In this document: in pieces, positions 1 to 64,000 of the stretch
Numbering within the stretch: the first letter of the stretch is position 1
How the letters are laid out: each line of letters opens with the position of its first letter
Program-made: the position numbers and the translations under genes
Source of the DNA: an uncultured Schlesneria sp.
Lineage (GTDB): Bacteria > Planctomycetota > Planctomycetia > Planctomycetales > Planctomycetaceae
NCBI GenBank assembly: GCA_903858935.1
Contig: CAIOKO010000032.1
Location: 1 to 64,000 of the forward strand
Length of the DNA stretch: 64,000 bases
Reading direction: 5' to 3'
Notes under the pieces: model-generated
The model's input: the letters and a program-made list of their open reading frames with translations, nothing else
Databases searched by the model: none
What the model was told of the DNA's origin: nothing

Positions 1-336
1 ATCATCTTGCATTGCAAGCGTGAAATCCGTGCCAGCAAAACACTTTTCCTCATGCGATCCATCTGTACAGCCGCGAAAAGACTTTACAATCGCGCCTGGT
101 GCGTGGATTTCGATCCGCCCCGCGCCATGAAGAAGGAGGGACGAGCCGGGCACGGGGTTCGCAGTTTCCATTCGCCAAAGCTCTTTTATTTGGAGGTTAG
201 CGGAGCTGAAAGCGTAAATGACGAAATCCCCCTTCACAGTCATTCCAGCGGAAAAAAGTCCGTTCCCAGATTCGATCCAATCGTCTTGATCGATCGAATC
301 TCCGGCGAACAAAAAAGCCGTTCCTTTGGAAGCCAT
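1..336 (-). CDS. Unknown protein, truncated by the left window edge
   Basis: An uninterrupted minus-strand frame starts at the ATG at 334-336 and runs off position 1, giving at least 112 residues (it begins MASKGTAFLFAGDSIDQ). The composition looks protein-like, with glycine-rich turns and beta-prone segments such as GDFVIYAF and GRIEIHAPG. There is no signal peptide or membrane segment and I recognise no family. The opposite strand is also open over part of this stretch, so coding is likely but not certain. The ribosome-binding site is weak (AGGTAA about 8 bases upstream). The gene lies next to a decayed transposase and about 580 bp of non-coding sequence, so it may be the edge of a disturbed region. 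Confidence 0.5.
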   Translation of the reverse strand, partial: MASKGTAFLFAGDSIDQDDWIESGNGLFSAGMTVKGDFVIYAFSSANLQIKELWRMETANPVPGSSLLLHGAGRIEIHAPGAIVKSFRGCTDGSHEEKCFAGTDFTLAMQDD

Positions 337-915
337 GGTTGTGATTACCTAAATAGAGGAAAACAAAATCGAGGACTTTCCGTCTTATCGCGGTGCCTGT
401 GAAAACTTACAAATCCTCCGCCGACGAACCAGTAAGGCTTTGACTTCGCGTGGTCGGAGACAAAGCCAATACGAATGCTCAGCGTGGTTGTCGTGCGAGC
501 TTTCAATCTACACCGCGTTAAGCCGAAGCTCAAGGCTTGTGTTCAAGAAGCCCGGTGGAGGTTCAGAGAACCGCTGTGTGGGTGAAGTTGACCGCGATTT
601 TGCGATTTGCCACCCGTATGGGAAAAGCATTTTGCGACTCGGCTATCCCCCGATGCAAGTAAGAGTTTAGTCGACCGGTTTGGTGCCCTTTGCAAACGAG
701 CGTTGTGGCGCGTTCGATGACTGGAAACGGGGGATTGTCGTGAAAGTGTTCGATCGCAGTCATGCCGGGTAAGGTGAGCGCTCAGCGGCGAACGGCCTTG
801 GCGTCAACTGCGATTTGCAGATTCCCGGCGGCAAGGGTTCGGGAACGGTCGCATTTCCACGAATTCGTCGTGCGAGGGCGATCAGACGCAGCCGATTCGC
901 GACTGGCATTGGGCA
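337..915. other. Gene-free stretch beside the IS66 remnant
   Basis: About 580 bp without a convincing gene. The short open frames on both strands lack a ribosome-binding site or recognisable motif. A minus-strand stretch at about 780-850 reads weakly protein-like but is broken by stops. It is probably decayed sequence associated with the adjacent transposase remnant. Confidence 0.4.
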
Positions 916-1483
916 TTAGACCTTGGCATACAACCGACGCAACACTTTGTTCGGAGGGTGCGTCATCAGTGCCCGAAAGATGTGACTCACGCGATGGCCG
1001 TGTCGACGAACCGTTTCAGCCACCGTCATCAGATCGGCCATCCGCTCGCCACCTTCGAGTGCGCGTTGTCCGAGTGTGATCTCGCGAAGAACCACCAGTG
1101 GCCTCAAAGCTTGCTCGGCCAAGTTGTTCGTCGGTGGGACACGTGCGTCATCGACATAGACCAGCCACTCACTCCGATACGCAACGATTCGTCCTTGCAA
1201 GGTCAGCGCTTTGGGTGTTCGTGGCGAACTTGGTCTACCGTTCGAGCTTTAATTCGAGTTTGACTTGCTCCAACTCGCTTTTCAATCGCTGGTTTTCCGC
1301 GAAGAGTTCGGTATTCCGTTTTCGCTCTGCGTCAATGGTTCCATACAACTGACGAAGATAGAGGTCATTCTCATTCGCGACGCTGACCAGCCTACCAAGT
1401 GCCGCACCACCCAGATGGGGGCAATGACTGACATTCGGGCAACTCTGTTCCAGTCTTGGATAAAAAACAAACGACATCGGCAT
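916..1483 (-). pseudogene. IS66-family transposase remnant (amber codon plus internal deletion)
   Basis: Two pieces of one IS66-type transposase lie head to tail. The upstream piece (1235-1483) carries the N-terminal helical leader, with NDLYLRQLYGTIDAERKR and ENQRLKSELEQVKLELKLER. The downstream piece (916-1200) carries the C-terminal motif VPPTNNLAEQALRPLVVLR and ends at a natural stop. At 1235-1237 a TAG interrupts the first piece. In the same frame the reading continues TKFATNTQSAD, so the stop probably replaced a CAG. The catalytic centre between the pieces is missing and the frame changes, meaning an internal deletion of most of the gene. No intact terminal inverted repeats were recognised. 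It cannot encode an active transposase. Confidence 0.85.
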
Positions 1484-1510
1484 CCGTTCCGAGTAGGTAC
1501 GGATGCCGAT
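1476..1510. repeat. Perfect 12-bp stem-loop beside the IS66 remnant
   Basis: ATCGGCATCCGT at 1476-1487 is exactly mirrored by ACGGATGCCGAT at 1499-1510, around an 11-base loop. It sits at the upstream edge of the transposase remnant and is not followed by a clear T-run. It could be a leftover of the element's end or an independent structured site. Confidence 0.6.
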
Positions 1511-1615
1511 TTACCCAAAACCGAAATTACCGACAATGCCAATCCCCTGAGAGTGGACTAAACTCTTACCCAAGTGACGTGCCTTATTCTCATGCCGTTC
1601 GTATACCACTGCGAG

Positions 1616-1645
1616 CACAGCTTGACCGAGGACGGTCAAGCTGTG
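1616..1645. repeat. Dispersed palindrome, copy 1 (13-bp stem, AGGA loop)
   Basis: CACAGCTTGACCG (1616-1628), loop AGGA (1629-1632), CGGTCAAGCTGTG (1633-1645). Related copies lie at 12748-12777 and 23716-23745. Relative to copy 3, the fourth stem pair is A-T instead of T-A, a compensated change. It lies in the gap upstream of the first DUF1501 gene. Confidence 0.85.
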
Positions 1646-1772
1646 GCACATGAATTTAGAAGATTGACTTAGCACTGGACTCTTGTCAGAGAAATGGTTT
1701 AACTAACGCATTGGAATTCGTTTGCGCGTTTCTGTGAGGGACGGGCTGATGTCGGAAAGGAAGGAATAAAAC

Positions 1773-3197
1773 ATGCTGCCGCTGCCATTTTCTGCGGGAT
1801 CGCCGATTGATCGCAGAACGTTGCTGGTTGCCGGGACAAGTGCCCTGGGACTTGTTGCTCCCGCCTTTCACTCCTCAGCGTTTGCAGCCCCTGTCACTCG
1901 GACGAAAGTCGCGAAGTCGACGATCATGATCTGGTTGAGTGGCGGAGCTTCCCATATCGACACATGGGATATGAAGCCGCAAGCTCCACTGGAATACCGA
2001 GGCCTGTTTTCACCCGTCAGTACGTCTGCGCCCGCGATACAGCTTTGCGAACACCTTCCGCACCTCGCGAAACAGGCACATCACCTGGCGATTATCCGTT
2101 CGCTGGGTGATCATGGCCGCGGCACCGGCGATCATCATGCGGGCTACTATTATAACCTGACTGGTCACGCACCTGACCCGACCTTTCATCGATTGCTGAA
2201 TGCTCGAACGCCGTACCCGACCGACTGGCCTTCAATGGCGAGTGTCGTCGCGATGAAACGTCCGCTGCATCCGTCGTTGCCGCAAGCCATTACACTTCCT
2301 CAAAAGGAAGGGGCGCCGGAATACACTCGTCCGGGACAGTTTGCCGCGAGAATCGGTCTGGAATCTGACCCGGTCTTCGTTGACGGTTCGCGAGAAAAGC
2401 CGATGGATTTCGCGGCCCCGGCATTAAAGCTTCAAGGAGAGATTTCTGCCAGCCGATTGCGTTCCCGTCGCGAACTGCTGACCACTCTGGATGAGAGTCG
2501 AAATCGATTCGAGAAGACGATTGCTTTAGGAAATTATTCCAAGCAGCAGCAGAAAGCATTCACGTTGCTGGGATCGAGCCAGACGAAATCGGCTTTCGAT
2601 CTTGGTCAGGAAACGGACGCGACGCTCGATCGCTATGGCCAGGGGATTAATTCCACGACGATGTTGATGGCACGCCGACTGGTCGAAGCAGGTGTCCCGT
2701 TCGTCACTGTTTTCTGGAAAGATGATCGCGAACTCGACAAGTTATGTAAGAGTGGCGGAGGCTGGGACACTCATGGAAACAACTTCAATTGCCTGAAAGA
2801 CCGCCTGCTGCCAGAATTTGACCGCCCCTTTTCCGCATTGCTCGCCGATTTGCACGAGCGTGGGATGCTGGATGAGACGCTGGTCATGGTCAGCAGTGAA
2901 ATGGGCCGCAAGCCAAAAGTGGGCGATCCGCGATCAGGTGGACCGAACGGAGCAGGTCGAGACCACTGGACATCCAGCATGTCCATTCTGATGGCAGGTG
3001 GAGGAATTCACGGTGGCCAGGTTTATGGTTCCAGCGATCGATATGCAGAGTTTCCCGCCGCAAACCCGACAGCTCCTGAAGACATTGCTCATACGGTATT
3101 CCATGCGATGGGGATTGACGATCTGACTGCCCAGGACGCAGAAGGTCGTCCGCTGCAGCTCATGGCGGAAGGTCGTCCACTTTTAGAATTATTTTAA
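1773..3197 (+). CDS. DUF1501 protein with Tat-like leader
   Basis: A 474-residue protein of the DUF1501 family, a sulfatase-like alkaline phosphatase superfamily branch abundant in planctomycetes. The N-terminus has a twin-arginine-like leader (DRRTLLVAG then a hydrophobic stretch ending AFAA), so export is expected. The family start KSTIMIWLSGGASHIDTWD follows at about residue 48. Further typical blocks are IRSLGDHGRGTGDHHAGYY and, near the C-terminus, SSEMGRKPKVGD and GRDHWTSSMSI. The start is well supported by AAGGAAGGA seven bases upstream. DUF1501 genes often sit beside DUF1549/DUF1553 cytochrome-like partners; none is present here, and the upstream side is repeat and transposase debris. 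The biochemical role of the family is not established. Confidence 0.9.
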   Translation: MLPLPFSAGSPIDRRTLLVAGTSALGLVAPAFHSSAFAAPVTRTKVAKSTIMIWLSGGASHIDTWDMKPQAPLEYRGLFSPVSTSAPAIQLCEHLPHLAKQAHHLAIIRSLGDHGRGTGDHHAGYYYNLTGHAPDPTFHRLLNARTPYPTDWPSMASVVAMKRPLHPSLPQAITLPQKEGAPEYTRPGQFAARIGLESDPVFVDGSREKPMDFAAPALKLQGEISASRLRSRRELLTTLDESRNRFEKTIALGNYSKQQQKAFTLLGSSQTKSAFDLGQETDATLDRYGQGINSTTMLMARRLVEAGVPFVTVFWKDDRELDKLCKSGGGWDTHGNNFNCLKDRLLPEFDRPFSALLADLHERGMLDETLVMVSSEMGRKPKVGDPRSGGPNGAGRDHWTSSMSILMAGGGIHGGQVYGSSDRYAEFPAANPTAPEDIAHTVFHAMGIDDLTAQDAEGRPLQLMAEGRPLLELF

Positions 3198-3498
3198 CTT
3201 CCCGTACGGCATCGCCTGCGTCTTGAATGTGCTCCAGCGGCTCGATAGCATCCTGGGTGAATCCTCTGGGATTCGAGAAACCTCTGCCGTGTTCGATACG
3301 GGGCTTGTGCGTTGACCCTACAACTTAATCATGCGGGAGTTATCTCGTTCGGCTGCGTGTATATCTGCGACTGCATTTCGGTGTAATCCCGGCTCACACA
3401 ACCCGGACATGAGGCTCCCCCCTGAATCCTTTGGGTTCAGAACCTCAGCATTCCAACGGCATGGCGGAGGTCTCTTTTTTGGCTGCGAGAAGATAAAC

Positions 3499-4863
3499 AT
3501 GGCGTTGTTCGATCGACTCGAAGCAGATCACCGAGCCGCAGTTCGACCTCTGGCGGCTCGTATGCGGCCAAGATCACTGGACGAATTCGTCGGCCAGTCT
3601 CACATCCTCGCCCCAGGGAAGCTTTTGCGGCGAATGTTGGAAGCCGACCGGATTTCTTCGGTCGTGTTTTATGGTCCACCCGGGACCGGAAAAACGTCGC
3701 TCGCTGAACTGATCGCCAAGCATTCCAAACGGACGTTTCGTTCACTGAACGCGGCGGCAGCGGGAGTCAAAGAGCTTCGCGAAGTTCTCGATAAAGCTCG
3801 GGACGATGTTTCCACAGGCGGCCAGCGGACGGTGTTATTCATCGATGAATTACACCATTTCAATAAACAGCAACAAAATGTGCTGCTGCCTGACGTGGAA
3901 GAAGGTGTCGTGGCACTAGTCGCAGCGACGACGGCGAACCCGTTTTTTGCCCTGATCTCGCCACTGCTCAGTCGCAGCCAGATTTTCGAACTGAAACCGC
4001 TTTCCGAAAATGATGTCGTTCGGCTGTTAGAAGCGGCATTGAAGGATTCGGTCCGTGGTCTTGGATCACGAAAAGTTACGGGAACGCCGGAAGCCCTTCA
4101 CTTTCTGGCGACGATTTGCGATGGCGACGCTCGCCGGGCACTCTCTGCGCTGGAAATTGGAGTTCTTTCCTTAGAGCCGAACGAGAAAACTTTTGGCTTG
4201 GCCGCTGCCGAAGAATCGATCCAGAAGAAGCAAATTCGGTATGACGCGGATGGCGATGACCATTACGACGCAGCGAGTGCCATGATTAAGAGTATTCGTG
4301 GAAGCGATCCGGACGCTGCGGTTTATTGGATGGCTCGGATGTTAGCCGCCGGAGAAGAACCTCGATTCGTCGCTCGACGACTGGTGATTGCCGCTTCGGA
4401 AGATATTGGAAATGCGGACCCGCAAGGATTAATTCTGGCGCAATCGGCGGCTGCCGCGACGGAATTCATTGGAATGCCCGAGTGCCGGATCATCCTGGCG
4501 CAGGCCGTGACGTATCTCGCATTGGCGGAGAAGTCGAACGCGGCCTACAAAGCGATTGACGCGGCAATGGACGATGTGCAGAACGCTCGTCTGCTGCCGG
4601 TACCGATTCATCTCCGCGACAGTCACTATAAAGGTGCATCTCGACTCGGGCACGGTGATGGATATGAATATCCGCACGAGTCCCACGAAGGATGGGTCGC
4701 TCAAGACTATCTGGGAGTTGATCGACGCTACTACGAACCGGTCGATCGTGGTGACGAATCCCCGATGAAAAACAAATTAGAGATTTTGCGCAGTCGGCGC
4801 AAGGCAGTATCGGATTCTGGTTCGATTGGAAGCCATGAAAAACCGGGACCTGAGGGAAAGTGA
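3499..4863 (+). CDS. rarA: Replication-associated recombination ATPase RarA/MgsA
   Basis: A 454-residue AAA+ ATPase of the RarA (MgsA/WRNIP1) family, related to clamp loaders, acting at stalled replication forks in the cytoplasm. The N-terminus MALFDRLEADHRAAVRPLAA and the phrase RPRSLDEFVGQSHIL are family hallmarks. Walker A GPPGTGKT is at residues 59-66, Walker B VLFIDELHHF near 113, and sensor 1 AATTANPFF near 151. The C-terminal half carries AASEDIGNADPQ and DSHYKGASRLGHG, typical of the tetramerisation domain. I chose the start at 3499 because it matches the family N-terminus and has GAGAAG about 6 bases upstream. The same frame stays open to 3331, but that extension does not resemble the family. 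About 300 bp without a gene precede it. Confidence 0.95.
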   Translation: MALFDRLEADHRAAVRPLAARMRPRSLDEFVGQSHILAPGKLLRRMLEADRISSVVFYGPPGTGKTSLAELIAKHSKRTFRSLNAAAAGVKELREVLDKARDDVSTGGQRTVLFIDELHHFNKQQQNVLLPDVEEGVVALVAATTANPFFALISPLLSRSQIFELKPLSENDVVRLLEAALKDSVRGLGSRKVTGTPEALHFLATICDGDARRALSALEIGVLSLEPNEKTFGLAAAEESIQKKQIRYDADGDDHYDAASAMIKSIRGSDPDAAVYWMARMLAAGEEPRFVARRLVIAASEDIGNADPQGLILAQSAAAATEFIGMPECRIILAQAVTYLALAEKSNAAYKAIDAAMDDVQNARLLPVPIHLRDSHYKGASRLGHGDGYEYPHESHEGWVAQDYLGVDRRYYEPVDRGDESPMKNKLEILRSRRKAVSDSGSIGSHEKPGPEGK

Positions 4864-5145
4864 TCTGAAACGCCGGTCCCGGCGCTAACTTGAGGCCGAA
4901 TTCGTTTTTCGTAGCCAATTTTGACCGATTTTGGCCCCCAAGAGTGGTTTTCCGGCAACAACTGCCTGCATTGAGCGTGATTTTCAGATTCTGACGCTAA
5001 ATGTCTGGCAAACTTATGGCCATTCGTCTGGACAGTTATTTCGCTTTCTCTTATCAATCGCCCACTCATCTCCTTCCCCAATTCAATTCGTTCTCCATCA
5101 ATTCACCGCCCGGTGATGCGATCATTTCGTTTCCGTGGAGGCATT

Positions 5146-7353
5146 ATGTCCACTGATGACGCCGGTCAAGGTCCGCGCATCGTTGCCAGCAGTTCGCTGG
5201 GATTGGTTTTTCCAATCCTGGTCGTGCTGTCCGTGCTGGTACTCGTTGCTCCCGTACCGCCGGTCGTGCTGGATCTTTTGCTTGCGGCGAATGTGACTGC
5301 ATCAGTATTGATTCTGTTAACAACGATTTCGGTTCGACGACCTCTCGAGTTCAGCGTGTTCCCTTCGTTGCTGCTGGTGACAACACTTGTTCGCCTGGTT
5401 TTGAATGTGGCCTCAACACGACTGATTCTGACACAGGCGCAGACATCAGGAACGGATGCCGCAGGTGCTGTGATTGAAGCTTTCGGCAAATTTGTGGCAC
5501 AGGGACAGTTACTGGTTGGTTTGATCCTGTTCGCCATCGTGGTGGTCATCCAGTTCGTTGTCATCACGAAAGGTTCAACACGGATCAGCGAAGTCGCCGC
5601 ACGATTTGCCCTGGATAGCCTTCCAGGTAAGCAGCTTGCCATTGATGCCGATCTCGCCGCAGGCTTTATTACGCCAGACCAGGCACGCAGTCGACGCGAA
5701 GAACTCGCAGATCACGCTGATTTTCACGCAGCGATGGATGGAGCCGGAAAGTTCGTTCGTGGCGACGCGATTGCCGGGATCATGATCACCTTGATCAACC
5801 TGATCGGGGGATTAGCGATTGGCGTTCTACAGCATCGAATGTCAATCAATCGTGCAGTTGAAGTTTACGCCACGTTAACAATTGGTGACGGCCTGGTTTC
5901 ACAGATTCCGGGATTTCTGATCTCGGTCGCCTCGGGCTTACTGGTCACACGCTCCTCTCGTGAATCTAATCTTTCGAAAGACGTCATCCATCAGTTATTC
6001 AACGAGCCTCAAGCTTTGTTCCTCGCTGCAATGTTCGTAGCAGGTCTGGCTTTCACCGGCTTGCCGATGCTACCTCTGCTTGGACTTGGATTCGGGTGTG
6101 CCTATGTTGGATTCCAACTGAAAAAACCAGTTCGACAAGCGGGTGTTCGAGTCAGTTCGCAAACCAGTCCCGTGTCGAAGTCGCCTGACAATGCCGTTTC
6201 AATCGCAACGCCGGTCGCTGTCGCAAATCGTGTCGTTCGTGCGCATAAGCCTGAAGACAAGCTCGTCGTCGAACCGATCGAGCTGGAACTTGGCTTTCGG
6301 TTGATCAAACTTGCTGACCCGGATGCTGGTGGCGACTTGATGGACCGGGTGACTCAACTCCGAAATCGGATTGCTGCCGAATTGGGGATTATCCTTCCCA
6401 AAGTTAAGATTCGCGATAGCTTGCGACTGAAGGACACTGGTTATCGGATCAAGTTTCGTGACGTCGTAGTTGCCTCCGGCGAACTGCGAATGGATGCCCT
6501 GATGGCAATCGATAACGGCCTGGTCAGCGGTGAATTAGCGGGCGAAAGCGTTAGCGAACCATCCAGCGGCCGCCCGGCAAAATGGATTGAACCATCACTT
6601 GTCGAGCACGCAAAAACACTAGGCTATAAGGTTGTTGAGCCGGTTGTCGCCCTGATGGCACATTTGACGGAAATCGTCAAATCGCATGCCGACGAACTGC
6701 TGACTCGACAACAAGTTCATCAACTTCTCGACAACTTGAAGCAATCATCACCAAAAATCGTTGATGAACTTGTCCCTGAACTGCTGAAGCCATCACAGGT
6801 GCATCAGATTCTGTGCAACCTGTTACGTGAGCAAGTTCCGGTTCGAGACCTTGAAACGATTCTGGAAACGCTGGGCGACTACGCCGATCAAACGAAGGAC
6901 GTCGCAATCCTGACAGAATATGCTCGACATGCACTTAGTCGGACGATTTGCCAGCAATATCGTGACACAACGCGCACCATCCATGCGATCACATTGGATC
7001 CCGCCCTGGAAGACGTTATTTCTGGTGGATTCGAATTCGGTGACCGGGGGCTTGTCGTGAAATTGACCCCACAAGTTATCGACGGGGTCACTAACGAACT
7101 GTTACGTCAATCGAATAAACTCGTGCGGGCGGGACATCCTGCCGCTGTTGTTTGCTCGGCTCAGGTTCGTCCGGTCCTCAGGCATATCGTGCGTTCAAGT
7201 ATGCCCAAGCTGGCGGTGCTGAGTCTTCAAGAAATAACACGAGATACGTTTGTGCGACCAATCAGTCAAATTCCGGTGAATGCGATTAAGATTCCTTCGA
7301 AGCGAACAGAAGAAGCAAAACAGTATCTGTCCCTCGCGGCAGCAATGAATTAG
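5146..7353 (+). CDS. flhA: Flagellar export apparatus protein FlhA
   Basis: A 735-residue FHIPEP-family protein, the large inner-membrane subunit of the flagellar type III export gate. The N-terminal third has about eight hydrophobic segments beginning GLVFPILVVLSVLVLVAPVP. The conserved cytoplasmic loop follows, with RISEVAARFALDSLPGKQ, ADLAAGFI and GAGKFVRGDAIAGI. The C-terminal soluble domain, which in the family docks chaperone-substrate complexes, includes YKVVEPVVALMAHLTEIVKSHADEL split over residues about 500-525. I prefer the start at 5146 because GGAGG lies four bases upstream; an in-frame ATG at 5113 would add 11 residues. It is the first gene of a same-strand run flhA-flhF-flhG-sigma factor-fliN. 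No flhB or rod/hook genes are in the window. Confidence 0.95.
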   Translation: MSTDDAGQGPRIVASSSLGLVFPILVVLSVLVLVAPVPPVVLDLLLAANVTASVLILLTTISVRRPLEFSVFPSLLLVTTLVRLVLNVASTRLILTQAQTSGTDAAGAVIEAFGKFVAQGQLLVGLILFAIVVVIQFVVITKGSTRISEVAARFALDSLPGKQLAIDADLAAGFITPDQARSRREELADHADFHAAMDGAGKFVRGDAIAGIMITLINLIGGLAIGVLQHRMSINRAVEVYATLTIGDGLVSQIPGFLISVASGLLVTRSSRESNLSKDVIHQLFNEPQALFLAAMFVAGLAFTGLPMLPLLGLGFGCAYVGFQLKKPVRQAGVRVSSQTSPVSKSPDNAVSIATPVAVANRVVRAHKPEDKLVVEPIELELGFRLIKLADPDAGGDLMDRVTQLRNRIAAELGIILPKVKIRDSLRLKDTGYRIKFRDVVVASGELRMDALMAIDNGLVSGELAGESVSEPSSGRPAKWIEPSLVEHAKTLGYKVVEPVVALMAHLTEIVKSHADELLTRQQVHQLLDNLKQSSPKIVDELVPELLKPSQVHQILCNLLREQVPVRDLETILETLGDYADQTKDVAILTEYARHALSRTICQQYRDTTRTIHAITLDPALEDVISGGFEFGDRGLVVKLTPQVIDGVTNELLRQSNKLVRAGHPAAVVCSAQVRPVLRHIVRSSMPKLAVLSLQEITRDTFVRPISQIPVNAIKIPSKRTEEAKQYLSLAAAMN

Positions 7354-7408
7354 TTCGAACAAGCGGCACCACTACCAGGCTCACGTTCCGTTTTTTTGAG
7401 TTCCTACG

Positions 7409-8785
7409 ATGAAACACAGAATTCACACCTTTCGAGCAGCCACGATGGACGAGGCGTTGGAACTGGTTCGCCGCGAACTGGGCGAAGAGGCCATCGTCGT
7501 GGAATCGAAGGAAATTGCGACTCGGCGACTTCTTCCCTGGCCGGCGATACGCCAGGAAATCGAGGTGAGTGCACAACGGGCTTCCAGTAGTAAATCGTCA
7601 GCGAAAAAGGATCGCGATCAAAAAGTACTATCGGCCGCTCCTCGCACGATCCAAACGCTAGCCGAAAAAATGTCAGCATCACCAGCAGTAGCGGAAACCA
7701 ATATCGCTCAAGCGGTCGAGGCTTCTGATGGAAGTGTCCAGAACAATAACGTACTAGCTGCTCCACCAGGTTGGCTGACGCCAGACACGAACTCCAGCTC
7801 GTCCAAAACCCGCGAAAAGCACCGCAATATCATCGGCAAAACGGTCGTGCCAGCTACTCCTCCTGCCGTGGAGCCAATGACTTCCGCCGCCGTAGACTTC
7901 CCGTCGCCGGCGCTTGAGCCGCAAATTGCTTCCTTGCAACTCATGCTCTCACAATTGGTTTCACAGGCTCGTCTGAGTGGGATGACGGACATTCCCACCG
8001 AATACCTTGAGCACTATCTGAAACTGACGGCAGCGGGAATCGAAGAGAACCTCGCTCGCGATTTAATTTCCAGAGTCCGCCGTCAGATGTTGCCGTCAAC
8101 CGACAACTTCCGGGCCGCCGTCCAAGACATGTTAACCGCATGTGTCGAACAGGATATGAAGTGTGTCTCGCCAATCAGCCCAACGCCAGGACGTCGCGAA
8201 ATTGTGACGCTCGTTGGTCCGACTGGTGTTGGTAAAACGACGACGCTCGCCAAACTGGCTGGACATTTTGCTCTTCGCGAAGGGCGACGAATCGGAATTA
8301 TCACCATTGACAACTATCGGGTTGGTGCCGTTGAACAGGTCCGTAACTACGCTGAAATTCTCGAAGTCCCGATGCGAACTGCCGCGAACGCGACTGAACT
8401 GCGAAGTGCCATCGACGATCTCGCCGATGTTGACATGATCCTGATCGACACTGCGGGAAAAAGCCCCTCGGACGGATCTAAACTCAACGAACTTCGCGAA
8501 ATTCTTCGAGTCGCAGCTTCTGATCACATCCTGCTCGTCCTCAGCCTGGCTGGTGGAGCGAGTATGCTTCAGAATATCGCCGCCTCGTTTAAGAATGTCT
8601 TACCAACTTCACTTGTATTGACGAAGCTTGACGAACTTGTCACGTGCGGCTGCTTACTGTCGGTAGCACATCAGATTTCCATTCCGATCAGCTACGTCAC
8701 GACCGGACAGGACGTCCCCGCCCAGTTTGAACCGGCTAACGCCGCCCGCCTTGCTCGACTTTGCCTTGGTTTGGACAAGATTTAA
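7409..8785 (+). CDS. flhF: Flagellar SRP-like GTPase FlhF
   Basis: A 458-residue SRP-family GTPase that, in other bacteria, sets the number and position of flagella at the cell pole. The N-terminal B domain starts MKHRIHTFRAATMDEALELV and contains the family phrase GEEAIVVESKE. A low-complexity linker follows (about residues 55-170). The NG GTPase domain has the P-loop GPTGVGKTTT at 270-279, the ITIDNYRVGAVEQVRNYAEI block, the G3 motif LIDTAGK and the G4 motif TKLDE. All key GTPase residues appear intact. It begins 55 bp after flhA and is followed by its usual partner, the MinD-like ATPase FlhG, so the three are probably co-transcribed. Confidence 0.95.
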   Translation: MKHRIHTFRAATMDEALELVRRELGEEAIVVESKEIATRRLLPWPAIRQEIEVSAQRASSSKSSAKKDRDQKVLSAAPRTIQTLAEKMSASPAVAETNIAQAVEASDGSVQNNNVLAAPPGWLTPDTNSSSSKTREKHRNIIGKTVVPATPPAVEPMTSAAVDFPSPALEPQIASLQLMLSQLVSQARLSGMTDIPTEYLEHYLKLTAAGIEENLARDLISRVRRQMLPSTDNFRAAVQDMLTACVEQDMKCVSPISPTPGRREIVTLVGPTGVGKTTTLAKLAGHFALREGRRIGIITIDNYRVGAVEQVRNYAEILEVPMRTAANATELRSAIDDLADVDMILIDTAGKSPSDGSKLNELREILRVAASDHILLVLSLAGGASMLQNIAASFKNVLPTSLVLTKLDELVTCGCLLSVAHQISIPISYVTTGQDVPAQFEPANAARLARLCLGLDKI

Positions 8786-8852
8786 GGTAATCCTCTCGAC
8801 TGACATCTCCCGTCCCCGGTTTCTGCAATCAACCACTCAACCGAAGTCCACA

Positions 8853-9752
8853 ATGACAATATCTGTCTCCTCACAACCCGATCAAATTCTTCGAGCCGAC
8901 CAGGCTCTGGAATTGCGTGCGCTGGTTGCGAAGCGAAAAGATTCGGCAACGGACGGTGCATCGAACACTCGTCATTGCCATTCGATCGCAATTTCTGGTG
9001 GAAAGGGTGGCGTCGGACGTTCGGTCATTGCCTTGAACCTCGCGATTGGCTTCGCACAACGCGGAGCAACAGTTGGACTGATCGATGCCAGTCAGGACCT
9101 TGGAAGTGTTGAACTGCTTTGCGGCCTGAACAGTTATTGGAACCTGTCACACGTCGTTCAAGGAAGTCGGCAGATCAGCGATATCGTGCAAACGGGCCCT
9201 GCTGGTATCCGCGTTCTGACAGGTGCCAGTTGCCTCGTGAACACCGACATCAGACAGAATTCCCAGCGGAATAGCCTGTTAGCACAACTGAAAACATTTG
9301 AACAAGAACTCGACTGGTTAATTATTGACGGTAGTGGTGGAGCTTGCGCAATGACTGAGACATTCGCGCTCGCGGCCGACGACGTATTAGTGGTGACAAC
9401 GCCGGAACCGACCGCTGTCGCTGAAGCGTACTCGTCGGTTAAGGGGCTGGCAAAAACTGCCGGGCCGCGACTTGGGCTGCTCGTGAATCAAGCGGAATCA
9501 GCACAGCAGGCACAGCGGATTCTCGATCAGCTTCAGAACACGGCTCATTCGTTCTTGCGAATTGACCTTCATCGACGCGGATACCTTCCACAAGATCAAG
9601 CAGTCCAAGCATCGGTTAATGGACGAACTCCGTTTGTCGTTCAGTCGCCACAATCCTCGGTCACCACTGCTCTTTTCGAGTTGATTCAGCGGTGGAGTCG
9701 ACCTCAGTCGACGGTTTCAGTGAATGATTATTTTACGCGTTTGCTATTCTAA
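8853..9752 (+). CDS. flhG: FlhG/YlxH-like MinD-family ATPase with altered P-loop
   Basis: A 299-residue MinD/ParA-type protein directly after flhF, the position expected for FlhG, which regulates flagellar number by stimulating FlhF. The deviant Walker A motif reads GGKGGVGRS (residues about 49-57). The first lysine is kept, but the canonical P-loop lysine is arginine. The Walker A' region reads LIDASQDLGSVELL instead of the usual DADLGLANVD, and the Walker B region reads LIIDGSGGACAM. The C-terminal half keeps the family pattern VTTPEPTAVAEAYSSVK and GLLVNQ. I place the start at 8853 (MTISVSSQPDQ). The frame is open further upstream to 8727, but that would overlap flhF by 59 bp. ATP binding may be weakened. 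Confidence 0.85.
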   Translation: MTISVSSQPDQILRADQALELRALVAKRKDSATDGASNTRHCHSIAISGGKGGVGRSVIALNLAIGFAQRGATVGLIDASQDLGSVELLCGLNSYWNLSHVVQGSRQISDIVQTGPAGIRVLTGASCLVNTDIRQNSQRNSLLAQLKTFEQELDWLIIDGSGGACAMTETFALAADDVLVVTTPEPTAVAEAYSSVKGLAKTAGPRLGLLVNQAESAQQAQRILDQLQNTAHSFLRIDLHRRGYLPQDQAVQASVNGRTPFVVQSPQSSVTTALFELIQRWSRPQSTVSVNDYFTRLLF

Positions 9753-9943
9753 AAGGGATGTTACTCTCATGAATCAGGCGATGAACTTGAGCCAATCTAG
9801 CGTTTTCCAGCCAAATTGTCCTAAATCGGTCCGGTTACAACGTTCAGGGGAAATAAGGTGATTTCATTCATATTCGGCGTGATGAAATGCCGATACTAGG
9901 TTGGTTGGTAATCGCGAAGCGATCAGTGAATCGAGATAAAGAG

Positions 9944-9960
9944 TTACCCTGACAGGGTAA
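9944..9960. promoter_or_regulatory. Perfect 17-bp dyad, possible operator for the sigma factor gene
   Basis: TTACCCTGACAGGGTAA is a perfect palindrome around a single central A. The centre is too tight for an RNA hairpin, so a dimeric DNA-binding protein is the likelier reader. It lies about 140 bp upstream of the sigma-28 start codon. The binding protein is unknown. Confidence 0.5.
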
Positions 9961-10054
9961 TTGAATTCAAGTGTGGTCAGGTCGTCAGCGCAAGTCGGCT
10001 TCGATCGAAATAAGAGTGACATTAGTAACCACGGCGCGGGCATCGACGCCAGAT

Positions 10055-10073
10055 CCACAGCAAGACGCTGTGG
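10055..10073 (+). promoter_or_regulatory. Small hairpin in the leader of the sigma-28 gene
   Basis: CCACAGC (10055-10061), loop AAGAC, GCTGTGG (10067-10073). It ends 18 bases before the GGAGGG ribosome-binding site of the sigma factor, so it could influence translation initiation. Seen directly; function is inferred. Confidence 0.4.
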
Positions 10074-10101
10074 GAGCCGGTGACTCACCATGGAGGGTTC
10101 G

Positions 10102-10887
10102 ATGGTAATGAAGGTTGCAACAGAAGAAGAGATCGCCCAAGTCTGGTTGGATTTCAAACGAGATCAATCAAACCAGAACTTGCGAAACGCCTTGATCGAG
10201 CGATTTTTGCCGCTGGTCCGCTATAACGCGGAACGGGTCTGGGCAAAGTTGCCGGACGGAGTGGATCTTAACGATCTCATTTCTGCAGGCGTGTTCGGAC
10301 TGATGGACGCGATCGAAGCATTCGATCTTGATCGCGGAGTCAAGTTCGAGACCTACTGCGTACCCCGTATACGAGGGGCAATGCTCGATGAGCTGCGCAC
10401 GATGGACTGGGTGCCTCGCCTGGTACGGAGTAAAGCCAGCAAGCTGGAAGCGGCCCGCAAAGAGGCTGAAGCCGAACTCGGCCGACCACCTTCAGATGCC
10501 GAAATTGCCAAGAAAATGGGCTTGCCCATGGAAGAATACGACAAGCACAAGTCCGAAGCGTCGGCTGTGAATCTTGTCAGCCTGAATAAGAAATGGTACG
10601 AGACGGACAGCTATAAGGATGTTCGTGAAATCGACATCATCGAAGATACCAAAGGTGAAGACCCGACCGACGGTATCCAGAAACGCGATGTCATGAAGCT
10701 CGTTACCAAGGGGCTTAATCGCAACGAACGCCTGATCATCATCCTCTACTACTATGAAGAGCTGACGATGAAGGAAATCGGCACCACCCTCGGGTTGTCC
10801 GAGTCACGTGTCAGCCAGATGCATTCCAGCATCGTTGCTCGATTGAAAGATCAACTGAATCGACGACGCCCGGAATTCGCTCAGTAA
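10102..10887 (+). CDS. fliA: RNA polymerase sigma factor, FliA/WhiG (sigma-28) family
   Basis: A 261-residue sigma-70-family factor of the FliA/WhiG type, which directs transcription of late flagellar and chemotaxis genes. Region 2 is clear: LIERFLPLVRYNAERV, then DLNDLISAGVFGLMDAIEAFDLDRG and VKFETYCVPRIRGAMLDELR. Region 3 follows with LEAARKEAEAELGRPPSDAE. Region 4 is near the C-terminus, with LNRNERLIIILYYYEELTMK and EIGTTLGLSESRVSQMHSSI. The start at 10102 has GGAGGG five bases upstream; another ATG at 10090 lies before that site. The gene follows flhA-flhF-flhG after a 350-bp structured gap and is closed by a strong hairpin. The position between flagellar genes fits sigma-28 rather than a general stress factor. 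Confidence 0.93.
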   Translation: MVMKVATEEEIAQVWLDFKRDQSNQNLRNALIERFLPLVRYNAERVWAKLPDGVDLNDLISAGVFGLMDAIEAFDLDRGVKFETYCVPRIRGAMLDELRTMDWVPRLVRSKASKLEAARKEAEAELGRPPSDAEIAKKMGLPMEEYDKHKSEASAVNLVSLNKKWYETDSYKDVREIDIIEDTKGEDPTDGIQKRDVMKLVTKGLNRNERLIIILYYYEELTMKEIGTTLGLSESRVSQMHSSIVARLKDQLNRRRPEFAQ

Positions 10888-10917
10888 TTTACGGCAGACC
10901 ATGCCAGCCGATCACAG

Positions 10918-10960
10918 ATGCCAGCACCTCGACCAACAACAACGGTTGAGGTGCTGGCAT
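10918..10960 (+). terminator. Long stem-loop after the sigma-28 gene
   Basis: ATGCCAGCACCTCGACC (10918-10934) pairs with GGTTGAGGTGCTGGCAT (10944-10960) around a nine-base loop. This makes 17 pairs with one G-T wobble. It lies 31 bp after the stop codon and is followed only by a short TTT, so termination may be partial. It separates the sigma factor from fliN. Confidence 0.7.
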
Positions 10961-11204
10961 TTCCGGCTTATTGCGGCCAGAGCAATGCGCAATTGTTTGT
11001 GAGGATGAGGCCGATCTGAAGAAGCGGCCAATCTGGCGGAGGGGAAATATTGGTGCGTCTTACGACGCCAATTCCCGTCGAAACTCGGGGTGCCGCGGTT
11101 TTGGAGCCTTCGACAAGGCCGTGTTCTTCCTGGGTCGATAACGTGTCCGAGCAACACGGCTTAACCAAAGCCGGTAAAACCGTGGCACCCATTTTCACGG
11201 CTTA

Positions 11205-12071
11205 ATGTTCCAAGCGAGAGGTCTTCGTCTGTCCAATAAACCTGATCGATTTAAGACTCCAATTGACGATTGGTGTCAGGACGACATATACCGTCGCAAC
11301 CGTAGCGATCGTCTGGAGATGGAAGGCCAAAAGTCGATCCCAATCGATTACAAGTTGACCGGCAATCTGTACGAAGTCGACGGGCCCTTAAGAAAAATTC
11401 TCACATGGCCAACGTGTCAATGGAATTCATCACTCCGACAGCGGCAAGACCAGGGAGCATCTCAGGTGCCATCACACGATAACGGTCAACAATCCGGTTT
11501 TAGAAATTCCCTCGGTTCAGACGAGCTCAAAGCTATCCTTCAGGCCGCCCGGGAAAATGCACAGGTGCCAGCAAGCGATGTCTCTGATACCGAATTCGAG
11601 CCGGGGGATATCCAGCATCTGAGAGGGACTTCCAAGCCTGGAATTGACGTGAGCAATGCCGATTTACCTCCGTTAAGCTGGCACCAACTGCCACACGGTC
11701 CCGATAAATTGCTGGAAACAGCCGAACGACACATCGCCCAGGCGATCATGGATTCCAGCAGTCCAATGCCCGCCGGAACGACGAACTCGACTTCGCCCAG
11801 ACGACAAGCGGATTCCGGCATGAAACAGATGCCAGCTCAAGGCTTAACACTTGAGGATCTCGGCGATCTGGATCTCGATATCACGATTGAACTCGGTCGA
11901 TCTGAAATACTGATTGAGGATGTCCTGAAACTGCGGGAAGGTTCCGTCGTTTCATTAGATAAACGAGCAGGCGATCCGGTCGATATTTTCGCCAACGGTC
12001 GACTGATCGCGCGAGGCGAACTTCTGGTCATCGACGGCAAGTTCGGCGTTCGTCTCAGCGAAGTTCTTTAG
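11205..12071 (+). CDS. fliN: Flagellar motor switch protein FliN (C-terminal SpoA domain)
   Basis: Up to 288 residues. The last ~80 residues form a FliN/SpoA (surface presentation of antigens) domain: LDLDITIELGRSEILIEDVL, then LREGSVVSLDKRAGDPVDIF and ANGRLIARGELLVIDGKFGV. FliN forms part of the rotor C-ring that receives chemotaxis signals and assists export. The N-terminal part is low in recognisable structure. The true start is uncertain. The first ATG (11205) has no ribosome-binding site; an ATG at 11319 and a GTG at 11466 with GGGAG eight bases upstream are alternatives, the GTG giving a 201-residue protein closer to the family size. The 3' end overlaps the convergent ComEA-like gene by 17 bp. 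About 240 bp upstream of 11205 show no gene. Confidence 0.85.
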   Translation: MFQARGLRLSNKPDRFKTPIDDWCQDDIYRRNRSDRLEMEGQKSIPIDYKLTGNLYEVDGPLRKILTWPTCQWNSSLRQRQDQGASQVPSHDNGQQSGFRNSLGSDELKAILQAARENAQVPASDVSDTEFEPGDIQHLRGTSKPGIDVSNADLPPLSWHQLPHGPDKLLETAERHIAQAIMDSSSPMPAGTTNSTSPRRQADSGMKQMPAQGLTLEDLGDLDLDITIELGRSEILIEDVLKLREGSVVSLDKRAGDPVDIFANGRLIARGELLVIDGKFGVRLSEVL

Positions 12072-12633
12072 TTCCGTCACTTGAGACGGGACTCTCGCCT
12101 GAATGAGGATCTTGATGTTTTTCGTCGTGGTATTTCAAGAATGGCCGTAACTTCTCGATTAACTTTAAGCCAAGGCCGCGAACTCGGCTGAGGTCTTCGA
12201 CCGAGCGGAACGGACCGTTCTGGTTTCGATCCTCCACGATTCGGCGGGCGAGCTTTTCTCCAATCCCGTCGAGCTGCGCCCATTCCACCCACGAGGCTCG
12301 GTTGATATCGATTGAGTAGAAATATTCTCTCGGCTGCTGATTAGTGATCTCAATCTCGGCCTTGCCAGATTCAGCGAGTTTCCATCGATGTGCAATCAGC
12401 AGCACCAGCAACGAGATCAAGAGAACCCCTAAGAACAATTGATCGGCGCGGCGCAGCCACAAGGTGGTCGCTTCAAAATTCACGTCAACGCTGCCGGTGC
12501 TACTTTGGGCGATCGGGGTTGAATCGTTGGGAATGACGATCGGCGATTGAGAACCATCGTTGATTGGCGTCGGTCCTTGAGAAACGGTTGCGGCGGAATC
12601 AGCGGGATCGGGACTGGTTTGCCGTGACGACAT
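12055..12633 (-). CDS. ComEA-like helix-hairpin-helix membrane protein
   Basis: A 192-residue protein with a disordered, Ser/Thr/Pro-rich N-terminus (residues 1-55), one membrane segment (QLFLGVLLISLLVLLIAHRW, about 65-84) and a C-terminal ComEA-type DNA-binding domain. That domain reads IDINRASWVEWAQLDGIGEK, LARRIVEDRNQNGPFRSVED and LSRVRGLGLKLIEKLRPFL, the paired helix-hairpin-helix pattern. ComEA proteins bind incoming DNA during natural transformation. In planctomycetes this architecture is common and its role is unproven; no other competence gene is nearby. The gene converges on fliN and the two coding ends overlap by 17 bp. Confidence 0.85.
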   Translation of the reverse strand: MSSRQTSPDPADSAATVSQGPTPINDGSQSPIVIPNDSTPIAQSSTGSVDVNFEATTLWLRRADQLFLGVLLISLLVLLIAHRWKLAESGKAEIEITNQQPREYFYSIDINRASWVEWAQLDGIGEKLARRIVEDRNQNGPFRSVEDLSRVRGLGLKLIEKLRPFLKYHDEKHQDPHSGESPVSSDGTKELR

Positions 12634-12977
12634 TGGGCGGCTTTACAGTGAAGAAAGGGACTTATGAGACCTATATGACTTAATTGGAATTCATGAGTAT
12701 TCGAGAGATTTTTCATGAGATTGATAGCATAAGTCCCTCTCGAAGAGCACTGCTTGACTGAAGACAGTCAAGCAGTGGTACAGATTTTTTTCGCAATGAC
12801 GAAGGGCTGGAGCTTATTTGCAATGTCACGTTGCGGCTTCAAGTTCTTCCCTTTCCGTCACATCTCGCGTAGAGTTATCTGGTGACTTCGTGACTGTTTC
12901 TTTTCGATGAATCGAATGAACGGTGATTTAAAGGGTGTGGTTGAAGATATCAATCTGACGCTCTTGGGAGAAAAGTA
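12634..12977. other. Intergenic region with palindrome copy 2
   Basis: About 340 bp between divergent genes (the ComEA-like gene on minus, the repeat protein on plus), so promoters for both are expected here. The only clear element is the palindrome at 12748-12777. No coding frame is convincing. Confidence 0.5.
12748..12777. repeat. Dispersed palindrome, copy 2 (13-bp stem, AAGA loop)
   Basis: CACTGCTTGACTG (12748-12760), loop AAGA, CAGTCAAGCAGTG (12765-12777). Compared with copy 3 the next-to-last stem pair is T-A instead of C-G, a compensated change that keeps the stem perfect. A T-rich run (TTTTTT from about 12784) follows. Confidence 0.85.
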
Positions 12978-14009
12978 ATGCTGCAACGTGTTTCGATCGC
13001 CTTGATCGTGTCATGTTCGTTGCTCGGTCTGACAACGGTTGTCCGAGCCGAACCGAAAGATCCCAAGATTAAACTTGCGGCACAACGGGGACTCGACTGG
13101 CTTGTCGGCGAACAACATCGAAGCGGCTACTGGGAAGCGAATCAGGGCCAGTACCGTGTGGCGATGACGGCACTCGCCGCCAACGCAATGCTTTGTGAGG
13201 GGTCGACGACAACGCGTGGCCGCCTGGCGAAACCGATTTCAAAAGCGGTCGACTATTTGATCGAAACCGCGCAGCCCAACGGCTTGATCGGCTACAAGCA
13301 CGATTACCACTACACCTACGGGCACGGCTTTTCGATGCTGTTCCTGTCACAGGTTTACGGCGAGGAAGAAAATGCCCAGCGACGCGAGAAGCTGAGGGAA
13401 GTCTTGACGAAGGCGGTTCAGTTTTGTGGTGAAGCTCAGACAACTGCTGGTGGATGGGGCTATGTCTCGGCCAAGGATGGAAACGATTTTGACGAAGGCT
13501 CGACCTGTGTGACTCAGGTCCAGGGACTACGGGCATGTCGAAACGCCGGAATTCCCGTACCGAAAGAACTGATTGACAAGGCGATCGATTATATTCGGAA
13601 ATGTATGACACCTGACGGTGGAATCCAATACAGCCTGAAAAATGCAGGAGGTTCACGTCCGCCTATCACGGCTGCCGCGATCGCTTGCCTGTTCAATTCG
13701 GGTGATTATGAAAACGACACTGCGAAGAAACTGTTGAAGTATTGCGAAAAAAACATCGAAGGGAACAACGGTCAGGCACAGATGTTCGGTCACTGGCATT
13801 ACACTCACTATTACTATTCTCAAGTGCAATACCGACTTGGGGACGAGAAATGGTCGAAATACTTCGCGACCGTTTCCAAGCAGATACTCGCTCAACAGTC
13901 TGCCAACGGATCGTGGAAGGAAGGCCATGTCGGACCGGTTTATGTCACGGCCATCAATTCGACCGTCCTGCAACTCGACAATGGATATTTGCCGATTTAT
14001 CAGCGGTAA
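12978..14009 (+). CDS. Exported squalene/prenyltransferase-type repeat protein
   Basis: A 343-residue protein with a signal peptide (MLQRVSIALIVSCSLLGLTT ending at VRAEP). The body is an alpha/alpha barrel of the prenyltransferase/squalene-cyclase repeat type: KLAAQRGLDWLVGEQHRSGY, YRVAMTALAANAMLC, AVQFCGEAQTTAGGWGY, TPDGGIQYS and ILAQQSANGSWKEG. I see no DxDD protonation motif, so it is unlikely to be a triterpene cyclase. Planctomycetes encode many such exported repeat proteins whose function is unknown. The start has GGGAG nine bases upstream. It stands alone between the structured intergenic region and the Hsp20 gene. Confidence 0.85.
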   Translation: MLQRVSIALIVSCSLLGLTTVVRAEPKDPKIKLAAQRGLDWLVGEQHRSGYWEANQGQYRVAMTALAANAMLCEGSTTTRGRLAKPISKAVDYLIETAQPNGLIGYKHDYHYTYGHGFSMLFLSQVYGEEENAQRREKLREVLTKAVQFCGEAQTTAGGWGYVSAKDGNDFDEGSTCVTQVQGLRACRNAGIPVPKELIDKAIDYIRKCMTPDGGIQYSLKNAGGSRPPITAAAIACLFNSGDYENDTAKKLLKYCEKNIEGNNGQAQMFGHWHYTHYYYSQVQYRLGDEKWSKYFATVSKQILAQQSANGSWKEGHVGPVYVTAINSTVLQLDNGYLPIYQR

Positions 14010-14113
14010 GGAGAGCGCCGCTGTACGCGGTTCGTCAGGAGCTTCCGCTCCCATGACCCGAGGGACTTTGGCGACATTTTCAACGTCATTTTCCTCACGA
14101 GAAAGAATTTCCC

Positions 14114-14593
14114 ATGAACGATTCAAATCCCGATAACAACAGCGTTCCTCCTGTCGAACGGGTGCGACAGGAAGTTGACCGTTGGTTGGAAGTTGTACGA
14201 TCAACAGGGGAAAGAACTCTGGAATCGCTCGGCTTGACCGGAGCCAATCGTCAGACAAATCCGCCGGTTGATATCATCGAACTTCCTGACGAGATTCTGG
14301 TGCAGATTGATCTTCCGGGTGTGTCTGCAGAATCGGTCGAATTGAGTCTTGTCGGAAACATGTTGACAGTGACAGGGTCGCGACCGAGTCACGAATTTGC
14401 CAGTGATGTACGAGTTCATCTGCGAGAACGCGGGGTCGGTAGTTTCCAACGCTCGATTCCACTTCCTGCAGCGGTCAATAATGATGCGATCCGCGCCGAA
14501 ACACGGGATGGCCTGTTGACGGTGACATTGCGCAAGGCCACGCTGACGACAGGTCGATCAATCCCCGTTTCACGCGGTAGCGGAACGTTATAG
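14114..14593 (+). CDS. Hsp20/alpha-crystallin family small heat shock protein
   Basis: A 159-residue protein with an alpha-crystallin domain in the C-terminal two thirds: PPVDIIELPDEILVQIDLPG at about 52-71, VELSLVGNMLTVTGSRP, GSFQRSIPLP and ETRDGLLTVTLRKA. These match the beta-strands and the conserved Gly-Leu-Leu near the end of the domain. The C-terminal tail contains SIPVS, a possible IxI/V-like anchoring motif. The N-terminal arm is short and polar. Small heat shock proteins hold unfolding proteins as ATP-independent chaperones. The start has GAGAAAG upstream. No CIRCE-type inverted repeat was noticed in the 104 bp upstream. Confidence 0.9.
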   Translation: MNDSNPDNNSVPPVERVRQEVDRWLEVVRSTGERTLESLGLTGANRQTNPPVDIIELPDEILVQIDLPGVSAESVELSLVGNMLTVTGSRPSHEFASDVRVHLRERGVGSFQRSIPLPAAVNNDAIRAETRDGLLTVTLRKATLTTGRSIPVSRGSGTL

Positions 14594-14825
14594 ACGTCGC
14601 ATATAAACCAGTCTCCGATTTCAACTCAAAATCAGATTCCCGTCACAGGCACAGATCTCAACTGAGTAGATCTGCCGCCCGGCTCGTCGTTTGATTTCGT
14701 TTTCGAATTTTAATTCGTTTTTTGTCCCATAAGAAATCGGCCGAATCGAATGGGATTTTCCCAGAAAGCTTCGGATCGGCTTTTGCATCGTCTCAATGGC
14801 CCCGTCAGGGTTGGAACGGTTATTC

Positions 14826-15659
14826 ATGGCAATCGTTTTCCGCTGTGACAAATGCGATGCACGCTATCGAGTTGAACTCGTTAAGGCGGGTTGTCGTGCG
14901 ACGTGTCGACGTTGCGGTAACGATATCGTTGTTCCCGACCCGATGCCGCGAGACCAGGTTCTGGATATCCCCGCACTTCAGGATCGACGTCAGCCTTCGC
15001 TTCTTTTGGCGCCACCTGATCCGACAAGAACGCGTCTCATTTCCGAGCACATCGAAGAACACATTGGACCGATCGACTTTGTTTTTCACGAACGTGTTTC
15101 AGAATATGTCCATATCGACGTACTTCGTGTCCCCCCGCAGAAACACCGGCCCTTCTATACACTCGTCACAAGCGGTATGTCAGAACAGTCGATGAACGTT
15201 CCTGACGGAGCCGAATCCTTGCGGCGAACGGAATTAATGATCTGCCTTCCGCCGAACTGGCGGTTGAGCATTGAAGACTTTCGAGACGAGCGAAATTACT
15301 GGCCGATTCGATTGCTGAAAGTACTGGCGCGATTACCGCATGAGTTCCGGACCTGGCTGGGACTCAGCCATTCTGTGCCAAACGGGGAACCACCGCGCCA
15401 CTACGCACCCAACACGAAATTCTGTTGCTCAATCATTGTTCCACCCCTGACATGCCCCGACCCATTTCGTACGCTGACGATCAATGACGAACAAATCATC
15501 CACTTCTACGCCGTACTGCCGCTTTACCGCGAAGAAGTGGACTGTAAACTGCGAGAAGGAATGAGCGTCCTGATCGATCGGCTTGACCGATACCGGGTGA
15601 CGGAAATCGTGAATATCTACCGACAAAACACCTGCCGAACGGGTTGGTTCGGCAGGTGA
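14826..15659 (+). CDS. Zinc-ribbon plus SUFU (suppressor of fused) domain protein
   Basis: A 277-residue cytosolic protein. The N-terminus (residues about 6-28) has a four-cysteine zinc ribbon, CDKCDARYRV then CRATCRRCG. From about residue 65 the protein matches the SUFU domain: YTLVTSGMSEQSMNVPDGAE, LMICLPPNW, the block NYWPIRLLKVLARLPHEFRT, SHSVPNGEPPRHYAPNTKFC, and near the end VLPLYREEVDCKLREG. In animals SUFU restrains the Hedgehog effector GLI. Bacterial SUFU proteins are widespread, and some are thought to act as immunity proteins in toxin systems; no toxin gene is adjacent here. The start at 14826 puts the zinc ribbon at the N-terminus; the frame extends to 14796. The last codons overlap a terminator hairpin. 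Confidence 0.88.
   Translation: MAIVFRCDKCDARYRVELVKAGCRATCRRCGNDIVVPDPMPRDQVLDIPALQDRRQPSLLLAPPDPTRTRLISEHIEEHIGPIDFVFHERVSEYVHIDVLRVPPQKHRPFYTLVTSGMSEQSMNVPDGAESLRRTELMICLPPNWRLSIEDFRDERNYWPIRLLKVLARLPHEFRTWLGLSHSVPNGEPPRHYAPNTKFCCSIIVPPLTCPDPFRTLTINDEQIIHFYAVLPLYREEVDCKLREGMSVLIDRLDRYRVTEIVNIYRQNTCRTGWFGR
15629..15658. terminator. Bidirectional terminator hairpin at the end of the SUFU gene
   Basis: CACCTGCCGAAC (15629-15640), loop GGGTTG, GTTCGGCAGGTG (15647-15658): a perfect 12-bp stem. It overlaps the 3' end of the SUFU gene and lies between two convergent genes, so it probably stops transcription from both sides. An A-rich run (ACAAAA) precedes it and AATTATTT follows. Confidence 0.75.
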
Positions 15660-15690
15660 ATTATTTCGGAGCATACTGGAGCGATCGAAC

Positions 15691-16689
15691 TTATTTGACG
15701 CGGACCAGTTTCATCAGTCGACCGGACACGTTCCAGTCCTGGACGTACAGGTTTCCGTCCTTGTCCCAGTAGGAACCATGTGTGCCGCTGAAGATTCCTT
15801 CAATCCACTGGTCTTGAGGGATGCCGTAGTTCGCTCGTTTTGCGGGATCAGGGTTATGGCCGAGAACGGCGATAATCGTGTTGCTCTTGTCCAGAATGAC
15901 AACTCGGCCGTGAAGATCCGGTACGGAAACATAATCTCCCTGAACCGCAGCGGATGTTGGCATACCCAGGCCGGTGACAATTTCTTCGATGAACTCGCCA
16001 TCGAGACTGTAGTGCAGCAGCCGGCCCTTTGGCACGTGGTTACGGTCGCAAATCAGCAGACGAGGTGGCTCGTACCGAGTATCCAACGTCATCCCGTGGG
16101 CCGTATTGAACTGCTTAAGATCGTTCCCTTTAGTGCCAAAGTGCATCAGGTATTTTCCGGTTTTGTCGAACTTGAAAATATGATTACTCGCGTATCCGTC
16201 GGACAGGAAAATATCGCCGTTGGGGGCGACGGTGATCGCGGTCGGACTGAATTGCTTCAAGTCGAGTCCCGACTCTTTTGGAAACGGAAGCTTTAAAGCG
16301 ACAGCACCCGTTTCGGCATTGAACTTGATCCCTTCGGCATTCGCGTTTCGAGCACCGTAAATGTACTCGCCATCCGCTTCGACTCGAATTTCCATGTCAT
16401 GGAGTCTTGTATAATCACCCTCGAGGAAACGGCGAATAACCTTGCCGTCAGGCGAGAAGACAAAAACACCCTGATCTGCGCTGGTATAGATGTTTCCCGC
16501 TTTGTCTATCACAACGCCGCCGTGGGTCGGACCAATGACAGATTTCCCTTCGGGGCTGAGACCCCAACCGGGGACTGTGTCAAAGGTCATGATCCCGCAT
16601 CCCATGCGCACGGGTTGACCTTTTTCGGCTGCGAAGATCGATTGCGAAAGCCCGAATAAAACCGCAGCGCAAACCAGTAGTCTCTTCAC
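15691..16689 (-). CDS. Exported NHL-type six-bladed beta-propeller protein
   Basis: A 332-residue protein. The signal peptide follows a GTG start (VKRLLVCAAVLFGLSQSIFA); GGGAG lies eight bases upstream of that GTG, whereas the longer frame would need a TTG at 16704. The body shows repeated NHL-like blades: HGGVVIDKAGNIYTSADQGV, FSPTAITVAPNGDIFLSDGY, AHGMTLDTRYEPPRLLICDR, and at the end GSYWDKDGNLYVQDWNVSGR. Relatives include peptidyl-alpha-hydroxyglycine amidating lyase and SMP-30-like folds, but no catalytic assignment is possible. Single gene, convergent with SUFU and separated by a shared terminator. Confidence 0.85.
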   Translation of the reverse strand: MKRLLVCAAVLFGLSQSIFAAEKGQPVRMGCGIMTFDTVPGWGLSPEGKSVIGPTHGGVVIDKAGNIYTSADQGVFVFSPDGKVIRRFLEGDYTRLHDMEIRVEADGEYIYGARNANAEGIKFNAETGAVALKLPFPKESGLDLKQFSPTAITVAPNGDIFLSDGYASNHIFKFDKTGKYLMHFGTKGNDLKQFNTAHGMTLDTRYEPPRLLICDRNHVPKGRLLHYSLDGEFIEEIVTGLGMPTSAAVQGDYVSVPDLHGRVVILDKSNTIIAVLGHNPDPAKRANYGIPQDQWIEGIFSGTHGSYWDKDGNLYVQDWNVSGRLMKLVRVK

Positions 16690-17023
16690 GATCAAAACTC
16701 CCAATTTTAAAAAGTGCGTACAACGATGATTGCAGCCACGATCAACAGGCCATCAAAACGGATTACGCCCGAGTCGCGAAGACGCGGAGAACAGTACAGA
16801 TAGCGATGAATGTGGTGACGATCGAAAGCCCGATTCCACAGGGCGATCGGATTCTCTTCGATTACGCATCGCAATTCAATAATGCGTTGGGATCGATCAG
16901 CCTCGAATCATCAAGTGGAATCAAATGATCAACTTCCGCTGACTTCAAAAGTTCAGCAAGTGACCGGTATCGTTTGAGTGATTCTCGGAATCTGAATGTC
17001 GATACACTCGCTTTGATACCTGG
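16690..17023. other. Intergenic region between the propeller and M56 genes
   Basis: About 330 bp without a credible gene. A long-loop inverted repeat spans its end: GTGACCGGTATC (16960-16971) against GATACCTGGTCAC (17015-17027), one bulge. It overlaps the stop of the M56 gene and may be a weak terminator. The promoter of the propeller gene should lie in the left part, but no clear box was identified. Confidence 0.4.
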
Positions 17024-19321
17024 TCACCAGAGATCACGGGAAATTAAATCCTCGGCCTCGATGCACGGGGAAATCTGATAGACGAGATCGATCACACCAG
17101 GCTCTTCCAACCAACGCGGAACAGGCTCAATATGAGCAAGTAAATGCCCTCTCTGGTCGAATACAGACGTTATGGCATCAACATCCCGATCAATCTCCGT
17201 GGCGTTGTAAAATGCGCCGTCAGTGACTTTCAAAACATTCCGAATTTCCGATGCGGGAACCATCAAGTTCCCAATAAACTCAACATGTCGAATTTTGTAG
17301 CGAACCCCTTGGGTAATCAGGTAACGGATTATGGGTGTCGAACGACCTTTTGGCGTCTTCATTTCGTGTGAAACATCAACGTCGAAATATCCGAATCGAT
17401 GGAAATACCGCCTGAATTGTTCGGTGTCATTTGCGACATCGTTGAAATCATAATCTGCACTCGTGGCAAGCGTCATGATGGGAGTTTTTGAAATCGGTGT
17501 AGCATCGATAATGGCGGAATCCGTCATAACGGCTCCACTAAACCTCAAAGTCGAGACGTGAACCTTGGGCCCCTCGTTGATGGAAAAGACCACGTCCCGG
17601 TCGTTTCGATCGTCCCCCTTCTCAAGTTCGACCGTGGCGAACAGAAATCCCTTTTCGCGGTAGTATTCTTCAATCCGCCTGGCGCATTCCTGATTGGAAG
17701 AAACATCAAACGGAGTACCTGGCTTAAGCTGGGTCATCGCATCGAAGACTTTTCGCTTTATCTTCTTCAAGCCTTTGTATTCAACGCGCCGAACGATCGG
17801 GCGTTCAAGTACGCGAAAGGCCAGAACAACACCGACATCCGTTTTTCGCAGCGTCGGTTCGACACTTGAGAACCAGCGCGTTCTCACAAGCGCATCAACA
17901 TCGTCTTTAACCAGCTTTGACGTCACCTTATCACCGATGCTGGCCTTGATGTGTTTGGCAATTTCGGAACTCTGGATTGTTGAATTCCCCTCAATAAGGA
18001 CGTCGACGAGGAGCTCATTCATGACAAAATCAGACTCGCCAGCGGCATCAGTCCCCTCTGCGTTCACGAGTGGCGTCGCATCAACAATCGAGTCCCGACG
18101 CGCGATGTCACGTGAATCAATCACTTTCGGGGATTCAGTTTTCGAGTCGCGATGAGATCTGAATGCGATTGACACCAGAATTAATATTCCGAGGACGGCA
18201 GCCAAACCGCTGAAACCGGATCGGGTCAACTGAGGCTTCGATTCCGCTGATTCACCGGCTAAACGGAGAATCCGTTGTCTGAAATCCGATGAGCCACGTC
18301 CAAACGCGGAGATGGAAATCGGTGCGACGACGAGCGGTTGTCGCGGCATGGCACACGCTTCCGCCAGGCCGATCAACGCTCGACAATAATCCAGCGGACG
18401 CCAGCCAGTCGAAATGACCAGATCATCACAGGCGTGCTCTCGTTCGATGCTGATGCGACGGCTGACGTACCAGACCGCCGGATGAAAAAAAAGTAGCGCC
18501 TCAACGACCCTTTGAGCCAGGTTGACGAGCAAATCCCAACGTCGAATATGAGCCAGTTCATGGGCCAGCAGGGCTTCCAGTTGATCAACGTCACAGCCAG
18601 TCATGAGACAGGGTGGGAGCAAGATCATTGGCCGTAAGACGCCAATCACCACGGGGGCAGCGACCTGTTGGCAGGATGCCACAACCGGCACCACGCTCAT
18701 CGCCCACTGTTCGCAAAGTCGTTCGACAAACAGCTGAAGTCGGTCATTCACGATTTCGATGGAATCCGCTTTGAATTTCCACACGACGGAATATCCAACC
18801 CCGACGCGACATAAGAGGGCCAAGCTGACCATCAGATACACGGCCATCACGTAAGGCGACACGCGTTCGATCAATTGGTTACGGAAGTCCGACCTCGTCC
18901 ACTTTCGAATCGAATCTTGTCGCATGAATGCTTCGAACGGTGGGGTAATGCTTCTTATTTCACTTTCTTGAGCGTTCAGTGGCAGTGAGGGCTTGATTTC
19001 ATTTGATGCCAATTGGTTGTGACTGGTTGACGGTTCACGGAAAACCTCGGATTGCGTGATGTGTGTCAAATTCCCGGACGAAAAAAGAGCGAATGTCACC
19101 GGAGGACAAACCGCGAGTAATGCCATCGCAGCCAGCCCTGCGATGTAACGTGAGTTCGCCGTGTTCTTTCGTAGTGCTAAATTGACGAAATAATATAACG
19201 CGCCAATCAGGCACCCTTGCCAACTGAAATGTGCAAGGGCTCTTGTCAGACGGACACATAGCGGGCCGCCGAAATCAGCTAGAACTGAACTGAAAATCGT
19301 TGAAACGATGGCGAGAGTCAT
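17024..19321 (-). CDS. BlaR1-type M56 metallopeptidase fused to POTRA-like repeats
   Basis: A 765-residue membrane protein. Residues about 25-300 resemble BlaR1/MecR1: several membrane segments, then HELAHIRRWD with the zinc motif HELAH at 254-258, and ISIEREHACDD at 291-300. A further membrane segment lies at about 374-388. Instead of a beta-lactam sensor, the outer part (about 437-755) looks like a series of roughly four POTRA domains as in BamA. Typical phrases are VRRVEYKGLKKIKRKVF, ARRIEEYYREKGFLFATVEL and FSINEGPKVHVSTLRF, then HVEFIGNLMVPASEIRNVL. No outer-membrane barrel follows. Its start codon overlaps the stop of the upstream BlaI repressor (ATGA), so the two are translationally coupled. 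I infer that it senses something extracytoplasmic and inactivates BlaI. Confidence 0.88.
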   Translation of the reverse strand: MTLAIVSTIFSSVLADFGGPLCVRLTRALAHFSWQGCLIGALYYFVNLALRKNTANSRYIAGLAAMALLAVCPPVTFALFSSGNLTHITQSEVFREPSTSHNQLASNEIKPSLPLNAQESEIRSITPPFEAFMRQDSIRKWTRSDFRNQLIERVSPYVMAVYLMVSLALLCRVGVGYSVVWKFKADSIEIVNDRLQLFVERLCEQWAMSVVPVVASCQQVAAPVVIGVLRPMILLPPCLMTGCDVDQLEALLAHELAHIRRWDLLVNLAQRVVEALLFFHPAVWYVSRRISIEREHACDDLVISTGWRPLDYCRALIGLAEACAMPRQPLVVAPISISAFGRGSSDFRQRILRLAGESAESKPQLTRSGFSGLAAVLGILILVSIAFRSHRDSKTESPKVIDSRDIARRDSIVDATPLVNAEGTDAAGESDFVMNELLVDVLIEGNSTIQSSEIAKHIKASIGDKVTSKLVKDDVDALVRTRWFSSVEPTLRKTDVGVVLAFRVLERPIVRRVEYKGLKKIKRKVFDAMTQLKPGTPFDVSSNQECARRIEEYYREKGFLFATVELEKGDDRNDRDVVFSINEGPKVHVSTLRFSGAVMTDSAIIDATPISKTPIMTLATSADYDFNDVANDTEQFRRYFHRFGYFDVDVSHEMKTPKGRSTPIIRYLITQGVRYKIRHVEFIGNLMVPASEIRNVLKVTDGAFYNATEIDRDVDAITSVFDQRGHLLAHIEPVPRWLEEPGVIDLVYQISPCIEAEDLISRDLW

Positions 19322-19713
19322 TTCTGCTGTTCCTTCGTTTTCTGGTCCAGAATCTGCCGCAGTTCCTTCAATTCGTCGGAGTCCAATTCCGTTGATTCGA
19401 ACAGACTGAGCATCACCGCTTTGGCCGATCCGTCAAACACTCGCTTGACGACATCACCCAGCATCCCTTCGGTCACCGCTTCGCGAGAAACTTTCGCAGC
19501 AAACAAACAGGATTTTCCCTGCATCGACCGTGTCAGGTATTTTTTGCCAACCATCACATTCAACGTCGTGATCACGGACGTATGAGCCAGCTCTCTTCCT
19601 GCCTTAGACAACGATTCGCGAATCTCTCGCACAGACATCGGCGAGCATTCCCACAGGCATTTCAGGATCTGTAATTCCAGATCTGTGGGATGAATTGATT
19701 TTGGTCTCGCCAT
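19318..19713 (-). CDS. blaI: BlaI/MecI-family transcriptional repressor
   Basis: A 131-residue winged-helix repressor of the BlaI/MecI/CopY family. Recognisable parts are LELQILKCLWECSPMSVREI, TSVITTLNVMVGKKYLTRSM and the C-terminal dimerisation region with AVMLSLFES. In known systems the repressor dimer is cleaved when the M56 partner is activated. The ATG at 19713 is the preferred start; a TTG at 19734 would add seven residues. It overlaps the M56 gene by four bases and is preceded by two TCTTCTA-N6-TAGAAGA dyads, fitting autoregulation. I use the name blaI for the family; there is no beta-lactamase gene in the window. Confidence 0.9.
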   Translation of the reverse strand: MARPKSIHPTDLELQILKCLWECSPMSVREIRESLSKAGRELAHTSVITTLNVMVGKKYLTRSMQGKSCLFAAKVSREAVTEGMLGDVVKRVFDGSAKAVMLSLFESTELDSDELKELRQILDQKTKEQQK

Positions 19714-19736
19714 TTTGGGCTGCTCGAAAGGCAATG

Positions 19737-19758
19737 ATCTTCTATTTCGATAGAAGAT
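19737..19758. promoter_or_regulatory. Operator-like dyad 1 upstream of the BlaI gene
   Basis: ATCTTCTAT, TTCG, ATAGAAGAT: a perfect 9-bp inverted repeat. Its core TCTTCTA-N6-TAGAAGA is identical to that of dyad 2. It lies 23 bp upstream of the repressor ATG. The expected reader is the BlaI dimer encoded next to it. Confidence 0.75.
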
Positions 19759-19786
19759 AGCGATCGAAGAACCTCAACGCAAGAGA

Positions 19787-19806
19787 TCTTCTACATAACT
19801 AGAAGA
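19787..19806. promoter_or_regulatory. Operator-like dyad 2 upstream of the BlaI gene
   Basis: TCTTCTA, CATAAC, TAGAAGA. Same half-sites and same six-base spacing as dyad 1, with centres 49 bp apart. Two identical half-site pairs with unrelated spacers point to a conserved protein-binding site rather than chance. Confidence 0.75.
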
Positions 19807-19952
19807 GCGTTGATGGGGAACAATCAAACCCGAACGGACTTAATCTGCGAGACGAAATCCCATCAATAAAGAATCGCCATGAACCGCTGCACCATGAACC
19901 GACGCACAGAGACGACATTCGTGGTGATCAAGGTCATTGATCGGAAGTCACG

Positions 19953-21077
19953 TCAACGGAGGACTGGCAAAAGTTCTGCGACCTGATTGATCTTCTGAAC
20001 GGGCTCTTCGTCGATGTGCTCGTAATACACGTTTCGCTGGCGAGGAATATAGCCCGCTTCCCGGATCAGCCGTTTGATCGTTTCGAGTGTCAGGTGGTGA
20101 ACGGTTCCCGCTTCAGCCACAACATTTTCTTCGATCATCAGCGAGCCCATGTCGTTGGCTCCAAAATGCAGAGCCAGTCCGCCGATCTTCTCCCCTTGCG
20201 TCACCCACGACGACTGAATGTTAGGGAAATTGTCCAGATACAATCGGGAGACCGCCTGGGTCTTGAGATATTCGAACGCTCCGACGGGGGGGATGTTCGC
20301 CATGTCCGTGTTATCGGGTTGAAATGTCCAGCAGATATAGGCGGTAAAACCACCTGTTTCGTCCTGAAGCTGACGAAGCCGTTCGAGATGCTCGATCCGC
20401 TCTGCCAGCGTTTCAATGTGCCCGAACATCATGGTCGCAGAACCCTTGCCACCAAGCTGATGCCATTCGTGGCAGACATTCAACCATTCGTCCGACATGC
20501 ATTTGCCGCGTGTCATCTCTTTTCGTACGCGGTCAACAAGAATTTCGCCACCGCCACCCGGCAAGCTTCCCAAGCCGGCAGCCTTCAATCGCTCAAGCAC
20601 AGTTCGCACCGGAAGCTTTTCCAGCTTGTGCAAAGCATGAATCTCCGGTGGTGAGAAGCAGTGAAGATTCACCTGCGGAAATCGTTCCTTCAGAGATCGA
20701 AGCAGGTCTTCGTACCATTCGAGCGGCAAGTCGGGATTCATCCCCCCCTGCATCAGGATCTGATCACCACCAAGTGCCACGGTCTCTTCGATTTTTTTGT
20801 AAATCGTTTCTTTATCAAGCACATACCCTTCAGGACTCTTCGGTCGGCGGAAGAACGCACAGAAATCACAGACCGCCGAACAGACATTGGTGTAGTTGAT
20901 ATTGCGGTCGATGTTGTACGTACGGTAAGGCTCGGGATGCAGGCGCTTTGACACCGCGTCCGCCGCCTCACCAATCGCCACCAGATCATGCGATTCAAGA
21001 ATCTGCAAACCTTCGGCAGGAGTTAATCGCCCCCCGGACACGGCTTTTTCAAGTAATCGGTTCACTGCTGTAGACAC
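19953..21077 (-). CDS. mqnC: Cyclic dehypoxanthinyl futalosine synthase MqnC
   Basis: A 374-residue radical SAM enzyme of the futalosine pathway for menaquinone. It cyclises dehypoxanthine futalosine. The iron-sulfur cluster motif is C66-x3-C70-x2-C73 (NYTNVCSAVCDFCAFFR). Other family blocks are GGDQILMQGGMNPDLPLEWY, LHCFSPPEI, LPGGGGEILVDRVRKE, ATMMFGHIET and LHFGANDMGSLMIEENVV. The length and motifs distinguish it from MqnE and CofH. The start is a GTG at 21077 with GAGGGA six bases upstream. It lies 44 bp downstream of mqnA on the same strand, so both are probably one operon. No mqnB or mqnD is in the window. Confidence 0.92.
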   Translation of the reverse strand: MSTAVNRLLEKAVSGGRLTPAEGLQILESHDLVAIGEAADAVSKRLHPEPYRTYNIDRNINYTNVCSAVCDFCAFFRRPKSPEGYVLDKETIYKKIEETVALGGDQILMQGGMNPDLPLEWYEDLLRSLKERFPQVNLHCFSPPEIHALHKLEKLPVRTVLERLKAAGLGSLPGGGGEILVDRVRKEMTRGKCMSDEWLNVCHEWHQLGGKGSATMMFGHIETLAERIEHLERLRQLQDETGGFTAYICWTFQPDNTDMANIPPVGAFEYLKTQAVSRLYLDNFPNIQSSWVTQGEKIGGLALHFGANDMGSLMIEENVVAEAGTVHHLTLETIKRLIREAGYIPRQRNVYYEHIDEEPVQKINQVAELLPVLR

Positions 21078-21121
21078 GTCAATTCCCTCATTCCAATTTC
21101 ACGCTGACATTTTTACGAAAT

Positions 21122-21940
21122 TCACGCAACAGGCCTGAACGCCATTTCTACACCCTTCGGGGCCAGATCCAGTCCCGCTGCCAATTCGTAAAACATTTTC
21201 AAACCGCTCCTCTCGGCATTACCGAGATGAAACTGAAGATTCCTCGATAAGTAGCTGATCGTTGTCGGAAACGACAGTCCCAGCAATGGCGCTTCCCGGA
21301 GAGCAATCTCATTCAGGTGGGCAACTCCAAGATCCCGCGACCGGCATAAAGCCCTCGAAACCGTGTCAATGTCTGCTTCGGATCGTCGTGCGCGAACATT
21401 TGCGACCCACATCGCGAAGACAAACGGCAGGCCGGTCCACTTGTGCCACTCTTCACCCAGATCCAGCGTCGCAAGAAATCGCTCTTTTGGAGGCAGGATC
21501 GCTCGGTCGCCAATCAGCAATACGGCATCCGCTGTTGTATCCTCGGTGCGATGGTTGAGCGGCAATGGTTCCAAAGCGGGAAAAACACCATGTCGCTCTG
21601 CCAGCAAAATTCGAGCGAGCGTGGCGCTGGTACGGGAACCCTCATCGAGCGCCAATGTGCGTATTTCGCCCCAAGGGACTCTCGTGTAAAGCTTTACGCT
21701 CAAGACTGGGCCGTGAGCTGCCACACAGGCGTCCGAAATAATCTCGTAATCGTGACCTCGGAAGTATTCAATACTGGGAACAAGTGCGATGTCCAGCTTG
21801 CCTGAAACCAGGTGATCCGCCAACCGGCTGGGAAAATCGAGACGAATTTGGGTCTCGGGAAGCAATTCCGCCAGCCCTTCGACCAGTGGTTTTGAGTTCA
21901 GGTAGCTGACCGCGCCGATTCGTAAGTCCGTTTCCGACAT
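21122..21940 (-). CDS. mqnA: Chorismate dehydratase MqnA
   Basis: A 272-residue protein of the MqnA/MqnD family, converting chorismate to 3-enolpyruvylbenzoate at the entry of the futalosine menaquinone pathway. The N-terminus LRIGAVSYLNSKPLVEGL is the family signature. It is followed by LDIALVPSIEYFRG, LYTRVPWGEIRTLALDEGSR, DAVLLIGDRAI and WHKWTGLPFVFAMWV, matching MqnA rather than MqnD. I chose the ATG at 21940; the frame is open to 22054, but the extra 38 residues are unrelated to the family. It is directly upstream of mqnC and divergent from hom, with a shared upstream region of about 220 bp. Confidence 0.92.
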   Translation of the reverse strand: MSETDLRIGAVSYLNSKPLVEGLAELLPETQIRLDFPSRLADHLVSGKLDIALVPSIEYFRGHDYEIISDACVAAHGPVLSVKLYTRVPWGEIRTLALDEGSRTSATLARILLAERHGVFPALEPLPLNHRTEDTTADAVLLIGDRAILPPKERFLATLDLGEEWHKWTGLPFVFAMWVANVRARRSEADIDTVSRALCRSRDLGVAHLNEIALREAPLLGLSFPTTISYLSRNLQFHLGNAERSGLKMFYELAAGLDLAPKGVEMAFRPVA

Positions 21941-22162
21941 CTTCGTTCCGTGAATTCGTCCGACCGGCACAGCCACCCTTTCGGAGGGGTAGGCTCGTTC
22001 TGGCAAAGTTGGTGTGCGAGTTTTCATGATTCCGTCGTGTTGGTAATCCCTCAATTCGGCGATTAGGATGCGTCATCCCGTCGCGGCTGACAAGGAAAGA
22101 ACCGTTTTGTGACGCCGGATTTAACGGGTGACATGGAAAACGACAAGTTCGGAAAGCGATTT

Positions 22163-23476
22163 ATGACTTCGGCTTTACAAATTGGCATCATTGGACTGGG
22201 CAATGTCGGTACGGGCGTTGCCAAGATTTTGACACAACATCCGGAAAGAATCCGGCAGCGAGCGGGTCGATCGATCGAAATTCGACGAGCCGTCGTTCGC
22301 AATCTGAAAAAGACTCGCGACGTGACGCTGGCTCAAGGAGTCCTGACGGACGATCTTCAGTCGGTGATTCGCGACCCCAATATCCAGGTGGCTGTCGAAT
22401 TGATGGGTGGCATCCATCCCGCACGTGAGGTTGTTCTGCAGTTGCTTGAATCGGGAAAAGACGTCGTCACTGCCAACAAGGCCCTGTTGTGCGAACATGG
22501 CGACGAAATCTTCGCTGCGGCACGTCGATATGGAAGAACGGTCTGTTTCGAAGCGGCAGTCGCGGGGGGCATTCCGATTATCGCTGCTGTCGGCCAGTCG
22601 ATGGCCGCCAACCAGATCGTCGGCATTCAGGCGATTCTGAATGGAACAACAAACTACATTCTGACCGAAATGCTGCTTCGGGGTCAGTCTTACAATGACG
22701 CATTGCGTGATGCCCAGAAACTTGGTTACGCCGAAGCCGATCCGACTCTTGATGTCAACGGCACCGACGCGGCGCAAAAACTGGGAATTCTCGCCCAACT
22801 CTCGTTTGGAACCAAGGTTACGGCGTCTGAATTTCACGTGACCGGAATTGATAAACTGGAACAGGTCGACATCAAACATGCGACCGAACTCGGCTACGTC
22901 ATCAAGCTGCTGGCGAGCGTGAAGCTGGTCGGCGGAAAACTCGAAATGAGTGTCCGACCAACCCTGATTCGGAATGATCGTCCACTGGCACAGATTCATG
23001 GACCTTTCAACGCGATTCTGCTTGATGGTGACGTCGTTGGAAGTGTCTGGTATTCGGGGCGCGGCGCTGGTCAGCTACCAACCGCCTCGGCTGTCACCGC
23101 TGACATCATCGATCTGGCGATCGGGCGTGCTCAATTGACGTTTGCTCAACTCGATCTCTGGCGGACGACGCCGGAATTCCCGCTGATCAGTGCGCAGGAA
23201 GCTTCCAGTCGTTACTTCCTGCGTCTTTCGGTCGAAGATCGGCCAAACGTGATGGCGGAAGTCACAGGAATTCTCGGCCGGCATGGCATCAGTCTGGCAA
23301 CGGTGATTCAGCCAGAAGCCCCGGAAGTCGATGCCGATTCCACTGCGGTACCGATCGTTCCGCTGATTATCATGACCCATCGCACGACGGCGGGAAGCCT
23401 CGCTGCCGCCGAACGTGATCTGGACAGACTGGTTTCGGTCCGTTCTCCAAGAATGGTCCTGGCGGTAGCAAATTGA
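22163..23476 (+). CDS. hom: Homoserine dehydrogenase with ACT domain
   Basis: A 437-residue homoserine dehydrogenase, the NAD(P)-dependent enzyme that reduces aspartate semialdehyde to homoserine for threonine and methionine. The Rossmann motif GIIGLGNVGTGVAKIL starts at about residue 8. The substrate region contains VVTANKALL, AAVAGGIPII and the block NGTTNYILTEM, then GYAEADPTLDVNGTDAAQKL. A C-terminal ACT domain (about 350-437: RLSVEDRPNVMAEVTGILGR HGISLATVIQ) suggests feedback control by threonine. The ATG at 22163 has GGAAAG six bases upstream and is preferred to the ATG at 22109. It is divergent from mqnA. Confidence 0.95.
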   Translation: MTSALQIGIIGLGNVGTGVAKILTQHPERIRQRAGRSIEIRRAVVRNLKKTRDVTLAQGVLTDDLQSVIRDPNIQVAVELMGGIHPAREVVLQLLESGKDVVTANKALLCEHGDEIFAAARRYGRTVCFEAAVAGGIPIIAAVGQSMAANQIVGIQAILNGTTNYILTEMLLRGQSYNDALRDAQKLGYAEADPTLDVNGTDAAQKLGILAQLSFGTKVTASEFHVTGIDKLEQVDIKHATELGYVIKLLASVKLVGGKLEMSVRPTLIRNDRPLAQIHGPFNAILLDGDVVGSVWYSGRGAGQLPTASAVTADIIDLAIGRAQLTFAQLDLWRTTPEFPLISAQEASSRYFLRLSVEDRPNVMAEVTGILGRHGISLATVIQPEAPEVDADSTAVPIVPLIIMTHRTTAGSLAAAERDLDRLVSVRSPRMVLAVAN

Positions 23477-23715
23477 TTTTTGAAAGATTCCCACCCGATG
23501 ACGATTCAGTGATACAATCGACCGCTGGATCACTGGAAAATTCGGTGATCGTGACGGACAAGGTTTTTGGAGTACTCAAGCCAAAATGAGCAGTCAATTC
23601 TCCGAGTTAAATGACGCCGTGACGCTCCGCCAACGATTGATTTTTCGACGGTGTGCCACAGCTTCGCAGTCTCCGGAGAAGCAGTCGCTTCACGGTTTCG
23701 GTCCCGGTCGAAGAA

Positions 23716-23745
23716 CACTGCTTGACCGAGGACGGTCAAGCAGTG
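23716..23745. repeat. Dispersed palindrome, copy 3 (13-bp stem, AGGA loop)
   Basis: CACTGCTTGACCG (23716-23728), loop AGGA, CGGTCAAGCAGTG (23733-23745), then GCACCG and a run of eight T at 23752-23759. It lies just before the start of the following protease-like gene, inside an in-frame upstream extension that is therefore probably untranslated. As a T-tailed hairpin it could act as a terminator or attenuator. Confidence 0.85.
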
Positions 23746-23765
23746 GCACCGTTTTTTTTACGATC

Positions 23766-25775
23766 ATGCAATTGATGAGTTTTTTGTTCGTCGTCAGCAT
23801 GGCGGTCGCATCAAAGACAATGGCGGCCGACGGTGTCATCGAAGCTCTGGAAGAAACCGCGTTCAAGCAGGCTGCCGCACTTGCAGACCCCAGCGTCGTT
23901 CGAATTGAAACGGTTGGGGGGCTTGAACAGGTCGATGAGGTCCTGCTGGGGGCGGGGCCGACATCGGGTGTCGTCGTCTCTGCAGACGGATACATCATTT
24001 CGAGTTCATTCAACTTTGCCGGAAAGCCTGCATCGATTCTGGTGACCTTGCCCGATGGGCGCCGGTTGGCGGCCAAACAGGTTGCGAATGATCGATTACG
24101 ATTACTGACACTTTTGCATGTCGATGTTGATGGTCTGATTCCGGCAAAACCCGCTCCGAAAAACGAGATCAAAGTCGGTCAATGGGGACTGGCGCTGGGA
24201 AGAACACTGGATAACTCGACCCCCAGCCTTAGCGTTGGAATCGTCAGTGCCGTCAATCGCGTCTGGGGAAAGGCAATTCAAACTGATGCCAAAACGTCGC
24301 CTGTTAACTACGGCGGCGCCCTGATCGATATCGAAGGTCGAGTGCTGGGCGTTATCGCACCTCTCTCTCCAATGGGAAGCGGTGAAATGGCTGGCGTCGA
24401 GTGGTACGATGGAGGGATTGGTTTTGCCATTCCCATGGAGGACATCTATTCTTCACTTGATCGGTTGAAACAAGGAACCGATTTGCTGCCGGGCCTGATG
24501 GGTATCACATTTGTCGGCGGCCAGCAGTTAAACGTCCCCGCGATCATTGATCGGGTTCGTTACAATTCGCCGGCTCAGCAAGCGGGGCTGAAAACGAGCG
24601 ATCGGGTAATCGAAGCCGACGGTGAAAAGATCGTGCGAGTCGCCCAACTGAAACATATTATTGGCCGGAAATATGCAGGCGATTCGGTCAAGCTCGTCGT
24701 CTCGAGAGGTGACACCCCCGTGCCGGCCGAGGTGACGCTGGTAGGCGAACTCGTCCCCTACGAAATTCCATTTCTCGGAATTTTGCCGCAGAGAAAAGTG
24801 GCTTCCTCAGATTCATCCGACATCGGCACGACATCTCGCCTCGTCTTCTCAAAAAGTCCCGCCGAGCAGGCAGGATTGGTACGAGGCGATCGAATCGTCA
24901 AATTCAACGATGTCGAATTAAAAGATGCTCGAATTCTGAGTGATCTGGTGGGGCGCAGCCGACCCGGAGACCGAGCCAAGATCACCTATGTTCGCGACGG
25001 TCAACAGGCGACTGCCGAAGCCACGCTCGGTTCGCTGCCAGAACAGATCGTCGGAGAACTGTCGGCCGAGTTGCTCGAACCTGCCGTTCCAAAAGTGACT
25101 GCCGGAAACGAGCAGGCCGAGGAAAAACCTGAAAAGAAATCAGACGACAAAATCAAAACGGGACGCTTCACTGCCACGCTTGAGGGAAGCGACCATGACT
25201 ATTGGGCCTATGTTCCCGAGACATATTCCGACGCGCATTCGTACGGCCTGGTTGTTTGGATTCATCCTAACGGAGACCCGATGGAAGCTGCGGTACTCAA
25301 GCAATGGAAATCCGTATGTGATCGACGAGGCCTGATTCTTGTTGCACCCAAGGCTGATAAACCGAGTGGCTGGCAGCCGGGCGAAGCAGAGTTTATCAAA
25401 CAATTAATCGGCCATATCCGAGGGAAATATACGATCGACGCCAGCCGGATTGTACTGCATTCCTTTGGAACGGGAGCTGGAATCGCCTGCATGGTTGGTA
25501 CAAAGCACCGCGACCTTATTCGAGGTGTCGTCATTGCGGGCGCACCGTTTCTGGCCCGACCAACGGATAACGATCCGGAATTCCGTCAGCAGTTCCTTTT
25601 CGTCTGCGGCGACGGCGACAAAATCCTGTCGAAAGTGAATGCCACTGTCGACGCCTTGCGTAAACTCAAATTTCCCGTCTCATTCACGACAATCAAGGGA
25701 TTCGGAGCAAAATATCCCGAAGAAATCGTAATCGAAGAAATTGGACGTTGGGTCGACTCCCTGGATCGGATATAA
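23766..25775 (+). CDS. Exported trypsin-fold protein without catalytic triad, with PDZ and alpha/beta-hydrolase domains
   Basis: A 669-residue exported protein. The start at 23766 gives a signal peptide (MQLMSFLFVVSMAVASKTMA); the frame is open to 23586, but that part covers palindrome copy 3. Residues about 20-225 follow the DegQ fold, yet all three catalytic positions are changed. The histidine segment reads GYIISSSFNF, the aspartate segment NDRLRLLTLL, and the serine segment VNYGGALID, where GNSGG is expected. Two PDZ domains follow (about 240-330 and 335-430, e.g. SPAQQAGLKTSDRVIEADGE and SPAEQAGLVRGDRIVKFND). A charged linker leads to an esterase-like domain (about 465-669) with LVVWIHPNGDP and RIVLHSFGTGAGIA, whose serine is kept. 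It is followed after 7 bp by an oxidoreductase gene. Confidence 0.85.
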   Translation: MQLMSFLFVVSMAVASKTMAADGVIEALEETAFKQAAALADPSVVRIETVGGLEQVDEVLLGAGPTSGVVVSADGYIISSSFNFAGKPASILVTLPDGRRLAAKQVANDRLRLLTLLHVDVDGLIPAKPAPKNEIKVGQWGLALGRTLDNSTPSLSVGIVSAVNRVWGKAIQTDAKTSPVNYGGALIDIEGRVLGVIAPLSPMGSGEMAGVEWYDGGIGFAIPMEDIYSSLDRLKQGTDLLPGLMGITFVGGQQLNVPAIIDRVRYNSPAQQAGLKTSDRVIEADGEKIVRVAQLKHIIGRKYAGDSVKLVVSRGDTPVPAEVTLVGELVPYEIPFLGILPQRKVASSDSSDIGTTSRLVFSKSPAEQAGLVRGDRIVKFNDVELKDARILSDLVGRSRPGDRAKITYVRDGQQATAEATLGSLPEQIVGELSAELLEPAVPKVTAGNEQAEEKPEKKSDDKIKTGRFTATLEGSDHDYWAYVPETYSDAHSYGLVVWIHPNGDPMEAAVLKQWKSVCDRRGLILVAPKADKPSGWQPGEAEFIKQLIGHIRGKYTIDASRIVLHSFGTGAGIACMVGTKHRDLIRGVVIAGAPFLARPTDNDPEFRQQFLFVCGDGDKILSKVNATVDALRKLKFPVSFTTIKGFGAKYPEEIVIEEIGRWVDSLDRI

Positions 25776-25782
25776 TCGTGGA

Positions 25783-27084
25783 ATGAGTTCCGATCCGCTA
25801 AACATCAGTGCCGTTAATCGACGCCAGTTCCTGGGCCGAAGCGCTCAGCGTGCGGCCGGTGTTGCTGTGGGTGTCGTCGGACTGTCGGCAGCGACGTCAG
25901 TCATCGCTGGGGGCCGTTCATTGAACGAGCGGCTGAGCGTTGGTGTCATCGGGGTTCGAAATCAGGGAAAGCTGCTGACGGCAGAGTTCGCAAAGCTTGG
26001 TGACGTCGAGATTCGAACACTTTGCGACGTTGATGAATCTCAATTTGCCCCCGCCATTCATGCCGCGACGGAGGCAGGACAAAAAGCCCCTTCAGTTGAA
26101 AAAGATTTCCGACGACTGCTGGACGATTCTTCAATCGACGCAGTAGTCATCGCAACACCGGACCACTGGCACGCGGCAATGACATCGTTGGCCTGCCAGG
26201 CGGGTAAAGATGTTTACGTGGAAAGCCCGGCATCTCACTTCGCTGCGGAAGGTGCCGAAATGTTGTCTGCCGCACATCGTTCAAACCGGATCGTGCAGGT
26301 CGGGTTGCAACAGCGAAGCGGAACGCACTTTATTTCCGCGATCGACTTCTTGCGCAGCGGCAAGCTGGGTCAGGTCAATCTGGCCAAGGCGTGGATGGTG
26401 CACCGTCGTAAATCGATTGGACACAAACTCGATTGCGACATCCCTTCGAACGTTGACTATGCTCAATGGCTCGGAGCCGCCCCTGCCCGCCCTTTTAACC
26501 CGAATCGGTTCCACTTCAATTGGCGCTGGTTCTGGGACTACGGCGGCGGCGAACTGGCTCATTGGGGTGTTCATATGCTCGACGTTGCACGATGGGGCCT
26601 GGCGGTCAATCTGCCAACACGCATCTCGGCCATGGGTGGTAAATATTCCTTTGACGACGATCAGGAAACGCCAGACACTTTGGCCGTTCAATACGCGTTC
26701 CACGACAAATCGATCCTGTGGGAACACCGGCTCTGGTCATCGCATGGATTAGAGGGCCGCAGTTCGGGGGTCTCCTTTCACGGAGAACGGGGAACGCTTG
26801 TAGTCGATCGGGGTGGCTGGAAGGTTTACGACCACTCTGAAAACGTGACAGCTGATGCATCAGATCTTCAGGGCGCTCACCTGAGAAATTTTGTCGATTG
26901 CGTGAAGAATCGCCAATCACCGGCAGCCGATCTGCAGACCGGACTCGCCGCCAGCACGCTTTGTCACCTCGGTAACATCGCCTATCGACTTAAACGCGAA
27001 GTAAAGTTCGACACAAGTCGGCTGAACTGCGGGGAAGACGTTGCCGCCAATCAGTTGCTTGGCGGCCCGACGTTGCACACATAG
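25783..27084 (+). CDS. Tat-exported Gfo/Idh/MocA oxidoreductase lacking the EKP lysine
   Basis: A 433-residue protein. A Tat leader (NRRQFLGRSAQRAAGVAVGV) precedes a Rossmann domain, LSVGVIGVRNQGKLLTAEFA, with DAVVIATPDHWHA at about residues 125-137. The second domain contains HFNWRWFWDYGGGELAHWGV and HMLDVARWG. Planctomycetes have many exported members, mostly of unknown substrate. The family usually shows EKP at the end of the fifth Rossmann strand, and its lysine is part of the active site. Here it reads YVESPASHF, so the lysine is serine. The start at 25783 lies 7 bp after the upstream gene, so the two are likely co-transcribed. Confidence 0.9.
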   Translation: MSSDPLNISAVNRRQFLGRSAQRAAGVAVGVVGLSAATSVIAGGRSLNERLSVGVIGVRNQGKLLTAEFAKLGDVEIRTLCDVDESQFAPAIHAATEAGQKAPSVEKDFRRLLDDSSIDAVVIATPDHWHAAMTSLACQAGKDVYVESPASHFAAEGAEMLSAAHRSNRIVQVGLQQRSGTHFISAIDFLRSGKLGQVNLAKAWMVHRRKSIGHKLDCDIPSNVDYAQWLGAAPARPFNPNRFHFNWRWFWDYGGGELAHWGVHMLDVARWGLAVNLPTRISAMGGKYSFDDDQETPDTLAVQYAFHDKSILWEHRLWSSHGLEGRSSGVSFHGERGTLVVDRGGWKVYDHSENVTADASDLQGAHLRNFVDCVKNRQSPAADLQTGLAASTLCHLGNIAYRLKREVKFDTSRLNCGEDVAANQLLGGPTLHT

Positions 27085-27150
27085 TCCCGGCGGGCAATGC
27101 TGTGAAGGGCGTTTTTGCAGAAAAGCAAGGACAAAAGACTCAACACAGAC

Positions 27151-27322
27151 GCAACCCCACCCCCTCTACGGGGGTGGTTAACGGGCCTTTGCTCTAGCCC
27201 GGATGTTTCAAGATGCTTCTGCCACTCGAAACAAAAACCTGCCGCTGAAACCAGACTCATCAATGACTGAGGATACTGGTGCAAAGGCCCTCTAACCACT
27301 CCCGTAGAGGGGGTGGGGTTGC
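27151..27322. mobile_element. Foldback (MITE-like) element with 42-bp terminal inverted repeats
   Basis: The left arm (27151-27192, beginning GCAACCCCACCCCCTCTACG) is mirrored by the right arm (27281-27322) with only three mismatches in 42 bases. The arms enclose 88 bp without coding capacity. Each arm has its own small C5/G5 hairpin. No clear target-site duplication flanks it. It could be a non-autonomous transposable element, or an unusually long RNA hairpin. Confidence 0.65.
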
Positions 27323-27374
27323 ACTGTTGTATGGCTGTGATGAAACCTTTTTTTGCCTTTTCCCAACGAAAAAA

Positions 27375-27399
27375 GGGGCATTGATAAAATCAATACCCC
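27375..27399 (-). terminator. Terminator of the first cyclophilin gene
   Basis: Seen on plus: a run of seven A, then GGGGCATTGA (27375-27384), loop TAAAA, TCAATACCCC (27390-27399). On the minus strand this is a 10-bp stem with one mismatch followed by a T-run, the standard intrinsic terminator form. It lies 48 bp after the cyclophilin stop codon. Confidence 0.85.
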
Positions 27400-27446
27400 T
27401 TAGTGTATCCCGTTCAGAGATCAAACAGCGATCGCCACTGGCGATC

Positions 27447-27953
27447 CTACTTCACTTCACCGCAATCTTCGATGACAACTTTCTTTGAAGTCTTGCCTGA
27501 CGGCGAGGACCCGACAGCCTCAACGGCCTTAACGACGTCCAATCCTTTTGTCACCTTGCCGAAGACCACGTGCTTGCCGTCCAGCCATGATGTCACGACG
27601 GTCGTGATGAAGAACTGAGATCCATTGGTGTTTGGACCGGCATTCGCCATGCTCAGCAACCCAGGTTCGGTGTGCTTCAATTTGAAGTTTTCATCTTCAA
27701 ATTTATTGCCGTAAATTGATTTTCCACCGGTCCCATTATGGTTGGTAAAGTCACCACCCTGAAGCATGAAATCCGGGATGACGCGGTGAAACGACGAACC
27801 CTTGTAGCCGAATCCTTTTTCGTTTGTACAAAGTGCCCGGAAGTTTTCGGCGGTCTTTGGAACGACGTCTTTAAACAATTCAAATTCTATCCGGCCAGCA
27901 GGTGTTCCGCCGATGCTGATTTCGAAAAAGACTTTTGGGTTTGGTTCAGACAT
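27447..27953 (-). CDS. Peptidyl-prolyl cis-trans isomerase, cyclophilin type (no signal peptide)
   Basis: A 168-residue cyclophilin, accelerating proline isomerisation during folding. The whole length is the cyclophilin domain: [40 protein letters not shown], the catalytic block [19 protein letters not shown], then [20 protein letters not shown] and [18 protein letters not shown]. The resemblance to the eukaryotic CypA type ([10 protein letters not shown]) is marked. No export signal is present, so it is presumably cytosolic. AAGGA lies seven bases before the ATG. The exported paralogue lies 132 bp upstream, each with its own terminator, so this looks like a local duplication with one copy redirected. 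Confidence 0.95.
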
Positions 27954-27999
27954 TTGATGATCCTTTTCATCTGTGGCGATAAGTCATTAACTGAAAAAA

Positions 28000-28024
28000 G
28001 GGGCTTCGATAAAACCGAAGCCCC
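28000..28024 (-). terminator. Terminator of the exported cyclophilin gene
   Basis: On plus: six A, then GGGGCTTCG (28000-28008), loop, CGAAGCCCC (28016-28024). On the minus strand this gives a perfect 9-bp stem with a T-run. It follows the stop of the exported cyclophilin and precedes the cytosolic one. Confidence 0.88.
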
Positions 28025-28085
28025 CGTATTATCCTGCAGTGCGATGGAAATCGACGGAATTGCGAACAAGTCGTTGTTCGCAATC

Positions 28086-28664
<579 letters not shown>

Positions 28665-28950
28665 AACTGATCTTCCTTCAGAAAATAAAATAATCGTGTC
28701 AGTATCCATCACCGACAGCGGTTCGGGCAGCCTCATAGGCTAGCTAAAGACGTCCTTAGATTCCATCATGAGGGGTGCGGCGGAAGACGAATTCCGATGA
28801 ATGCGGTCTATTCATTTGGAACTGTCTCCACGCCGAAGTTTGTCACTTTTCCTGTCAGCATACGAGCCAAAGCGGCTGTGACCAATTACGATCTGGGGCC
28901 AGTTCTCTTTTTGATTTCCAGCTTTGTGACTTCCCCAAGGAACGCATCAA

Positions 28951-29313
28951 ATGCCAACATTAATCGACAAGCCACACACGATTGAAGCGACGACAAACAA
29001 AACAATTCAGATCGACGAATACATCGGAAAACTTCGGACCGGACACGATCAGGTCAGCATCGCTTTTCTGCAATGCCCGCCAGGCTGGATTGAGCCAGGC
29101 CAGACACCAACCTTCGAGGAATACACTCTGGTGCTGAAGGGGACGGTTCGTATCACTCATCGCGACGGAACTCTTGATGTTCACGCAGGCCAGACGGTGA
29201 TCACTCATCCCGGCGAGTGGGTTCAGTACAGCACGCCAGAAACCGAAGGAGCAGAATACGTCGCCGTCTGCATTCCCGCCTTTTCCATGGAAGCCGCCCA
29301 CCGCGACCCGTGA
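28951..29313 (+). CDS. Cupin-fold protein
   Basis: A 120-residue single-domain cupin. The two cupin motifs are recognisable: PPGWIEPGQTPTFEEYTLVL KGTVRI at about residues 46-71, and GQTVITHPGEWVQYSTPE at about 87-104. The first motif lacks the usual paired histidines (it has E, Q and E), so metal binding may differ from classical cupins. AAGGA lies nine bases upstream of the ATG. The gene stands alone beside the inverted-repeat element, and no substrate can be named. Confidence 0.82.
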   Translation: MPTLIDKPHTIEATTNKTIQIDEYIGKLRTGHDQVSIAFLQCPPGWIEPGQTPTFEEYTLVLKGTVRITHRDGTLDVHAGQTVITHPGEWVQYSTPETEGAEYVAVCIPAFSMEAAHRDP

Positions 29314-29379
29314 TCATTTCTTTCAACTGTACTGCGCTCAATGAAGAGCGCAAGGCAGGTCAGAAATCAAGATTTTTAA

Positions 29380-29583
29380 CCACGGATAACACTGATGAGC
29401 ACGGATAAATGTGAAGAGTTGGAATGAAAAGCTCACAACTTGTAATCGCACTACTTACGATGCGTTTTGAACGGGTACAGATAATTTCTTTAGCAAAAAA
29501 AACGACATATTCAATTAACGGCATGGCTTGTGTGCCGGCCAGAGTTACTTGTCTTATCCGTGGCCATCAGTGTTATCCGTGGT
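29380..29583. mobile_element. Inverted-repeat element 1 (about 204 bp) beside the GxxExxY gene
   Basis: The left end CCACGGATAACACTGATGAG (29380 onward, arm to 29408) is mirrored by the right end TTATCCGTGGCCATCAGTGT (arm 29555-29583). The 29-bp arms differ at about two positions. The interior has no gene. Element 2 (30100-30300) shares both ends, the flanking GAAATCARGRTTTTTAA on the left, CCAGARTTACTTGTC before the right end, and patches of interior sequence, so the two are copies of one family. Confidence 0.8.
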
Positions 29584-29652
29584 AGAAATCTTCCCGTTTT
29601 AATTTTTCAACTCAGTTTTCCGACCGAGACAGGACCGTATGAGCAACAGATA

Positions 29653-30036
29653 TCAGCGGACAATTCTCTTCCAACTCAGTTTCGCGTTTTTAAAGTTTAA
29701 CAGGAGCACCAATGAAAGGTCCGTGATATTGAGGTATCAAATCACTTGCGCGATGTGATTGTCATTGAATGCTGAAACGACTTTTGTATCGACAATGACC
29801 AACCGGTCTACGATCAGATCAGGTATCAATGTGCCGATCAAATTCCCGTCGTAATGAACCGGGAATTCCTTCTGTTGAGTAATTTCGTGTCCACGCCTTT
29901 TAAGTTCGATCACAAGGGCGTTTTCGTAGAGCCTTTCTCCTAAGCCGGGGCGAAGCGTATTAAGCACTGTCATTGCTGCCCCAATAATAGATTCGCTGAG
30001 ATCATTGAGAATGAGTTCATGCTTCATGATTGACAT
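29653..30036 (-). pseudogene. GxxExxY (PD-(D/E)xK nuclease-like) gene interrupted by an in-frame TGA
   Basis: The first 99 codons encode a GxxExxY-family protein: SIIGAAMTVLNTLRPGLGER with the name motif G31-x2-E34-x2-Y37, and LIPDLIVDRLVIVDTKVVSA with nuclease-like residues D73, D83 and K85. Translation stops at TGA (29737-29739) directly after HIAQVI. The same frame continues for 27 codons, YLNITDLSLVLLLNFKNAKL then SWKRIVR and a second stop at 29653-29655. That is exactly the usual C-terminus, so the family length (about 127 residues) is restored. A single base change (GGA or CGA to TGA) would explain it. Readthrough cannot be excluded. The gene is bracketed by two related inverted-repeat elements. 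Confidence 0.85.
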
Positions 30037-30099
30037 TCCTTCCGATCACTGCGGTGTGGCGCCAAACGAATTACTTTTTGAAGAAATCAGGGTTTTTAA

Positions 30100-30300
30100 C
30101 CACGGATAACACTGATGAGCACGGATAAATGAAACGAGTTAGCGTAAACGATTCGCGCAATTTCGTGTCGCATTACTCACGAAAACTCTTACGCGGAGAC
30201 CAAAGTTCCTGGCAACTAAATGCCAGGTACAATTCCCGATTTGGTTTTTGAAGCGACCAGAATTACTTGTCTTATCCGTGGCCATCAGTGTTATCCGTGG
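30100..30300. mobile_element. Inverted-repeat element 2 (about 201 bp) beside the GxxExxY gene
   Basis: Left arm 30100-30128 and right arm 30272-30300, the same 29-bp sequences as element 1 at each end. The interior differs more but keeps GAGTT near the left arm and CGCAYTACTYACGA. There is a small internal hairpin (CTGGCA / TGCCAG at about 30209-30226). It begins 63 bp upstream of the GxxExxY start codon. Elements 1 and 2 have the same orientation. Confidence 0.8.
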
Positions 30301-30359
30301 TTAAAAAGTCTTTCTTTCTTAAAAACTTGTGGTCGAATTCTTTTTAAGACAAGGTTGTC

Positions 30360-31634
30360 TTAACCCACTTTGGCCAGATCAAGGAACACAATGATCGATG
30401 GATTGCCTACGGCAGCGTAATGCCCTGTAAAGTTCAGGCGGCCGGTTTTGTGGTCGACTTCGAAGACGGCGATATTGTCGCCTCGCTGGTTGCAGCAATA
30501 AAGAAAATTGCCGGTGGGATCGAAATTGAAACTGCGAGGATAGTTTCCTCGCGTCCATTCTTCGCCGAGATAAGTCAATTCGCCGTCAGCTCCGATCGAA
30601 AAAATCCCGATGCTGTCATGAAGCCGATTGCCCGCATAAAGAAATTGACCGTCGGCAGAAACCAGGATTTCTGAACAGAAATTACTACCCGCAAACCCCG
30701 GTGGCAAAGTCGAAATCGTCTGCCGCGAGCTTAATCGACCTGATTTGGCATCGTAGTCAAACAAGACCACGGTCGAACCTTCTTCCTGGATCGAATAGAA
30801 CCAGCGACCGTTTGGATGAAACGAAAAATGGCGAGGGCCATCGCCGGGCGGCAGTGAGACTGCCCCCTGTTCGCTCGCGATCAACTTGCCGCTTTTATCG
30901 TCAAACTTCCAGACAAAGATCTGATCCAGTCCCAGATCAACATGCAGCACAAACCGGCCTGACGGATCAGACTCAATCATGTGAGCATGAGTTCGATCAT
31001 GTCCGCTGATTGCAAAACTTCCCGGCGGAGCATTCGTCGCTTTGGTCGGGCCAACCTTGCCGTTGTCGTTCTTGATGTCAGTCGCTTCACCTAGTCGACC
31101 GTCAGGCAGGATCGGGACAACGGCAACACTTCCCCCGAAATAATTGGCGACCAGCAAGAAACGCCCGGAGGGGTGGATACTGACATAAGTTGGACCAGCA
31201 CCACCCGAGCGTACAGTGTTCAGCAGCGTCAACTGACCATCTTTGGGATTGATCGAAAAGGAACTGACCGTTCCCTCTTTGTTTACACCCTGGCGGTCGG
31301 TTTCATTGGCGGAATAAAGTCGATTCCGTTCGGAATTGACGACCAGACAGCTCGGGCTGGTCCCCATTTCACAAAGACCAGCCGCCGTCATCCCCCCAGT
31401 TGTACGATTGACTTGAAACAAATGGATGCCGCGACCATTGCCGGGCGGCAGGTCAACCTGGGTCGGCAAGACATCTTTTAAAGGAGAACTGAACGTACCC
31501 ACATAAGCGAGCAACGGCGCGTTGACATCGTCAGCGTGGGCATTCACCAGACCACTGATCAGCGGGCCGGTCCCCGCCAACGCCACAGAACTTCTCAAGA
31601 GAAACAAACGCCGGGAACGATCAGTTCGAGTCAT
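30360..31634 (-). CDS. 6-phosphogluconolactonase-like seven-bladed propeller (exported)
   Basis: A 424-residue lactonase-family protein (PF10282 type, as E. coli Pgl). A Tat-like leader SRRLFLLRSSVALAGTG is at the N-terminus, so it is probably exported, unlike cytosolic Pgl. Blades are seen at LLAYVGTFSS, GTSPSCLVVNSERNRLYSAN, GGAGPTYVSIHPSGRFLLVA, AHMIESDPSGRFVLHVDLGL, DGPRHFSFHPNGRWFYSIQE, SEILVSADGQFLYAGNRLHD and RSFNFDPTGNFLYCCNQRGD. The family opens 6-phosphogluconolactone; the export signal makes a role on extracellular sugar lactones equally possible. The start at 31634 is the first ATG giving the leader directly. The stop lies 60 bp from inverted-repeat element 2. Confidence 0.9.
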   Translation of the reverse strand: MTRTDRSRRLFLLRSSVALAGTGPLISGLVNAHADDVNAPLLAYVGTFSSPLKDVLPTQVDLPPGNGRGIHLFQVNRTTGGMTAAGLCEMGTSPSCLVVNSERNRLYSANETDRQGVNKEGTVSSFSINPKDGQLTLLNTVRSGGAGPTYVSIHPSGRFLLVANYFGGSVAVVPILPDGRLGEATDIKNDNGKVGPTKATNAPPGSFAISGHDRTHAHMIESDPSGRFVLHVDLGLDQIFVWKFDDKSGKLIASEQGAVSLPPGDGPRHFSFHPNGRWFYSIQEEGSTVVLFDYDAKSGRLSSRQTISTLPPGFAGSNFCSEILVSADGQFLYAGNRLHDSIGIFSIGADGELTYLGEEWTRGNYPRSFNFDPTGNFLYCCNQRGDNIAVFEVDHKTGRLNFTGHYAAVGNPSIIVFLDLAKVG

Positions 31635-32137
31635 GTCACAAATCAATCTTTAAGTTTCAAGAATTCGTCAGTAACCGCTTCCTGGGGTCGGGCATTCAAA
31701 TTTCAAAATTGGCAACGTGAATTTCTCGTTTAACCCGCAGCCATCGGCGCAGGAGGTTCGGCGTTCAGCCGAACTCTTCGGATTTCGCTGTGCCAACGCT
31801 CGCCACACCTTAATCAAATACCACATAGCCATACCGCAGCAGCAAAACCTGTCATCCTGATACCGCACCGCGAGATGTTTTTCCACGCAATGAACGATTA
31901 CGGCGGTTTTTTCGATCACGAAAAAACGCGAAACATTTCCGGATAAGCCATCAAACACGAGGGACTTCAGGAGGCTTCTGTGCTAAATCAGCTTGATTTG
32001 TTTGATCCAGAAACGTGATTGCGACGTTAACGGTTGTTGTCGAGGGAAGTTTCGACTTTTGCGAATTTGAATACGCACGAACGGAAGCAAGTCCCCGAAA
32101 GCATCGATTAAAGTCAAAGTGATTGGAAAGCGTTTCC
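31635..32137. other. Gene-free stretch
   Basis: About 500 bp between divergent genes with no supported coding frame. A small hairpin, GTTCGGC (31756-31762) / GCCGAAC (31768-31774), is the only structure noted. Short open frames here lack ribosome-binding sites and family features. Confidence 0.4.
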
Positions 32138-32854
32138 ATGGCGGATTCGAATACGGCCCGAGAGCGTGCAATCCAATATCTCACTGCCTGCATAGAGCGT
32201 CGCGGTCAATCACAGATTTTGATGCTGATGTTCACGGCAATGGCGACGCTGACAGGAGTTCTCGCATCAATCTGGCTGTATGCGGTCGGCGTGGATTCGA
32301 TGGTCATCCGCTATCCGCTTTCGGTTGGAATCGCGTACCTGTTGTTTCTGCTGGAACTGTCGTTTTTCGTATCCCACCATCGAGCCAGGCGGAAGAATTT
32401 TGTCGAAGGGATGGCCCCATGGCACTGCACTGATCTGTCGGGAATCCCGCAACCTATCCCGATTGGGAATGGTGGATCTCCGGCAACGCTTACAGAGAAA
32501 CCCAGCGAAGCAGGAAGTGGATTTGACTTCGGAGGTTTTGATGGTGACGGGATAGTGGTGATACTGTTGATCATCGCCGCGATCGTCTCGACGATCGCGG
32601 CAAGTCTCTTTGCCATCTATCAAGCCCCTGTCATGCTGGCTGAAGTCCTGGTAGATGGAGTCTTGTTTTTCGGTATCGCACGGCGCGTGAACCGGTCGAG
32701 CGATCAATACTGGTTATCAGGTGCCGTGCGCCGGACGTTAGGTCCCATCCTGATCCTTGCGGTCTGTTATTCGGCAATCGGTATTGGCCTGCAAACGATG
32801 GCACCGAAAGCAACAACGATGGCCGAAGCGTTCCGCGCGACGCATCAACGGTAA
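32138..32854 (+). CDS. Membrane protein of unknown function
   Basis: A 238-residue protein with about five membrane segments: QILMLMFTAMATLTGVLASI, VIRYPLSVGIAYLLFLLELS, GIVVILLIIAAIVSTIAASL, PVMLAEVLVDGVLFFGIA and TLGPILILAVCYSAIGIGLQ. Between the second and third lies a Gly/Phe/Asp-rich loop (GSGFDFGGFDGDG) similar to those in repeat-rich surface or TPM-associated membrane proteins. I recognise no family. GGAAAG lies seven bases before the ATG at 32138; the frame is open to 32123. It has no obvious operon partner: the next gene is on the other strand. Confidence 0.75.
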   Translation: MADSNTARERAIQYLTACIERRGQSQILMLMFTAMATLTGVLASIWLYAVGVDSMVIRYPLSVGIAYLLFLLELSFFVSHHRARRKNFVEGMAPWHCTDLSGIPQPIPIGNGGSPATLTEKPSEAGSGFDFGGFDGDGIVVILLIIAAIVSTIAASLFAIYQAPVMLAEVLVDGVLFFGIARRVNRSSDQYWLSGAVRRTLGPILILAVCYSAIGIGLQTMAPKATTMAEAFRATHQR

Positions 32855-32993
32855 TAGGCGTTGCTATTTTCGAAGATCGTCATCGAACTAAGTCGTAGCG
32901 GCGAGGAAAAAGCTGTCAGCAATCAGCGTTTTGAATTCCACCGTCATCCGTCGGCACGCACGACGAGATTCGCCCAGAATTCCTACAAAAAAA

Positions 32994-33034
32994 CCTTTCC
33001 GAACCCACAGCGTAAAAGTCGGGGTTCAGAAAGG
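32994..33034 (-). terminator. Terminator of the small lipoprotein gene
   Basis: On plus: seven A, CCTTTCCGAACCC (32994-33006), a 15-base loop, GGGTTCAGAAAGG (33022-33034). On the minus strand this forms a 13-bp stem with one mismatch and a T-run, 50 bp after the lipoprotein stop codon. Confidence 0.75.
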
Positions 33035-33083
33035 CTGATGAAATGAAAGATGTCCTTCGTTGCTTCACGATTCTCAAAAGATC

Positions 33084-33419
33084 TTAAAGCTTCGACATCA
33101 TGCTCTTTGAAATGGCCTTGACCTCGTCTGAAGTCTTTGCATTCTCGAGCTTTGGCAGTTCTTTCAGCAAATTATCGGAAAGGTCCATATCTTCCAACTG
33201 TTCAATGGTTTGACGTAATCCAGCCACCGCGCTGCTGAGTTGTCCTGACCTTCTGATACCTTCCAAAGTCTTCTTCAAGGCCTCCTTCCCGCCAGAACCG
33301 CTGGGAGCAACTGCTCCAGTACCTTGAATAACAACTTGTTCTTTTTTTGGTCCGCCACAACCGCAAAACATCACTAGCAAAGCAGATCCGCAAATTAGTT
33401 TGACGATAGACTTACGCAT
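33084..33419 (-). CDS. Small lipoprotein of unknown function
   Basis: A 111-residue protein. The N-terminus is a lipoprotein signal (MRKSIVKLICGSALLVMFCG C), with cysteine 21 the likely lipidation site followed by GGPKKEQ. A glycine/serine linker leads to a helical domain (about 45-111) with leucine and lysine/glutamate periodicity, as in LKKTLEGIRR and LRQTIEQLEDMDL. No family was recognised. Such short helical lipoproteins are frequent in planctomycetes and may anchor to the membrane or bind a partner. It is a single gene with its own terminator. Confidence 0.75.
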   Translation of the reverse strand: MRKSIVKLICGSALLVMFCGCGGPKKEQVVIQGTGAVAPSGSGGKEALKKTLEGIRRSGQLSSAVAGLRQTIEQLEDMDLSDNLLKELPKLENAKTSDEVKAISKSMMSKL

Positions 33420-33661
33420 TCCAAAAACTCCAAAAGGTGACCAGTATTGTTACGGATGAAAACAGGGGAGTTTGTATACTTCCAGCCTGTAAATGCTTAA
33501 AAAACAAGACAGACGTGAAGTCTATGCATTCAATGAGGATGCGTCAATCGGCGAGGAACATTAGTAACAAAGCTCGCTCCAAACGGTCTCAATGACAAAC
33601 TCAATCGCCGGATTTGCGGAGAAACGACTCGGCCGACAAGGCATCATCAGCCCGAATTATT

Positions 33662-33725
33662 CGTTAGCCAGACGCGCAAGCGAGGGTCTTGCCTTGTTCT
33701 TCGTCGGTTGCGCGTCGGTCTAACG
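33662..33725. repeat. Imperfect palindrome next to the tRNA fragment
   Basis: CGTTAGCCAGACGCGCAAGC (33662 onward) is mirrored by GGTTGCGCGTCGGTCTAACG (ending 33725), with shared arms CGTTAG and GACGCGCAA. The form resembles dispersed extragenic palindromes. Only one copy is in the window. It lies about 60 bp before the tRNA 3' fragment. Confidence 0.6.
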
Positions 33726-33785
33726 TTTCACGGTGTTTTTGGGGTCGAAAATCGTCAGATTCAGGCTGGCACAACGTACGTCGAA

Positions 33786-33827
33786 CTCATAATCTGTTGG
33801 TATTGGGTTCGAGTCCCGGCAGCCCCA
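33786..33827 (+). other. tRNA 3' fragment (anticodon loop CAT to discriminator), possible attachment-site remnant
   Basis: The segment starts with a 7-base anticodon loop CTCATAA (anticodon CAT, 33788-33790). It continues with TCTGT, a five-base variable region, a T-arm with loop TTCGAGT (stem TTGGG/CCCGG, two G-T pairs), and the acceptor strand CAGCCCC plus A. The matching 5' half is absent: the bases before the loop do not pair with TCTGT, and no GGGGCTG lies at the correct distance. A tRNA 3' half without its 5' half is what integrase-mediated insertion into a tRNA gene leaves behind, but no integrase gene is nearby. A decayed tRNA gene is the alternative. Confidence 0.6.
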
Positions 33828-33847
33828 ATTTGTCTCGCCGTTGTTTC

Positions 33848-35233
33848 GTGACCGGCAACAATCAATTCGAGAAGACTTCCTTGCAGAACAGCAGAAACAA
33901 ACGCATTGCAGTCACGTTGCTGCTCGTCGGATTGCTGTTGCTCGCCGGCGGCAAATGGGGTTGGTTCGCCTATATCCCCAACTGGATGGCACAAAAAGCG
34001 GTCGAATCGAGACATCTGGAGACGGCCCTCTGGTGGGCTCACCTGGCGGAACGTCTCTCATTTAATTCCGGCGAATCAGAATTCATCATCGCTCGGACTC
34101 TCAGGAAACAGGGAAAACTCGACGAAGTCGGCGAGCACCTCAAGCGCGCGGCGGGGCTCGGAGTTCATAAGGATCGCATCGAAAGGGAAGAATTACTTGC
34201 GCTGGCCCAATCGGGTGAGATTGCCAGGATCCAGCTTCAGCTCGACCGAATGCTGATCGACCAGCAGGGGGACGGCGCAGAAATCGCCGAGGCGTACGCA
34301 AACGGTCTGGTCATTTGTCATCGGCTTGAGGAAGCCATTGCCGTGCTGACCGCGTGGCAAGAAGCTTATCCCGCTGATCCGCAGGCGAATTATGCCCGCG
34401 GACGCATCTATGACCACCAGGGACGCTCGGATGAAGCCGAACTCGAATATCGTGCGGCGATCAAGAAAGCCCCGACTCACCATGCTTCTCAATTTGCATT
34501 GGGGCGGCTCCTGCTTTCGCGCAACATGATCGAAGAAGCCCTTGAGATGTTCACACGATGTGAATCGATGCCTCACAACGCAGCCGTGCGCATTAATCGG
34601 TCCCGATGTCTGAGGGGGCTAGGGCGGACGGAGGAAGCGCTGAAGATCCTGAAAGAAGTTGTCCGCGAACCGCATTCCGAGATTCTGACGAGCTACCAGA
34701 CCGTCGGCGAGGTTCCTGAAACGCTCACAGCACAATTCGAACTGGGAACGCTGGAATCCGCACTGGACCATCACGCCGAGGCGTTGCCCCTGCTTCAGGA
34801 GGCGGTTGACTTCGACCCAAATGATCTGAAAGCCCGGTATGCGCTCGCCGTCGCACTACGGGGTGTCGGGGAACGCGCCAAAGCGGCAGAGGAATTCGAG
34901 CGAGTTCAGAAATCGCGCGATGCATTGAAGGAGGTGGACCGGTTGGTCGACGAAATCGTCGCGAAGGTCGGCGACCCGCAGATCGAGAAGCGGTTTCGCG
35001 TCGGTGAACTCTATATGATGCACGGTTCGCGGAAGACGGCTGAATTCTGGTTGAAGAGTGTGCTCGCCAAAGAGCCAAAGCACAAGGCAACACATGCGCT
35101 GCTCGCCCAGTATTACGCTGACAAAGCGAAGCAGAATCCAAGCTTTGACCGCCTGGCGCAGCAACACGCCTCTTTAGCTGCGGCGGAAGCGACCCAGACA
35201 GATCGGCCGCCCGAGGCTTCGCATCATGATTGA
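33848..35233 (+). CDS. Membrane-anchored tetratricopeptide repeat protein
   Basis: About 461 residues. An N-terminal membrane anchor (IAVTLLLVGLLLLAGGKWGW) precedes a long array of TPR helices. Examples are AEAYANGLVICHRLEEAIAV, PQANYARGRIYDHQGRSDEA, ASQFALGRLLLSRNMIEEAL, ALPLLQEAVDFDPNDLKARY and YMMHGSRKTAEFWLKSVLAK. The start is uncertain. I list a GTG at 33848; a TTG at 33881 has GAGAAG six bases upstream and would place the anchor closer to the N-terminus. The frame further upstream crosses the tRNA fragment and is not coding. Its stop codon overlaps the start of the CRTAC1 gene by eight bases, a common planctomycete pairing, so both probably act together at the cell surface. Confidence 0.82.
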   Translation: MTGNNQFEKTSLQNSRNKRIAVTLLLVGLLLLAGGKWGWFAYIPNWMAQKAVESRHLETALWWAHLAERLSFNSGESEFIIARTLRKQGKLDEVGEHLKRAAGLGVHKDRIEREELLALAQSGEIARIQLQLDRMLIDQQGDGAEIAEAYANGLVICHRLEEAIAVLTAWQEAYPADPQANYARGRIYDHQGRSDEAELEYRAAIKKAPTHHASQFALGRLLLSRNMIEEALEMFTRCESMPHNAAVRINRSRCLRGLGRTEEALKILKEVVREPHSEILTSYQTVGEVPETLTAQFELGTLESALDHHAEALPLLQEAVDFDPNDLKARYALAVALRGVGERAKAAEEFERVQKSRDALKEVDRLVDEIVAKVGDPQIEKRFRVGELYMMHGSRKTAEFWLKSVLAKEPKHKATHALLAQYYADKAKQNPSFDRLAQQHASLAAAEATQTDRPPEASHHD

Positions 35234-37025
35234 CTCCGCAACAGCGAGGTTTTTTGCTTTTTGGCTGGCAGTTCTCGCCTGTTTTTACTGCTGCGGATGC
35301 CGGCCCTCGGCATTGCCATCGACGACTCAACCCCTGGCTTCAACAGACAGCAAATCGGGGCAACCGACCCATTTTCAGTTTCGCGACGCGGCCACGGAGC
35401 TCGGTGTTACCGCAATCTATCGCAACGGCAGAGAATTAGAGAATTATGCCATTCTCGAATCTCTAGGGGGGGGAGTCGGGCTTTTTGATTACGACCTCGA
35501 CGGATGGATTGATGCCTTCTTTCCCGGCGGAGGAACGTTCACTTCATCAAAAACTATTGAAGGCCGGAAGTCGACGTTCTTTCGCAACCACGGCAGTGGT
35601 CACCTCAAAAGCGTGTTTGTTGAAATCGGCGCTCTCGCCGGCGTGGCCGAGGCCCCATTTTACAGTCATGGTTGCGCGGCGGCCGACTTCGACAACGATG
35701 GTTTTCCCGATCTGCTGCTGACGGGATATGGCGGATTGCAGCTTTTCAAAAACCAGGGAGACGGAACATTCCTGGAACTGCACGCCACCGCCGGACTGCT
35801 CGACAATGCCTGGAGCTCAAGCGCTGGCTGGGGCGACTTAAATGGGGATGGCTCCCTGGACCTGTATGTCGCACACTACGTGAACTGGTCATTCGAGCAC
35901 AACCCCGTCTGCAACGCTGACGGGGGGCGCCGCGATGTCTGCCCCCCACGTGCGTTTGATGGACTGACGGACATCATCTACTACAGCAACGCTGATGGCA
36001 CGTTCCGCGATGCGACCCGCGAAGCGGGACTGAAGCCCGGTGGGAAGGGGCTTGGAGTGCTCATGGCCGATGTTGACCTCGATCGCGATCTCGATATCTA
36101 TGTCGCAAACGACACCACAGAGAACTTCCTGTATCTGAACAACGGAAGCGGGCGATTTGAAGAGTCGGCGTTACAGAATGGCGTGGCGGTCGATCAGGAA
36201 GGAATGCCCAACGGCAGTATGGGAGTCTCCATCGCCGATTTTGACGGCGACGGCCTCCCCGACATCTGGGTCACGAACTTCGAAAAGGAAACGTTTGCTC
36301 TTTACCGCAACGAAGGGCATGGCCAGTTCATCCACGCCAGTCGGGAATCGGGTGTCACCGCAATCGGCTCGCTTTTCGTCGGTTTCGGCACCGCTGCTGG
36401 CGACCTTGATCTCGATGGCGACGAGGACATCGTGGTTGCGAATGGCCACGTCGTCTATTTTCCGTCGCAGGGAACTGACCGGCAGTTGCCAATCCTTCTC
36501 GAAAACCTGACAAAAGGGCAATTTCGCCGGGCCTTGCTTCCTCCAGACACCTATTTCTCGACGCCGCACCTGGCTCGCGGGCTTGCGCTTGGCGACATCG
36601 ACAACGACGGCGACTTGGACATTGTCGTGTCACATACGAATGAGCCAGCTGCTGTTGTTCTAAACGAAACGCCCAGGCACGAGAAATCCTCCCGCCCGCA
36701 AGTGGACGGGAATCATTGGGTCGGCCTGAAGTTAATCGGAACGCAGTGCAATCGCTCGGCGATCGGTGCACGCGTCGTGCTGCACACAACTCGCGGCGAT
36801 CAATCTCGCCAGGTTTCGGGCGGAGGAAGCTACCTTTCCCAAGGGGATATCCGGATGGTATTCGGAATTCCCGCAGGGGCCACGGTGACCGGCGCCACTG
36901 TCGTCTGGCCCACCGGTCCAGATCAAGTAATCAACGATCTGCAGGTGGACCACATGACGGTTGTTGTCGAGCAGGGTCTCATTGCGACGCAGGCCGCTGT
37001 TGCAGCCGATTCAGGTAAACCGTAA
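35226..37025 (+). CDS. CRTAC1-family lipoprotein (FG-GAP repeats plus ASPIC/UnbV domain)
   Basis: A 599-residue protein. The N-terminus is a signal with a cysteine cluster (VLACFYCCGCRP), suggesting lipidation. The central part has FG-GAP/VCBS calcium-loop repeats: GLFDYDLDGWIDAFFPGGGT, AADFDNDGFPDLLLTGYGGL, GWGDLNGDGSLDLYVAHYVN, ADVDLDRDLDIYVANDTTEN, IADFDGDGLPDIWVTNFEKE, GDLDLDGDEDIVVANGHV and GDIDNDGDLDIVVSHTNEP. They fold into a beta-propeller. The C-terminal ASPIC/UnbV module reads NHWVGLKLIGTQCNRSAIGA then GGSYLSQGDIRMVFGIP. It follows the TPR gene with an eight-base overlap. Its 3' end overlaps the convergent FG-GAP gene by 47 bp. Confidence 0.9.
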   Translation: MIDSATARFFAFWLAVLACFYCCGCRPSALPSTTQPLASTDSKSGQPTHFQFRDAATELGVTAIYRNGRELENYAILESLGGGVGLFDYDLDGWIDAFFPGGGTFTSSKTIEGRKSTFFRNHGSGHLKSVFVEIGALAGVAEAPFYSHGCAAADFDNDGFPDLLLTGYGGLQLFKNQGDGTFLELHATAGLLDNAWSSSAGWGDLNGDGSLDLYVAHYVNWSFEHNPVCNADGGRRDVCPPRAFDGLTDIIYYSNADGTFRDATREAGLKPGGKGLGVLMADVDLDRDLDIYVANDTTENFLYLNNGSGRFEESALQNGVAVDQEGMPNGSMGVSIADFDGDGLPDIWVTNFEKETFALYRNEGHGQFIHASRESGVTAIGSLFVGFGTAAGDLDLDGDEDIVVANGHVVYFPSQGTDRQLPILLENLTKGQFRRALLPPDTYFSTPHLARGLALGDIDNDGDLDIVVSHTNEPAAVVLNETPRHEKSSRPQVDGNHWVGLKLIGTQCNRSAIGARVVLHTTRGDQSRQVSGGGSYLSQGDIRMVFGIPAGATVTGATVVWPTGPDQVINDLQVDHMTVVVEQGLIATQAAVAADSGKP

Positions 37026-38628
37026 TTGCCGGTTGTTCCTTGCTGTTCCAGTCATAGTTTCCCGCGATAATGTCGATGGCCCCATCTCCGTTCCAGTCGA
37101 TCAGGGCGCAGGCAGCATGATTGCAGGTGGCCCCTTCAATCCGATGCAGCAAGAATTGTATTTCTCCCGAGGTTGCGTCCTTGCTCACCTGCTCTAGCCA
37201 GATCACGCCGGGAATGCTGTCGGGCTGCTTCAAATCAGCAAGGGGGCCGGGGAGCAGGGAAACCGCCACCACGTCCAGGTCGCCGTCGCCATCCAGATCG
37301 GCCGCCAATGCCCGATGGGCCCCTGGAAATGCGGTAATATGATGTACAGTGAACGGAAACGTCCCCTTGTTCTCGAGCCAGCGGACTCCGTGATACGGCT
37401 TAATCAACGCGCTATCGAAACTGTCGCCATTTGTGTAAAGGACGTCGAGATCGCCGTCAGCATCCAGATCAACAAGTTCGATACCGCTTGAACCGAAAGA
37501 AGGATCAAGCGCCGCGTAAATCGGTTGCCGCTCCCATTCCCCATTGCCGCAATTCAAGAACGCCTCAATAACTTCGTGCTCCTGACTGATCAGGGCGACA
37601 AAGTCGGGACGGCCATCGCCGTTGAGATCGGCGACAGGAACGTGAATGGTGCCGTGACGCGGATCAAGAACCTCGACCTCCATGATCGGAACAGAGTCTT
37701 TCATTCCCTGGTTTCTCAAGAGCAGAATGCGGCCCGACTTTCGCCATCCAAACTCTGCGACCACCAGGTCGACATCGCCGTCGCCGTCGATGTCGGTTGG
37801 CTCAACATCACAGACTCGCGACAGCCCGGTGGCAAACTCAACTGCCTGCCAGGGCACTCCGGCTGCTTGAGGCCGGAGCCACCAAACTTTTCCCAGTCGA
37901 TGATCATCTGGGAGAAAGCTCCCCAGATCGGCGACCACAAGTTCATTGATTCCGTCGGCGTCCAAATCCGTTGTCGCAACGTGCGCCGGGTGAGACAGAT
38001 TTGCGAGCGCCATAGAGGCGGTCGTCGGCCCACCTGTTTCCCAGAGGCGTACTTCACCCGAACGCATATCGCTGACAATCAGGCCGGGCTGTTTCGCAAC
38101 CCCCGCCTTAACAAGTGCCAGGTGCGCTACGGCCGGTGCCCCGTGTGCCGTCAACGACGAAAGATCCAGCCGCTCGAATTCAGGCCCGTTGCTCGGGGGA
38201 GCAAGGTTTGCAATAACAGGAAGCGGTAGTTTCTTTGGCGCACGCGCCTGAAAATAGTCGATCGTAGCCTGCAGAGGGGGAACATCCTTGTCCGGCCGTG
38301 AGGAGTCGTAAAAGAAACTGAATCCCTTGTTCACTTCTTCGGCCCAGTTGTTTCGCGGAAAGCTTTCGGGGGGCGGAAAGGCGTGGCAATCGCCGCAGAA
38401 ACGCCGGATTTGGGGCTCAAGGTCTGCCTTGGTCGCTACGGATGGGACGGTTATCGCTGTGGACTTACTGTCGACCTCTTTGCTGCAGCCCTGAAGAAAT
38501 AGCATGGCGAACGCAATGGGCGTCATTGCGCCCCTCATTACCACACCCGGGGGAACCAAAGCGAGCAATGGAATCGCATCTGGCGTTGAGCATCGCGGTT
38601 TGACCTGCGTGCCTGCCCGACTAGACAT
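36979..38628 (-). CDS. FG-GAP repeat lipoprotein with one CxxCH haem-type motif
   Basis: A 549-residue protein. I place the start at the ATG 38628, which has GGAG six bases upstream. A second ATG at 38538 would give a shorter signal (MRGAMTPIAFAMLFLQGCSK) whose lipobox LQGC fits lipoprotein processing. Residues 78-82 are CGDCH within LEPQIRRFCGDCHAFPPPES, a cytochrome c-type site like those in planctomycete DUF1549-type proteins. Calcium-loop repeats follow: TTDLDADGINELVVADLGSF, PTDIDGDGDVDLVVAEFGWR, VADLNGDGRPDFVALISQEH, LVDLDADGDLDVLYTNGDSF, AADLDGDGDLDVVAVSLLPG and LIDWNGDGAIDIIAGNYDWN. A single haem domain on a propeller suggests electron transfer at the surface; this is inference. The 3' end overlaps the CRTAC1 gene. 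Confidence 0.85.
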   Translation of the reverse strand: MSSRAGTQVKPRCSTPDAIPLLALVPPGVVMRGAMTPIAFAMLFLQGCSKEVDSKSTAITVPSVATKADLEPQIRRFCGDCHAFPPPESFPRNNWAEEVNKGFSFFYDSSRPDKDVPPLQATIDYFQARAPKKLPLPVIANLAPPSNGPEFERLDLSSLTAHGAPAVAHLALVKAGVAKQPGLIVSDMRSGEVRLWETGGPTTASMALANLSHPAHVATTDLDADGINELVVADLGSFLPDDHRLGKVWWLRPQAAGVPWQAVEFATGLSRVCDVEPTDIDGDGDVDLVVAEFGWRKSGRILLLRNQGMKDSVPIMEVEVLDPRHGTIHVPVADLNGDGRPDFVALISQEHEVIEAFLNCGNGEWERQPIYAALDPSFGSSGIELVDLDADGDLDVLYTNGDSFDSALIKPYHGVRWLENKGTFPFTVHHITAFPGAHRALAADLDGDGDLDVVAVSLLPGPLADLKQPDSIPGVIWLEQVSKDATSGEIQFLLHRIEGATCNHAACALIDWNGDGAIDIIAGNYDWNSKEQPAITVYLNRLQQRPASQ

Positions 38629-38650
38629 ACACGTCTCCACTATCAAAAAA

Positions 38651-38677
38651 AAGCAGGAACCAGAATAGTTCCTGCTT
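38651..38677 (-). terminator. Terminator downstream of the DUF1559 gene (distal)
   Basis: On plus: AAAAAA before AAGCAGGAAC (38651-38660), loop CAGAATA, GTTCCTGCTT (38668-38677). On minus it is a perfect 10-bp stem followed by a T-run. It stands between the DUF1559 gene and the FG-GAP gene and would isolate them. Confidence 0.85.
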
Positions 38678-38735
38678 GGGATCGCGCGTACCAACCGTCG
38701 TGCCAGGGGACATCCCCCGACACGAAAAAAAACTC

Positions 38736-38780
38736 GCTCGTGGTGGTATCGGGGGAGTCACCCCGATACACACCACAAGC
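38736..38780 (-). terminator. Terminator downstream of the DUF1559 gene (proximal)
   Basis: A long stem: GCTCGTGGTGGTATCGGGG (38736-38754) against CCCCGATACACACCACAAGC (38761-38780), with a short bulge. A run of eight A lies at 38725-38732, giving a T-run on minus. It lies 31 bp after the DUF1559 stop, ahead of a second terminator. Confidence 0.75.
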
Positions 38781-38810
38781 GATGATCACTGCAGAGCGTG
38801 GACCGCAGGC

Positions 38811-39842
38811 TTAGAAATCGCCTGCAGTTTCGCCGCCATTAATACTACCAATGGACTGATAGGTATTGACGTCAACGTTATTGCTGATGAATCGCACCGA
38901 ACCGTCGCACATCAGGTGGGTAGCCCCTCCAGTATGCCTTGAGCGCGCGGGCCAGACGCCTGCCCCATCGCCTGCACCGCAGCCGGTGCAACTATGACAG
39001 GCTTGATATCCGTTTGGCGGAGAAACGGTATTGAACATCGTGTCGTACATCATCGGAGAAGCCCAATGGAAGCCTGCCGAGCTGATCGCATCGCCTGTTG
39101 TCGATGTACCGTGGGCCTTACAGGCAGCATCGTAGGCGATAAGCTGGGCTTGAGTTGGTTTAGTAACCCATGCGGTCGGCAAAGCAACTCCGCGAACGAA
39201 GTCAGTCAGCGGATTGAAAACGGCGCCAACGTTGTCTCCTCTGACGATTTCGGCAGCTGCGATCGTGTTTGAAGTTCCGTCGATCACGTCACGAATGCCG
39301 ATTGAAATATGCAGGTGGAACGGCCCAACAACACTGCCGTTCGTGACACTTCCGTCCCAACCGAGATTTGGGCCCGTGCTCCAAACGAATGTATTCTGAC
39401 CAGGCGCGACACCGGGGGGATTCGTGTCCGACGGACAGATGAAAGTCGCAATATTGGTATCGCCAGGACCGGGCGGAGTTGCACTCCGATTTGGGGCCTG
39501 ATAGGAGAACATGTTCAGGTTGTACTGATTGTAAACAGTCGCCTGATCGATGTAGGGCAGCAGCATTGTGTGAACGCTGTTTCCACCCCATTCACTGCCG
39601 TAAACCTGGCCCCCGGTGAACACGGCTTGAGTGCCGTAGGTCTGCTGAGGAAAGACCTTGTGGGTGTCGTGATAATTGTGCAATGCGATACCAAGCTGCT
39701 TGAGCTGATTCTTGCACTGCGTCCGTCGCGCCGCTTCACGTGCCTGTTGAACGGCAGGAAGCAACAATGCGATCAGAACTGCAATGATGGCAATAACCAC
39801 CAGCAATTCGATCAGGGTAAAAGCCCGTCGTCGAAACACCAT
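38811..39842 (-). CDS. DUF1559 prepilin-like protein
   Basis: A 343-residue planctomycete DUF1559 (SBP_bac_10) protein. A type IV prepilin leader is at the N-terminus, with cleavage expected in [20 protein letters not shown] and the hydrophobic helix after it. It continues [27 protein letters not shown], typical of the family. The C-terminus has the H-X9-DG sorting-like motif: [20 protein letters not shown]. The middle is cysteine-poor except for the [14 protein letters not shown] cluster. The start at 39842 has GGGAGA about five bases upstream; the frame is open to 39917. Planctomycetes carry dozens of paralogues; an extracellular, pseudopilin-type role is likely but unproven. Two terminators follow it. 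Confidence 0.93.
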
Positions 39843-40154
39843 TCCAATTCTCCCAAACATTTCAGAAAACCGAACCAAAAAATGAAAGCGGATTCGGGAA
39901 CCCGCTTGAACACACAAAAAAGTGCTGTTTTAACAAAAAGTTTATGCAGTTCTGTGCACCTTATGGACGTTAACGCACATATTCGGCGAAGTCAATCTTT
40001 CAACTGGATCGCAATATCAAAATTTGTGAATTTGACGTGAATACGATCTTCAACCGGTGGCGATGAATATTCACGGAAGCTCACCCGTGAAGTGAACAGA
40101 CGCTATGACTGCCCGAATCTATTCCAGAGAGAGAGAGAGAGAGAGAGACGTTCG
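39843..40154. other. Intergenic region upstream of the DUF1559 gene
   Basis: About 310 bp, AT-rich, without a supported gene. It should contain the promoter of the DUF1559 gene. A run of A before 39930 and a GA-dinucleotide tract at 40126-40148 are the visible features. Confidence 0.4.
40126..40148. repeat. AG dinucleotide tract
   Basis: Eleven AG units plus A in a row, lying 6 bp past the 3' end of the following minus-strand gene. Simple tracts of this length are uncommon in bacteria and are prone to slippage; because it is outside coding sequence, any effect would be on mRNA 3' ends. Confidence 0.85.
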
Positions 40155-40529
40155 TCACAGCACGCGAGTCGGCTTCTTCGGGACTCGATGTTGCCAGAAA
40201 AGGCGATCCTGGGTCAAAAACCCCATTCGGAGCGCGCAGCTGAGACAGTAGCGTTCATGTTGGCGAGTGACGTAGATCTCGCCATTCAGTATCAGGTGGA
40301 AATAGTCCTGCCCGGGTTGTTTTGCGTAACAGTAAATCCGGTCCGAATCCCGCTTGATTTCAACCCCCCAGTCTTCGTTGTCCGGGACGTACAAACGCGA
40401 ATCCACAACGGTTTCGTTGTCCAATGTGACAGGGCGGTTTGAAATACCTGGCAAGTTTTCAAACGGTACAGGATCAATACCCGATTGGGGACCTAAATTG
40501 CTCGGTGTGTTGCCAGCGTCGTCGTTCAT
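40155..40529 (-). CDS. Small conserved-looking protein of unknown function
   Basis: A 124-residue soluble protein. Residues 1-40 are polar and probably flexible (DDAGNTPSNLGPQSGIDPVP). From about 41 the sequence alternates beta-prone segments (SRLYVPDNEDWGVEIKRDSD, RIYCYAKQPGQDYFHLILNG, EIYVTRQHERYCLSCALRMG). The ending LTQDRLFWQHRVPKKPTR is basic. One CxxC pair (CLSC) is present. No family was recognised. The protein-like composition and absence of competing frames support coding; the ribosome-binding site is weak (CGAG). It is a single gene. Confidence 0.6.
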   Translation of the reverse strand: MNDDAGNTPSNLGPQSGIDPVPFENLPGISNRPVTLDNETVVDSRLYVPDNEDWGVEIKRDSDRIYCYAKQPGQDYFHLILNGEIYVTRQHERYCLSCALRMGFLTQDRLFWQHRVPKKPTRVL

Positions 40530-40599
40530 TTCATTACTCGAAACCGAGTTTCTATTTCAACATTTGGACGAAGAAGAATTTTGAAGAAAAACGATTTCA

Positions 40600-40692
40600 C
40601 CACGGATAACACTGGTTGCCACGAATAAATGTAAAAAGCAATTCTGAATTTCCATTCCTTTTCGTATTCGTGTGCATCAGTGTTACCCGTGG
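40600..40692. mobile_element. Inverted-repeat element 3 (93 bp, short form)
   Basis: Left arm CCACGGATAACACTGGTTGC (40600 onward, to 40628) and right arm ending GTGTTACCCGTGG (40664-40692). Both resemble the arms of elements 1 and 2 near 29.4 and 30.1 kb (CCACGGATAACACTGATG), with several mismatches. The interior is only about 35 bp. It lies between the small protein gene and the MFS gene, with no GxxExxY gene nearby. Confidence 0.7.
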
Positions 40693-40732
40693 TGAAACTC
40701 CTCCGTTTTCATCTTACCAAGACGGTCAATCC

Positions 40733-42427
40733 CTAATCCGGAAGCAGTTTTCCTTTTGTTTCCGGGGCCAGCCAGATCAGCGCCATGCCGAGTACATACA
40801 CTCCGCAAACGACACTGCAGGCAATCGGATAGCCCCCTTTAACTCCCGCGAAAGTTTCATAGTTGTCGACGAGTTTCAGAAGTGAGCCAATCTGGAGCGT
40901 GCCGATCGCCGCGATAATACGGCCGAAGTTGAAGCTGAATCCCTGCCCTGTGGCTCGGACGTTGGTGGCAAACAGTTCTGGCAAATATAAAGGCAACCAG
41001 CCGTAGAATGAGGCGGTGCAAGTTCCCAGCACGAATGACGCGAACAGGAATTCTTCGTCAAACTTCGAATGAAACTGGTAGAACCAGATCACTGACGCAA
41101 TCGACAAGACGCACAACGCGCAATACGCAGATCGTCGACCGACCCAGTCTCCCAGCATGGCGGCGAGAATTGTCCCGACGATGGCTCCCACTGCCGTAAA
41201 CATTTGAGTGTATTCGCGTGGGTTCTTGAAGATTGCCACCTTAAACCACTTCTGGAAAGCCCCCAGGCCAGTTGGTGGAGTTCCTTCTAACTGGGATGTT
41301 GCCAAATCGTCATTCTGCTTGAGGTTCTGAGTCAATTGCCCAGCCCATGACATCGACCACTGCGTCGATCCCCAGGTTCCGATCAAAGCGACTGCACTGA
41401 GGCAAGCCCCGAGTAACATCCGGCGAATTGTTCGCCCCGTCTCGTTTTGTGCCGAAGTCGAATTGGCAAATGTCCGCTGCAGAAATCTTAGTGCCGGGAA
41501 AATGTAACCAATTGTGGCGATCACAAGGCCGAGCAAAGTTCCAATCAGGCGGGGAATCACGCCGATTCGATCGTCGGCCCAGACCCAGACGATAATCCCC
41601 GGTCCAATGGCACCGACGAGGACTCCGAATAAGTCGGATGTCACCCAGTTGGATGTGGTGCCACGCCCTTTTTCGCGTTCCCATTTTGCTGATTCAGGGA
41701 CGAACATTCGAAAGAAGAACGTCAGCGCTGCAGGTAAGGTCCCCAGCATCATCATCAGTCGCCAGCCTTTATTGGCGACCAGCATTTTGACGGTCGATTC
41801 CGGTAATCCGAGGCCACTGAGCGATTGTTCGCACTGGGTCAGCATCGCTGTCAGTCCAATTCCGATAATTCCAACCAGCAGATAACCGGCATTGGCGGCG
41901 GCTCCGATCAGACCTGCCATCAGCGCCCGAGACCGATTGGGCCAGACTTCCATGACCAGTGCGACTCCTAAAGACCATTCACCACCCATTCCGAGAGCGG
42001 CGATGAATCGAAGGATTCCCAATTGAATCGGAGTTTGGGCAAATCCACAAAGTCCTGTAAACAGCGCGTAAGTCAAAACGCTGAGACTCATGGCACGGAC
42101 GCGACCAATACGATCCCCCAGCCAGCCGAACACCACCCCTCCGGTTGCTGCTCCGATCAGAAATACGGAGATAACGACGCTGAAATAAAAGCCGATTTTC
42201 TGCTCACTTTCCGGAGTGGACGGGCCGGAGATCCCCAGCAGATCTTGAATCGCTGCGCGGCCTACCATCGAAAAGACACCCATTTCCGCTCCGTCAAACA
42301 TCCAACCTAACAGGGCGGCAGCAAGCGCCATCCATTGTCCGAAACCGGTTCCGACAAGTGCCGGTGATCCGTTTGAGGTGGATTCTGCTGCGACGAGCGA
42401 TGGCTGAGAGTCAAGTGGTTGATTCAA
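40733..42427 (-). CDS. Major facilitator superfamily transporter
   Basis: A 564-residue membrane transporter with about twelve membrane segments. The first loop carries the MFS signature GVVFGWLGDRIGRVRAMSLS (about residues 98-117) and a charged GWMFDGAEMGVF in helix 1, as in the sugar/carboxylate (SHS or AAHS) subgroups. The second-half signature is AMLGDWVGRRSAYCALCVLS. The GMGGEWSLGVALVMEVWPNR SRA block is typical of SHS/AAHS proteins. The central loop (FRMFVPESAKWEREKGRG) and an additional pair of hydrophobic segments make it longer than the usual 430-480 residues. The substrate cannot be named. Single gene; no terminator was obvious beyond inverted-repeat element 3. Confidence 0.88.
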   Translation of the reverse strand: MNQPLDSQPSLVAAESTSNGSPALVGTGFGQWMALAAALLGWMFDGAEMGVFSMVGRAAIQDLLGISGPSTPESEQKIGFYFSVVISVFLIGAATGGVVFGWLGDRIGRVRAMSLSVLTYALFTGLCGFAQTPIQLGILRFIAALGMGGEWSLGVALVMEVWPNRSRALMAGLIGAAANAGYLLVGIIGIGLTAMLTQCEQSLSGLGLPESTVKMLVANKGWRLMMMLGTLPAALTFFFRMFVPESAKWEREKGRGTTSNWVTSDLFGVLVGAIGPGIIVWVWADDRIGVIPRLIGTLLGLVIATIGYIFPALRFLQRTFANSTSAQNETGRTIRRMLLGACLSAVALIGTWGSTQWSMSWAGQLTQNLKQNDDLATSQLEGTPPTGLGAFQKWFKVAIFKNPREYTQMFTAVGAIVGTILAAMLGDWVGRRSAYCALCVLSIASVIWFYQFHSKFDEEFLFASFVLGTCTASFYGWLPLYLPELFATNVRATGQGFSFNFGRIIAAIGTLQIGSLLKLVDNYETFAGVKGGYPIACSVVCGVYVLGMALIWLAPETKGKLLPD

Positions 42428-42934
42428 AGGAGGGGTCTCTCAACAGGAATGTCGGGGTCGAGTCATCCTGAAGATTGTGGGCTGACTTATCTCGAAAGGC
42501 AATTGCACGGGACTTTCTGCTTGACCGTCCACTTTAGCCAAACCTATGATCTTTGTGACAATGTCATGTTGTTCGAACGCATCAATTCGAATCAAAGCGG
42601 TTGTAACGATTTTTTCGAAATTGCTGACCGACGTTGAACGTGAGTTCTGGCGGGATGGCCATCGTCACAGTCGGAATCTTCGGTTGAGGAGAGAGGAAAT
42701 AATCGGTGGAATCGCGTTCACAATAACTTGAGAGAATCTGCTGTCGTCGTCGTCGAGGTTGGGTCGATAACAAAAAGCAGTCTGTCTCGACCTCAGTTCG
42801 GCCGATTTTTACGTAAGAGATCGCCGACTTTCTTGAATTTCGCATGGCGGGTGCAATAGTTGGTATTGAGCCCGGCGTGATTCGAGACTGCCAAACTAAA
42901 AATAGAGATTGAATTTCGCGACAAGGATCTAGTG
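42428..42934. other. Gene-free stretch
   Basis: About 500 bp between divergent genes. The frames here are broken or lack initiation signals. It holds a lone half-arm of the dispersed palindrome (CTGCTTGACCG, 42517-42527) and a short GTC/GTCG run near 42744-42757. Promoters for both flanking genes should lie here. Confidence 0.4.
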
Positions 42935-43828
42935 ATGCATACCTCCGGCAAAGTCCTGGCATTTCTCGTGGTCCTCCTTGCGATCACGGCTTCCGTTCTC
43001 ACAGCAAAACTGGTGCAGGTGCGGAACAGCTGGACGGCGAAGTCGGTCGCGTCCAAAAACAAATTCAATGACCTTAATCCCAAGGTCGCAGCTTTGCAGA
43101 CGCAGATTGATTCGCTCAATAACGAGATTTTTCGGTCTCGCGAGCTTTGGGGCATCGTTCCTCTTACGGCTCCAACGAATGTCTTGAATCCAAACGATGG
43201 AACTGTCCAGGTTGGTTTTGGGTCAGACGCCGGTCTTCGAGACAAGTTGTTGATGCATGGATTTGAGATTGCCGCCGACGGGACTTCGACTTACCGAGGC
43301 TCTTTCCTACCGGTCGAGATCCAGAACATCGGTGCAACGCTGAAGCCCAACTGGCGAGCGACTCCAGAAGAGATTCGAACCTGGCAGCCAGGCAACTGGC
43401 GATGGCGTAATCTTGTTCCACCCGGTTACGTCGACAACTTCGACAAGCAGTTGACCGCAATTTTGAAATATGAGGAAACACTCAATGACCGAATACGAAC
43501 TCTCAATGGCCAGAAAAAATTGCTGGCAGAGGCAAACGCAAAGCTGAAACTGCGAGAAGCCGAGCTGGTCGGTGGAGACGAATTGACGAAAGTGGACACG
43601 GTTGACCCCGAATTCCGTGATGGCTTAGTGGCCGCGATGGCGGCTGCAGAAGAGGATCGAAATCAGACCCTTTTGACGATCGACAAACTTCGTCGTGAAG
43701 TCCGAAGTGTTCAGGCAGACATCGAACAGATGCTGAGCGACAATCTTGAATTGACAAACCGATTGCCTCAATCCGGCACGACGAACCCGTTGTCGGTCAA
43801 AAAGAACGAGTCTTCGGTGAATAAGTGA
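42935..43828 (+). CDS. Membrane-anchored coiled-coil protein of unknown function
   Basis: A 297-residue protein. One N-terminal membrane segment (VLAFLVVLLAITASVLTAKL) is followed by a periplasm-facing body with two coiled-coil parts: NKFNDLNPKVAALQTQIDSL N at about 43-63, and the C-terminal third from about 165 (LKYEETLNDRIRTLNGQKKL; TIDKLRREVRSVQADIEQML). Between them lies a beta-rich domain (VQVGFGSDAGLRDKLLMHGF EIAADGTSTYRGSFLPVEIQ). No family was recognised; the layout recalls scaffold or secretion-related anchors of planctomycetes. AAGGA lies seven bases before the ATG at 42935 (an overlapping GTG precedes it). It is followed after 147 bp by the rhomboid-like gene on the same strand. 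Confidence 0.72.
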   Translation: MHTSGKVLAFLVVLLAITASVLTAKLVQVRNSWTAKSVASKNKFNDLNPKVAALQTQIDSLNNEIFRSRELWGIVPLTAPTNVLNPNDGTVQVGFGSDAGLRDKLLMHGFEIAADGTSTYRGSFLPVEIQNIGATLKPNWRATPEEIRTWQPGNWRWRNLVPPGYVDNFDKQLTAILKYEETLNDRIRTLNGQKKLLAEANAKLKLREAELVGGDELTKVDTVDPEFRDGLVAAMAAAEEDRNQTLLTIDKLRREVRSVQADIEQMLSDNLELTNRLPQSGTTNPLSVKKNESSVNK

Positions 43829-43975
43829 CTGGGACTGAACGCCCTTCGTAATTCATCAGCCTCGTATAAAATAGTGCGCTGTCGGTGAAGAAATGAAGGA
43901 ATCTGGTTACACTGCCGAGGAAACGAATGTTGAGTTCTTCGGCGGACTACGGACGATTTGAGGTCAACACGGACG

Positions 43976-44950
43976 ATGGGTTCAACCAACCGCGACTATA
44001 TGCGCGACGATGATGGAACAGGTCTCTCATCCTGGGGGCATGACGTTCCGACAACAAAATGGCTGATCATCGTCACGGTCGGTCTGTTTTTTCTGCAGAC
44101 GATTTTTACTCACGAAGTGAATTTCGTTGAGCGGGAAGAACCCCGAGTTGCAGCCATTCACTATCTTCACAATGCCGAGCCCGTTGCACTTCGCGGTTTC
44201 GGCAACCACGTTTCCTATGTCGAAGAGTGGCTGGAGCTGGATGTCCATAAGGTCTGGAAGGGACAAATCTGGCGATTGGTGACATTCGTCTTCTGTCACT
44301 TCCGGGATGCCCCGTTCAATCTCGTTTTCAACATGCTTGCCGTCTGGTATCTTGGGTCGGCCCTCGAACGGATGTATGGTTCGCGTGAGCTGTTGTGGTT
44401 CTATCTGTTTTCGGCGCTCGTCTGTGGAGTGATCTTCACTTGCTTTGGCCTCAAGTTGTTTTTGCCATTCCCATTAATGGGGGCTAACGCCTGCGTTATT
44501 GCGTTACTTGCACTTTTCGCAACTCATTTTCCGCGTCAGGAGATTTTGTTCTTTGGACTGATCCCGATGCAGATTCGGGTTCTGCTGGCGATCTACATCG
44601 TTGTGGACGTCTATCGCGTCCTTCAAGCCTTTTCCGGGCAGGGGACATGGACCAGCGTTGCGTATATGTCGGAACTTTGGGGTGCGGCATTCGGTTATCT
44701 TTACCGTCAACAGCGATGGCATCTTTCATCGATTGGCGATTTTTTCGACGTCAGCCGGTTGCGGCGAACGATCCGTCGGGCCAGCACGGCGAGGAATCTG
44801 AAAGTCTTTCAGCCTGAGGTGAGCTCGAATCTCGACGAGCAAGTCGATGCGATCCTCGCCAAGATCCACGAACAAGGGTCAGAAAGCCTCACCGAACGAG
44901 AACGGTCGATCCTGCAGCGTGCCAGTGATCGAGCGAAAAATCGACTTTAG
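43976..44950 (+). CDS. Rhomboid-family membrane protein lacking the catalytic Ser and His
   Basis: A 324-residue membrane protein with the rhomboid layout of six or seven helices. The marker WRLVTFVFCHFRDAPFNLVF is followed by NMLAVWYLGSALERMYGSRE. The helix that normally carries the serine in GxSG reads LMGANACVIALLALF, so asparagine replaces serine. The helix that normally carries the histidine reads YMSELWGAAFGYLY, with Glu at the expected position. It therefore looks like an inactive rhomboid (pseudoprotease). The N-terminal region holds an extra loop of about 60 residues after helix 1. The cytosolic C-terminus (LDEQVDAILAKIHEQGSESL TERERSILQRAS) is a typical planctomycete tail. I use the ATG at 43976; 43958 and 44000 are alternatives. 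Confidence 0.82.
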   Translation: MGSTNRDYMRDDDGTGLSSWGHDVPTTKWLIIVTVGLFFLQTIFTHEVNFVEREEPRVAAIHYLHNAEPVALRGFGNHVSYVEEWLELDVHKVWKGQIWRLVTFVFCHFRDAPFNLVFNMLAVWYLGSALERMYGSRELLWFYLFSALVCGVIFTCFGLKLFLPFPLMGANACVIALLALFATHFPRQEILFFGLIPMQIRVLLAIYIVVDVYRVLQAFSGQGTWTSVAYMSELWGAAFGYLYRQQRWHLSSIGDFFDVSRLRRTIRRASTARNLKVFQPEVSSNLDEQVDAILAKIHEQGSESLTERERSILQRASDRAKNRL

Positions 44951-46091
44951 GTTCTCGGTGCCAGAAGATTCGCCCCCCTATCTTGCAACGCTCTTAGTCG
45001 GCACAGAGTTGGTTTTCGGATCTGGCTCAGTTCATGTAACCATAAGTATTCCGTTTCCGCCTTCCCAATGTCGGGATCACTTGCCGACCGGGTGAGACCT
45101 ACGGTATCAGAGTTGGGTTTCTTTGATCGTCAGAAAGACGCGATTCAAGCGAATCGATGCCCTCATCCCAAAGACGAGCATCGGTAACTGGCGTGAAGGC
45201 GGCGCTGCTCCGACGTTGCCCAGCGTCGATCAGACCAGGCATGCGGCCCATCTCTAAATGATGCTCGGGTTCGCCCGCGTCCAAGTCAGCGCGCACATCA
45301 CGTCGTAAAAAACAAAACTCTTTGATTAATCCAACTCGCTTCTCCGCGACTCGTTGACTGAATCCCCAAAAATGCGGTGTCCACGTGGCAGTACGAAAAC
45401 GATTTTTTTCAGCACATTCCAAACGTTAAGAAAAAACAATCGAACAGGCATTGACAGACCAGATCTGCTTTTTATTATTCTTGTCGTTACTTTATTTTCT
45501 TTTAGTTATCGATGTTTTACGACAGGGTTCCCCACAGCCGTTCTGAAACGGCAGGAAGCGGTCAGGACAGAGCATTAAGTAGCAACGTAAGGACAGCGAT
45601 TTTGATCTTTGAAAATTCGGAATGACTTTAACGCGGGTCGCCCTATTACATCGGCGGGCAATCCGTGGCGATTCGTTTTTTGAACGCAGGGCAAGGTCGA
45701 GTTTGTGCGGGGTCATGAGGTCATTCTCATCACAGGAACGGAGAAACCCGAACTCGATCGAACTTGGTCGAACTCGAGCGCGACGGAAAAATGGACAAAA
45801 GCCTGTGAATCACGGGGAATGGTCGAAGTCGATCAAACTTGATCAAACTTTGACACCAAATCTCGCGGTGGCAAGATTTCGGCAAAACGGAAGAGAAGAT
45901 TTTTAACTGGCAAGGAAGAGTGACAGAGAATGGCGTTTGACGTCGCGCCGAATCGTGCAGACGCTTCAGAAGCGGTTGCGTCACGATGCACGTGCGAATG
46001 TCTTTGATACGAAGAATTTGGGAACACTAATTTACGCTAATTTGCACTGATGAAAAAGAAGAAGGGACTCCCGAAGGTACGGCGAGAACGG
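44951..46091. other. 1.1-kb stretch without a convincing gene
   Basis: No frame here shows a recognisable family. A minus-strand frame at 45099-45422 (107 codons) reads partly protein-like (FLRRDVRADLDAGEPEHHLE; GLIDAGQRRSSAAFTPVTDA) and may be a gene remnant. The rest is AT-rich with many stops. Two 21-base copies of TCGATCRAACTTGRTCRAACT lie at 45754-45774 and 45829-45849, the second containing a perfect tandem decamer GATCAAACTT. Confidence 0.4.
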
Positions 46092-46735
46092 GTGAAGTTG
46101 GCCAAGTTCAAATCCGCAGAAACACTACAAAACAGGGATGTCAGCCAACTTTGCCAACTTTTTTCAATGGGTCAGATGGGCCGCGGAGACTCGACGCCAG
46201 CCGACGAGTTTCGGCCTAAACAGAATGACGACTCGGAGTGGAACCTCGCCCTTCCAATGATTGGGGAAGAACGAGTGAAGTTGGTCAACTTCGAACCTGC
46301 AAAAACACTACGAAACATGGAAGTTCGCCAACTTTGCCAACTTTTTTCGATGATCTGGTGGGCCTCGAAGGCTCGACCCACCCTACGGGTTTTGGATGCA
46401 CTAAAAGATGGCTTTAGGGGGGGCCTTGCCCTCGCAAAGATTGGGGGGCGAACAGGTGAAGTTGGCCAAGTCGACCAACTTCGAACCTGCAAAAACTCTA
46501 TGAAACAGGGATGTTGGTCAACTTTACCAACTTTTTTCGTTAATCTGGTGGGCCTCGAAGACTCGACCCACCCGACTGGTTTTGAATGCAATAAAAGATG
46601 GCTTGGAGGGGCTTTGCCCTCGCAAAGATTGGGGACCAACAGGTGAAGTTGGCCAAGTTCGAACCTGAAAAACACTACGAAACAGGGATGTTGGCCAACC
46701 TTGCCAACTTTATCTCGATGGTTCAGGTGGGCCTT
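46092..46735. repeat. Tandem repeat array, about 184-bp unit, three full copies plus a part
   Basis: Units begin with GTGAAGTTGG at 46092, 46275, 46456 and 46643, giving periods of 183, 181 and 187 bp. Each unit carries AAGTTGGYCAA near its start and, about 50 bp later, GCCAACTTTRCCAACTTTTT, so each can fold into a long hairpin with a T-run. Copies have drifted by substitutions and small indels. Reading frames shift between copies, so the long frames over this array are probably not genes. The array ends just before the RidA gene. Confidence 0.85.
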
Positions 46736-46752
46736 AACTGTCTGATTTGATC

Positions 46753-47193
46753 TCAATGTTTGATCTCAAAGATCGCTTCGACTTCCACTGCGGCGTTCGT
46801 GGGAAGTTGTGCGAAACCCAATGCACTTCTCGCGTGGTAACCGTCGGTTGTTTTCCCGAAAATTTCGTGTAACAAGTCCGAGGTTCCATTGATCACCAGA
46901 TGTTGTTCGTGGAACTCAAGCGTTGAATTCACGCAGCCAAGAACTTTGATGACCCGCAACCCATTGAGTGTTCCGTGAGCGTTATAGACGGACCTCAGAA
47001 TCTTGATCGCGCAATCGCGGGCAGCCTGGTATCCCTGATCGACAGAAACGCCGGTTCCAAGCTTGCCCTTCAAATCACTGACATGCCCCGAGGTCATCAA
47101 TAAGTTGCCAGTACGAATGCAAAGGTTTAAGTAACCTGGTTCCGATTTGGGAAATGTCAGCCCGAGTTTTTCAGCGATTTCCTGAGGTGTCAT
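46753..47193 (-). CDS. RidA/YjgF/YER057c-family protein
   Basis: A 146-residue protein of the RidA superfamily, whose archetype deaminates reactive enamine/imine intermediates. The fold is covered from LCIRTGNLLMTSGHVSDLKG through DQGYQAARDCAIKILRSVYN to the C-terminal GYHARSALGFAQLPTNAAVE VEAIFEIKH. The conserved arginine of the active site is at HARSALG. The family average is about 130-155 residues, so this is full length. The subgroup resembles the YjgF-like TdcF/Rid7-type with an N-terminal IAEKLGLTFPK extension. It lies 60 bp downstream of the SMP-30-like gene on the same strand, so both may be co-transcribed. Confidence 0.9.
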   Translation of the reverse strand: MTPQEIAEKLGLTFPKSEPGYLNLCIRTGNLLMTSGHVSDLKGKLGTGVSVDQGYQAARDCAIKILRSVYNAHGTLNGLRVIKVLGCVNSTLEFHEQHLVINGTSDLLHEIFGKTTDGYHARSALGFAQLPTNAAVEVEAIFEIKH

Positions 47194-47253
47194 TTTTCTA
47201 GAGTTTTTCTGTTGAGGGTTTGGATATAAAAATCATGCGACAATGCTCGTCGA

Positions 47254-48138
47254 TTATTTGGCTGTCGACCAGCGTTTCCAGGCGAGTCCCGGTTTGTCGA
47301 CGCGAAACTTAACGAGACGAGTCTGTTCAACTTCGGTGACGTAGACGGTTCGACCATCGGGACCACCAAAGCAAAGATTACTGGGCTGCTTTCCCAGCAC
47401 GTCGATTTCTCGCAGTTCTTTTCCTTCGGGTGAGAGAACGACAACGGTCCCCTTTCCATAACGGGTGATGTAGAGATTGCCATCGACATCACAACGCATT
47501 CCGTCAAATCCGTGATCGGGAAATTGCTTTAGCAACCGCTTTTCACCCAGCGTTCCATCTGCCTGGATTGGAAAAGACCAGATATTTCGCTGAGCCGATT
47601 CGTTGACATACAGCGTCTTGCCGTCGGGGCTGACCTCAATTCCATTAGTCGTTCCCATTTTATCGGCGATCAGTTGTACCTTGCCGGACGTATCGATCTT
47701 CCAAAGTTGTCCTGTCGAGTTGCCCCAGTTCGGGTCACTGGCGTAAAGGGTTCCATCAGGGGCAATCGCAAGGTCGTTGGGTTGATTCATTCCGTCTTGG
47801 TGGGCGAAGACTTCGATGCTGCGGGTCTTCATGTCGATCCGAAGAACGTTATGGCCGACGTAATCAGCGACGTACATTCGGCCGTGCTGGTCGAAAACAA
47901 TTCCGTTTCCGGTACTTTCACCAGACAGAGTGACAAAGATTTCCGCTTTGCCATCAGGTGAAACTTTGCCGATCGTCTGCTGTTTTTCAAAATTGACTGC
48001 GTAGATATTTCCCGCTCGATCGCACTGCGGCCCTTCGATTCCCGGTGTGAATTGTTTGGGTTGCGTCAGTGGCGTGGCAATGAACAATTTTTCGTTCGGT
48101 TGACTGAAGAGCATCATCGCCAGCGCAAGAATTTCCAT
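47254..48138 (-). CDS. SMP-30/gluconolactonase-like propeller protein (probably exported)
   Basis: A 294-residue protein. A short hydrophobic N-terminus (MEILALAMMLFSQ) may act as a signal. The rest is a six-bladed propeller of the SMP-30/gluconolactonase/LRE type: GIEGPQCDRAGNIYAVNFEK, GNGIVFDQHGRMYVADYVGH, QPNDLAIAPDGTLYASDPNW, TTNGIEVSPDGKTLYVNESA, GFDGMRCDVDGNLYITRYGK and LCFGGPDGRTVYVTEVEQTR. The metal-binding glutamate (GIEGPQCD) and asparagine/aspartate positions (QPNDL, DGMRCD) are kept, so lactonase activity is possible. The ATG at 48138 is used; a TTG at 48147 extends it by three residues. The RidA gene follows on the same strand. Confidence 0.88.
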   Translation of the reverse strand: MEILALAMMLFSQPNEKLFIATPLTQPKQFTPGIEGPQCDRAGNIYAVNFEKQQTIGKVSPDGKAEIFVTLSGESTGNGIVFDQHGRMYVADYVGHNVLRIDMKTRSIEVFAHQDGMNQPNDLAIAPDGTLYASDPNWGNSTGQLWKIDTSGKVQLIADKMGTTNGIEVSPDGKTLYVNESAQRNIWSFPIQADGTLGEKRLLKQFPDHGFDGMRCDVDGNLYITRYGKGTVVVLSPEGKELREIDVLGKQPSNLCFGGPDGRTVYVTEVEQTRLVKFRVDKPGLAWKRWSTAK

Positions 48139-48310
48139 GTTCAGCAATCCTGCAGGGGAAATCGATTTTGAATGCCGGCTGATATCCTGCCGTTATCATG
48201 TGACGGTCGTCAACCGGGCGAACGTCGAGTACATTGAAGTTTGTTCTTTTTGACACAAAATGAGAACGGTCGTCGATCAAATTTTCGAAACTCATGCCGA
48301 TGGATTGCTG

Positions 48311-48631
48311 ATGGAACCGGACGACACGATTTGCTACTGCTTCCACATTTCCAAGCGGAAGATACTGAACTTCATTCGCGTTCATCGACCTCGACGTGCC
48401 AGCCAGATCAGTGAATGCGGCGGGGCAGGAACAGGCTGCGGATGGTGCGTTTCCTACCTTAAGCGTTATTTCGCAGAATCACAGGGGGAAGTTGCAAGCG
48501 GGGCTGAAGTGTTAAGCCCCGCCGATTACGCGAGACAGCGTGCCGCCTATATTCAAGCGGGGCATGGAAAGCCCGCTGCAGGGGCAATCCCGATACCGAC
48601 TGAGTTTCCACCGGATGAGGCTTCGGAGTAA
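48311..48631 (+). CDS. Bacterioferritin-associated ferredoxin-like [2Fe-2S] protein
   Basis: A 106-residue protein with the BFD-type iron-sulfur domain: C8-x-C10 in DTICYCFHISKRKIL and C36, C43, C46 in SQISECGGAGTGCGWCVSYL. Four of these bind a [2Fe-2S] cluster in related proteins. The C-terminal half (EVLSPADYARQRAAYIQAGH) is not part of the BFD fold and is likely a planctomycete extension. I use the ATG at 48311; an ATG at 48260 would add 17 residues. It converges on the YfcE gene with a gap of only five bases. The partner and the role are unknown; iron storage or redox functions are typical of the family. Confidence 0.85.
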   Translation: MEPDDTICYCFHISKRKILNFIRVHRPRRASQISECGGAGTGCGWCVSYLKRYFAESQGEVASGAEVLSPADYARQRAAYIQAGHGKPAAGAIPIPTEFPPDEASE

Positions 48632-48636
48632 CGAGC

Positions 48637-49155
48637 TCAGATGGCCGCAGCAACACCTTCCTGAGATTTCGAAATCATGACAATCCTGGCTGTCAGGTTG
48701 CTCGTGTCGAGAATGGCTACCGACGGTCGTCCGTATGACCAGCCGCTGGTTTCTCCAGGGTTAATGAACAAGCGACCCTTATCGTCGTGAGTGATGCTGG
48801 GCTTGTGAGTATGTGCATAGATCGCCACGTCGAAATCACCATCTAAATCTCTCAGAGATCGGTCCATATGAGTCACAAGAATTTTTCGTCCGTCGGGTGT
48901 TTTGAAGCCGAATGGAGGCTCGCCGATCGTGCCGATGATTTTCATTCCTGCAGTAACGCCCGGCTTGTTCCCTTCGTTGTCGCCGAAACAGGCAATGACT
49001 TTACACTTCAATCCTCTGAGTGGTGGCACAGCAAAGGAAGAGACGAGATCGCCCGCAAAAACGACGAGTTCACACCCTGTGTCGTTGAAGACGGCAACGG
49101 CGCGCCGAATATGATCCAGATGATCATGACTATCGGCAAAAATTCCAATCAACAT
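48637..49155 (-). CDS. YfcE/MJ0936-type metallophosphoesterase
   Basis: A 172-residue calcineurin-like phosphoesterase. All metal-binding motifs are present in order: GIFADSHDHLDHIRRAVAVF, VFAGDLVSSF, ACFGDNEGN, LVTHMDRSLRDL and IYAHTHKPSI, followed by FINPGETSGWSYGRPSVAIL. The short length and the GDNEGN motif fit the YfcE subgroup (small phosphodiesterases with unknown natural substrate). The start at 49155 has AGGA about six bases upstream; the frame is open to 49200. It converges on the BFD gene and is divergent from transketolase. Confidence 0.9.
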   Translation of the reverse strand: MLIGIFADSHDHLDHIRRAVAVFNDTGCELVVFAGDLVSSFAVPPLRGLKCKVIACFGDNEGNKPGVTAGMKIIGTIGEPPFGFKTPDGRKILVTHMDRSLRDLDGDFDVAIYAHTHKPSITHDDKGRLFINPGETSGWSYGRPSVAILDTSNLTARIVMISKSQEGVAAAI

Positions 49156-49401
49156 CTTGAATCCTGTTGTTTCGTTTCCAAATCTGACAGAAACAATCAA
49201 TCATATTATCCTGATGGGTTCGTACGACGCGTCGAAACCATTTGATGTCAATTTACAGATCGTTTTGAAGCAAGTAGCGTCTTCATTTGAGTCATTCCAA
49301 ACAGCAAGAATGTCTTCTTGGGCAAAGTGACTTTGAAGGATGAGGTCTCGTCGATAAAGTACGCGTGCATTTTGACGAACGAAATGGCAAAGGGAAATCA
49401 C

Positions 49402-51459
49402 ATGGCTGATGATCAATTAGTTCAATTGTCGATTAATACAATCCGCACTCTGTCGATGGATGCCGTCCAGCAGGCGAATTCCGGGCATCCAGGCACGCCG
49501 ATGGCGCTGGCACCTCTGGTATATACGCTATGGAATCGGATCATGCGATTCGATCCCAAAGCCCCGAACTGGCCGAATCGCGATCGATTTGTCCTTTCTA
49601 ACGGCCATGCATCGATGGTGCTGTGGTCGGTTCTGCATCTCAGCGGGACGCAGCAGGTGAATGGCGAGTCCAAAACAGACGGACAACCAGCGATTTCGCT
49701 CGACGATATCAAACGCTTTCGACAGTTGGGAAGCAAAGCGGCCGGACATCCCGAATATCACATGGTTTCGGGGGTTGAGGCAACGACAGGTCCATTGGGA
49801 CAGGGCGTTGCCAACAGCGTGGGGATGGCGATCGCTCAAAAGTGGCTGGCGAACCATTATAACCGCCCTGATTTTAACATTTTCGACTACAACGTTTACG
49901 CGGTTTGCGGCGACGGGTGTCTGATGGAAGGGGTCGCCTCAGAGGCGGCATCGCTCGCAGGGCACTTGGGGCTCGATAATCTTTGCTGGATCTTTGACAA
50001 CAACCATATCACGATTGAAGGGAATACCAGCCTTGCGTTCACGGAAGACGTTGCGACGCGATTTGTGAGTTATGGATGGAACGTCTTGCGGGTTGTTGAT
50101 GCCAACGACATTGAGCGAATTGAGCAGGCCATTGCGGTATTCCACAAGACCAAGAGCAGGCCGACTTTGATCATTCTCGATAGTCATATTGGCTACGGAT
50201 CACCTCACCGTCAGGACACCTGCGAAGCACACGGCGAACCGCTTGGCGAAGCGGAAGTTCGTCTCACGAAGCAATTTTACGGCTGGCCCGAAGACGCGAA
50301 ATTCCTCGTGCCTGAAGGTGTTCGCGAACATTTCGACGCGGGGATCGGTGCTCGTGGCGCTGCCGCTCACAAGAGCTGGACGGAACTGTTCACAGCCTAC
50401 CGTGCCAAATTCCCGGAACTGGCCACGCAGATTGACCAGATGCAAAAACGCGAGCTTCCTGCCGGTTGGGATCGCGATCTTCCCGTTTTTCCTGCCGATC
50501 CAAAAGGGGTCGCGGGACGAGAGGCTTCTGGCAAGGTCCTGAACGTGGTTGCACAGAACGTCCCGTGGCTGATCGGAGGATCTGCCGATCTCGGATCATC
50601 GAACAAAACGCAGCTAAAATTCGCGAATGCCGGGAGTTACCAGGCAGGTACCCCTGGGGGAAGAAATTTCCATTTCGGTGTACGAGAGCACGCGATGGGA
50701 GCGGTCATGAACGGGCTGTCGCTTTCCAAGATCCGCCCGTTCGGTGGGACATTCTTCGTTTTCAGTGATTACGCTCGTCCTGCGATCCGGCTGTCGGCCT
50801 TGATGGAAATACCGACGATCTTTGTCTTCACTCATGACGCATTGGGAGACGGTGAAGACGGCCCGACACATCAGCCGATCGAACACCTGATTTCTTTACG
50901 CGCGATGCCCGGCTTGGTTGTGCTGCGTCCAGGTGACGCGAATGAAGTCGTCGAAGCTTATCGCTATATCATGCAGTTGAAGCATCATCCTGTGGCTCTC
51001 GTTTTGTCGCGACAAGTCCTGCCAACTTTGGATCGCAGCAAGTATGCCTCAGCAGCCGGCGTTTCGCATGGTGCGTATATTCTTGCGGACGCAGCTAATG
51101 GGAAGCCAGAAGTCATTCTGATTGGAACTGGTGGTGAACTCAGTCTGGTTGTTGAAGCGCACGAAAAGCTCACGGCTAAGGGGATTCGCTCCCGAGTGGT
51201 GTCGATGCCATCGTGGGATATTTTCAGCAAGCAACCGCTGGAATACCGAAACAGCGTCTTACCACCGGAAGTGAAAGCCCGTGTCGCCGTTGAACAAGGG
51301 GCGACGTTTGGCTGGGAACGTTACGTTGGCGAGTCGGGACGTGTCATTGGAATGACAACATTCGGTGCGTCTGCGCCGTACAAGGACCTTCAAAAACACT
51401 TCGGCTTCGACGTCGATCACGTCGTTGCTGCCGCGATGGAGCAAATTGGGTCGAAGTAG
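49402..51459 (+). CDS. tkt: Transketolase
   Basis: A 685-residue transketolase, transferring two-carbon units in the pentose phosphate pathway and Calvin-type cycles. The N-terminal domain has LSMDAVQQANSGHPGTPMAL, RFVLSNGHASMVLWSVLHLS, the block TTGPLGQGVANSVGMAIAQK and the thiamine diphosphate motif GDGCLMEGVASEAASLAGHL ... NNHITIEG. The pyrimidine domain has GVREHAMGAVMNGLSLSKI and FVFSDYARPAIRLSALMEIP, with HDALGDGEDGPTHQPIEHL. The C-terminal domain ends AYKDL-like TFGASAPYKDLQKHFGFD. AAGGGA lies about seven bases before the ATG at 49402; in-frame ATGs at 49318 and 49384 are less likely. It is a single gene. Confidence 0.96.
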   Translation: MADDQLVQLSINTIRTLSMDAVQQANSGHPGTPMALAPLVYTLWNRIMRFDPKAPNWPNRDRFVLSNGHASMVLWSVLHLSGTQQVNGESKTDGQPAISLDDIKRFRQLGSKAAGHPEYHMVSGVEATTGPLGQGVANSVGMAIAQKWLANHYNRPDFNIFDYNVYAVCGDGCLMEGVASEAASLAGHLGLDNLCWIFDNNHITIEGNTSLAFTEDVATRFVSYGWNVLRVVDANDIERIEQAIAVFHKTKSRPTLIILDSHIGYGSPHRQDTCEAHGEPLGEAEVRLTKQFYGWPEDAKFLVPEGVREHFDAGIGARGAAAHKSWTELFTAYRAKFPELATQIDQMQKRELPAGWDRDLPVFPADPKGVAGREASGKVLNVVAQNVPWLIGGSADLGSSNKTQLKFANAGSYQAGTPGGRNFHFGVREHAMGAVMNGLSLSKIRPFGGTFFVFSDYARPAIRLSALMEIPTIFVFTHDALGDGEDGPTHQPIEHLISLRAMPGLVVLRPGDANEVVEAYRYIMQLKHHPVALVLSRQVLPTLDRSKYASAAGVSHGAYILADAANGKPEVILIGTGGELSLVVEAHEKLTAKGIRSRVVSMPSWDIFSKQPLEYRNSVLPPEVKARVAVEQGATFGWERYVGESGRVIGMTTFGASAPYKDLQKHFGFDVDHVVAAAMEQIGSK

Positions 51460-51578
51460 CGATTGTTGACGAATCGACGAATTTCGTGGCTCGCTATGCG
51501 GTGGTTCGGTTGTATAATCGAAGAAACTCGGTGCCTTGCTGGCACTGAGTTACTTTTGCAAACGAAGGTAATTCAGTC

Positions 51579-52538
51579 GTGGTGGCCTACCGCCAGTTTC
51601 GAAACTCCGATCCGCCGCACGTTGTGCGTCTTTGGAACGAATCTGGATTAGGTCGCGGAGCAGCACAAGGAATCAGTTGCGACGTCTTTGACGGGCTGGT
51701 GATTGCTCAAACGTACTTTGATCCAGCCGGAATGATTCTCGCAACGTCCGATGACAAACGGGTTGTTGGATTTGTTCATGCAGGATTTGCTGCAGACGAA
51801 TCACAATCAAAGTTATCAAATAAGACGGGTATCATCTGCGTGGTGATCGTCGACCCCGGATATCGTCGACAGGGAATTGGCCGTGAATTGATTCGCCGTG
51901 CGGAGGAATATCTCCGCAATGCGGGAGCACAAACAATTTTTGCAGGGTGTGCCGCTCCACGTGACCCGTTTTATTTCGGCTTATATGGCGGTTCTGAACC
52001 GGCAGGATTTCTGGAATCTGATCCCGCAGCAGCCCCGTTCTTTACTTCACTTGGGTACGCCCCATCCGCACGGCATCTTGTATTCCAGAGAACGCTTGGC
52101 CCTGGTGGCCCTGAAATCATGTGTGTTCGACTGTTAAACGCAAAACGACAATCCAAATTAGCTGCCGCCACAGCCTACGAGCCCAAAGATTGGTGGTGGT
52201 CGACCCGACAGGGACGTCTTGATTCCATGCAACTTGGCCTGGTGCCAAAAGCAGGTGGAAATTTGATTGCCAAGGTCTGCGTTATCGGTTTGGACGTGTA
52301 TGCAAACGCCTGGAAGGTGCGCGCGATCGGAGTTACGGGACTTCAAGTTGTCGAGCATCAGCGTCGAAAGGGGTATGGGCAATTACTGCTGGATGAGGTT
52401 TGCCGGCGCGTGCGGGACCAGATGATTCAATTGGCTGAAGCACACGTCCCCGAAACTGACGTCGCTGGAATCGCCGTCCTGAAGTCAGCAGGTTTTCATC
52501 AGGTCGATACAGGGGTCGTCTATCGCAGACCGGACTAA
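51579..52538 (+). CDS. Double GNAT-fold N-acetyltransferase
   Basis: A 319-residue protein with two GNAT domains. The first (about 1-165) has the acetyl-CoA motif IICVVIVDPGYRRQGIGREL IRRAEEYL. The second (about 180-319) has VRAIGVTGLQVVEHQRRKGY GQLLLDEVCRR and ends with VLKSAGFHQVDTGVVYRR. Both Q/RxxGxG/A loops (RRQGIG and RRKGYG) look intact. Substrate is unknown. The gene starts with GTG GTG at 51579/51582. Neighbouring genes on either side are unrelated, with the DUF1501 gene converging after 21 bp. Confidence 0.88.
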   Translation: MVAYRQFRNSDPPHVVRLWNESGLGRGAAQGISCDVFDGLVIAQTYFDPAGMILATSDDKRVVGFVHAGFAADESQSKLSNKTGIICVVIVDPGYRRQGIGRELIRRAEEYLRNAGAQTIFAGCAAPRDPFYFGLYGGSEPAGFLESDPAAAPFFTSLGYAPSARHLVFQRTLGPGGPEIMCVRLLNAKRQSKLAAATAYEPKDWWWSTRQGRLDSMQLGLVPKAGGNLIAKVCVIGLDVYANAWKVRAIGVTGLQVVEHQRRKGYGQLLLDEVCRRVRDQMIQLAEAHVPETDVAGIAVLKSAGFHQVDTGVVYRRPD

Positions 52539-52559
52539 TTGAATTGGTGATTCAGATTT

Positions 52560-53798
52560 TCATGCAAACCCAATTGATTCAAAAACCTCGCCCAAAACAG
52601 GTTGGCTTGGAATCTGCAACCAGTTCAGCAGCGACGCATAAACTGACCGGAAGTCAGACGTGTATTTAAGGTCTCCGTCTTCCAGATCAGTCATGCTGGG
52701 GTGAGTTCCGTACAATCCCCCTTTGCCTGGAGACAATGCAAAGAGCATCGATGCGGCACCATGGTCGGTTCCCAAGCTGCCATTTTCGTGAACTCTTCGT
52801 CCGAATTCCGAAAATGTCGAAAGCAATACTCGGTCAGCCAAGCCGTGTCCCGCCAGGTCACGTTGGAACGCCAGGATTGCTCCCCCAAGTTCCGCCAGCA
52901 ATGCGGCATGACCAACTTCTTGTTGCGCATGAGTGTCAAAGCCATCCAGCGATACAAAATAAATTCTTGTGGGTAATTCTGCGGCGATCATTTGGGCAAT
53001 CAACTTCAGCCGACTTGCCAAGCCGGTAGCAGGGTAGTCAACGGTAGATTTATAAGTCGAATTCAAACTCTTAAGGCGATCTGCACTTGTCATGGCTGTG
53101 GCAGTGGTTCGGCGAAGAAAATCAAGCTCTCGACCGCCCTGCACTGACGAATGAATGCATCGGTCTAATGTTACTTTTTTTAAACTTTGATGAGATTCAG
53201 GACCATGACCGGCAACAAGTTGAAAATCTTCGAAACGACGCAAAGTCGGAACGCTAACTCGTCCGCTGACGAATGCTAACGGTAATTTGTCGGTTCCCAG
53301 GGTAAGCCCTTCGGCTCGTGCTGGTTGTCGATCGAATTGCCATTCGAGTGCCCTTCCAAGCCAACCGTCACGAGGCGCCAGGTTTGAGGGTTGCGCGGAC
53401 TGCCAAATATCCATTGAACGAAAATGAGACCGATCGGTTTGCGGATAGCCAACCCCCTGAACAATCGCAAGATTTCCCTCGTCGTAGAGTTCCTTTAAGC
53501 CAGTCAGGCGTGGATGAAGACCGACATGATCGTTAATGTGCAGCACCTGACTCTTCGGAATACCGATTCCTGGACGTGCCTTGTAATAAGCGGGGTCGCC
53601 GTAAGGGACGAGCGAATTGAGGCCGTCATTACCGCCAGCCATTTGTATCAGTACGAGGACTCGCGGATCGGTATTTTTCGATGTTGCCGCGACTTCCGCT
53701 GCGCGTGCCAGAAATCGGGGTGGAGTCGCTGCCAGCGAAATTACACTAGCGGCACCCAATTGTTTGAGAAAGTCGCGTCGATTGGAGGACATCGTCAT
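52560..53798 (-). CDS. DUF1501 protein with Tat leader (second copy)
   Basis: A 412-residue DUF1501 protein with a clear Tat leader (SSNRRDFLKQLGAASVISLA ATPP). The body starts RVLVLIQMAGGNDGLNSLVP at about residue 51, and contains TDRSHFRSMDIWQSAQPS, LDGFDTHAQQEVGHAALLAE and FSEFGRRVHENGSLGTDHGA, the metal-binding regions of the sulfatase-like fold. It is only distantly similar to the first DUF1501 gene (1773-3197), belonging to the subgroup with DTHAQQ and GTDHGAA. The start at 53798 (MTMSSNRR) has AGGA seven bases upstream; the frame is open to 53924. No DUF1800 or DUF1549 partner gene is adjacent, although such pairing is common. Confidence 0.92.
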   Translation of the reverse strand: MTMSSNRRDFLKQLGAASVISLAATPPRFLARAAEVAATSKNTDPRVLVLIQMAGGNDGLNSLVPYGDPAYYKARPGIGIPKSQVLHINDHVGLHPRLTGLKELYDEGNLAIVQGVGYPQTDRSHFRSMDIWQSAQPSNLAPRDGWLGRALEWQFDRQPARAEGLTLGTDKLPLAFVSGRVSVPTLRRFEDFQLVAGHGPESHQSLKKVTLDRCIHSSVQGGRELDFLRRTTATAMTSADRLKSLNSTYKSTVDYPATGLASRLKLIAQMIAAELPTRIYFVSLDGFDTHAQQEVGHAALLAELGGAILAFQRDLAGHGLADRVLLSTFSEFGRRVHENGSLGTDHGAASMLFALSPGKGGLYGTHPSMTDLEDGDLKYTSDFRSVYASLLNWLQIPSQPVLGEVFESIGFA

Positions 53799-53991
53799 GC
53801 CAGAATCCTGAACTTTTGAAAAGCGGTCAGATACAGATCGATACCTTGTATCGGCGATCAAGGTTTCAACGGCAGAAGTTGATGACTTGCTCCAAACCAC
53901 GTTCAGGCTGCAGTCTTTGTTCAAAAACTTGAATCAAACGTTCGACAAGTTCATGCCCCTGTAGGCTTAGGCACTCATTTCAGCGATACTT

Positions 53992-54501
53992 TTACGCAGG
54001 ATTTTTGGAAGCGGGTGGCTCAACTGGTTTCGCACCGTGTGGAACCTGATGCGGTGTGTAATACGCCACGGTTATGATACAGATCCCCATGCCGATAATC
54101 CCAAGCCAAAGCCGCGGATCGGCTTGCGTCTTCGTTGTCAACACGGTGACAATCGCACTGACGGTCACGGCGGTTCCAAAAACGATCGGCATGACGACCT
54201 GTGGCATTGCCGTTCCGCCAGTATACATTGCGAGCGTGAGCGTTAGAGCTCCCCAGGCACCGAGCGTGCCTGCTGCAAACCCCCAGATTGTGCCTTGTTT
54301 CGTAAAAGCAAAGCTGTCACCCTTGGAAGCCATGCCAATCAGCCCGCCGATGATTCCCCAAATCAAATAGGCGATGCCGATCATGACATATGGCTTGAAG
54401 GGGCTTTTTTCAAAGGCACGGGCTTGTCCAAGAACCGGTCCATAAGTCCCCCAGAACAATCCCGTTAACAAGGCAAAAATAACCGGTAGGCTGCTTTTCA
54501 T
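53992..54501 (-). CDS. Five-helix membrane protein of unknown function
   Basis: A 169-residue membrane protein: SLPVIFALLTGLFWGTYGPV, YVMIGIAYLIWGIIGGLIGM, GTIWGFAAGTLGAWGALTLT, VVMPIVFGTAVTVSAIVTVL and LWLGIIGMGICIITVAYYTP. The opening (GLFWGTYGPVL) and glycine-rich helices recall half of an EamA/drug-metabolite transporter, but the usual pattern of ten helices is not present. The C-terminus is a short, proline-rich tail. It could be a small transporter subunit or a planctomycete-specific membrane protein. The ATG at 54501 is preferred; 54516 adds five residues. No operon partner. Confidence 0.75.
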   Translation of the reverse strand: MKSSLPVIFALLTGLFWGTYGPVLGQARAFEKSPFKPYVMIGIAYLIWGIIGGLIGMASKGDSFAFTKQGTIWGFAAGTLGAWGALTLTLAMYTGGTAMPQVVMPIVFGTAVTVSAIVTVLTTKTQADPRLWLGIIGMGICIITVAYYTPHQVPHGAKPVEPPASKNPA

Positions 54502-54750
54502 ATTGTGTAATCTCAATGAATGCTATGATGTTTGACCGCGAACGCGACAGAATCGTAGCGGCAGTCCATTGGTTCTGCACGTCCGCAAGCGGCCAAAGTC
54601 AATTGCTGATGAAATCTGAAACTCTAATTTTTCGGATGATCAAACTGGTCATCCGCATCCGCGAACATTGCGTTCAACTTGATGTCGCGAATATTATAGA
54701 GCAGGCGCCAACCCGTTCGTGACCATATTGCTTTTGGAAGAGCATCCAAC

Positions 54751-55110
54751 ATGCCGACAGTGACTTTTGTTAACGAGAAAAAGACGATCGACGTTCCAGC
54801 GGGATCCAACCTGCGACGCGAGGCAATTAAAGCTGGTGTTCAGCTCTACCCCACTCCTCACAACTACGTGAATTGTATGGGTTTTGGACTTTGTACCAGT
54901 TGCAAAGTCATCGTGAAGAAGGGACTTGAAAACATTTCGAACCAGAGCCTGTTCGAAAAGGTTTCAATGACGGCCCATCCCCTGACGTTCTTTGCTCGGT
55001 TGGGAAACGAAACAAATCTTCGTCTCGCCTGCCAAATGCAGGTCAACGGTGACGTAGAAGTTCAAACCCAGCCTCCGATGAACTGGCACGGCGAAAACTT
55101 CTGGAGCTGA
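54751..55110 (+). CDS. Plant-type [2Fe-2S] ferredoxin
   Basis: A 119-residue ferredoxin. The cluster cysteines are C42, C48, C51 and C94 in NCMGFGLCTSCKVIVKKG and LRLACQMQV, the Cys-x5-Cys-x2-Cys ... Cys order of the adrenodoxin/plant-type fold, with a beta-grasp beginning PTVTFVNEKKTIDVPAGSNL. A WHGENFWS tail is unusual. The protein probably carries electrons between cytosolic enzymes; no oxidoreductase partner is adjacent, and the next gene, NadB, lies on the other strand. The start is at an ATG, with AAGAGC (weak) upstream. Confidence 0.92.
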   Translation: MPTVTFVNEKKTIDVPAGSNLRREAIKAGVQLYPTPHNYVNCMGFGLCTSCKVIVKKGLENISNQSLFEKVSMTAHPLTFFARLGNETNLRLACQMQVNGDVEVQTQPPMNWHGENFWS

Positions 55111-55146
55111 TTAAACGTGTCGGGGCAGGCAATTCGGCCTGCCGTG

Positions 55147-56805
55147 TTAATGCGGAGCCAGAAGTCGGACGTGCTCTGCCTGATTTGAGTCCGTATCGGG
55201 AAAATCGCTACGGTAGTGTGTGCCGCGACTTTCTTTTCGTGTCAACGCGGCAATGACCATTAAGCGCGCCACAAGTAATAGATTTTGCAACTCCCAGCCC
55301 TTAGTCATTGCAAACTCGTGTGGCCCGACATATCGGTCCCAGAACTCAATCTGACGAAGCGCTGACTCCAAATCGCTGGCGTTCCGTTCAATTCCGACGT
55401 TTCTCCACATTTCGCTGTTGAGCGAATTCAACAAATCGTCCAGCTTCAGCGTTGATGACTCAAGTGGATCGTCACTTTCGGCGAATGTCCCCTCAACTGG
55501 CAAAAGTTGCTTAGGATCGGTTTTCAGGGCGAGAGCAGTAAAATGATCTGACTCTCCAGACGCTGCAGCGGAGGCATTGATCCCTGCTCGAAGACCAAAA
55601 ACCAAACCTTCCAGGAGGCTATTACTTGCAAGTCGGTTTGCCCCGTGAAGTCCACTGGACGTCACCTCTCCCGCGGCCCACAAGCGCGGCAACGAGGTTC
55701 TGGCCTCATCGTCCACAGTGATTCCGCCGATCATATAATGTGCACCAGGACGAACCGGGATCTGGTCTCGCAATAAGTCTAGACCGAACTGGGTACAGAC
55801 TTGTCGGATATGCGGAAACCGTTCGAGGACGAGAGACTTTGGCAGGTGCGTCAGATCGAGATAAGCGCAATGATGACGAGTCTTTTCCATCTGACGCGTG
55901 ATTGACCGACTGACGATGTCGCGAGGAGCCAGTTCGGCGGCGGGATCGTAGTCAGGCATGAAGCGATAGCCGGTACAATCTCGCAGAATCCCACCTTCAC
56001 CTCGCGCGGCCTCTGAAATTAAATGGCGAGAGGAACCTGCGATATAAAGAACTGTTGGATGAAACTGCATGAACTCCATGTCACGCAACTCACACCCCGC
56101 ACGAAAAGCCATAGCGTGACCATCAGCCGTCGCAATTTCGGGGTTGGTTGTTTCTCGATATAGTCGGCCAGCGCCGCCCGTAGCGAGAATCGTTTGCTTG
56201 GCCCAGACGAATGTCTTACCGTGGCTCGCGTTCCAAACGAGAGCTCCGCGACATTCACCGTCGTGTGTCAGCAAGTCAATCGTAAAAGTATTTTCCCAAA
56301 TGTCGACTTGCGGTGCACTGCGAATTTGCTCAATCAATGCCCGCATTACTTCTTTCCCCGTCGCGTCACCAAGAGCATGTACGACGCGTCGATGGCTGTG
56401 ACCACCTTCCTGAGTCAACGCAATTTCGCCATCCGCTTGATCAAAATGTGCTCCCATTGAGACTAGTTCGCCAATCCGCGCGGGGGCTTCTCTGACGACG
56501 GTGTCAACTATCGCTCGATCGCACAATCCCTTTCCCGCTGCCAATGTATCAGCGACGTGATTCGCGAAATCGTCAACAGGATCGAAGACCCCCGCAATGC
56601 CACCTTGAGCATACGCGCTATTCGATTCTTTAAGCCTGTCCTTCGTAGCGAGGACAACATTTAGCTTGGGGTCAATGGCGAGCGCCGCTCGAATGCCGGT
56701 TATTCCGGCACCAATCACCAGGACATCCGTGAATAAATGCGGTACTCGTTTGGGGTTAAAGCGAACGAGATAACGTCGTTTCGGCAAAACTATCTGGGGT
56801 GGCAT
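55147..56805 (-). CDS. nadB: L-aspartate oxidase NadB
   Basis: A 552-residue flavoprotein that oxidises L-aspartate to iminoaspartate, the first step of NAD biosynthesis. FAD binding: FTDVLVIGAGITGIRAALAI at about residues 25-44. Active-site and family blocks: SNSAYAQGGIAGVFDP, THEGGHS-like ALTQEGGHSHRRVVHALGDA TGKEV, ATGGAGRLYRETTNPEIATA DGHAMAFRAGCELRDMEFMQ FHPT, AHYMIGGITVDDEARTSLPR and GLHGANRLASNSLLEGLVFG. The TQEGGHSHRRVVHA and HPT segments distinguish NadB from succinate dehydrogenase. A C-terminal helical domain follows. The N-terminus has about 24 residues before the Rossmann fold, as in related planctomycete proteins. Neither nadA nor nadC is in the window. Confidence 0.94.
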   Translation of the reverse strand: MPPQIVLPKRRYLVRFNPKRVPHLFTDVLVIGAGITGIRAALAIDPKLNVVLATKDRLKESNSAYAQGGIAGVFDPVDDFANHVADTLAAGKGLCDRAIVDTVVREAPARIGELVSMGAHFDQADGEIALTQEGGHSHRRVVHALGDATGKEVMRALIEQIRSAPQVDIWENTFTIDLLTHDGECRGALVWNASHGKTFVWAKQTILATGGAGRLYRETTNPEIATADGHAMAFRAGCELRDMEFMQFHPTVLYIAGSSRHLISEAARGEGGILRDCTGYRFMPDYDPAAELAPRDIVSRSITRQMEKTRHHCAYLDLTHLPKSLVLERFPHIRQVCTQFGLDLLRDQIPVRPGAHYMIGGITVDDEARTSLPRLWAAGEVTSSGLHGANRLASNSLLEGLVFGLRAGINASAAASGESDHFTALALKTDPKQLLPVEGTFAESDDPLESSTLKLDDLLNSLNSEMWRNVGIERNASDLESALRQIEFWDRYVGPHEFAMTKGWELQNLLLVARLMVIAALTRKESRGTHYRSDFPDTDSNQAEHVRLLAPH

Positions 56806-56836
56806 AAGGGTATCGTTGCGAAGGAGATGTCACGAT

Positions 56837-58069
56837 CTATTTCAAATCAACATGGATCGTTCGGTTTTCCAGGTCCAGGCGAACTTCCGCCGCGTCGAAG
56901 TGTTTCGCGACGAGTGCAGTGAGAGCGTTAATATCGGAAACTGGGATAAATCGACAGCGAGTTTTTCCGTTGTTCGGAATCAGTTCGTAGTCTACGTCAG
57001 GAGAAGTTGTATTGAGCGTCGCCATTACGGCGTCTTTCAGTGCCGTTAACTGGCTGTCGTTCAGTTCACGGTTGATGATACAATGCACAGCGCTCCCTTT
57101 CCGAGGGGTGGTCGCGGCTTCTCTCATCGATTGTTGCGCCATCTGGGCTCCAAACGCGATTGTGAAAATCAGTGGAGCGGCCGCCGCATTAAATTCGTCG
57201 GATGTCTTGGCGCTTTGCAGCTGTTCGATCATTTCACCGATCGCATCGATCTGCCTCATGGCTTCGGGCTTAACAGCCGAGATTTGATGGGGAAGCTCTT
57301 CCAGCATGGCTTTGGCATCAGCAACACCGGAAGACCATCCGTCAGCGATCGATTTTGGAAGCCATTTCCCTTCGATCAAAACAAATTCGACTTGCTTCGG
57401 ATTGGCATCTATGGTTTCACGGTAGGACAATGTTGCCGTATTGGAATCCGATTTAACCGTCACGACGTTCACGTCTCCGAACCGTGGAAGGGGCATCCGT
57501 CGGAAAACATTGCTTGCCGATTCCAACAATCCACGGACGTCGGTTTGTTTCAGCTTTGAAAGATCCGCCACTTCACTGGATGCAATGTCGTGAATTCCGG
57601 ATGCAATTGCATCCCAGTGCGGCTTGATGGACTCAATCTGCGGGGTACGCTTCACACCGTCCAAACTGAGAATCAACATTTTTTTTGACTTCAGCAGATT
57701 GGCGACTTTTACCAGTAAATTGAAGGAAGTTGACCAGATTTCGGTATCCATCTTCCCCGCAAAGTCATGAACGAGTGTATTGACGTCGGCCTGATATGAC
57801 GGCGGCAAAAAGTCGAAGACGGTTTCAAGTCGCCCTTCTTGAAATGCGATCAGAGTCTGTTGAAACGTCGATTCTGCGGTTCCTTCCCTGGTGGTGCTCA
57901 CGAGTGGAATGGAAGTGGTCGGCCTGGATTCTGTTACGGTCTGATCAATGACCGCCGAGGACTTAGCCTCCGTTACTGGCTCGGGTGCGACGGAGCCTTG
58001 CTTAGATTGGCCACAACCAGCGACGCAGATCAAGGCGAATAACAACCGTGTTTTTTTCAATCGATCCAT
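56837..58069 (-). CDS. Lipoprotein of unknown function
   Basis: A 410-residue protein. The N-terminus is a lipoprotein signal (MDRLKKTRLLFALICVAGCG) with cysteine 19 in VAGC. A Ser/Thr/Val-rich linker (about 25-70) leads to an alpha/beta body. Visible parts are TFQQTLIAFQEGRLETVFDF LPPSYQADVNTLVHDFAGKM, MPLPRFGDVNVVTVKSDSNT and the C-terminal AVKDAVMATLNTTSPDVDYE-like region (LTALKDAVMATLNTTSPD). No known domain is recognised; the general build is like planctomycete lipoproteins with a TPR-less solenoid. The ATG at 58069 is preferred; 58102 is the alternative. Divergent from uvrA, sharing its 250-bp upstream region. Confidence 0.78.
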   Translation of the reverse strand: MDRLKKTRLLFALICVAGCGQSKQGSVAPEPVTEAKSSAVIDQTVTESRPTTSIPLVSTTREGTAESTFQQTLIAFQEGRLETVFDFLPPSYQADVNTLVHDFAGKMDTEIWSTSFNLLVKVANLLKSKKMLILSLDGVKRTPQIESIKPHWDAIASGIHDIASSEVADLSKLKQTDVRGLLESASNVFRRMPLPRFGDVNVVTVKSDSNTATLSYRETIDANPKQVEFVLIEGKWLPKSIADGWSSGVADAKAMLEELPHQISAVKPEAMRQIDAIGEMIEQLQSAKTSDEFNAAAAPLIFTIAFGAQMAQQSMREAATTPRKGSAVHCIINRELNDSQLTALKDAVMATLNTTSPDVDYELIPNNGKTRCRFIPVSDINALTALVAKHFDAAEVRLDLENRTIHVDLK

Positions 58070-58186
58070 TTGTAATCCGTTTCCTGAAAGGCAGATTATC
58101 AATCGCCAGCGAATCCGATGGAGTCCAGCCAGTTCTTATCGAATCATAACGAAACTTACGTCAAAAGAAGAACCCTCGCACGCGAG

Positions 58187-58200
58187 GTTGTTCGAACAAC
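58187..58200. promoter_or_regulatory. Perfect 14-bp dyad upstream of uvrA
   Basis: GTTGTTCGAACAAC is a perfect palindrome 119 bp upstream of the uvrA ATG and in the shared region with the divergent lipoprotein gene. The GTTCGAAC core resembles Gram-positive and actinobacterial SOS boxes (GAAC...GTTC), but the half-site order and spacing are not identical. No lexA gene is in the window. Confidence 0.4.
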
Positions 58201-58205
58201 AATTG

Positions 58206-58220
58206 GCCAGCCTTGCTGGC
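58206..58220. promoter_or_regulatory. Second small dyad upstream of uvrA
   Basis: GCCAGC, CTT, GCTGGC: a 6-bp stem around three bases, only 5 bp after the GTTGTTCGAACAAC palindrome. It could form a small hairpin in an mRNA leader or add to the regulatory site. The start of transcription is not known. Confidence 0.3.
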
Positions 58221-58319
58221 AGGTGAGGGTGGTCTATACTCCTGGAAACCTTGAGTGGTTTTTTGAACGCCGACTCTTCCTCTCACTTTGTTGTTTCCTC
58301 TTACTGTGTTGTTTTGCCC

Positions 58320-61300
58320 ATGGCTGCTTCTGACATCGTGATTCGGGGTGCTCGCGAACATAATCTGCGAGACATCAATCTGACTCTGCCTCGAAACAAA
58401 TTGATCGTGATGACTGGAGTTAGTGGTTCGGGGAAGAGCTCACTCGCTTTCGACACGCTGTACGCTGAAGGGCAACGCCGATATGTCGAGTCGCTTTCGT
58501 CTTATGCACGCCAGTTCCTTGGGCAGATGCCGAAACCTGAGGTCGATTCGATCACCGGCCTGGCACCATCCATTTCGATTCAGCAAAAGGCGAGCGGGCG
58601 GAATCCCCGCAGTACTGTGGGAACGATTACGGAGATCTACGACTACTTGCGAGTTCTTTTTGCTCGCGTTGGGACACCTGGCTGTTATCAATGTGGCAGG
58701 GCGATAACGGCACAGACGCGCGAGCATATTCTTGACAACGTTCTGAGGCTTCCGGAAGGAACAAAATATCAGGTTCTCGCGCCACTCGTTCAAAGGCAAA
58801 AAGGCGAATTCAAAGATTTATTTATCGACCTCCTCAAGCGTGGCTTTCTGCGAGCTCGTGTCGATGGCAACGTCGTTCAACTGACGGACGATTTGCAACT
58901 CGATAAACAAATGAAGCACACGATCGAGGTTGTTGTCGACCGGCTGATTGCTGGAAAGACTCCTCGTGCACGCGTTGCCGAAGCGATCGAAACAGCGTTG
59001 AATCTCGCAGAGCGCAAGTTGGTGATTGCGCACGAAATCGATCGTGATCGAACGATGGCAGTCGATCTGGAAACAAACTCAACGGAAGCAGCATCATCGG
59101 CTGAAAAAAAGAAGGGAGTAGTTAGAAAAGGTGCATCGCGTTCAGAGAAATTATTGCCAGCAGAGGTTGAATCTGAATCAGTAATCCCATTCGAGCAACT
59201 TTACTCTTGCGACTACGCCTGTACTCACTGTGGAATCAGTTATCAGCAACCCTCACCCCAGCTGTTCAGCTTTAATAGTCCGCAAGGGATGTGTGCTGAT
59301 TGCCAGGGCTTGGGGATTCGTTACGACTTTGCGATCGATCAATTAATTCCTGACGACGAACTAACGATTCAGAAAGGTGCGATCGTCGTACTCGGAAAAC
59401 TCAGTTCCTTGGGCAAGTGGCGAAAGCACATTTTGAAAGGGGTTGCCCGCGCCATTGAGATGGATCTCGGCTTGAAGGAAGACTCGTTTTTCAAAACAAA
59501 ATGGCGAGATCTGTCAGATGCAGCGAAGCATCTGTTTCTGTATGGGACCGGATCGCGAAATATCACGTTTGCCTATCGAACTGGTAGCGGTGTCTGGAAA
59601 CGCGGGGGAACTTACGCCGGATTCATACCAGAATTACTCGAAGAATATCGTAAGACGCGCAACCCGATGCGACGTGTTCAGCTCGAAAAGTATATGCATG
59701 AAACCGGGTGTGCCAGCTGCGGTGGCAGTCGATTGAATCGTGAGGCCAACAGTTATCGATTGACGTCAAAGACCGCCGATGCCGCGATTGAAGAACGCCG
59801 TGGACAGCAAGATCGATTTAATAAAAAAGGAAAGAGTGCCCGGCGAGCCCCCTTCTCGATTGATTCAACGACCATACATCATTTGGCACTATCCCTGCCC
59901 GAAGTCTGTTCGCTTAGTACGTCGGCGGCATGGGAATTTTTTGAAGAACTCGAACTCTCTGACACGGGGCAATTTATTGCATCTGAGGCATTGAAAGAAA
60001 TACGTGGAAGGCTGGGCTTTCTGCTGCGATGTGGATTGGATTACCTGACCCTCGACCGAACGGCACCGACACTTTCTGGTGGCGAAAGTCAGCGAATCCG
60101 TTTGGCCGGACAAATCGGGTGTGGACTCGTAGGTGTGGTTTATATCCTTGATGAGCCTTCAATCGGTCTTCACCCGCGCGATAACACGATGCTGCTCGAC
60201 AGTCTTAAAGATCTGCGTGATCAGGGAAATACCGTTATCGTCGTTGAACACGATGATGAAACGATGAAGGCCGCTGAACATCTGGTCGATTTTGGTCCGG
60301 GGCCAGGAGTGCGCGGCGGAGAAGTGGTTGCCGAAGGGACCGTCGACGAAATAAAGAATTCGAAACGCAGTCTGACGGGCGCATTTCTCAGCGGTCGACG
60401 AACAATTGAGGTCCCAAAAGTTCGTCGACCAGGAAACGGGCACGCCATCGAGATCCACGGCGCATCGCATCATAACCTGTGTAATGTCACCGCTAAATTT
60501 CCTCTCGGAAAATTCATCTGTGTGACCGGTGTCAGTGGTTCTGGAAAGAGTTCGCTTGTCAACGACATTCTTTGGGAAATATTGAATCGTGACATCAACA
60601 AGGGAATTGGGCATCCAGGCCAATATGCGAAAGTTGTTGGGCTGGAACACATTGATAAGGCGATCGACATCGATCAAAGTCCAATTGGTCGGACCCCTCG
60701 CTCAAATCCTGCAACTTACGTCAAGTTGTTCGACTTGATTCGAGATCTTTACACGCAGTTGCCAGAATCCAAATTGCGAGGATTTAAACCAGGGCGTTTT
60801 TCGTTCAACGTCCCGGGAGGCCGTTGTGAAGCGTGCGAGGGAAACGGTTCGAATAAGCTTGAAATGGATTTTCTCGCCGACATCTGGGTGACATGTCCGG
60901 TCTGTCAGGGGAAACGATTCAACAAAGAAACGCTGGAAGTTCGGTTCAAAGGGAAGAACGTCAATGACGTTCTTCAAATGGATATTCAGCAGGGCCTTGA
61001 GCATTTCGAGCATCACCCGAAGCTCATGAAATCGTTACAAACCCTGCACGATGTTGGAATGGACTATATCAAGCTTGGACAGCCATCCCCGACTTTATCT
61101 GGTGGTGAAGCTCAACGCGTGAAGTTAGCGAAAGAACTCAGCAAGCGCTCGACCGGCAAAACGGTCTATATTCTCGACGAACCTACGACCGGATTGCACT
61201 TCGTCGACATTGAGCATCTGCTGCGTGTTTTGCACGGATTTGTTGAAGCTGGCAACACCGTCATCGTCGTGGAACATAATCTGGATGTCATCAAAACAGC

Positions 61301-64000
61301 AGACTGGGTCATCGATCTTGGTCCTGAAGGAGGATCTGGAGGGGGTCGCATTCTTGTAGAAGGGACACCTGAAGATGTCATCCAGTGTGAGGAATCGTAT
61401 ACTGGCAAGGCTTTGCGCACAGTATCGGGGCTCGTGCCCACCCCAACGGGTTCAGAAAAGAAGGTAGTAAAAAAGAAAGTCGCAGCGTCAGACGCTTCCA
61501 GCCTTGCTGGTTCGCAGGCGATCTCACGTTGGCAGGTTTCCGTGCCGCTCAGTCAATCGCCAGACGGAGCCGAGACATCGATCGTCGTTCGCGGCGCGGC
61601 TCAACACAACCTGCAACATTTGAATCTAAATATTCCCCGGGATCAGATGAGCGTCTTTTGTGGCCCCAGTGGTTCCGGCAAAAGCTCACTCGCGATGGAT
61701 ACTCTCTATGCCGAAGGCCAACGGCGTTACGTTGAGTCGCTCTCGTCATACGCGAGGCAGTTTCTTGGACAGATGCCGAAGCCGCGGGTCGACCACATTC
61801 ACGGGTTGCAGCCGTCGATTGCAATCGAACAAAAAACTGTTGGACATACGCCTCGTTCGACCGTTGGTACAGTGACAGAAATCTATGATTACCTGCGAAT
61901 CCTGTATGCTCGTTTGGGAACGCAATACTGTCCTGACTGCGGAATTCCCGTCAAATCACAAACAGTTGACGACATCATCGAACGCCTGCTTGAGCTCAGC
62001 ACAAACATGGAATCGACTGGCGACCAGAAGAATCCTGGAAAGAACGAAGCAAGCACGTCCGATTCAATTCGAGTTCTCGTGCTTGCTCCGCAAGAAGTCA
62101 CCGTTGGTCAGCAATACTCAAAGCTCTGGGAGCGAGTCGGAGAACAGGGGTTCCGAAGAGTTCGAATCAATGGGGCGACTAATGCTTTAGAGGACGTTCC
62201 GGAAATCGATCGAAAGAGAAAACACAATGTTGAGATTGTCGTTGACCGGATCACGATCTCAAGATCAAGTCGATCTCGCCTGGCGGAGTCGGTTGAACTT
62301 GCGTTCGATCTGGGTAAGGGATTGATTCGCGTCGCAATTGTGGACGACAGCCGTGATGAAAAAAAATGGAAGGTCCTTTCGTTTAGCCTGTTTCGCGCCT
62401 GTGAGTTGTGTGGGCGCGGATTTGAGGAACTTGCCCCTCATAACTTTTCGTTCAACAGCCCACTCGGTTGGTGCAATACCTGCGAAGGGATCGGCGTTCA
62501 ACAAGGTACAAATCTGGGGGCGCTCGTTTCAGACCAGACACGGACTTTGTTGCAGGGAACTGTGAGCGCATGGCCTGATCCGGTGAAATCGCCCCTCTTT
62601 CGTCTGATGCTGGAATCAATGGCTAAAGAATGCGACATCCCGTTGGATGTTCCATTTTCTCAGTTAGATCCCCTTCAGCAACGTGCCGTATTGTTTGGGA
62701 CCGGTGATACATGGATTCCATTGGCACCGTCATCAGAGAATTCAGCTTCACGTGCGACGAAGAAATCAAAGTCGTCGTCGGCTTCAGGATCAACTTCTGG
62801 AACGGTTCGCTTTCAATACAAAGGGCTATATCCGGCGATTGAACAAGCAGCAAGCCTTTCATACGACTATCGAATGAAACTTTTCGGACTTGTCGGTGAC
62901 GTCCCCTGTTCTTCCTGTAAGGGAAGTCGATTACGCGACGATGCGAGTTCAGTAAAAATCGCGTCCCATACCGATGGCACCCGTGTTGCAGAACCGATTG
63001 CGAAACGTTCTATTGCCTTAACGACGTCCAATGGAATCGAATCAGGAAAGACGCTTAAGCAAGTTTGTGATCTTCCGCTGAAGGACGCTCTCACGTTTTT
63101 ACGTGAACTGAAGCTAACAGCGTCTCAGAAGCGGATCGGAGGAGATCTCCTCACCGAAGCGACCTCACGCTTGCAGTTTCTGGTCGAAGTCGGCCTGCAC
63201 TACCTGACGCTCGGCAGAACTTTGCCAACGTTATCCGGCGGCGAAACGCAGCGGATTCGACTTGCCGGTCAAATCGGTCGTGCATTAACTGGCGTCCTGT
63301 ATGTCCTGGATGAGCCGACAATCGGTCTGCATCCCAGTGACAACGGACGCCTGCTGACCGCACTCGTGAAACTCCGCGACCTGGGCAATACGATCGTCAT
63401 GGTTGAGCATGATCGCGAAGTCCTCCAGGCTGCTGATCGGTTATATGACTTTGGTCCAGCTGCCGGCCGATTTGGCGGAACGATTACAGACCAGGGGACG
63501 CCCCGCGAAATTCAAAAGAGCGAAATGTCGCTCACGGGAAAATACCTCTCGGGACGTGAAGAGATTGTCATTCCAAATCAACGACGGATGCAGCGAAATG
63601 CGGTTCACGATGATTCGGAAGTCATCAAACCTGCAACGAGAAAAGTAATTACTCGAAATCCTGTGACTATACCGGAGATTGGGAAGGTTACTGACATAAT
63701 CGACTACGCCCCCCTCCCCTTGAACCGTAAGCCTGATTCGTATCAGACTCCTCCAGGAGGTGGTTGGCTCGAACTGTTAGGGGCTCGACAGCACAATCTG
63801 CGAAATGTCGACTTACGTATTCCTCTTGGGACACTGACAGCAGTAACGGGCGTGAGCGGAAGTGGAAAGAGTTCGCTGATTGATGACACACTGGCCCGTG
63901 CGATCTCTCAAAAGCTGAACCGCGCCACCGCACAACCAGGTCCGTATGACGAACTGAACGGTCTACAATTTCTCAGCAAAATCATCGTGGTGGACCAGCA
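58320..64000 (+). CDS. uvrA: Very large UvrA containing two consecutive UvrA units (3' end outside the window)
   Basis: An uninterrupted frame of at least 1,893 codons from the ATG at 58320 to the window edge. UvrA is the ATPase that recognises DNA damage in nucleotide excision repair; ordinary forms have about 950 residues and two ATPase domains. Here residues 1 to about 1040 are a complete unit: P-loops GVSGSGKSS (about 33 and 737), zinc fingers [12 protein letters not shown]...CADC and [11 protein letters not shown]...CPVC, and signatures [12 protein letters not shown] and [12 protein letters not shown]. After a basic linker ([14 protein letters not shown]) a second unit begins at about 1088, with P-loops at 1115 (GPSGSGKSS) and 1844 (GVSGSGKSS), [20 protein letters not shown] ...CNTC and [15 protein letters not shown] checked the frame across the junction and it is continuous. 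It looks like a covalent UvrA dimer. Confidence 0.92.

Follow-up and report, generated by a model that had tools for sequence, protein, structure and literature searches.

Recurrent capture of BamA POTRA domains by BlaI-coupled M56 receptors of planctomycetes points to a possible new sensor of outer-membrane assembly

We describe here a two-gene locus on a 64,000-nucleotide stretch of DNA (the window) from an uncultured Schlesneria, whose 7.9 Mb genome (G000) is spread over 280 contigs and is most closely related, among named genomes, to MAGs of uncultured Schlesneria. The larger gene (17024..19321, minus strand) begins with ATG and encodes an intact frame of 765 residues. Residues 1–392 (18145..19321, minus strand) form a membrane and protease half, assigned from helices, motifs and a match to BlaR1, and residues about 435–752 (17066..18019, minus strand) form four POTRA domains that are recognized by Pfam, PDB search, AlphaFold and NCBIfam alike. 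Directly upstream and on the same strand is a gene for a BlaI/MecI-family repressor (19318..19713, ATG at about 19713; PF03965, E 3.5e-27), and its stop codon and the start codon of the receptor share bases (ATGA). The repressor matches BlaI (1sd4) and MecI (1okr) in the PDB, and the N-F dipeptide that is cut in staphylococcal BlaI is not conserved in it. There is very little doubt that the larger product is a BlaI-coupled M56 protein with four BamA-type POTRA domains as its C-terminal half. A propeller gene downstream (15691–16704) was considered as a further member and rejected; it is 320 bp away and was not found beside the receptor gene in the related genome G006. Two other genes of the window are recorded here in their own right. 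One (14796–15659, plus strand) encodes a SUFU (suppressor of fused) domain protein that is 92–96% conserved in relatives, and the other (19953–22054, minus strand) is an MqnC/CofH-like radical SAM gene (PF19288, PF04055) adjoining an mqnA-like gene, which suggests a futalosine route to menaquinone.

The N-terminal half matches Peptidase_M56 at residues 141–332 (PF05569, E 1.6e-26), and in the AlphaFold model transmembrane helices at about residues 20–49, 55–82, 147–186 and 367–390 lie around a gluzincin domain, with residues 25–348 matching Staphylococcus aureus BlaR1 (8exs) at Z 20.6 in VIA-align. The HELAH motif is intact at 254–258, and E295-X3-D299 completes the gluzincin signature. All six fused proteins of this M56 clade retain H254, E255, H258, D263, E295, D299, Y312 and R350. 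By their spacing these correspond to BlaR1 H201, E202, H205, D210, E242, D246, Y261 and R294, residues that the paper on the structure of BlaR1 (PMC9834060) singles out as important. BlaR1 has an Nout/Cout topology and cuts BlaI directly (PMC9834060). The four helices of the receptor and its short positively charged loop (49–58) are compatible with the same topology, and the POTRA domains would therefore sit in the periplasm. The receptor is predicted to work like BlaR1 and yet to be no sensor of beta-lactams, since the penicillin-binding (class D-like) domain is missing: Pfam finds no transpeptidase domain in the receptor, and the NCBIfam model blaR1_generic scores 70.7 bits against a cut-off of 400.

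In the C-terminal half, Pfam marks four POTRA stretches (PF07244, E 7e-36), residues 440–753 match BamA POTRA 1–4 in a phmmer search of the PDB (E 1.5e-20), and the NCBIfam BamA model TIGR03303 covers the receptor at model positions 5–318 only, which is POTRA 1–4. POTRA 5 is absent by both NCBIfam and Pfam, the Omp85 barrel (PF01103) has no match, and the chain stops after POTRA 4. The AlphaFold model of the full receptor, built with 21 sequences, has a mean pLDDT of 70.5, and a POTRA-only model with six sequences brought no improvement; residues 430–761 match BamA POTRA 1–4 at Z 12.8 (VIA-align). Single domains superpose on BamA at 1.4–2.1 Å, and the large rmsd of the whole array arises because the inter-domain angles differ. 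The approximate limits are 436–507 (P1), 508–585 (P2), 586–672 (P3) and 673–752 (P4). POTRA 3 is the weakest domain in the window copy, with a divergent stretch at about residues 584–613 where the pLDDT is under 50, and it has only 31% identity to POTRA 3 of the BamA of its own genome. These results bear out an earlier note on this DNA, which had proposed a BlaR1-like half with an intact HELAH followed by about four BamA-type POTRA domains with neither a beta-lactam-binding domain nor a barrel, and no fold other than POTRA was predicted for the region from residue 430 to the C-terminus. Three other Schlesneria MAGs contain orthologues that are likewise fused rather than split into separate genes, at 65–72% identity and with conserved, syntenic flanks; the sharing of the fused gene by four MAGs rules out an accidental fusion or an assembly chimera.

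Upstream of blaI lie two perfect 20 bp dyads of the form TCTTCTA-N6-TAGAAGA. Operator 1 (19738..19757, TCTTCTATCGAAATAGAAGA on the minus strand) overlaps the probable -10 (TATCTT, 19754–19759), and operator 2 (19787..19806, TCTTCTAGTTATGTAGAAGA on the minus strand) is just upstream of the probable -35 (TTGCGT, 19777–19782); these promoter elements were assigned by eye and are separated by a 17 bp spacer. In an alignment of six genomes both dyads keep their positions; those of G004, G006 and G007 contain some mismatches. TCTCTTG between the dyads and CTTCTAT at the second dyad are conserved as well. The arrangement is that expected of an autorepressed BlaI promoter, and we take the dyads as the putative BlaI binding sites. 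The earlier note had further supposed that the repressor controls other genes through this operator, and here the genome gives it no support: the only two sites at zero or one mismatch in 7.9 Mb are those at the blaI promoter, sites at two or three mismatches in G000 are fewer than in a reversed-pattern control, and no operator was found near bamA. A wider regulon through this operator was accordingly rejected, and the strict regulon is the blaI-receptor operon itself. One site at two mismatches is common to four genomes and was set aside as a regulon member; in G000, the genome in which it was read, it falls within the coding sequence of groEL. Separately, six loci of G007 (L148, L153, L156, L158, L159 and L160) contain palindromes resembling TCTTCTAAACGTTTGGAAGA, which differ from the operator by one mismatch and follow a different pattern; they are possibly the sites of another repressor or a repeat.

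The source of the sensor domains is close at hand. We detected one BamA in the source genome (locus L087, G000:C228), with POTRA domains and an Omp85 barrel, and the sensor is 57% identical to its POTRA 1–4. Within the genus, we found the fused gene in G000, G001, G004, G005, G006, G007 and G012, and not in the other members scanned, about half of the genus. In a maximum-likelihood tree of POTRA 1–4, the G006 sensor pairs with the G006 BamA (support 99.3/100), the G007 sensor with the G007 BamA (90/96), and the G012 sensor groups with the BamAs of G011 and G012 (96.9/99); the four sensors of the window clade group together next to their own BamAs. The M56 halves tell a different history, with the window clade, G006 and G007 forming one clade (98.9/100) and the M56 half of G012 being sister to a neighbouring PpiC-type M56 gene (99.6/100). 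A single ancestral fusion behind all of the POTRA arrays is rejected by the AU test, both for all seven sensors (p 9e-47) and for the six with orthologous M56 halves (p 1e-10). Grouping G006 exclusively with the window clade (p 1.5e-4) and grouping the G006 and G007 sensors (p 0.01) are also rejected, and only the union of G007 and the window clade survives the test (p 0.10). We therefore regard the sensor array with high confidence as a copy of POTRA 1–4 of the resident BamA. Because sensors on orthologous M56 halves pair with their own BamAs, the POTRA domains have been replaced or converted from BamA within one receptor at least once, and probably more often. We note that only the resident genome can be the source of a recent capture, and the likeness of a sensor to its own BamA therefore speaks for recency and recurrence, and not by itself for matched function.

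Two further observations concern the genes compared above. The PpiC-type neighbour in G012 (L086 4914–7097, G012:C67) is an M56 receptor with a C-terminal rotamase domain of the SurA/PrsA class; it adjoins the M56-POTRA gene, which ends also in HEAT repeats, and one BlaI-type gene precedes both. BamA itself appears to be split into adjacent POTRA-only and barrel-only Omp85 genes in one family of the class (f5), as in L095 (877–2805 and 2588–4165, G040) and L096 (904–2529 and 2588–4177, G049). In G049 each of the two proteins has its own signal-peptide-like start, and POTRA-only frames of 481–590 residues in G054, G057, G199, G337, G359 and G363 may be split BamAs too.

The architecture is not confined to the genus. 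A scan of 170 genomes of the family and an even draw of 398 genomes of the class, which partly overlap, found it in 13 planctomycete genomes in all, on at least five M56 backbones, with P1–4, P1–2, P3–4 or P1 alone, and a BlaI-type gene adjoins every M56-POTRA gene found. The receptor of G070 has P3–P4, those of G119 and G022 have P1, those of G145 and G147 have P1–P2 plus an STN-like domain, and that of G443, from another family, has P1–P4 with P3–P4 doubled. The best BamA match lies in the same genome for G070 (48%; next best 37%), for G443 (47%, with 46% for a congener and at most 32% for other genera), and for the single POTRAs of G119 and G022, where the margin over other BamAs is small; for the G145 and G147 sensors it lies in the same genus. 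The M56 part of G147 is broken across frames in a draft contig, and this copy may be damaged or mis-assembled. In the M56 tree, which omits G443 and G147, G119, G022, G012, the G070/G145 pair and the window clade are on separate branches, and the simplest count is about seven acquisitions plus at least one replacement. More cases may exist, since the search detects only POTRA domains that are still similar to the query. Second matches in G022 (G022b, L128), G247 (L201) and G356 (L204) have no M56 motif and were discarded.

The neighbours of the blaI-receptor pair differ around G006, so that the conserved unit is the two genes. This, together with operators that occur only in the system's own promoter and the existence of arrays lacking a covalent barrel in a related family with split BamA, fits a model in which the work is done by the inner-membrane POTRA array itself, as a docking site or a holding chaperone that passes clients to BAM, and BlaI and the M56 half do no more than autoregulate its dose. 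We think this quite improbable, as a complete protease active site and a paired repressor exceed the needs of an anchor, and partial arrays (P1 only, P3–4) also occur.

Several receptors retain what look like donor footprints. At the end of the G006 sensor stands MMGPVPINIDFAV, identical at 12 of 13 residues to a strand near the barrel end of its own BamA, and the G007 sensor retains the start of POTRA 5. The motif GVNS(D/N)AG precedes POTRA 1, in the linker, in the receptors of G145 (L143) and G147 (L144), and occurs also in that of G443 (L210); elsewhere in the scanned ORFs it is found only at the start of the BamA barrel. The match of the G012 tail to BamA is not significant. As read from these sequences, the footprints would fit capture of longer pieces of bamA followed by loss of the barrel.

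After capture, the receptor evolves several times faster than its neighbours, with POTRA 2 and the active site conserved. By the Nei-Gojobori method, which is rough where dS is near or above 1, dN/dS in the four window-clade genomes is 0.02–0.10 for the flanking genes and blaI and 0.29–0.37 for the receptor at similar dS. POTRA 2 is strongly constrained (about 0.06–0.1), the M56 part is intermediate (about 0.2–0.4) and POTRA 3 is nearly free (about 0.5–0.9); BamA is at about 0.01–0.1, and no domain has a value above 1. Parts of some sensors look younger than the rest. POTRA 2 of the G006 sensor is 96% identical to that of its own BamA (dS 0.27), where P1 and P4 have dS of 1.31 and 0.93, and the G004 sensor is like its own BamA up to and including P3 and like the other sensors in P4. 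Gene conversion from BamA is apparently the simplest reading of such renewed patches, with the alternative for G004 that the other three sensors have diverged in P3. The G001 and G005 sensors (L035 and L036) share an insert in POTRA 3, and dS between them in P2 and P3 (0.17 and 0.32) compares with 1.14 and 0.60 for the two BamAs; this likeness runs against the order of the BamA tree, and suggests that P2–P3 was exchanged between the species of G001 and G005.

The same evidence bears on two further explanations. M56 proteins accept many unrelated C-terminal modules: among 33 surveyed in planctomycetes and others, CarboxypepD_reg occurs in 12, WD40 in four and HEAT in three, with AhpC/TSA in the first member, and POTRA may therefore be one of many accepted modules. 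Under non-adaptive or loosely selected shuffling, ectopic recombination would supply these C-termini, BamA would often be the donor on account of its conservation, and the POTRA domains would have no specific role in sensing assembly. The extreme diversity of the C-termini, the fast divergence of POTRA 3 and the M56 half (dN/dS 0.3–0.9) and the several genus members that lack the gene agree with this; the retention in six genomes of an open frame, the full catalytic set, the operator pair and POTRA 2, the recurrence of one donor across at least five M56 backbones, and sensor patches apparently renewed from BamA do not, and we consider shuffling unlikely. Another possibility follows the decoy domains that occur in plant NLR receptors: the POTRA copy would bait a toxin, inhibitor or competitor factor aimed at the POTRA domains of BamA, and binding would trigger the response. 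Repeated capture with apparent renewal from the target gene, rapid divergence of P3, patchy presence and the apparent exchange of P2–P3 between G001 and G005 could all be read in this way. However, no dN/dS exceeds 1, no immunity or defence gene was recognized beside the receptor gene, and we know of no POTRA-targeting agent in these bacteria, and we give a decoy only a slim chance.

The explanation that we favor is that the receptor is a sensor of outer-membrane assembly, although we regard this as about evenly balanced between right and wrong. The POTRA array would hang from the inner membrane into the periplasm and bind the ligands of BamA POTRA domains, such as a BAM partner, a chaperone like SurA or unfolded segments of outer-membrane proteins. 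Its occupancy would rise when assembly is overloaded or fails, so that this periplasmic bait would report the amount of unbound client or partner, and the occupied sensor would activate the M56 protease, leading to cleavage of BlaI and derepression of the blaI-receptor operon. As only its own operators were found, the output would be a self-amplifying operon, or targets reached through degenerate sites. Support from sequence and structure extends to the repressor, the switch and the receptor half; the bound ligand, the cutting of BlaI and the physiological output are what we infer. The origin of the sensor in BamA gives the assembly-sensor idea a real basis, and a function of this kind would also be consistent with the choice of the same donor by unrelated receptors, with the apparent conservation of POTRA 2 and the active site amid drift elsewhere in the protein, and with the folding-helper domain, presumably periplasmic, that is predicted on the M56 receptor beside the G012 fusion. 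Against a sensor role are the lack of an operator near bamA or other genes, the absence of the gene from about half of the genus, the many unrelated modules accepted by planctomycete M56 proteins and the non-conserved N-F dipeptide of the repressor. A broader proposal, which we offer tentatively and would not expect to hold, is that this receptor class repeatedly copies, and renews by gene conversion, the domain array of the essential machine that it guards (BamA), with the sensor thereby staying matched, as either a sensor of BAM workload outside sigma-E and Rcs or a bacterial counterpart of the integrated decoy.

Both parts of the architecture, the M56-BlaI receptor and the POTRA of BamA, are well known by themselves. 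Repeated capture of the resident BamA arm by unrelated M56 backbones is undescribed as far as the open literature shows; in open-access papers, a scope that leaves out most subscription papers, we found no description of the M56-POTRA combination, its repeated origin or its apparent renewal from a resident gene. To our knowledge, the sensing of outer-membrane assembly in diderms outside Proteobacteria is largely unknown, as are the ligands of most M56 receptors, beta-lactams aside. A sensor copied from the client-binding arm of BamA makes both directly testable, and the natural series of P1 only, P1–2, P3–4 and P1–4 lets one ask which POTRA domains carry the signal.

Among known systems, the closest are BlaR1/MecR1 with BlaI/MecI of Staphylococcus and Bacillus licheniformis, which share the four-helix membrane gluzincin with HEXXH and EXXXD motifs, a C-terminal extracytoplasmic sensor (predicted here), an adjacent BlaI-type repressor and paired palindromic operators at their own promoter. 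They differ in that here four BamA POTRA domains replace the penicillin-binding sensor, the operon lacks a beta-lactamase or PBP gene, and the staphylococcal N-F site is not conserved in the repressor. There would nevertheless be a parallel in logic, as the BlaR1 sensor is a homologue of the enzyme family that the drug targets, and the POTRA domains of BamA are the arm that meets its clients and partners. With BamA (Omp85) the receptor shares POTRA 1–4, by its identity to the resident protein and its TIGR03303 and PDB matches, but it has neither POTRA 5 nor barrel, and its M56 half is predicted from the model to anchor it in the inner membrane. The planctomycete M56 receptors with other C-termini (CarboxypepD_reg, WD40, AhpC/TSA, HEAT, PpiC) have the same interchangeable C-terminal module, usually beside a BlaI-type gene, whereas here the module has been taken repeatedly from the outer-membrane assembly machine. 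The sigma-E/DegS-RseA and Rcs/RcsF envelope stress systems of E. coli (reviewed in PMC13067283) have the purpose proposed here, reporting trouble in outer-membrane assembly, and sigma-E is likewise protease-driven, but there is no homology, and both the receptor and the output are different.
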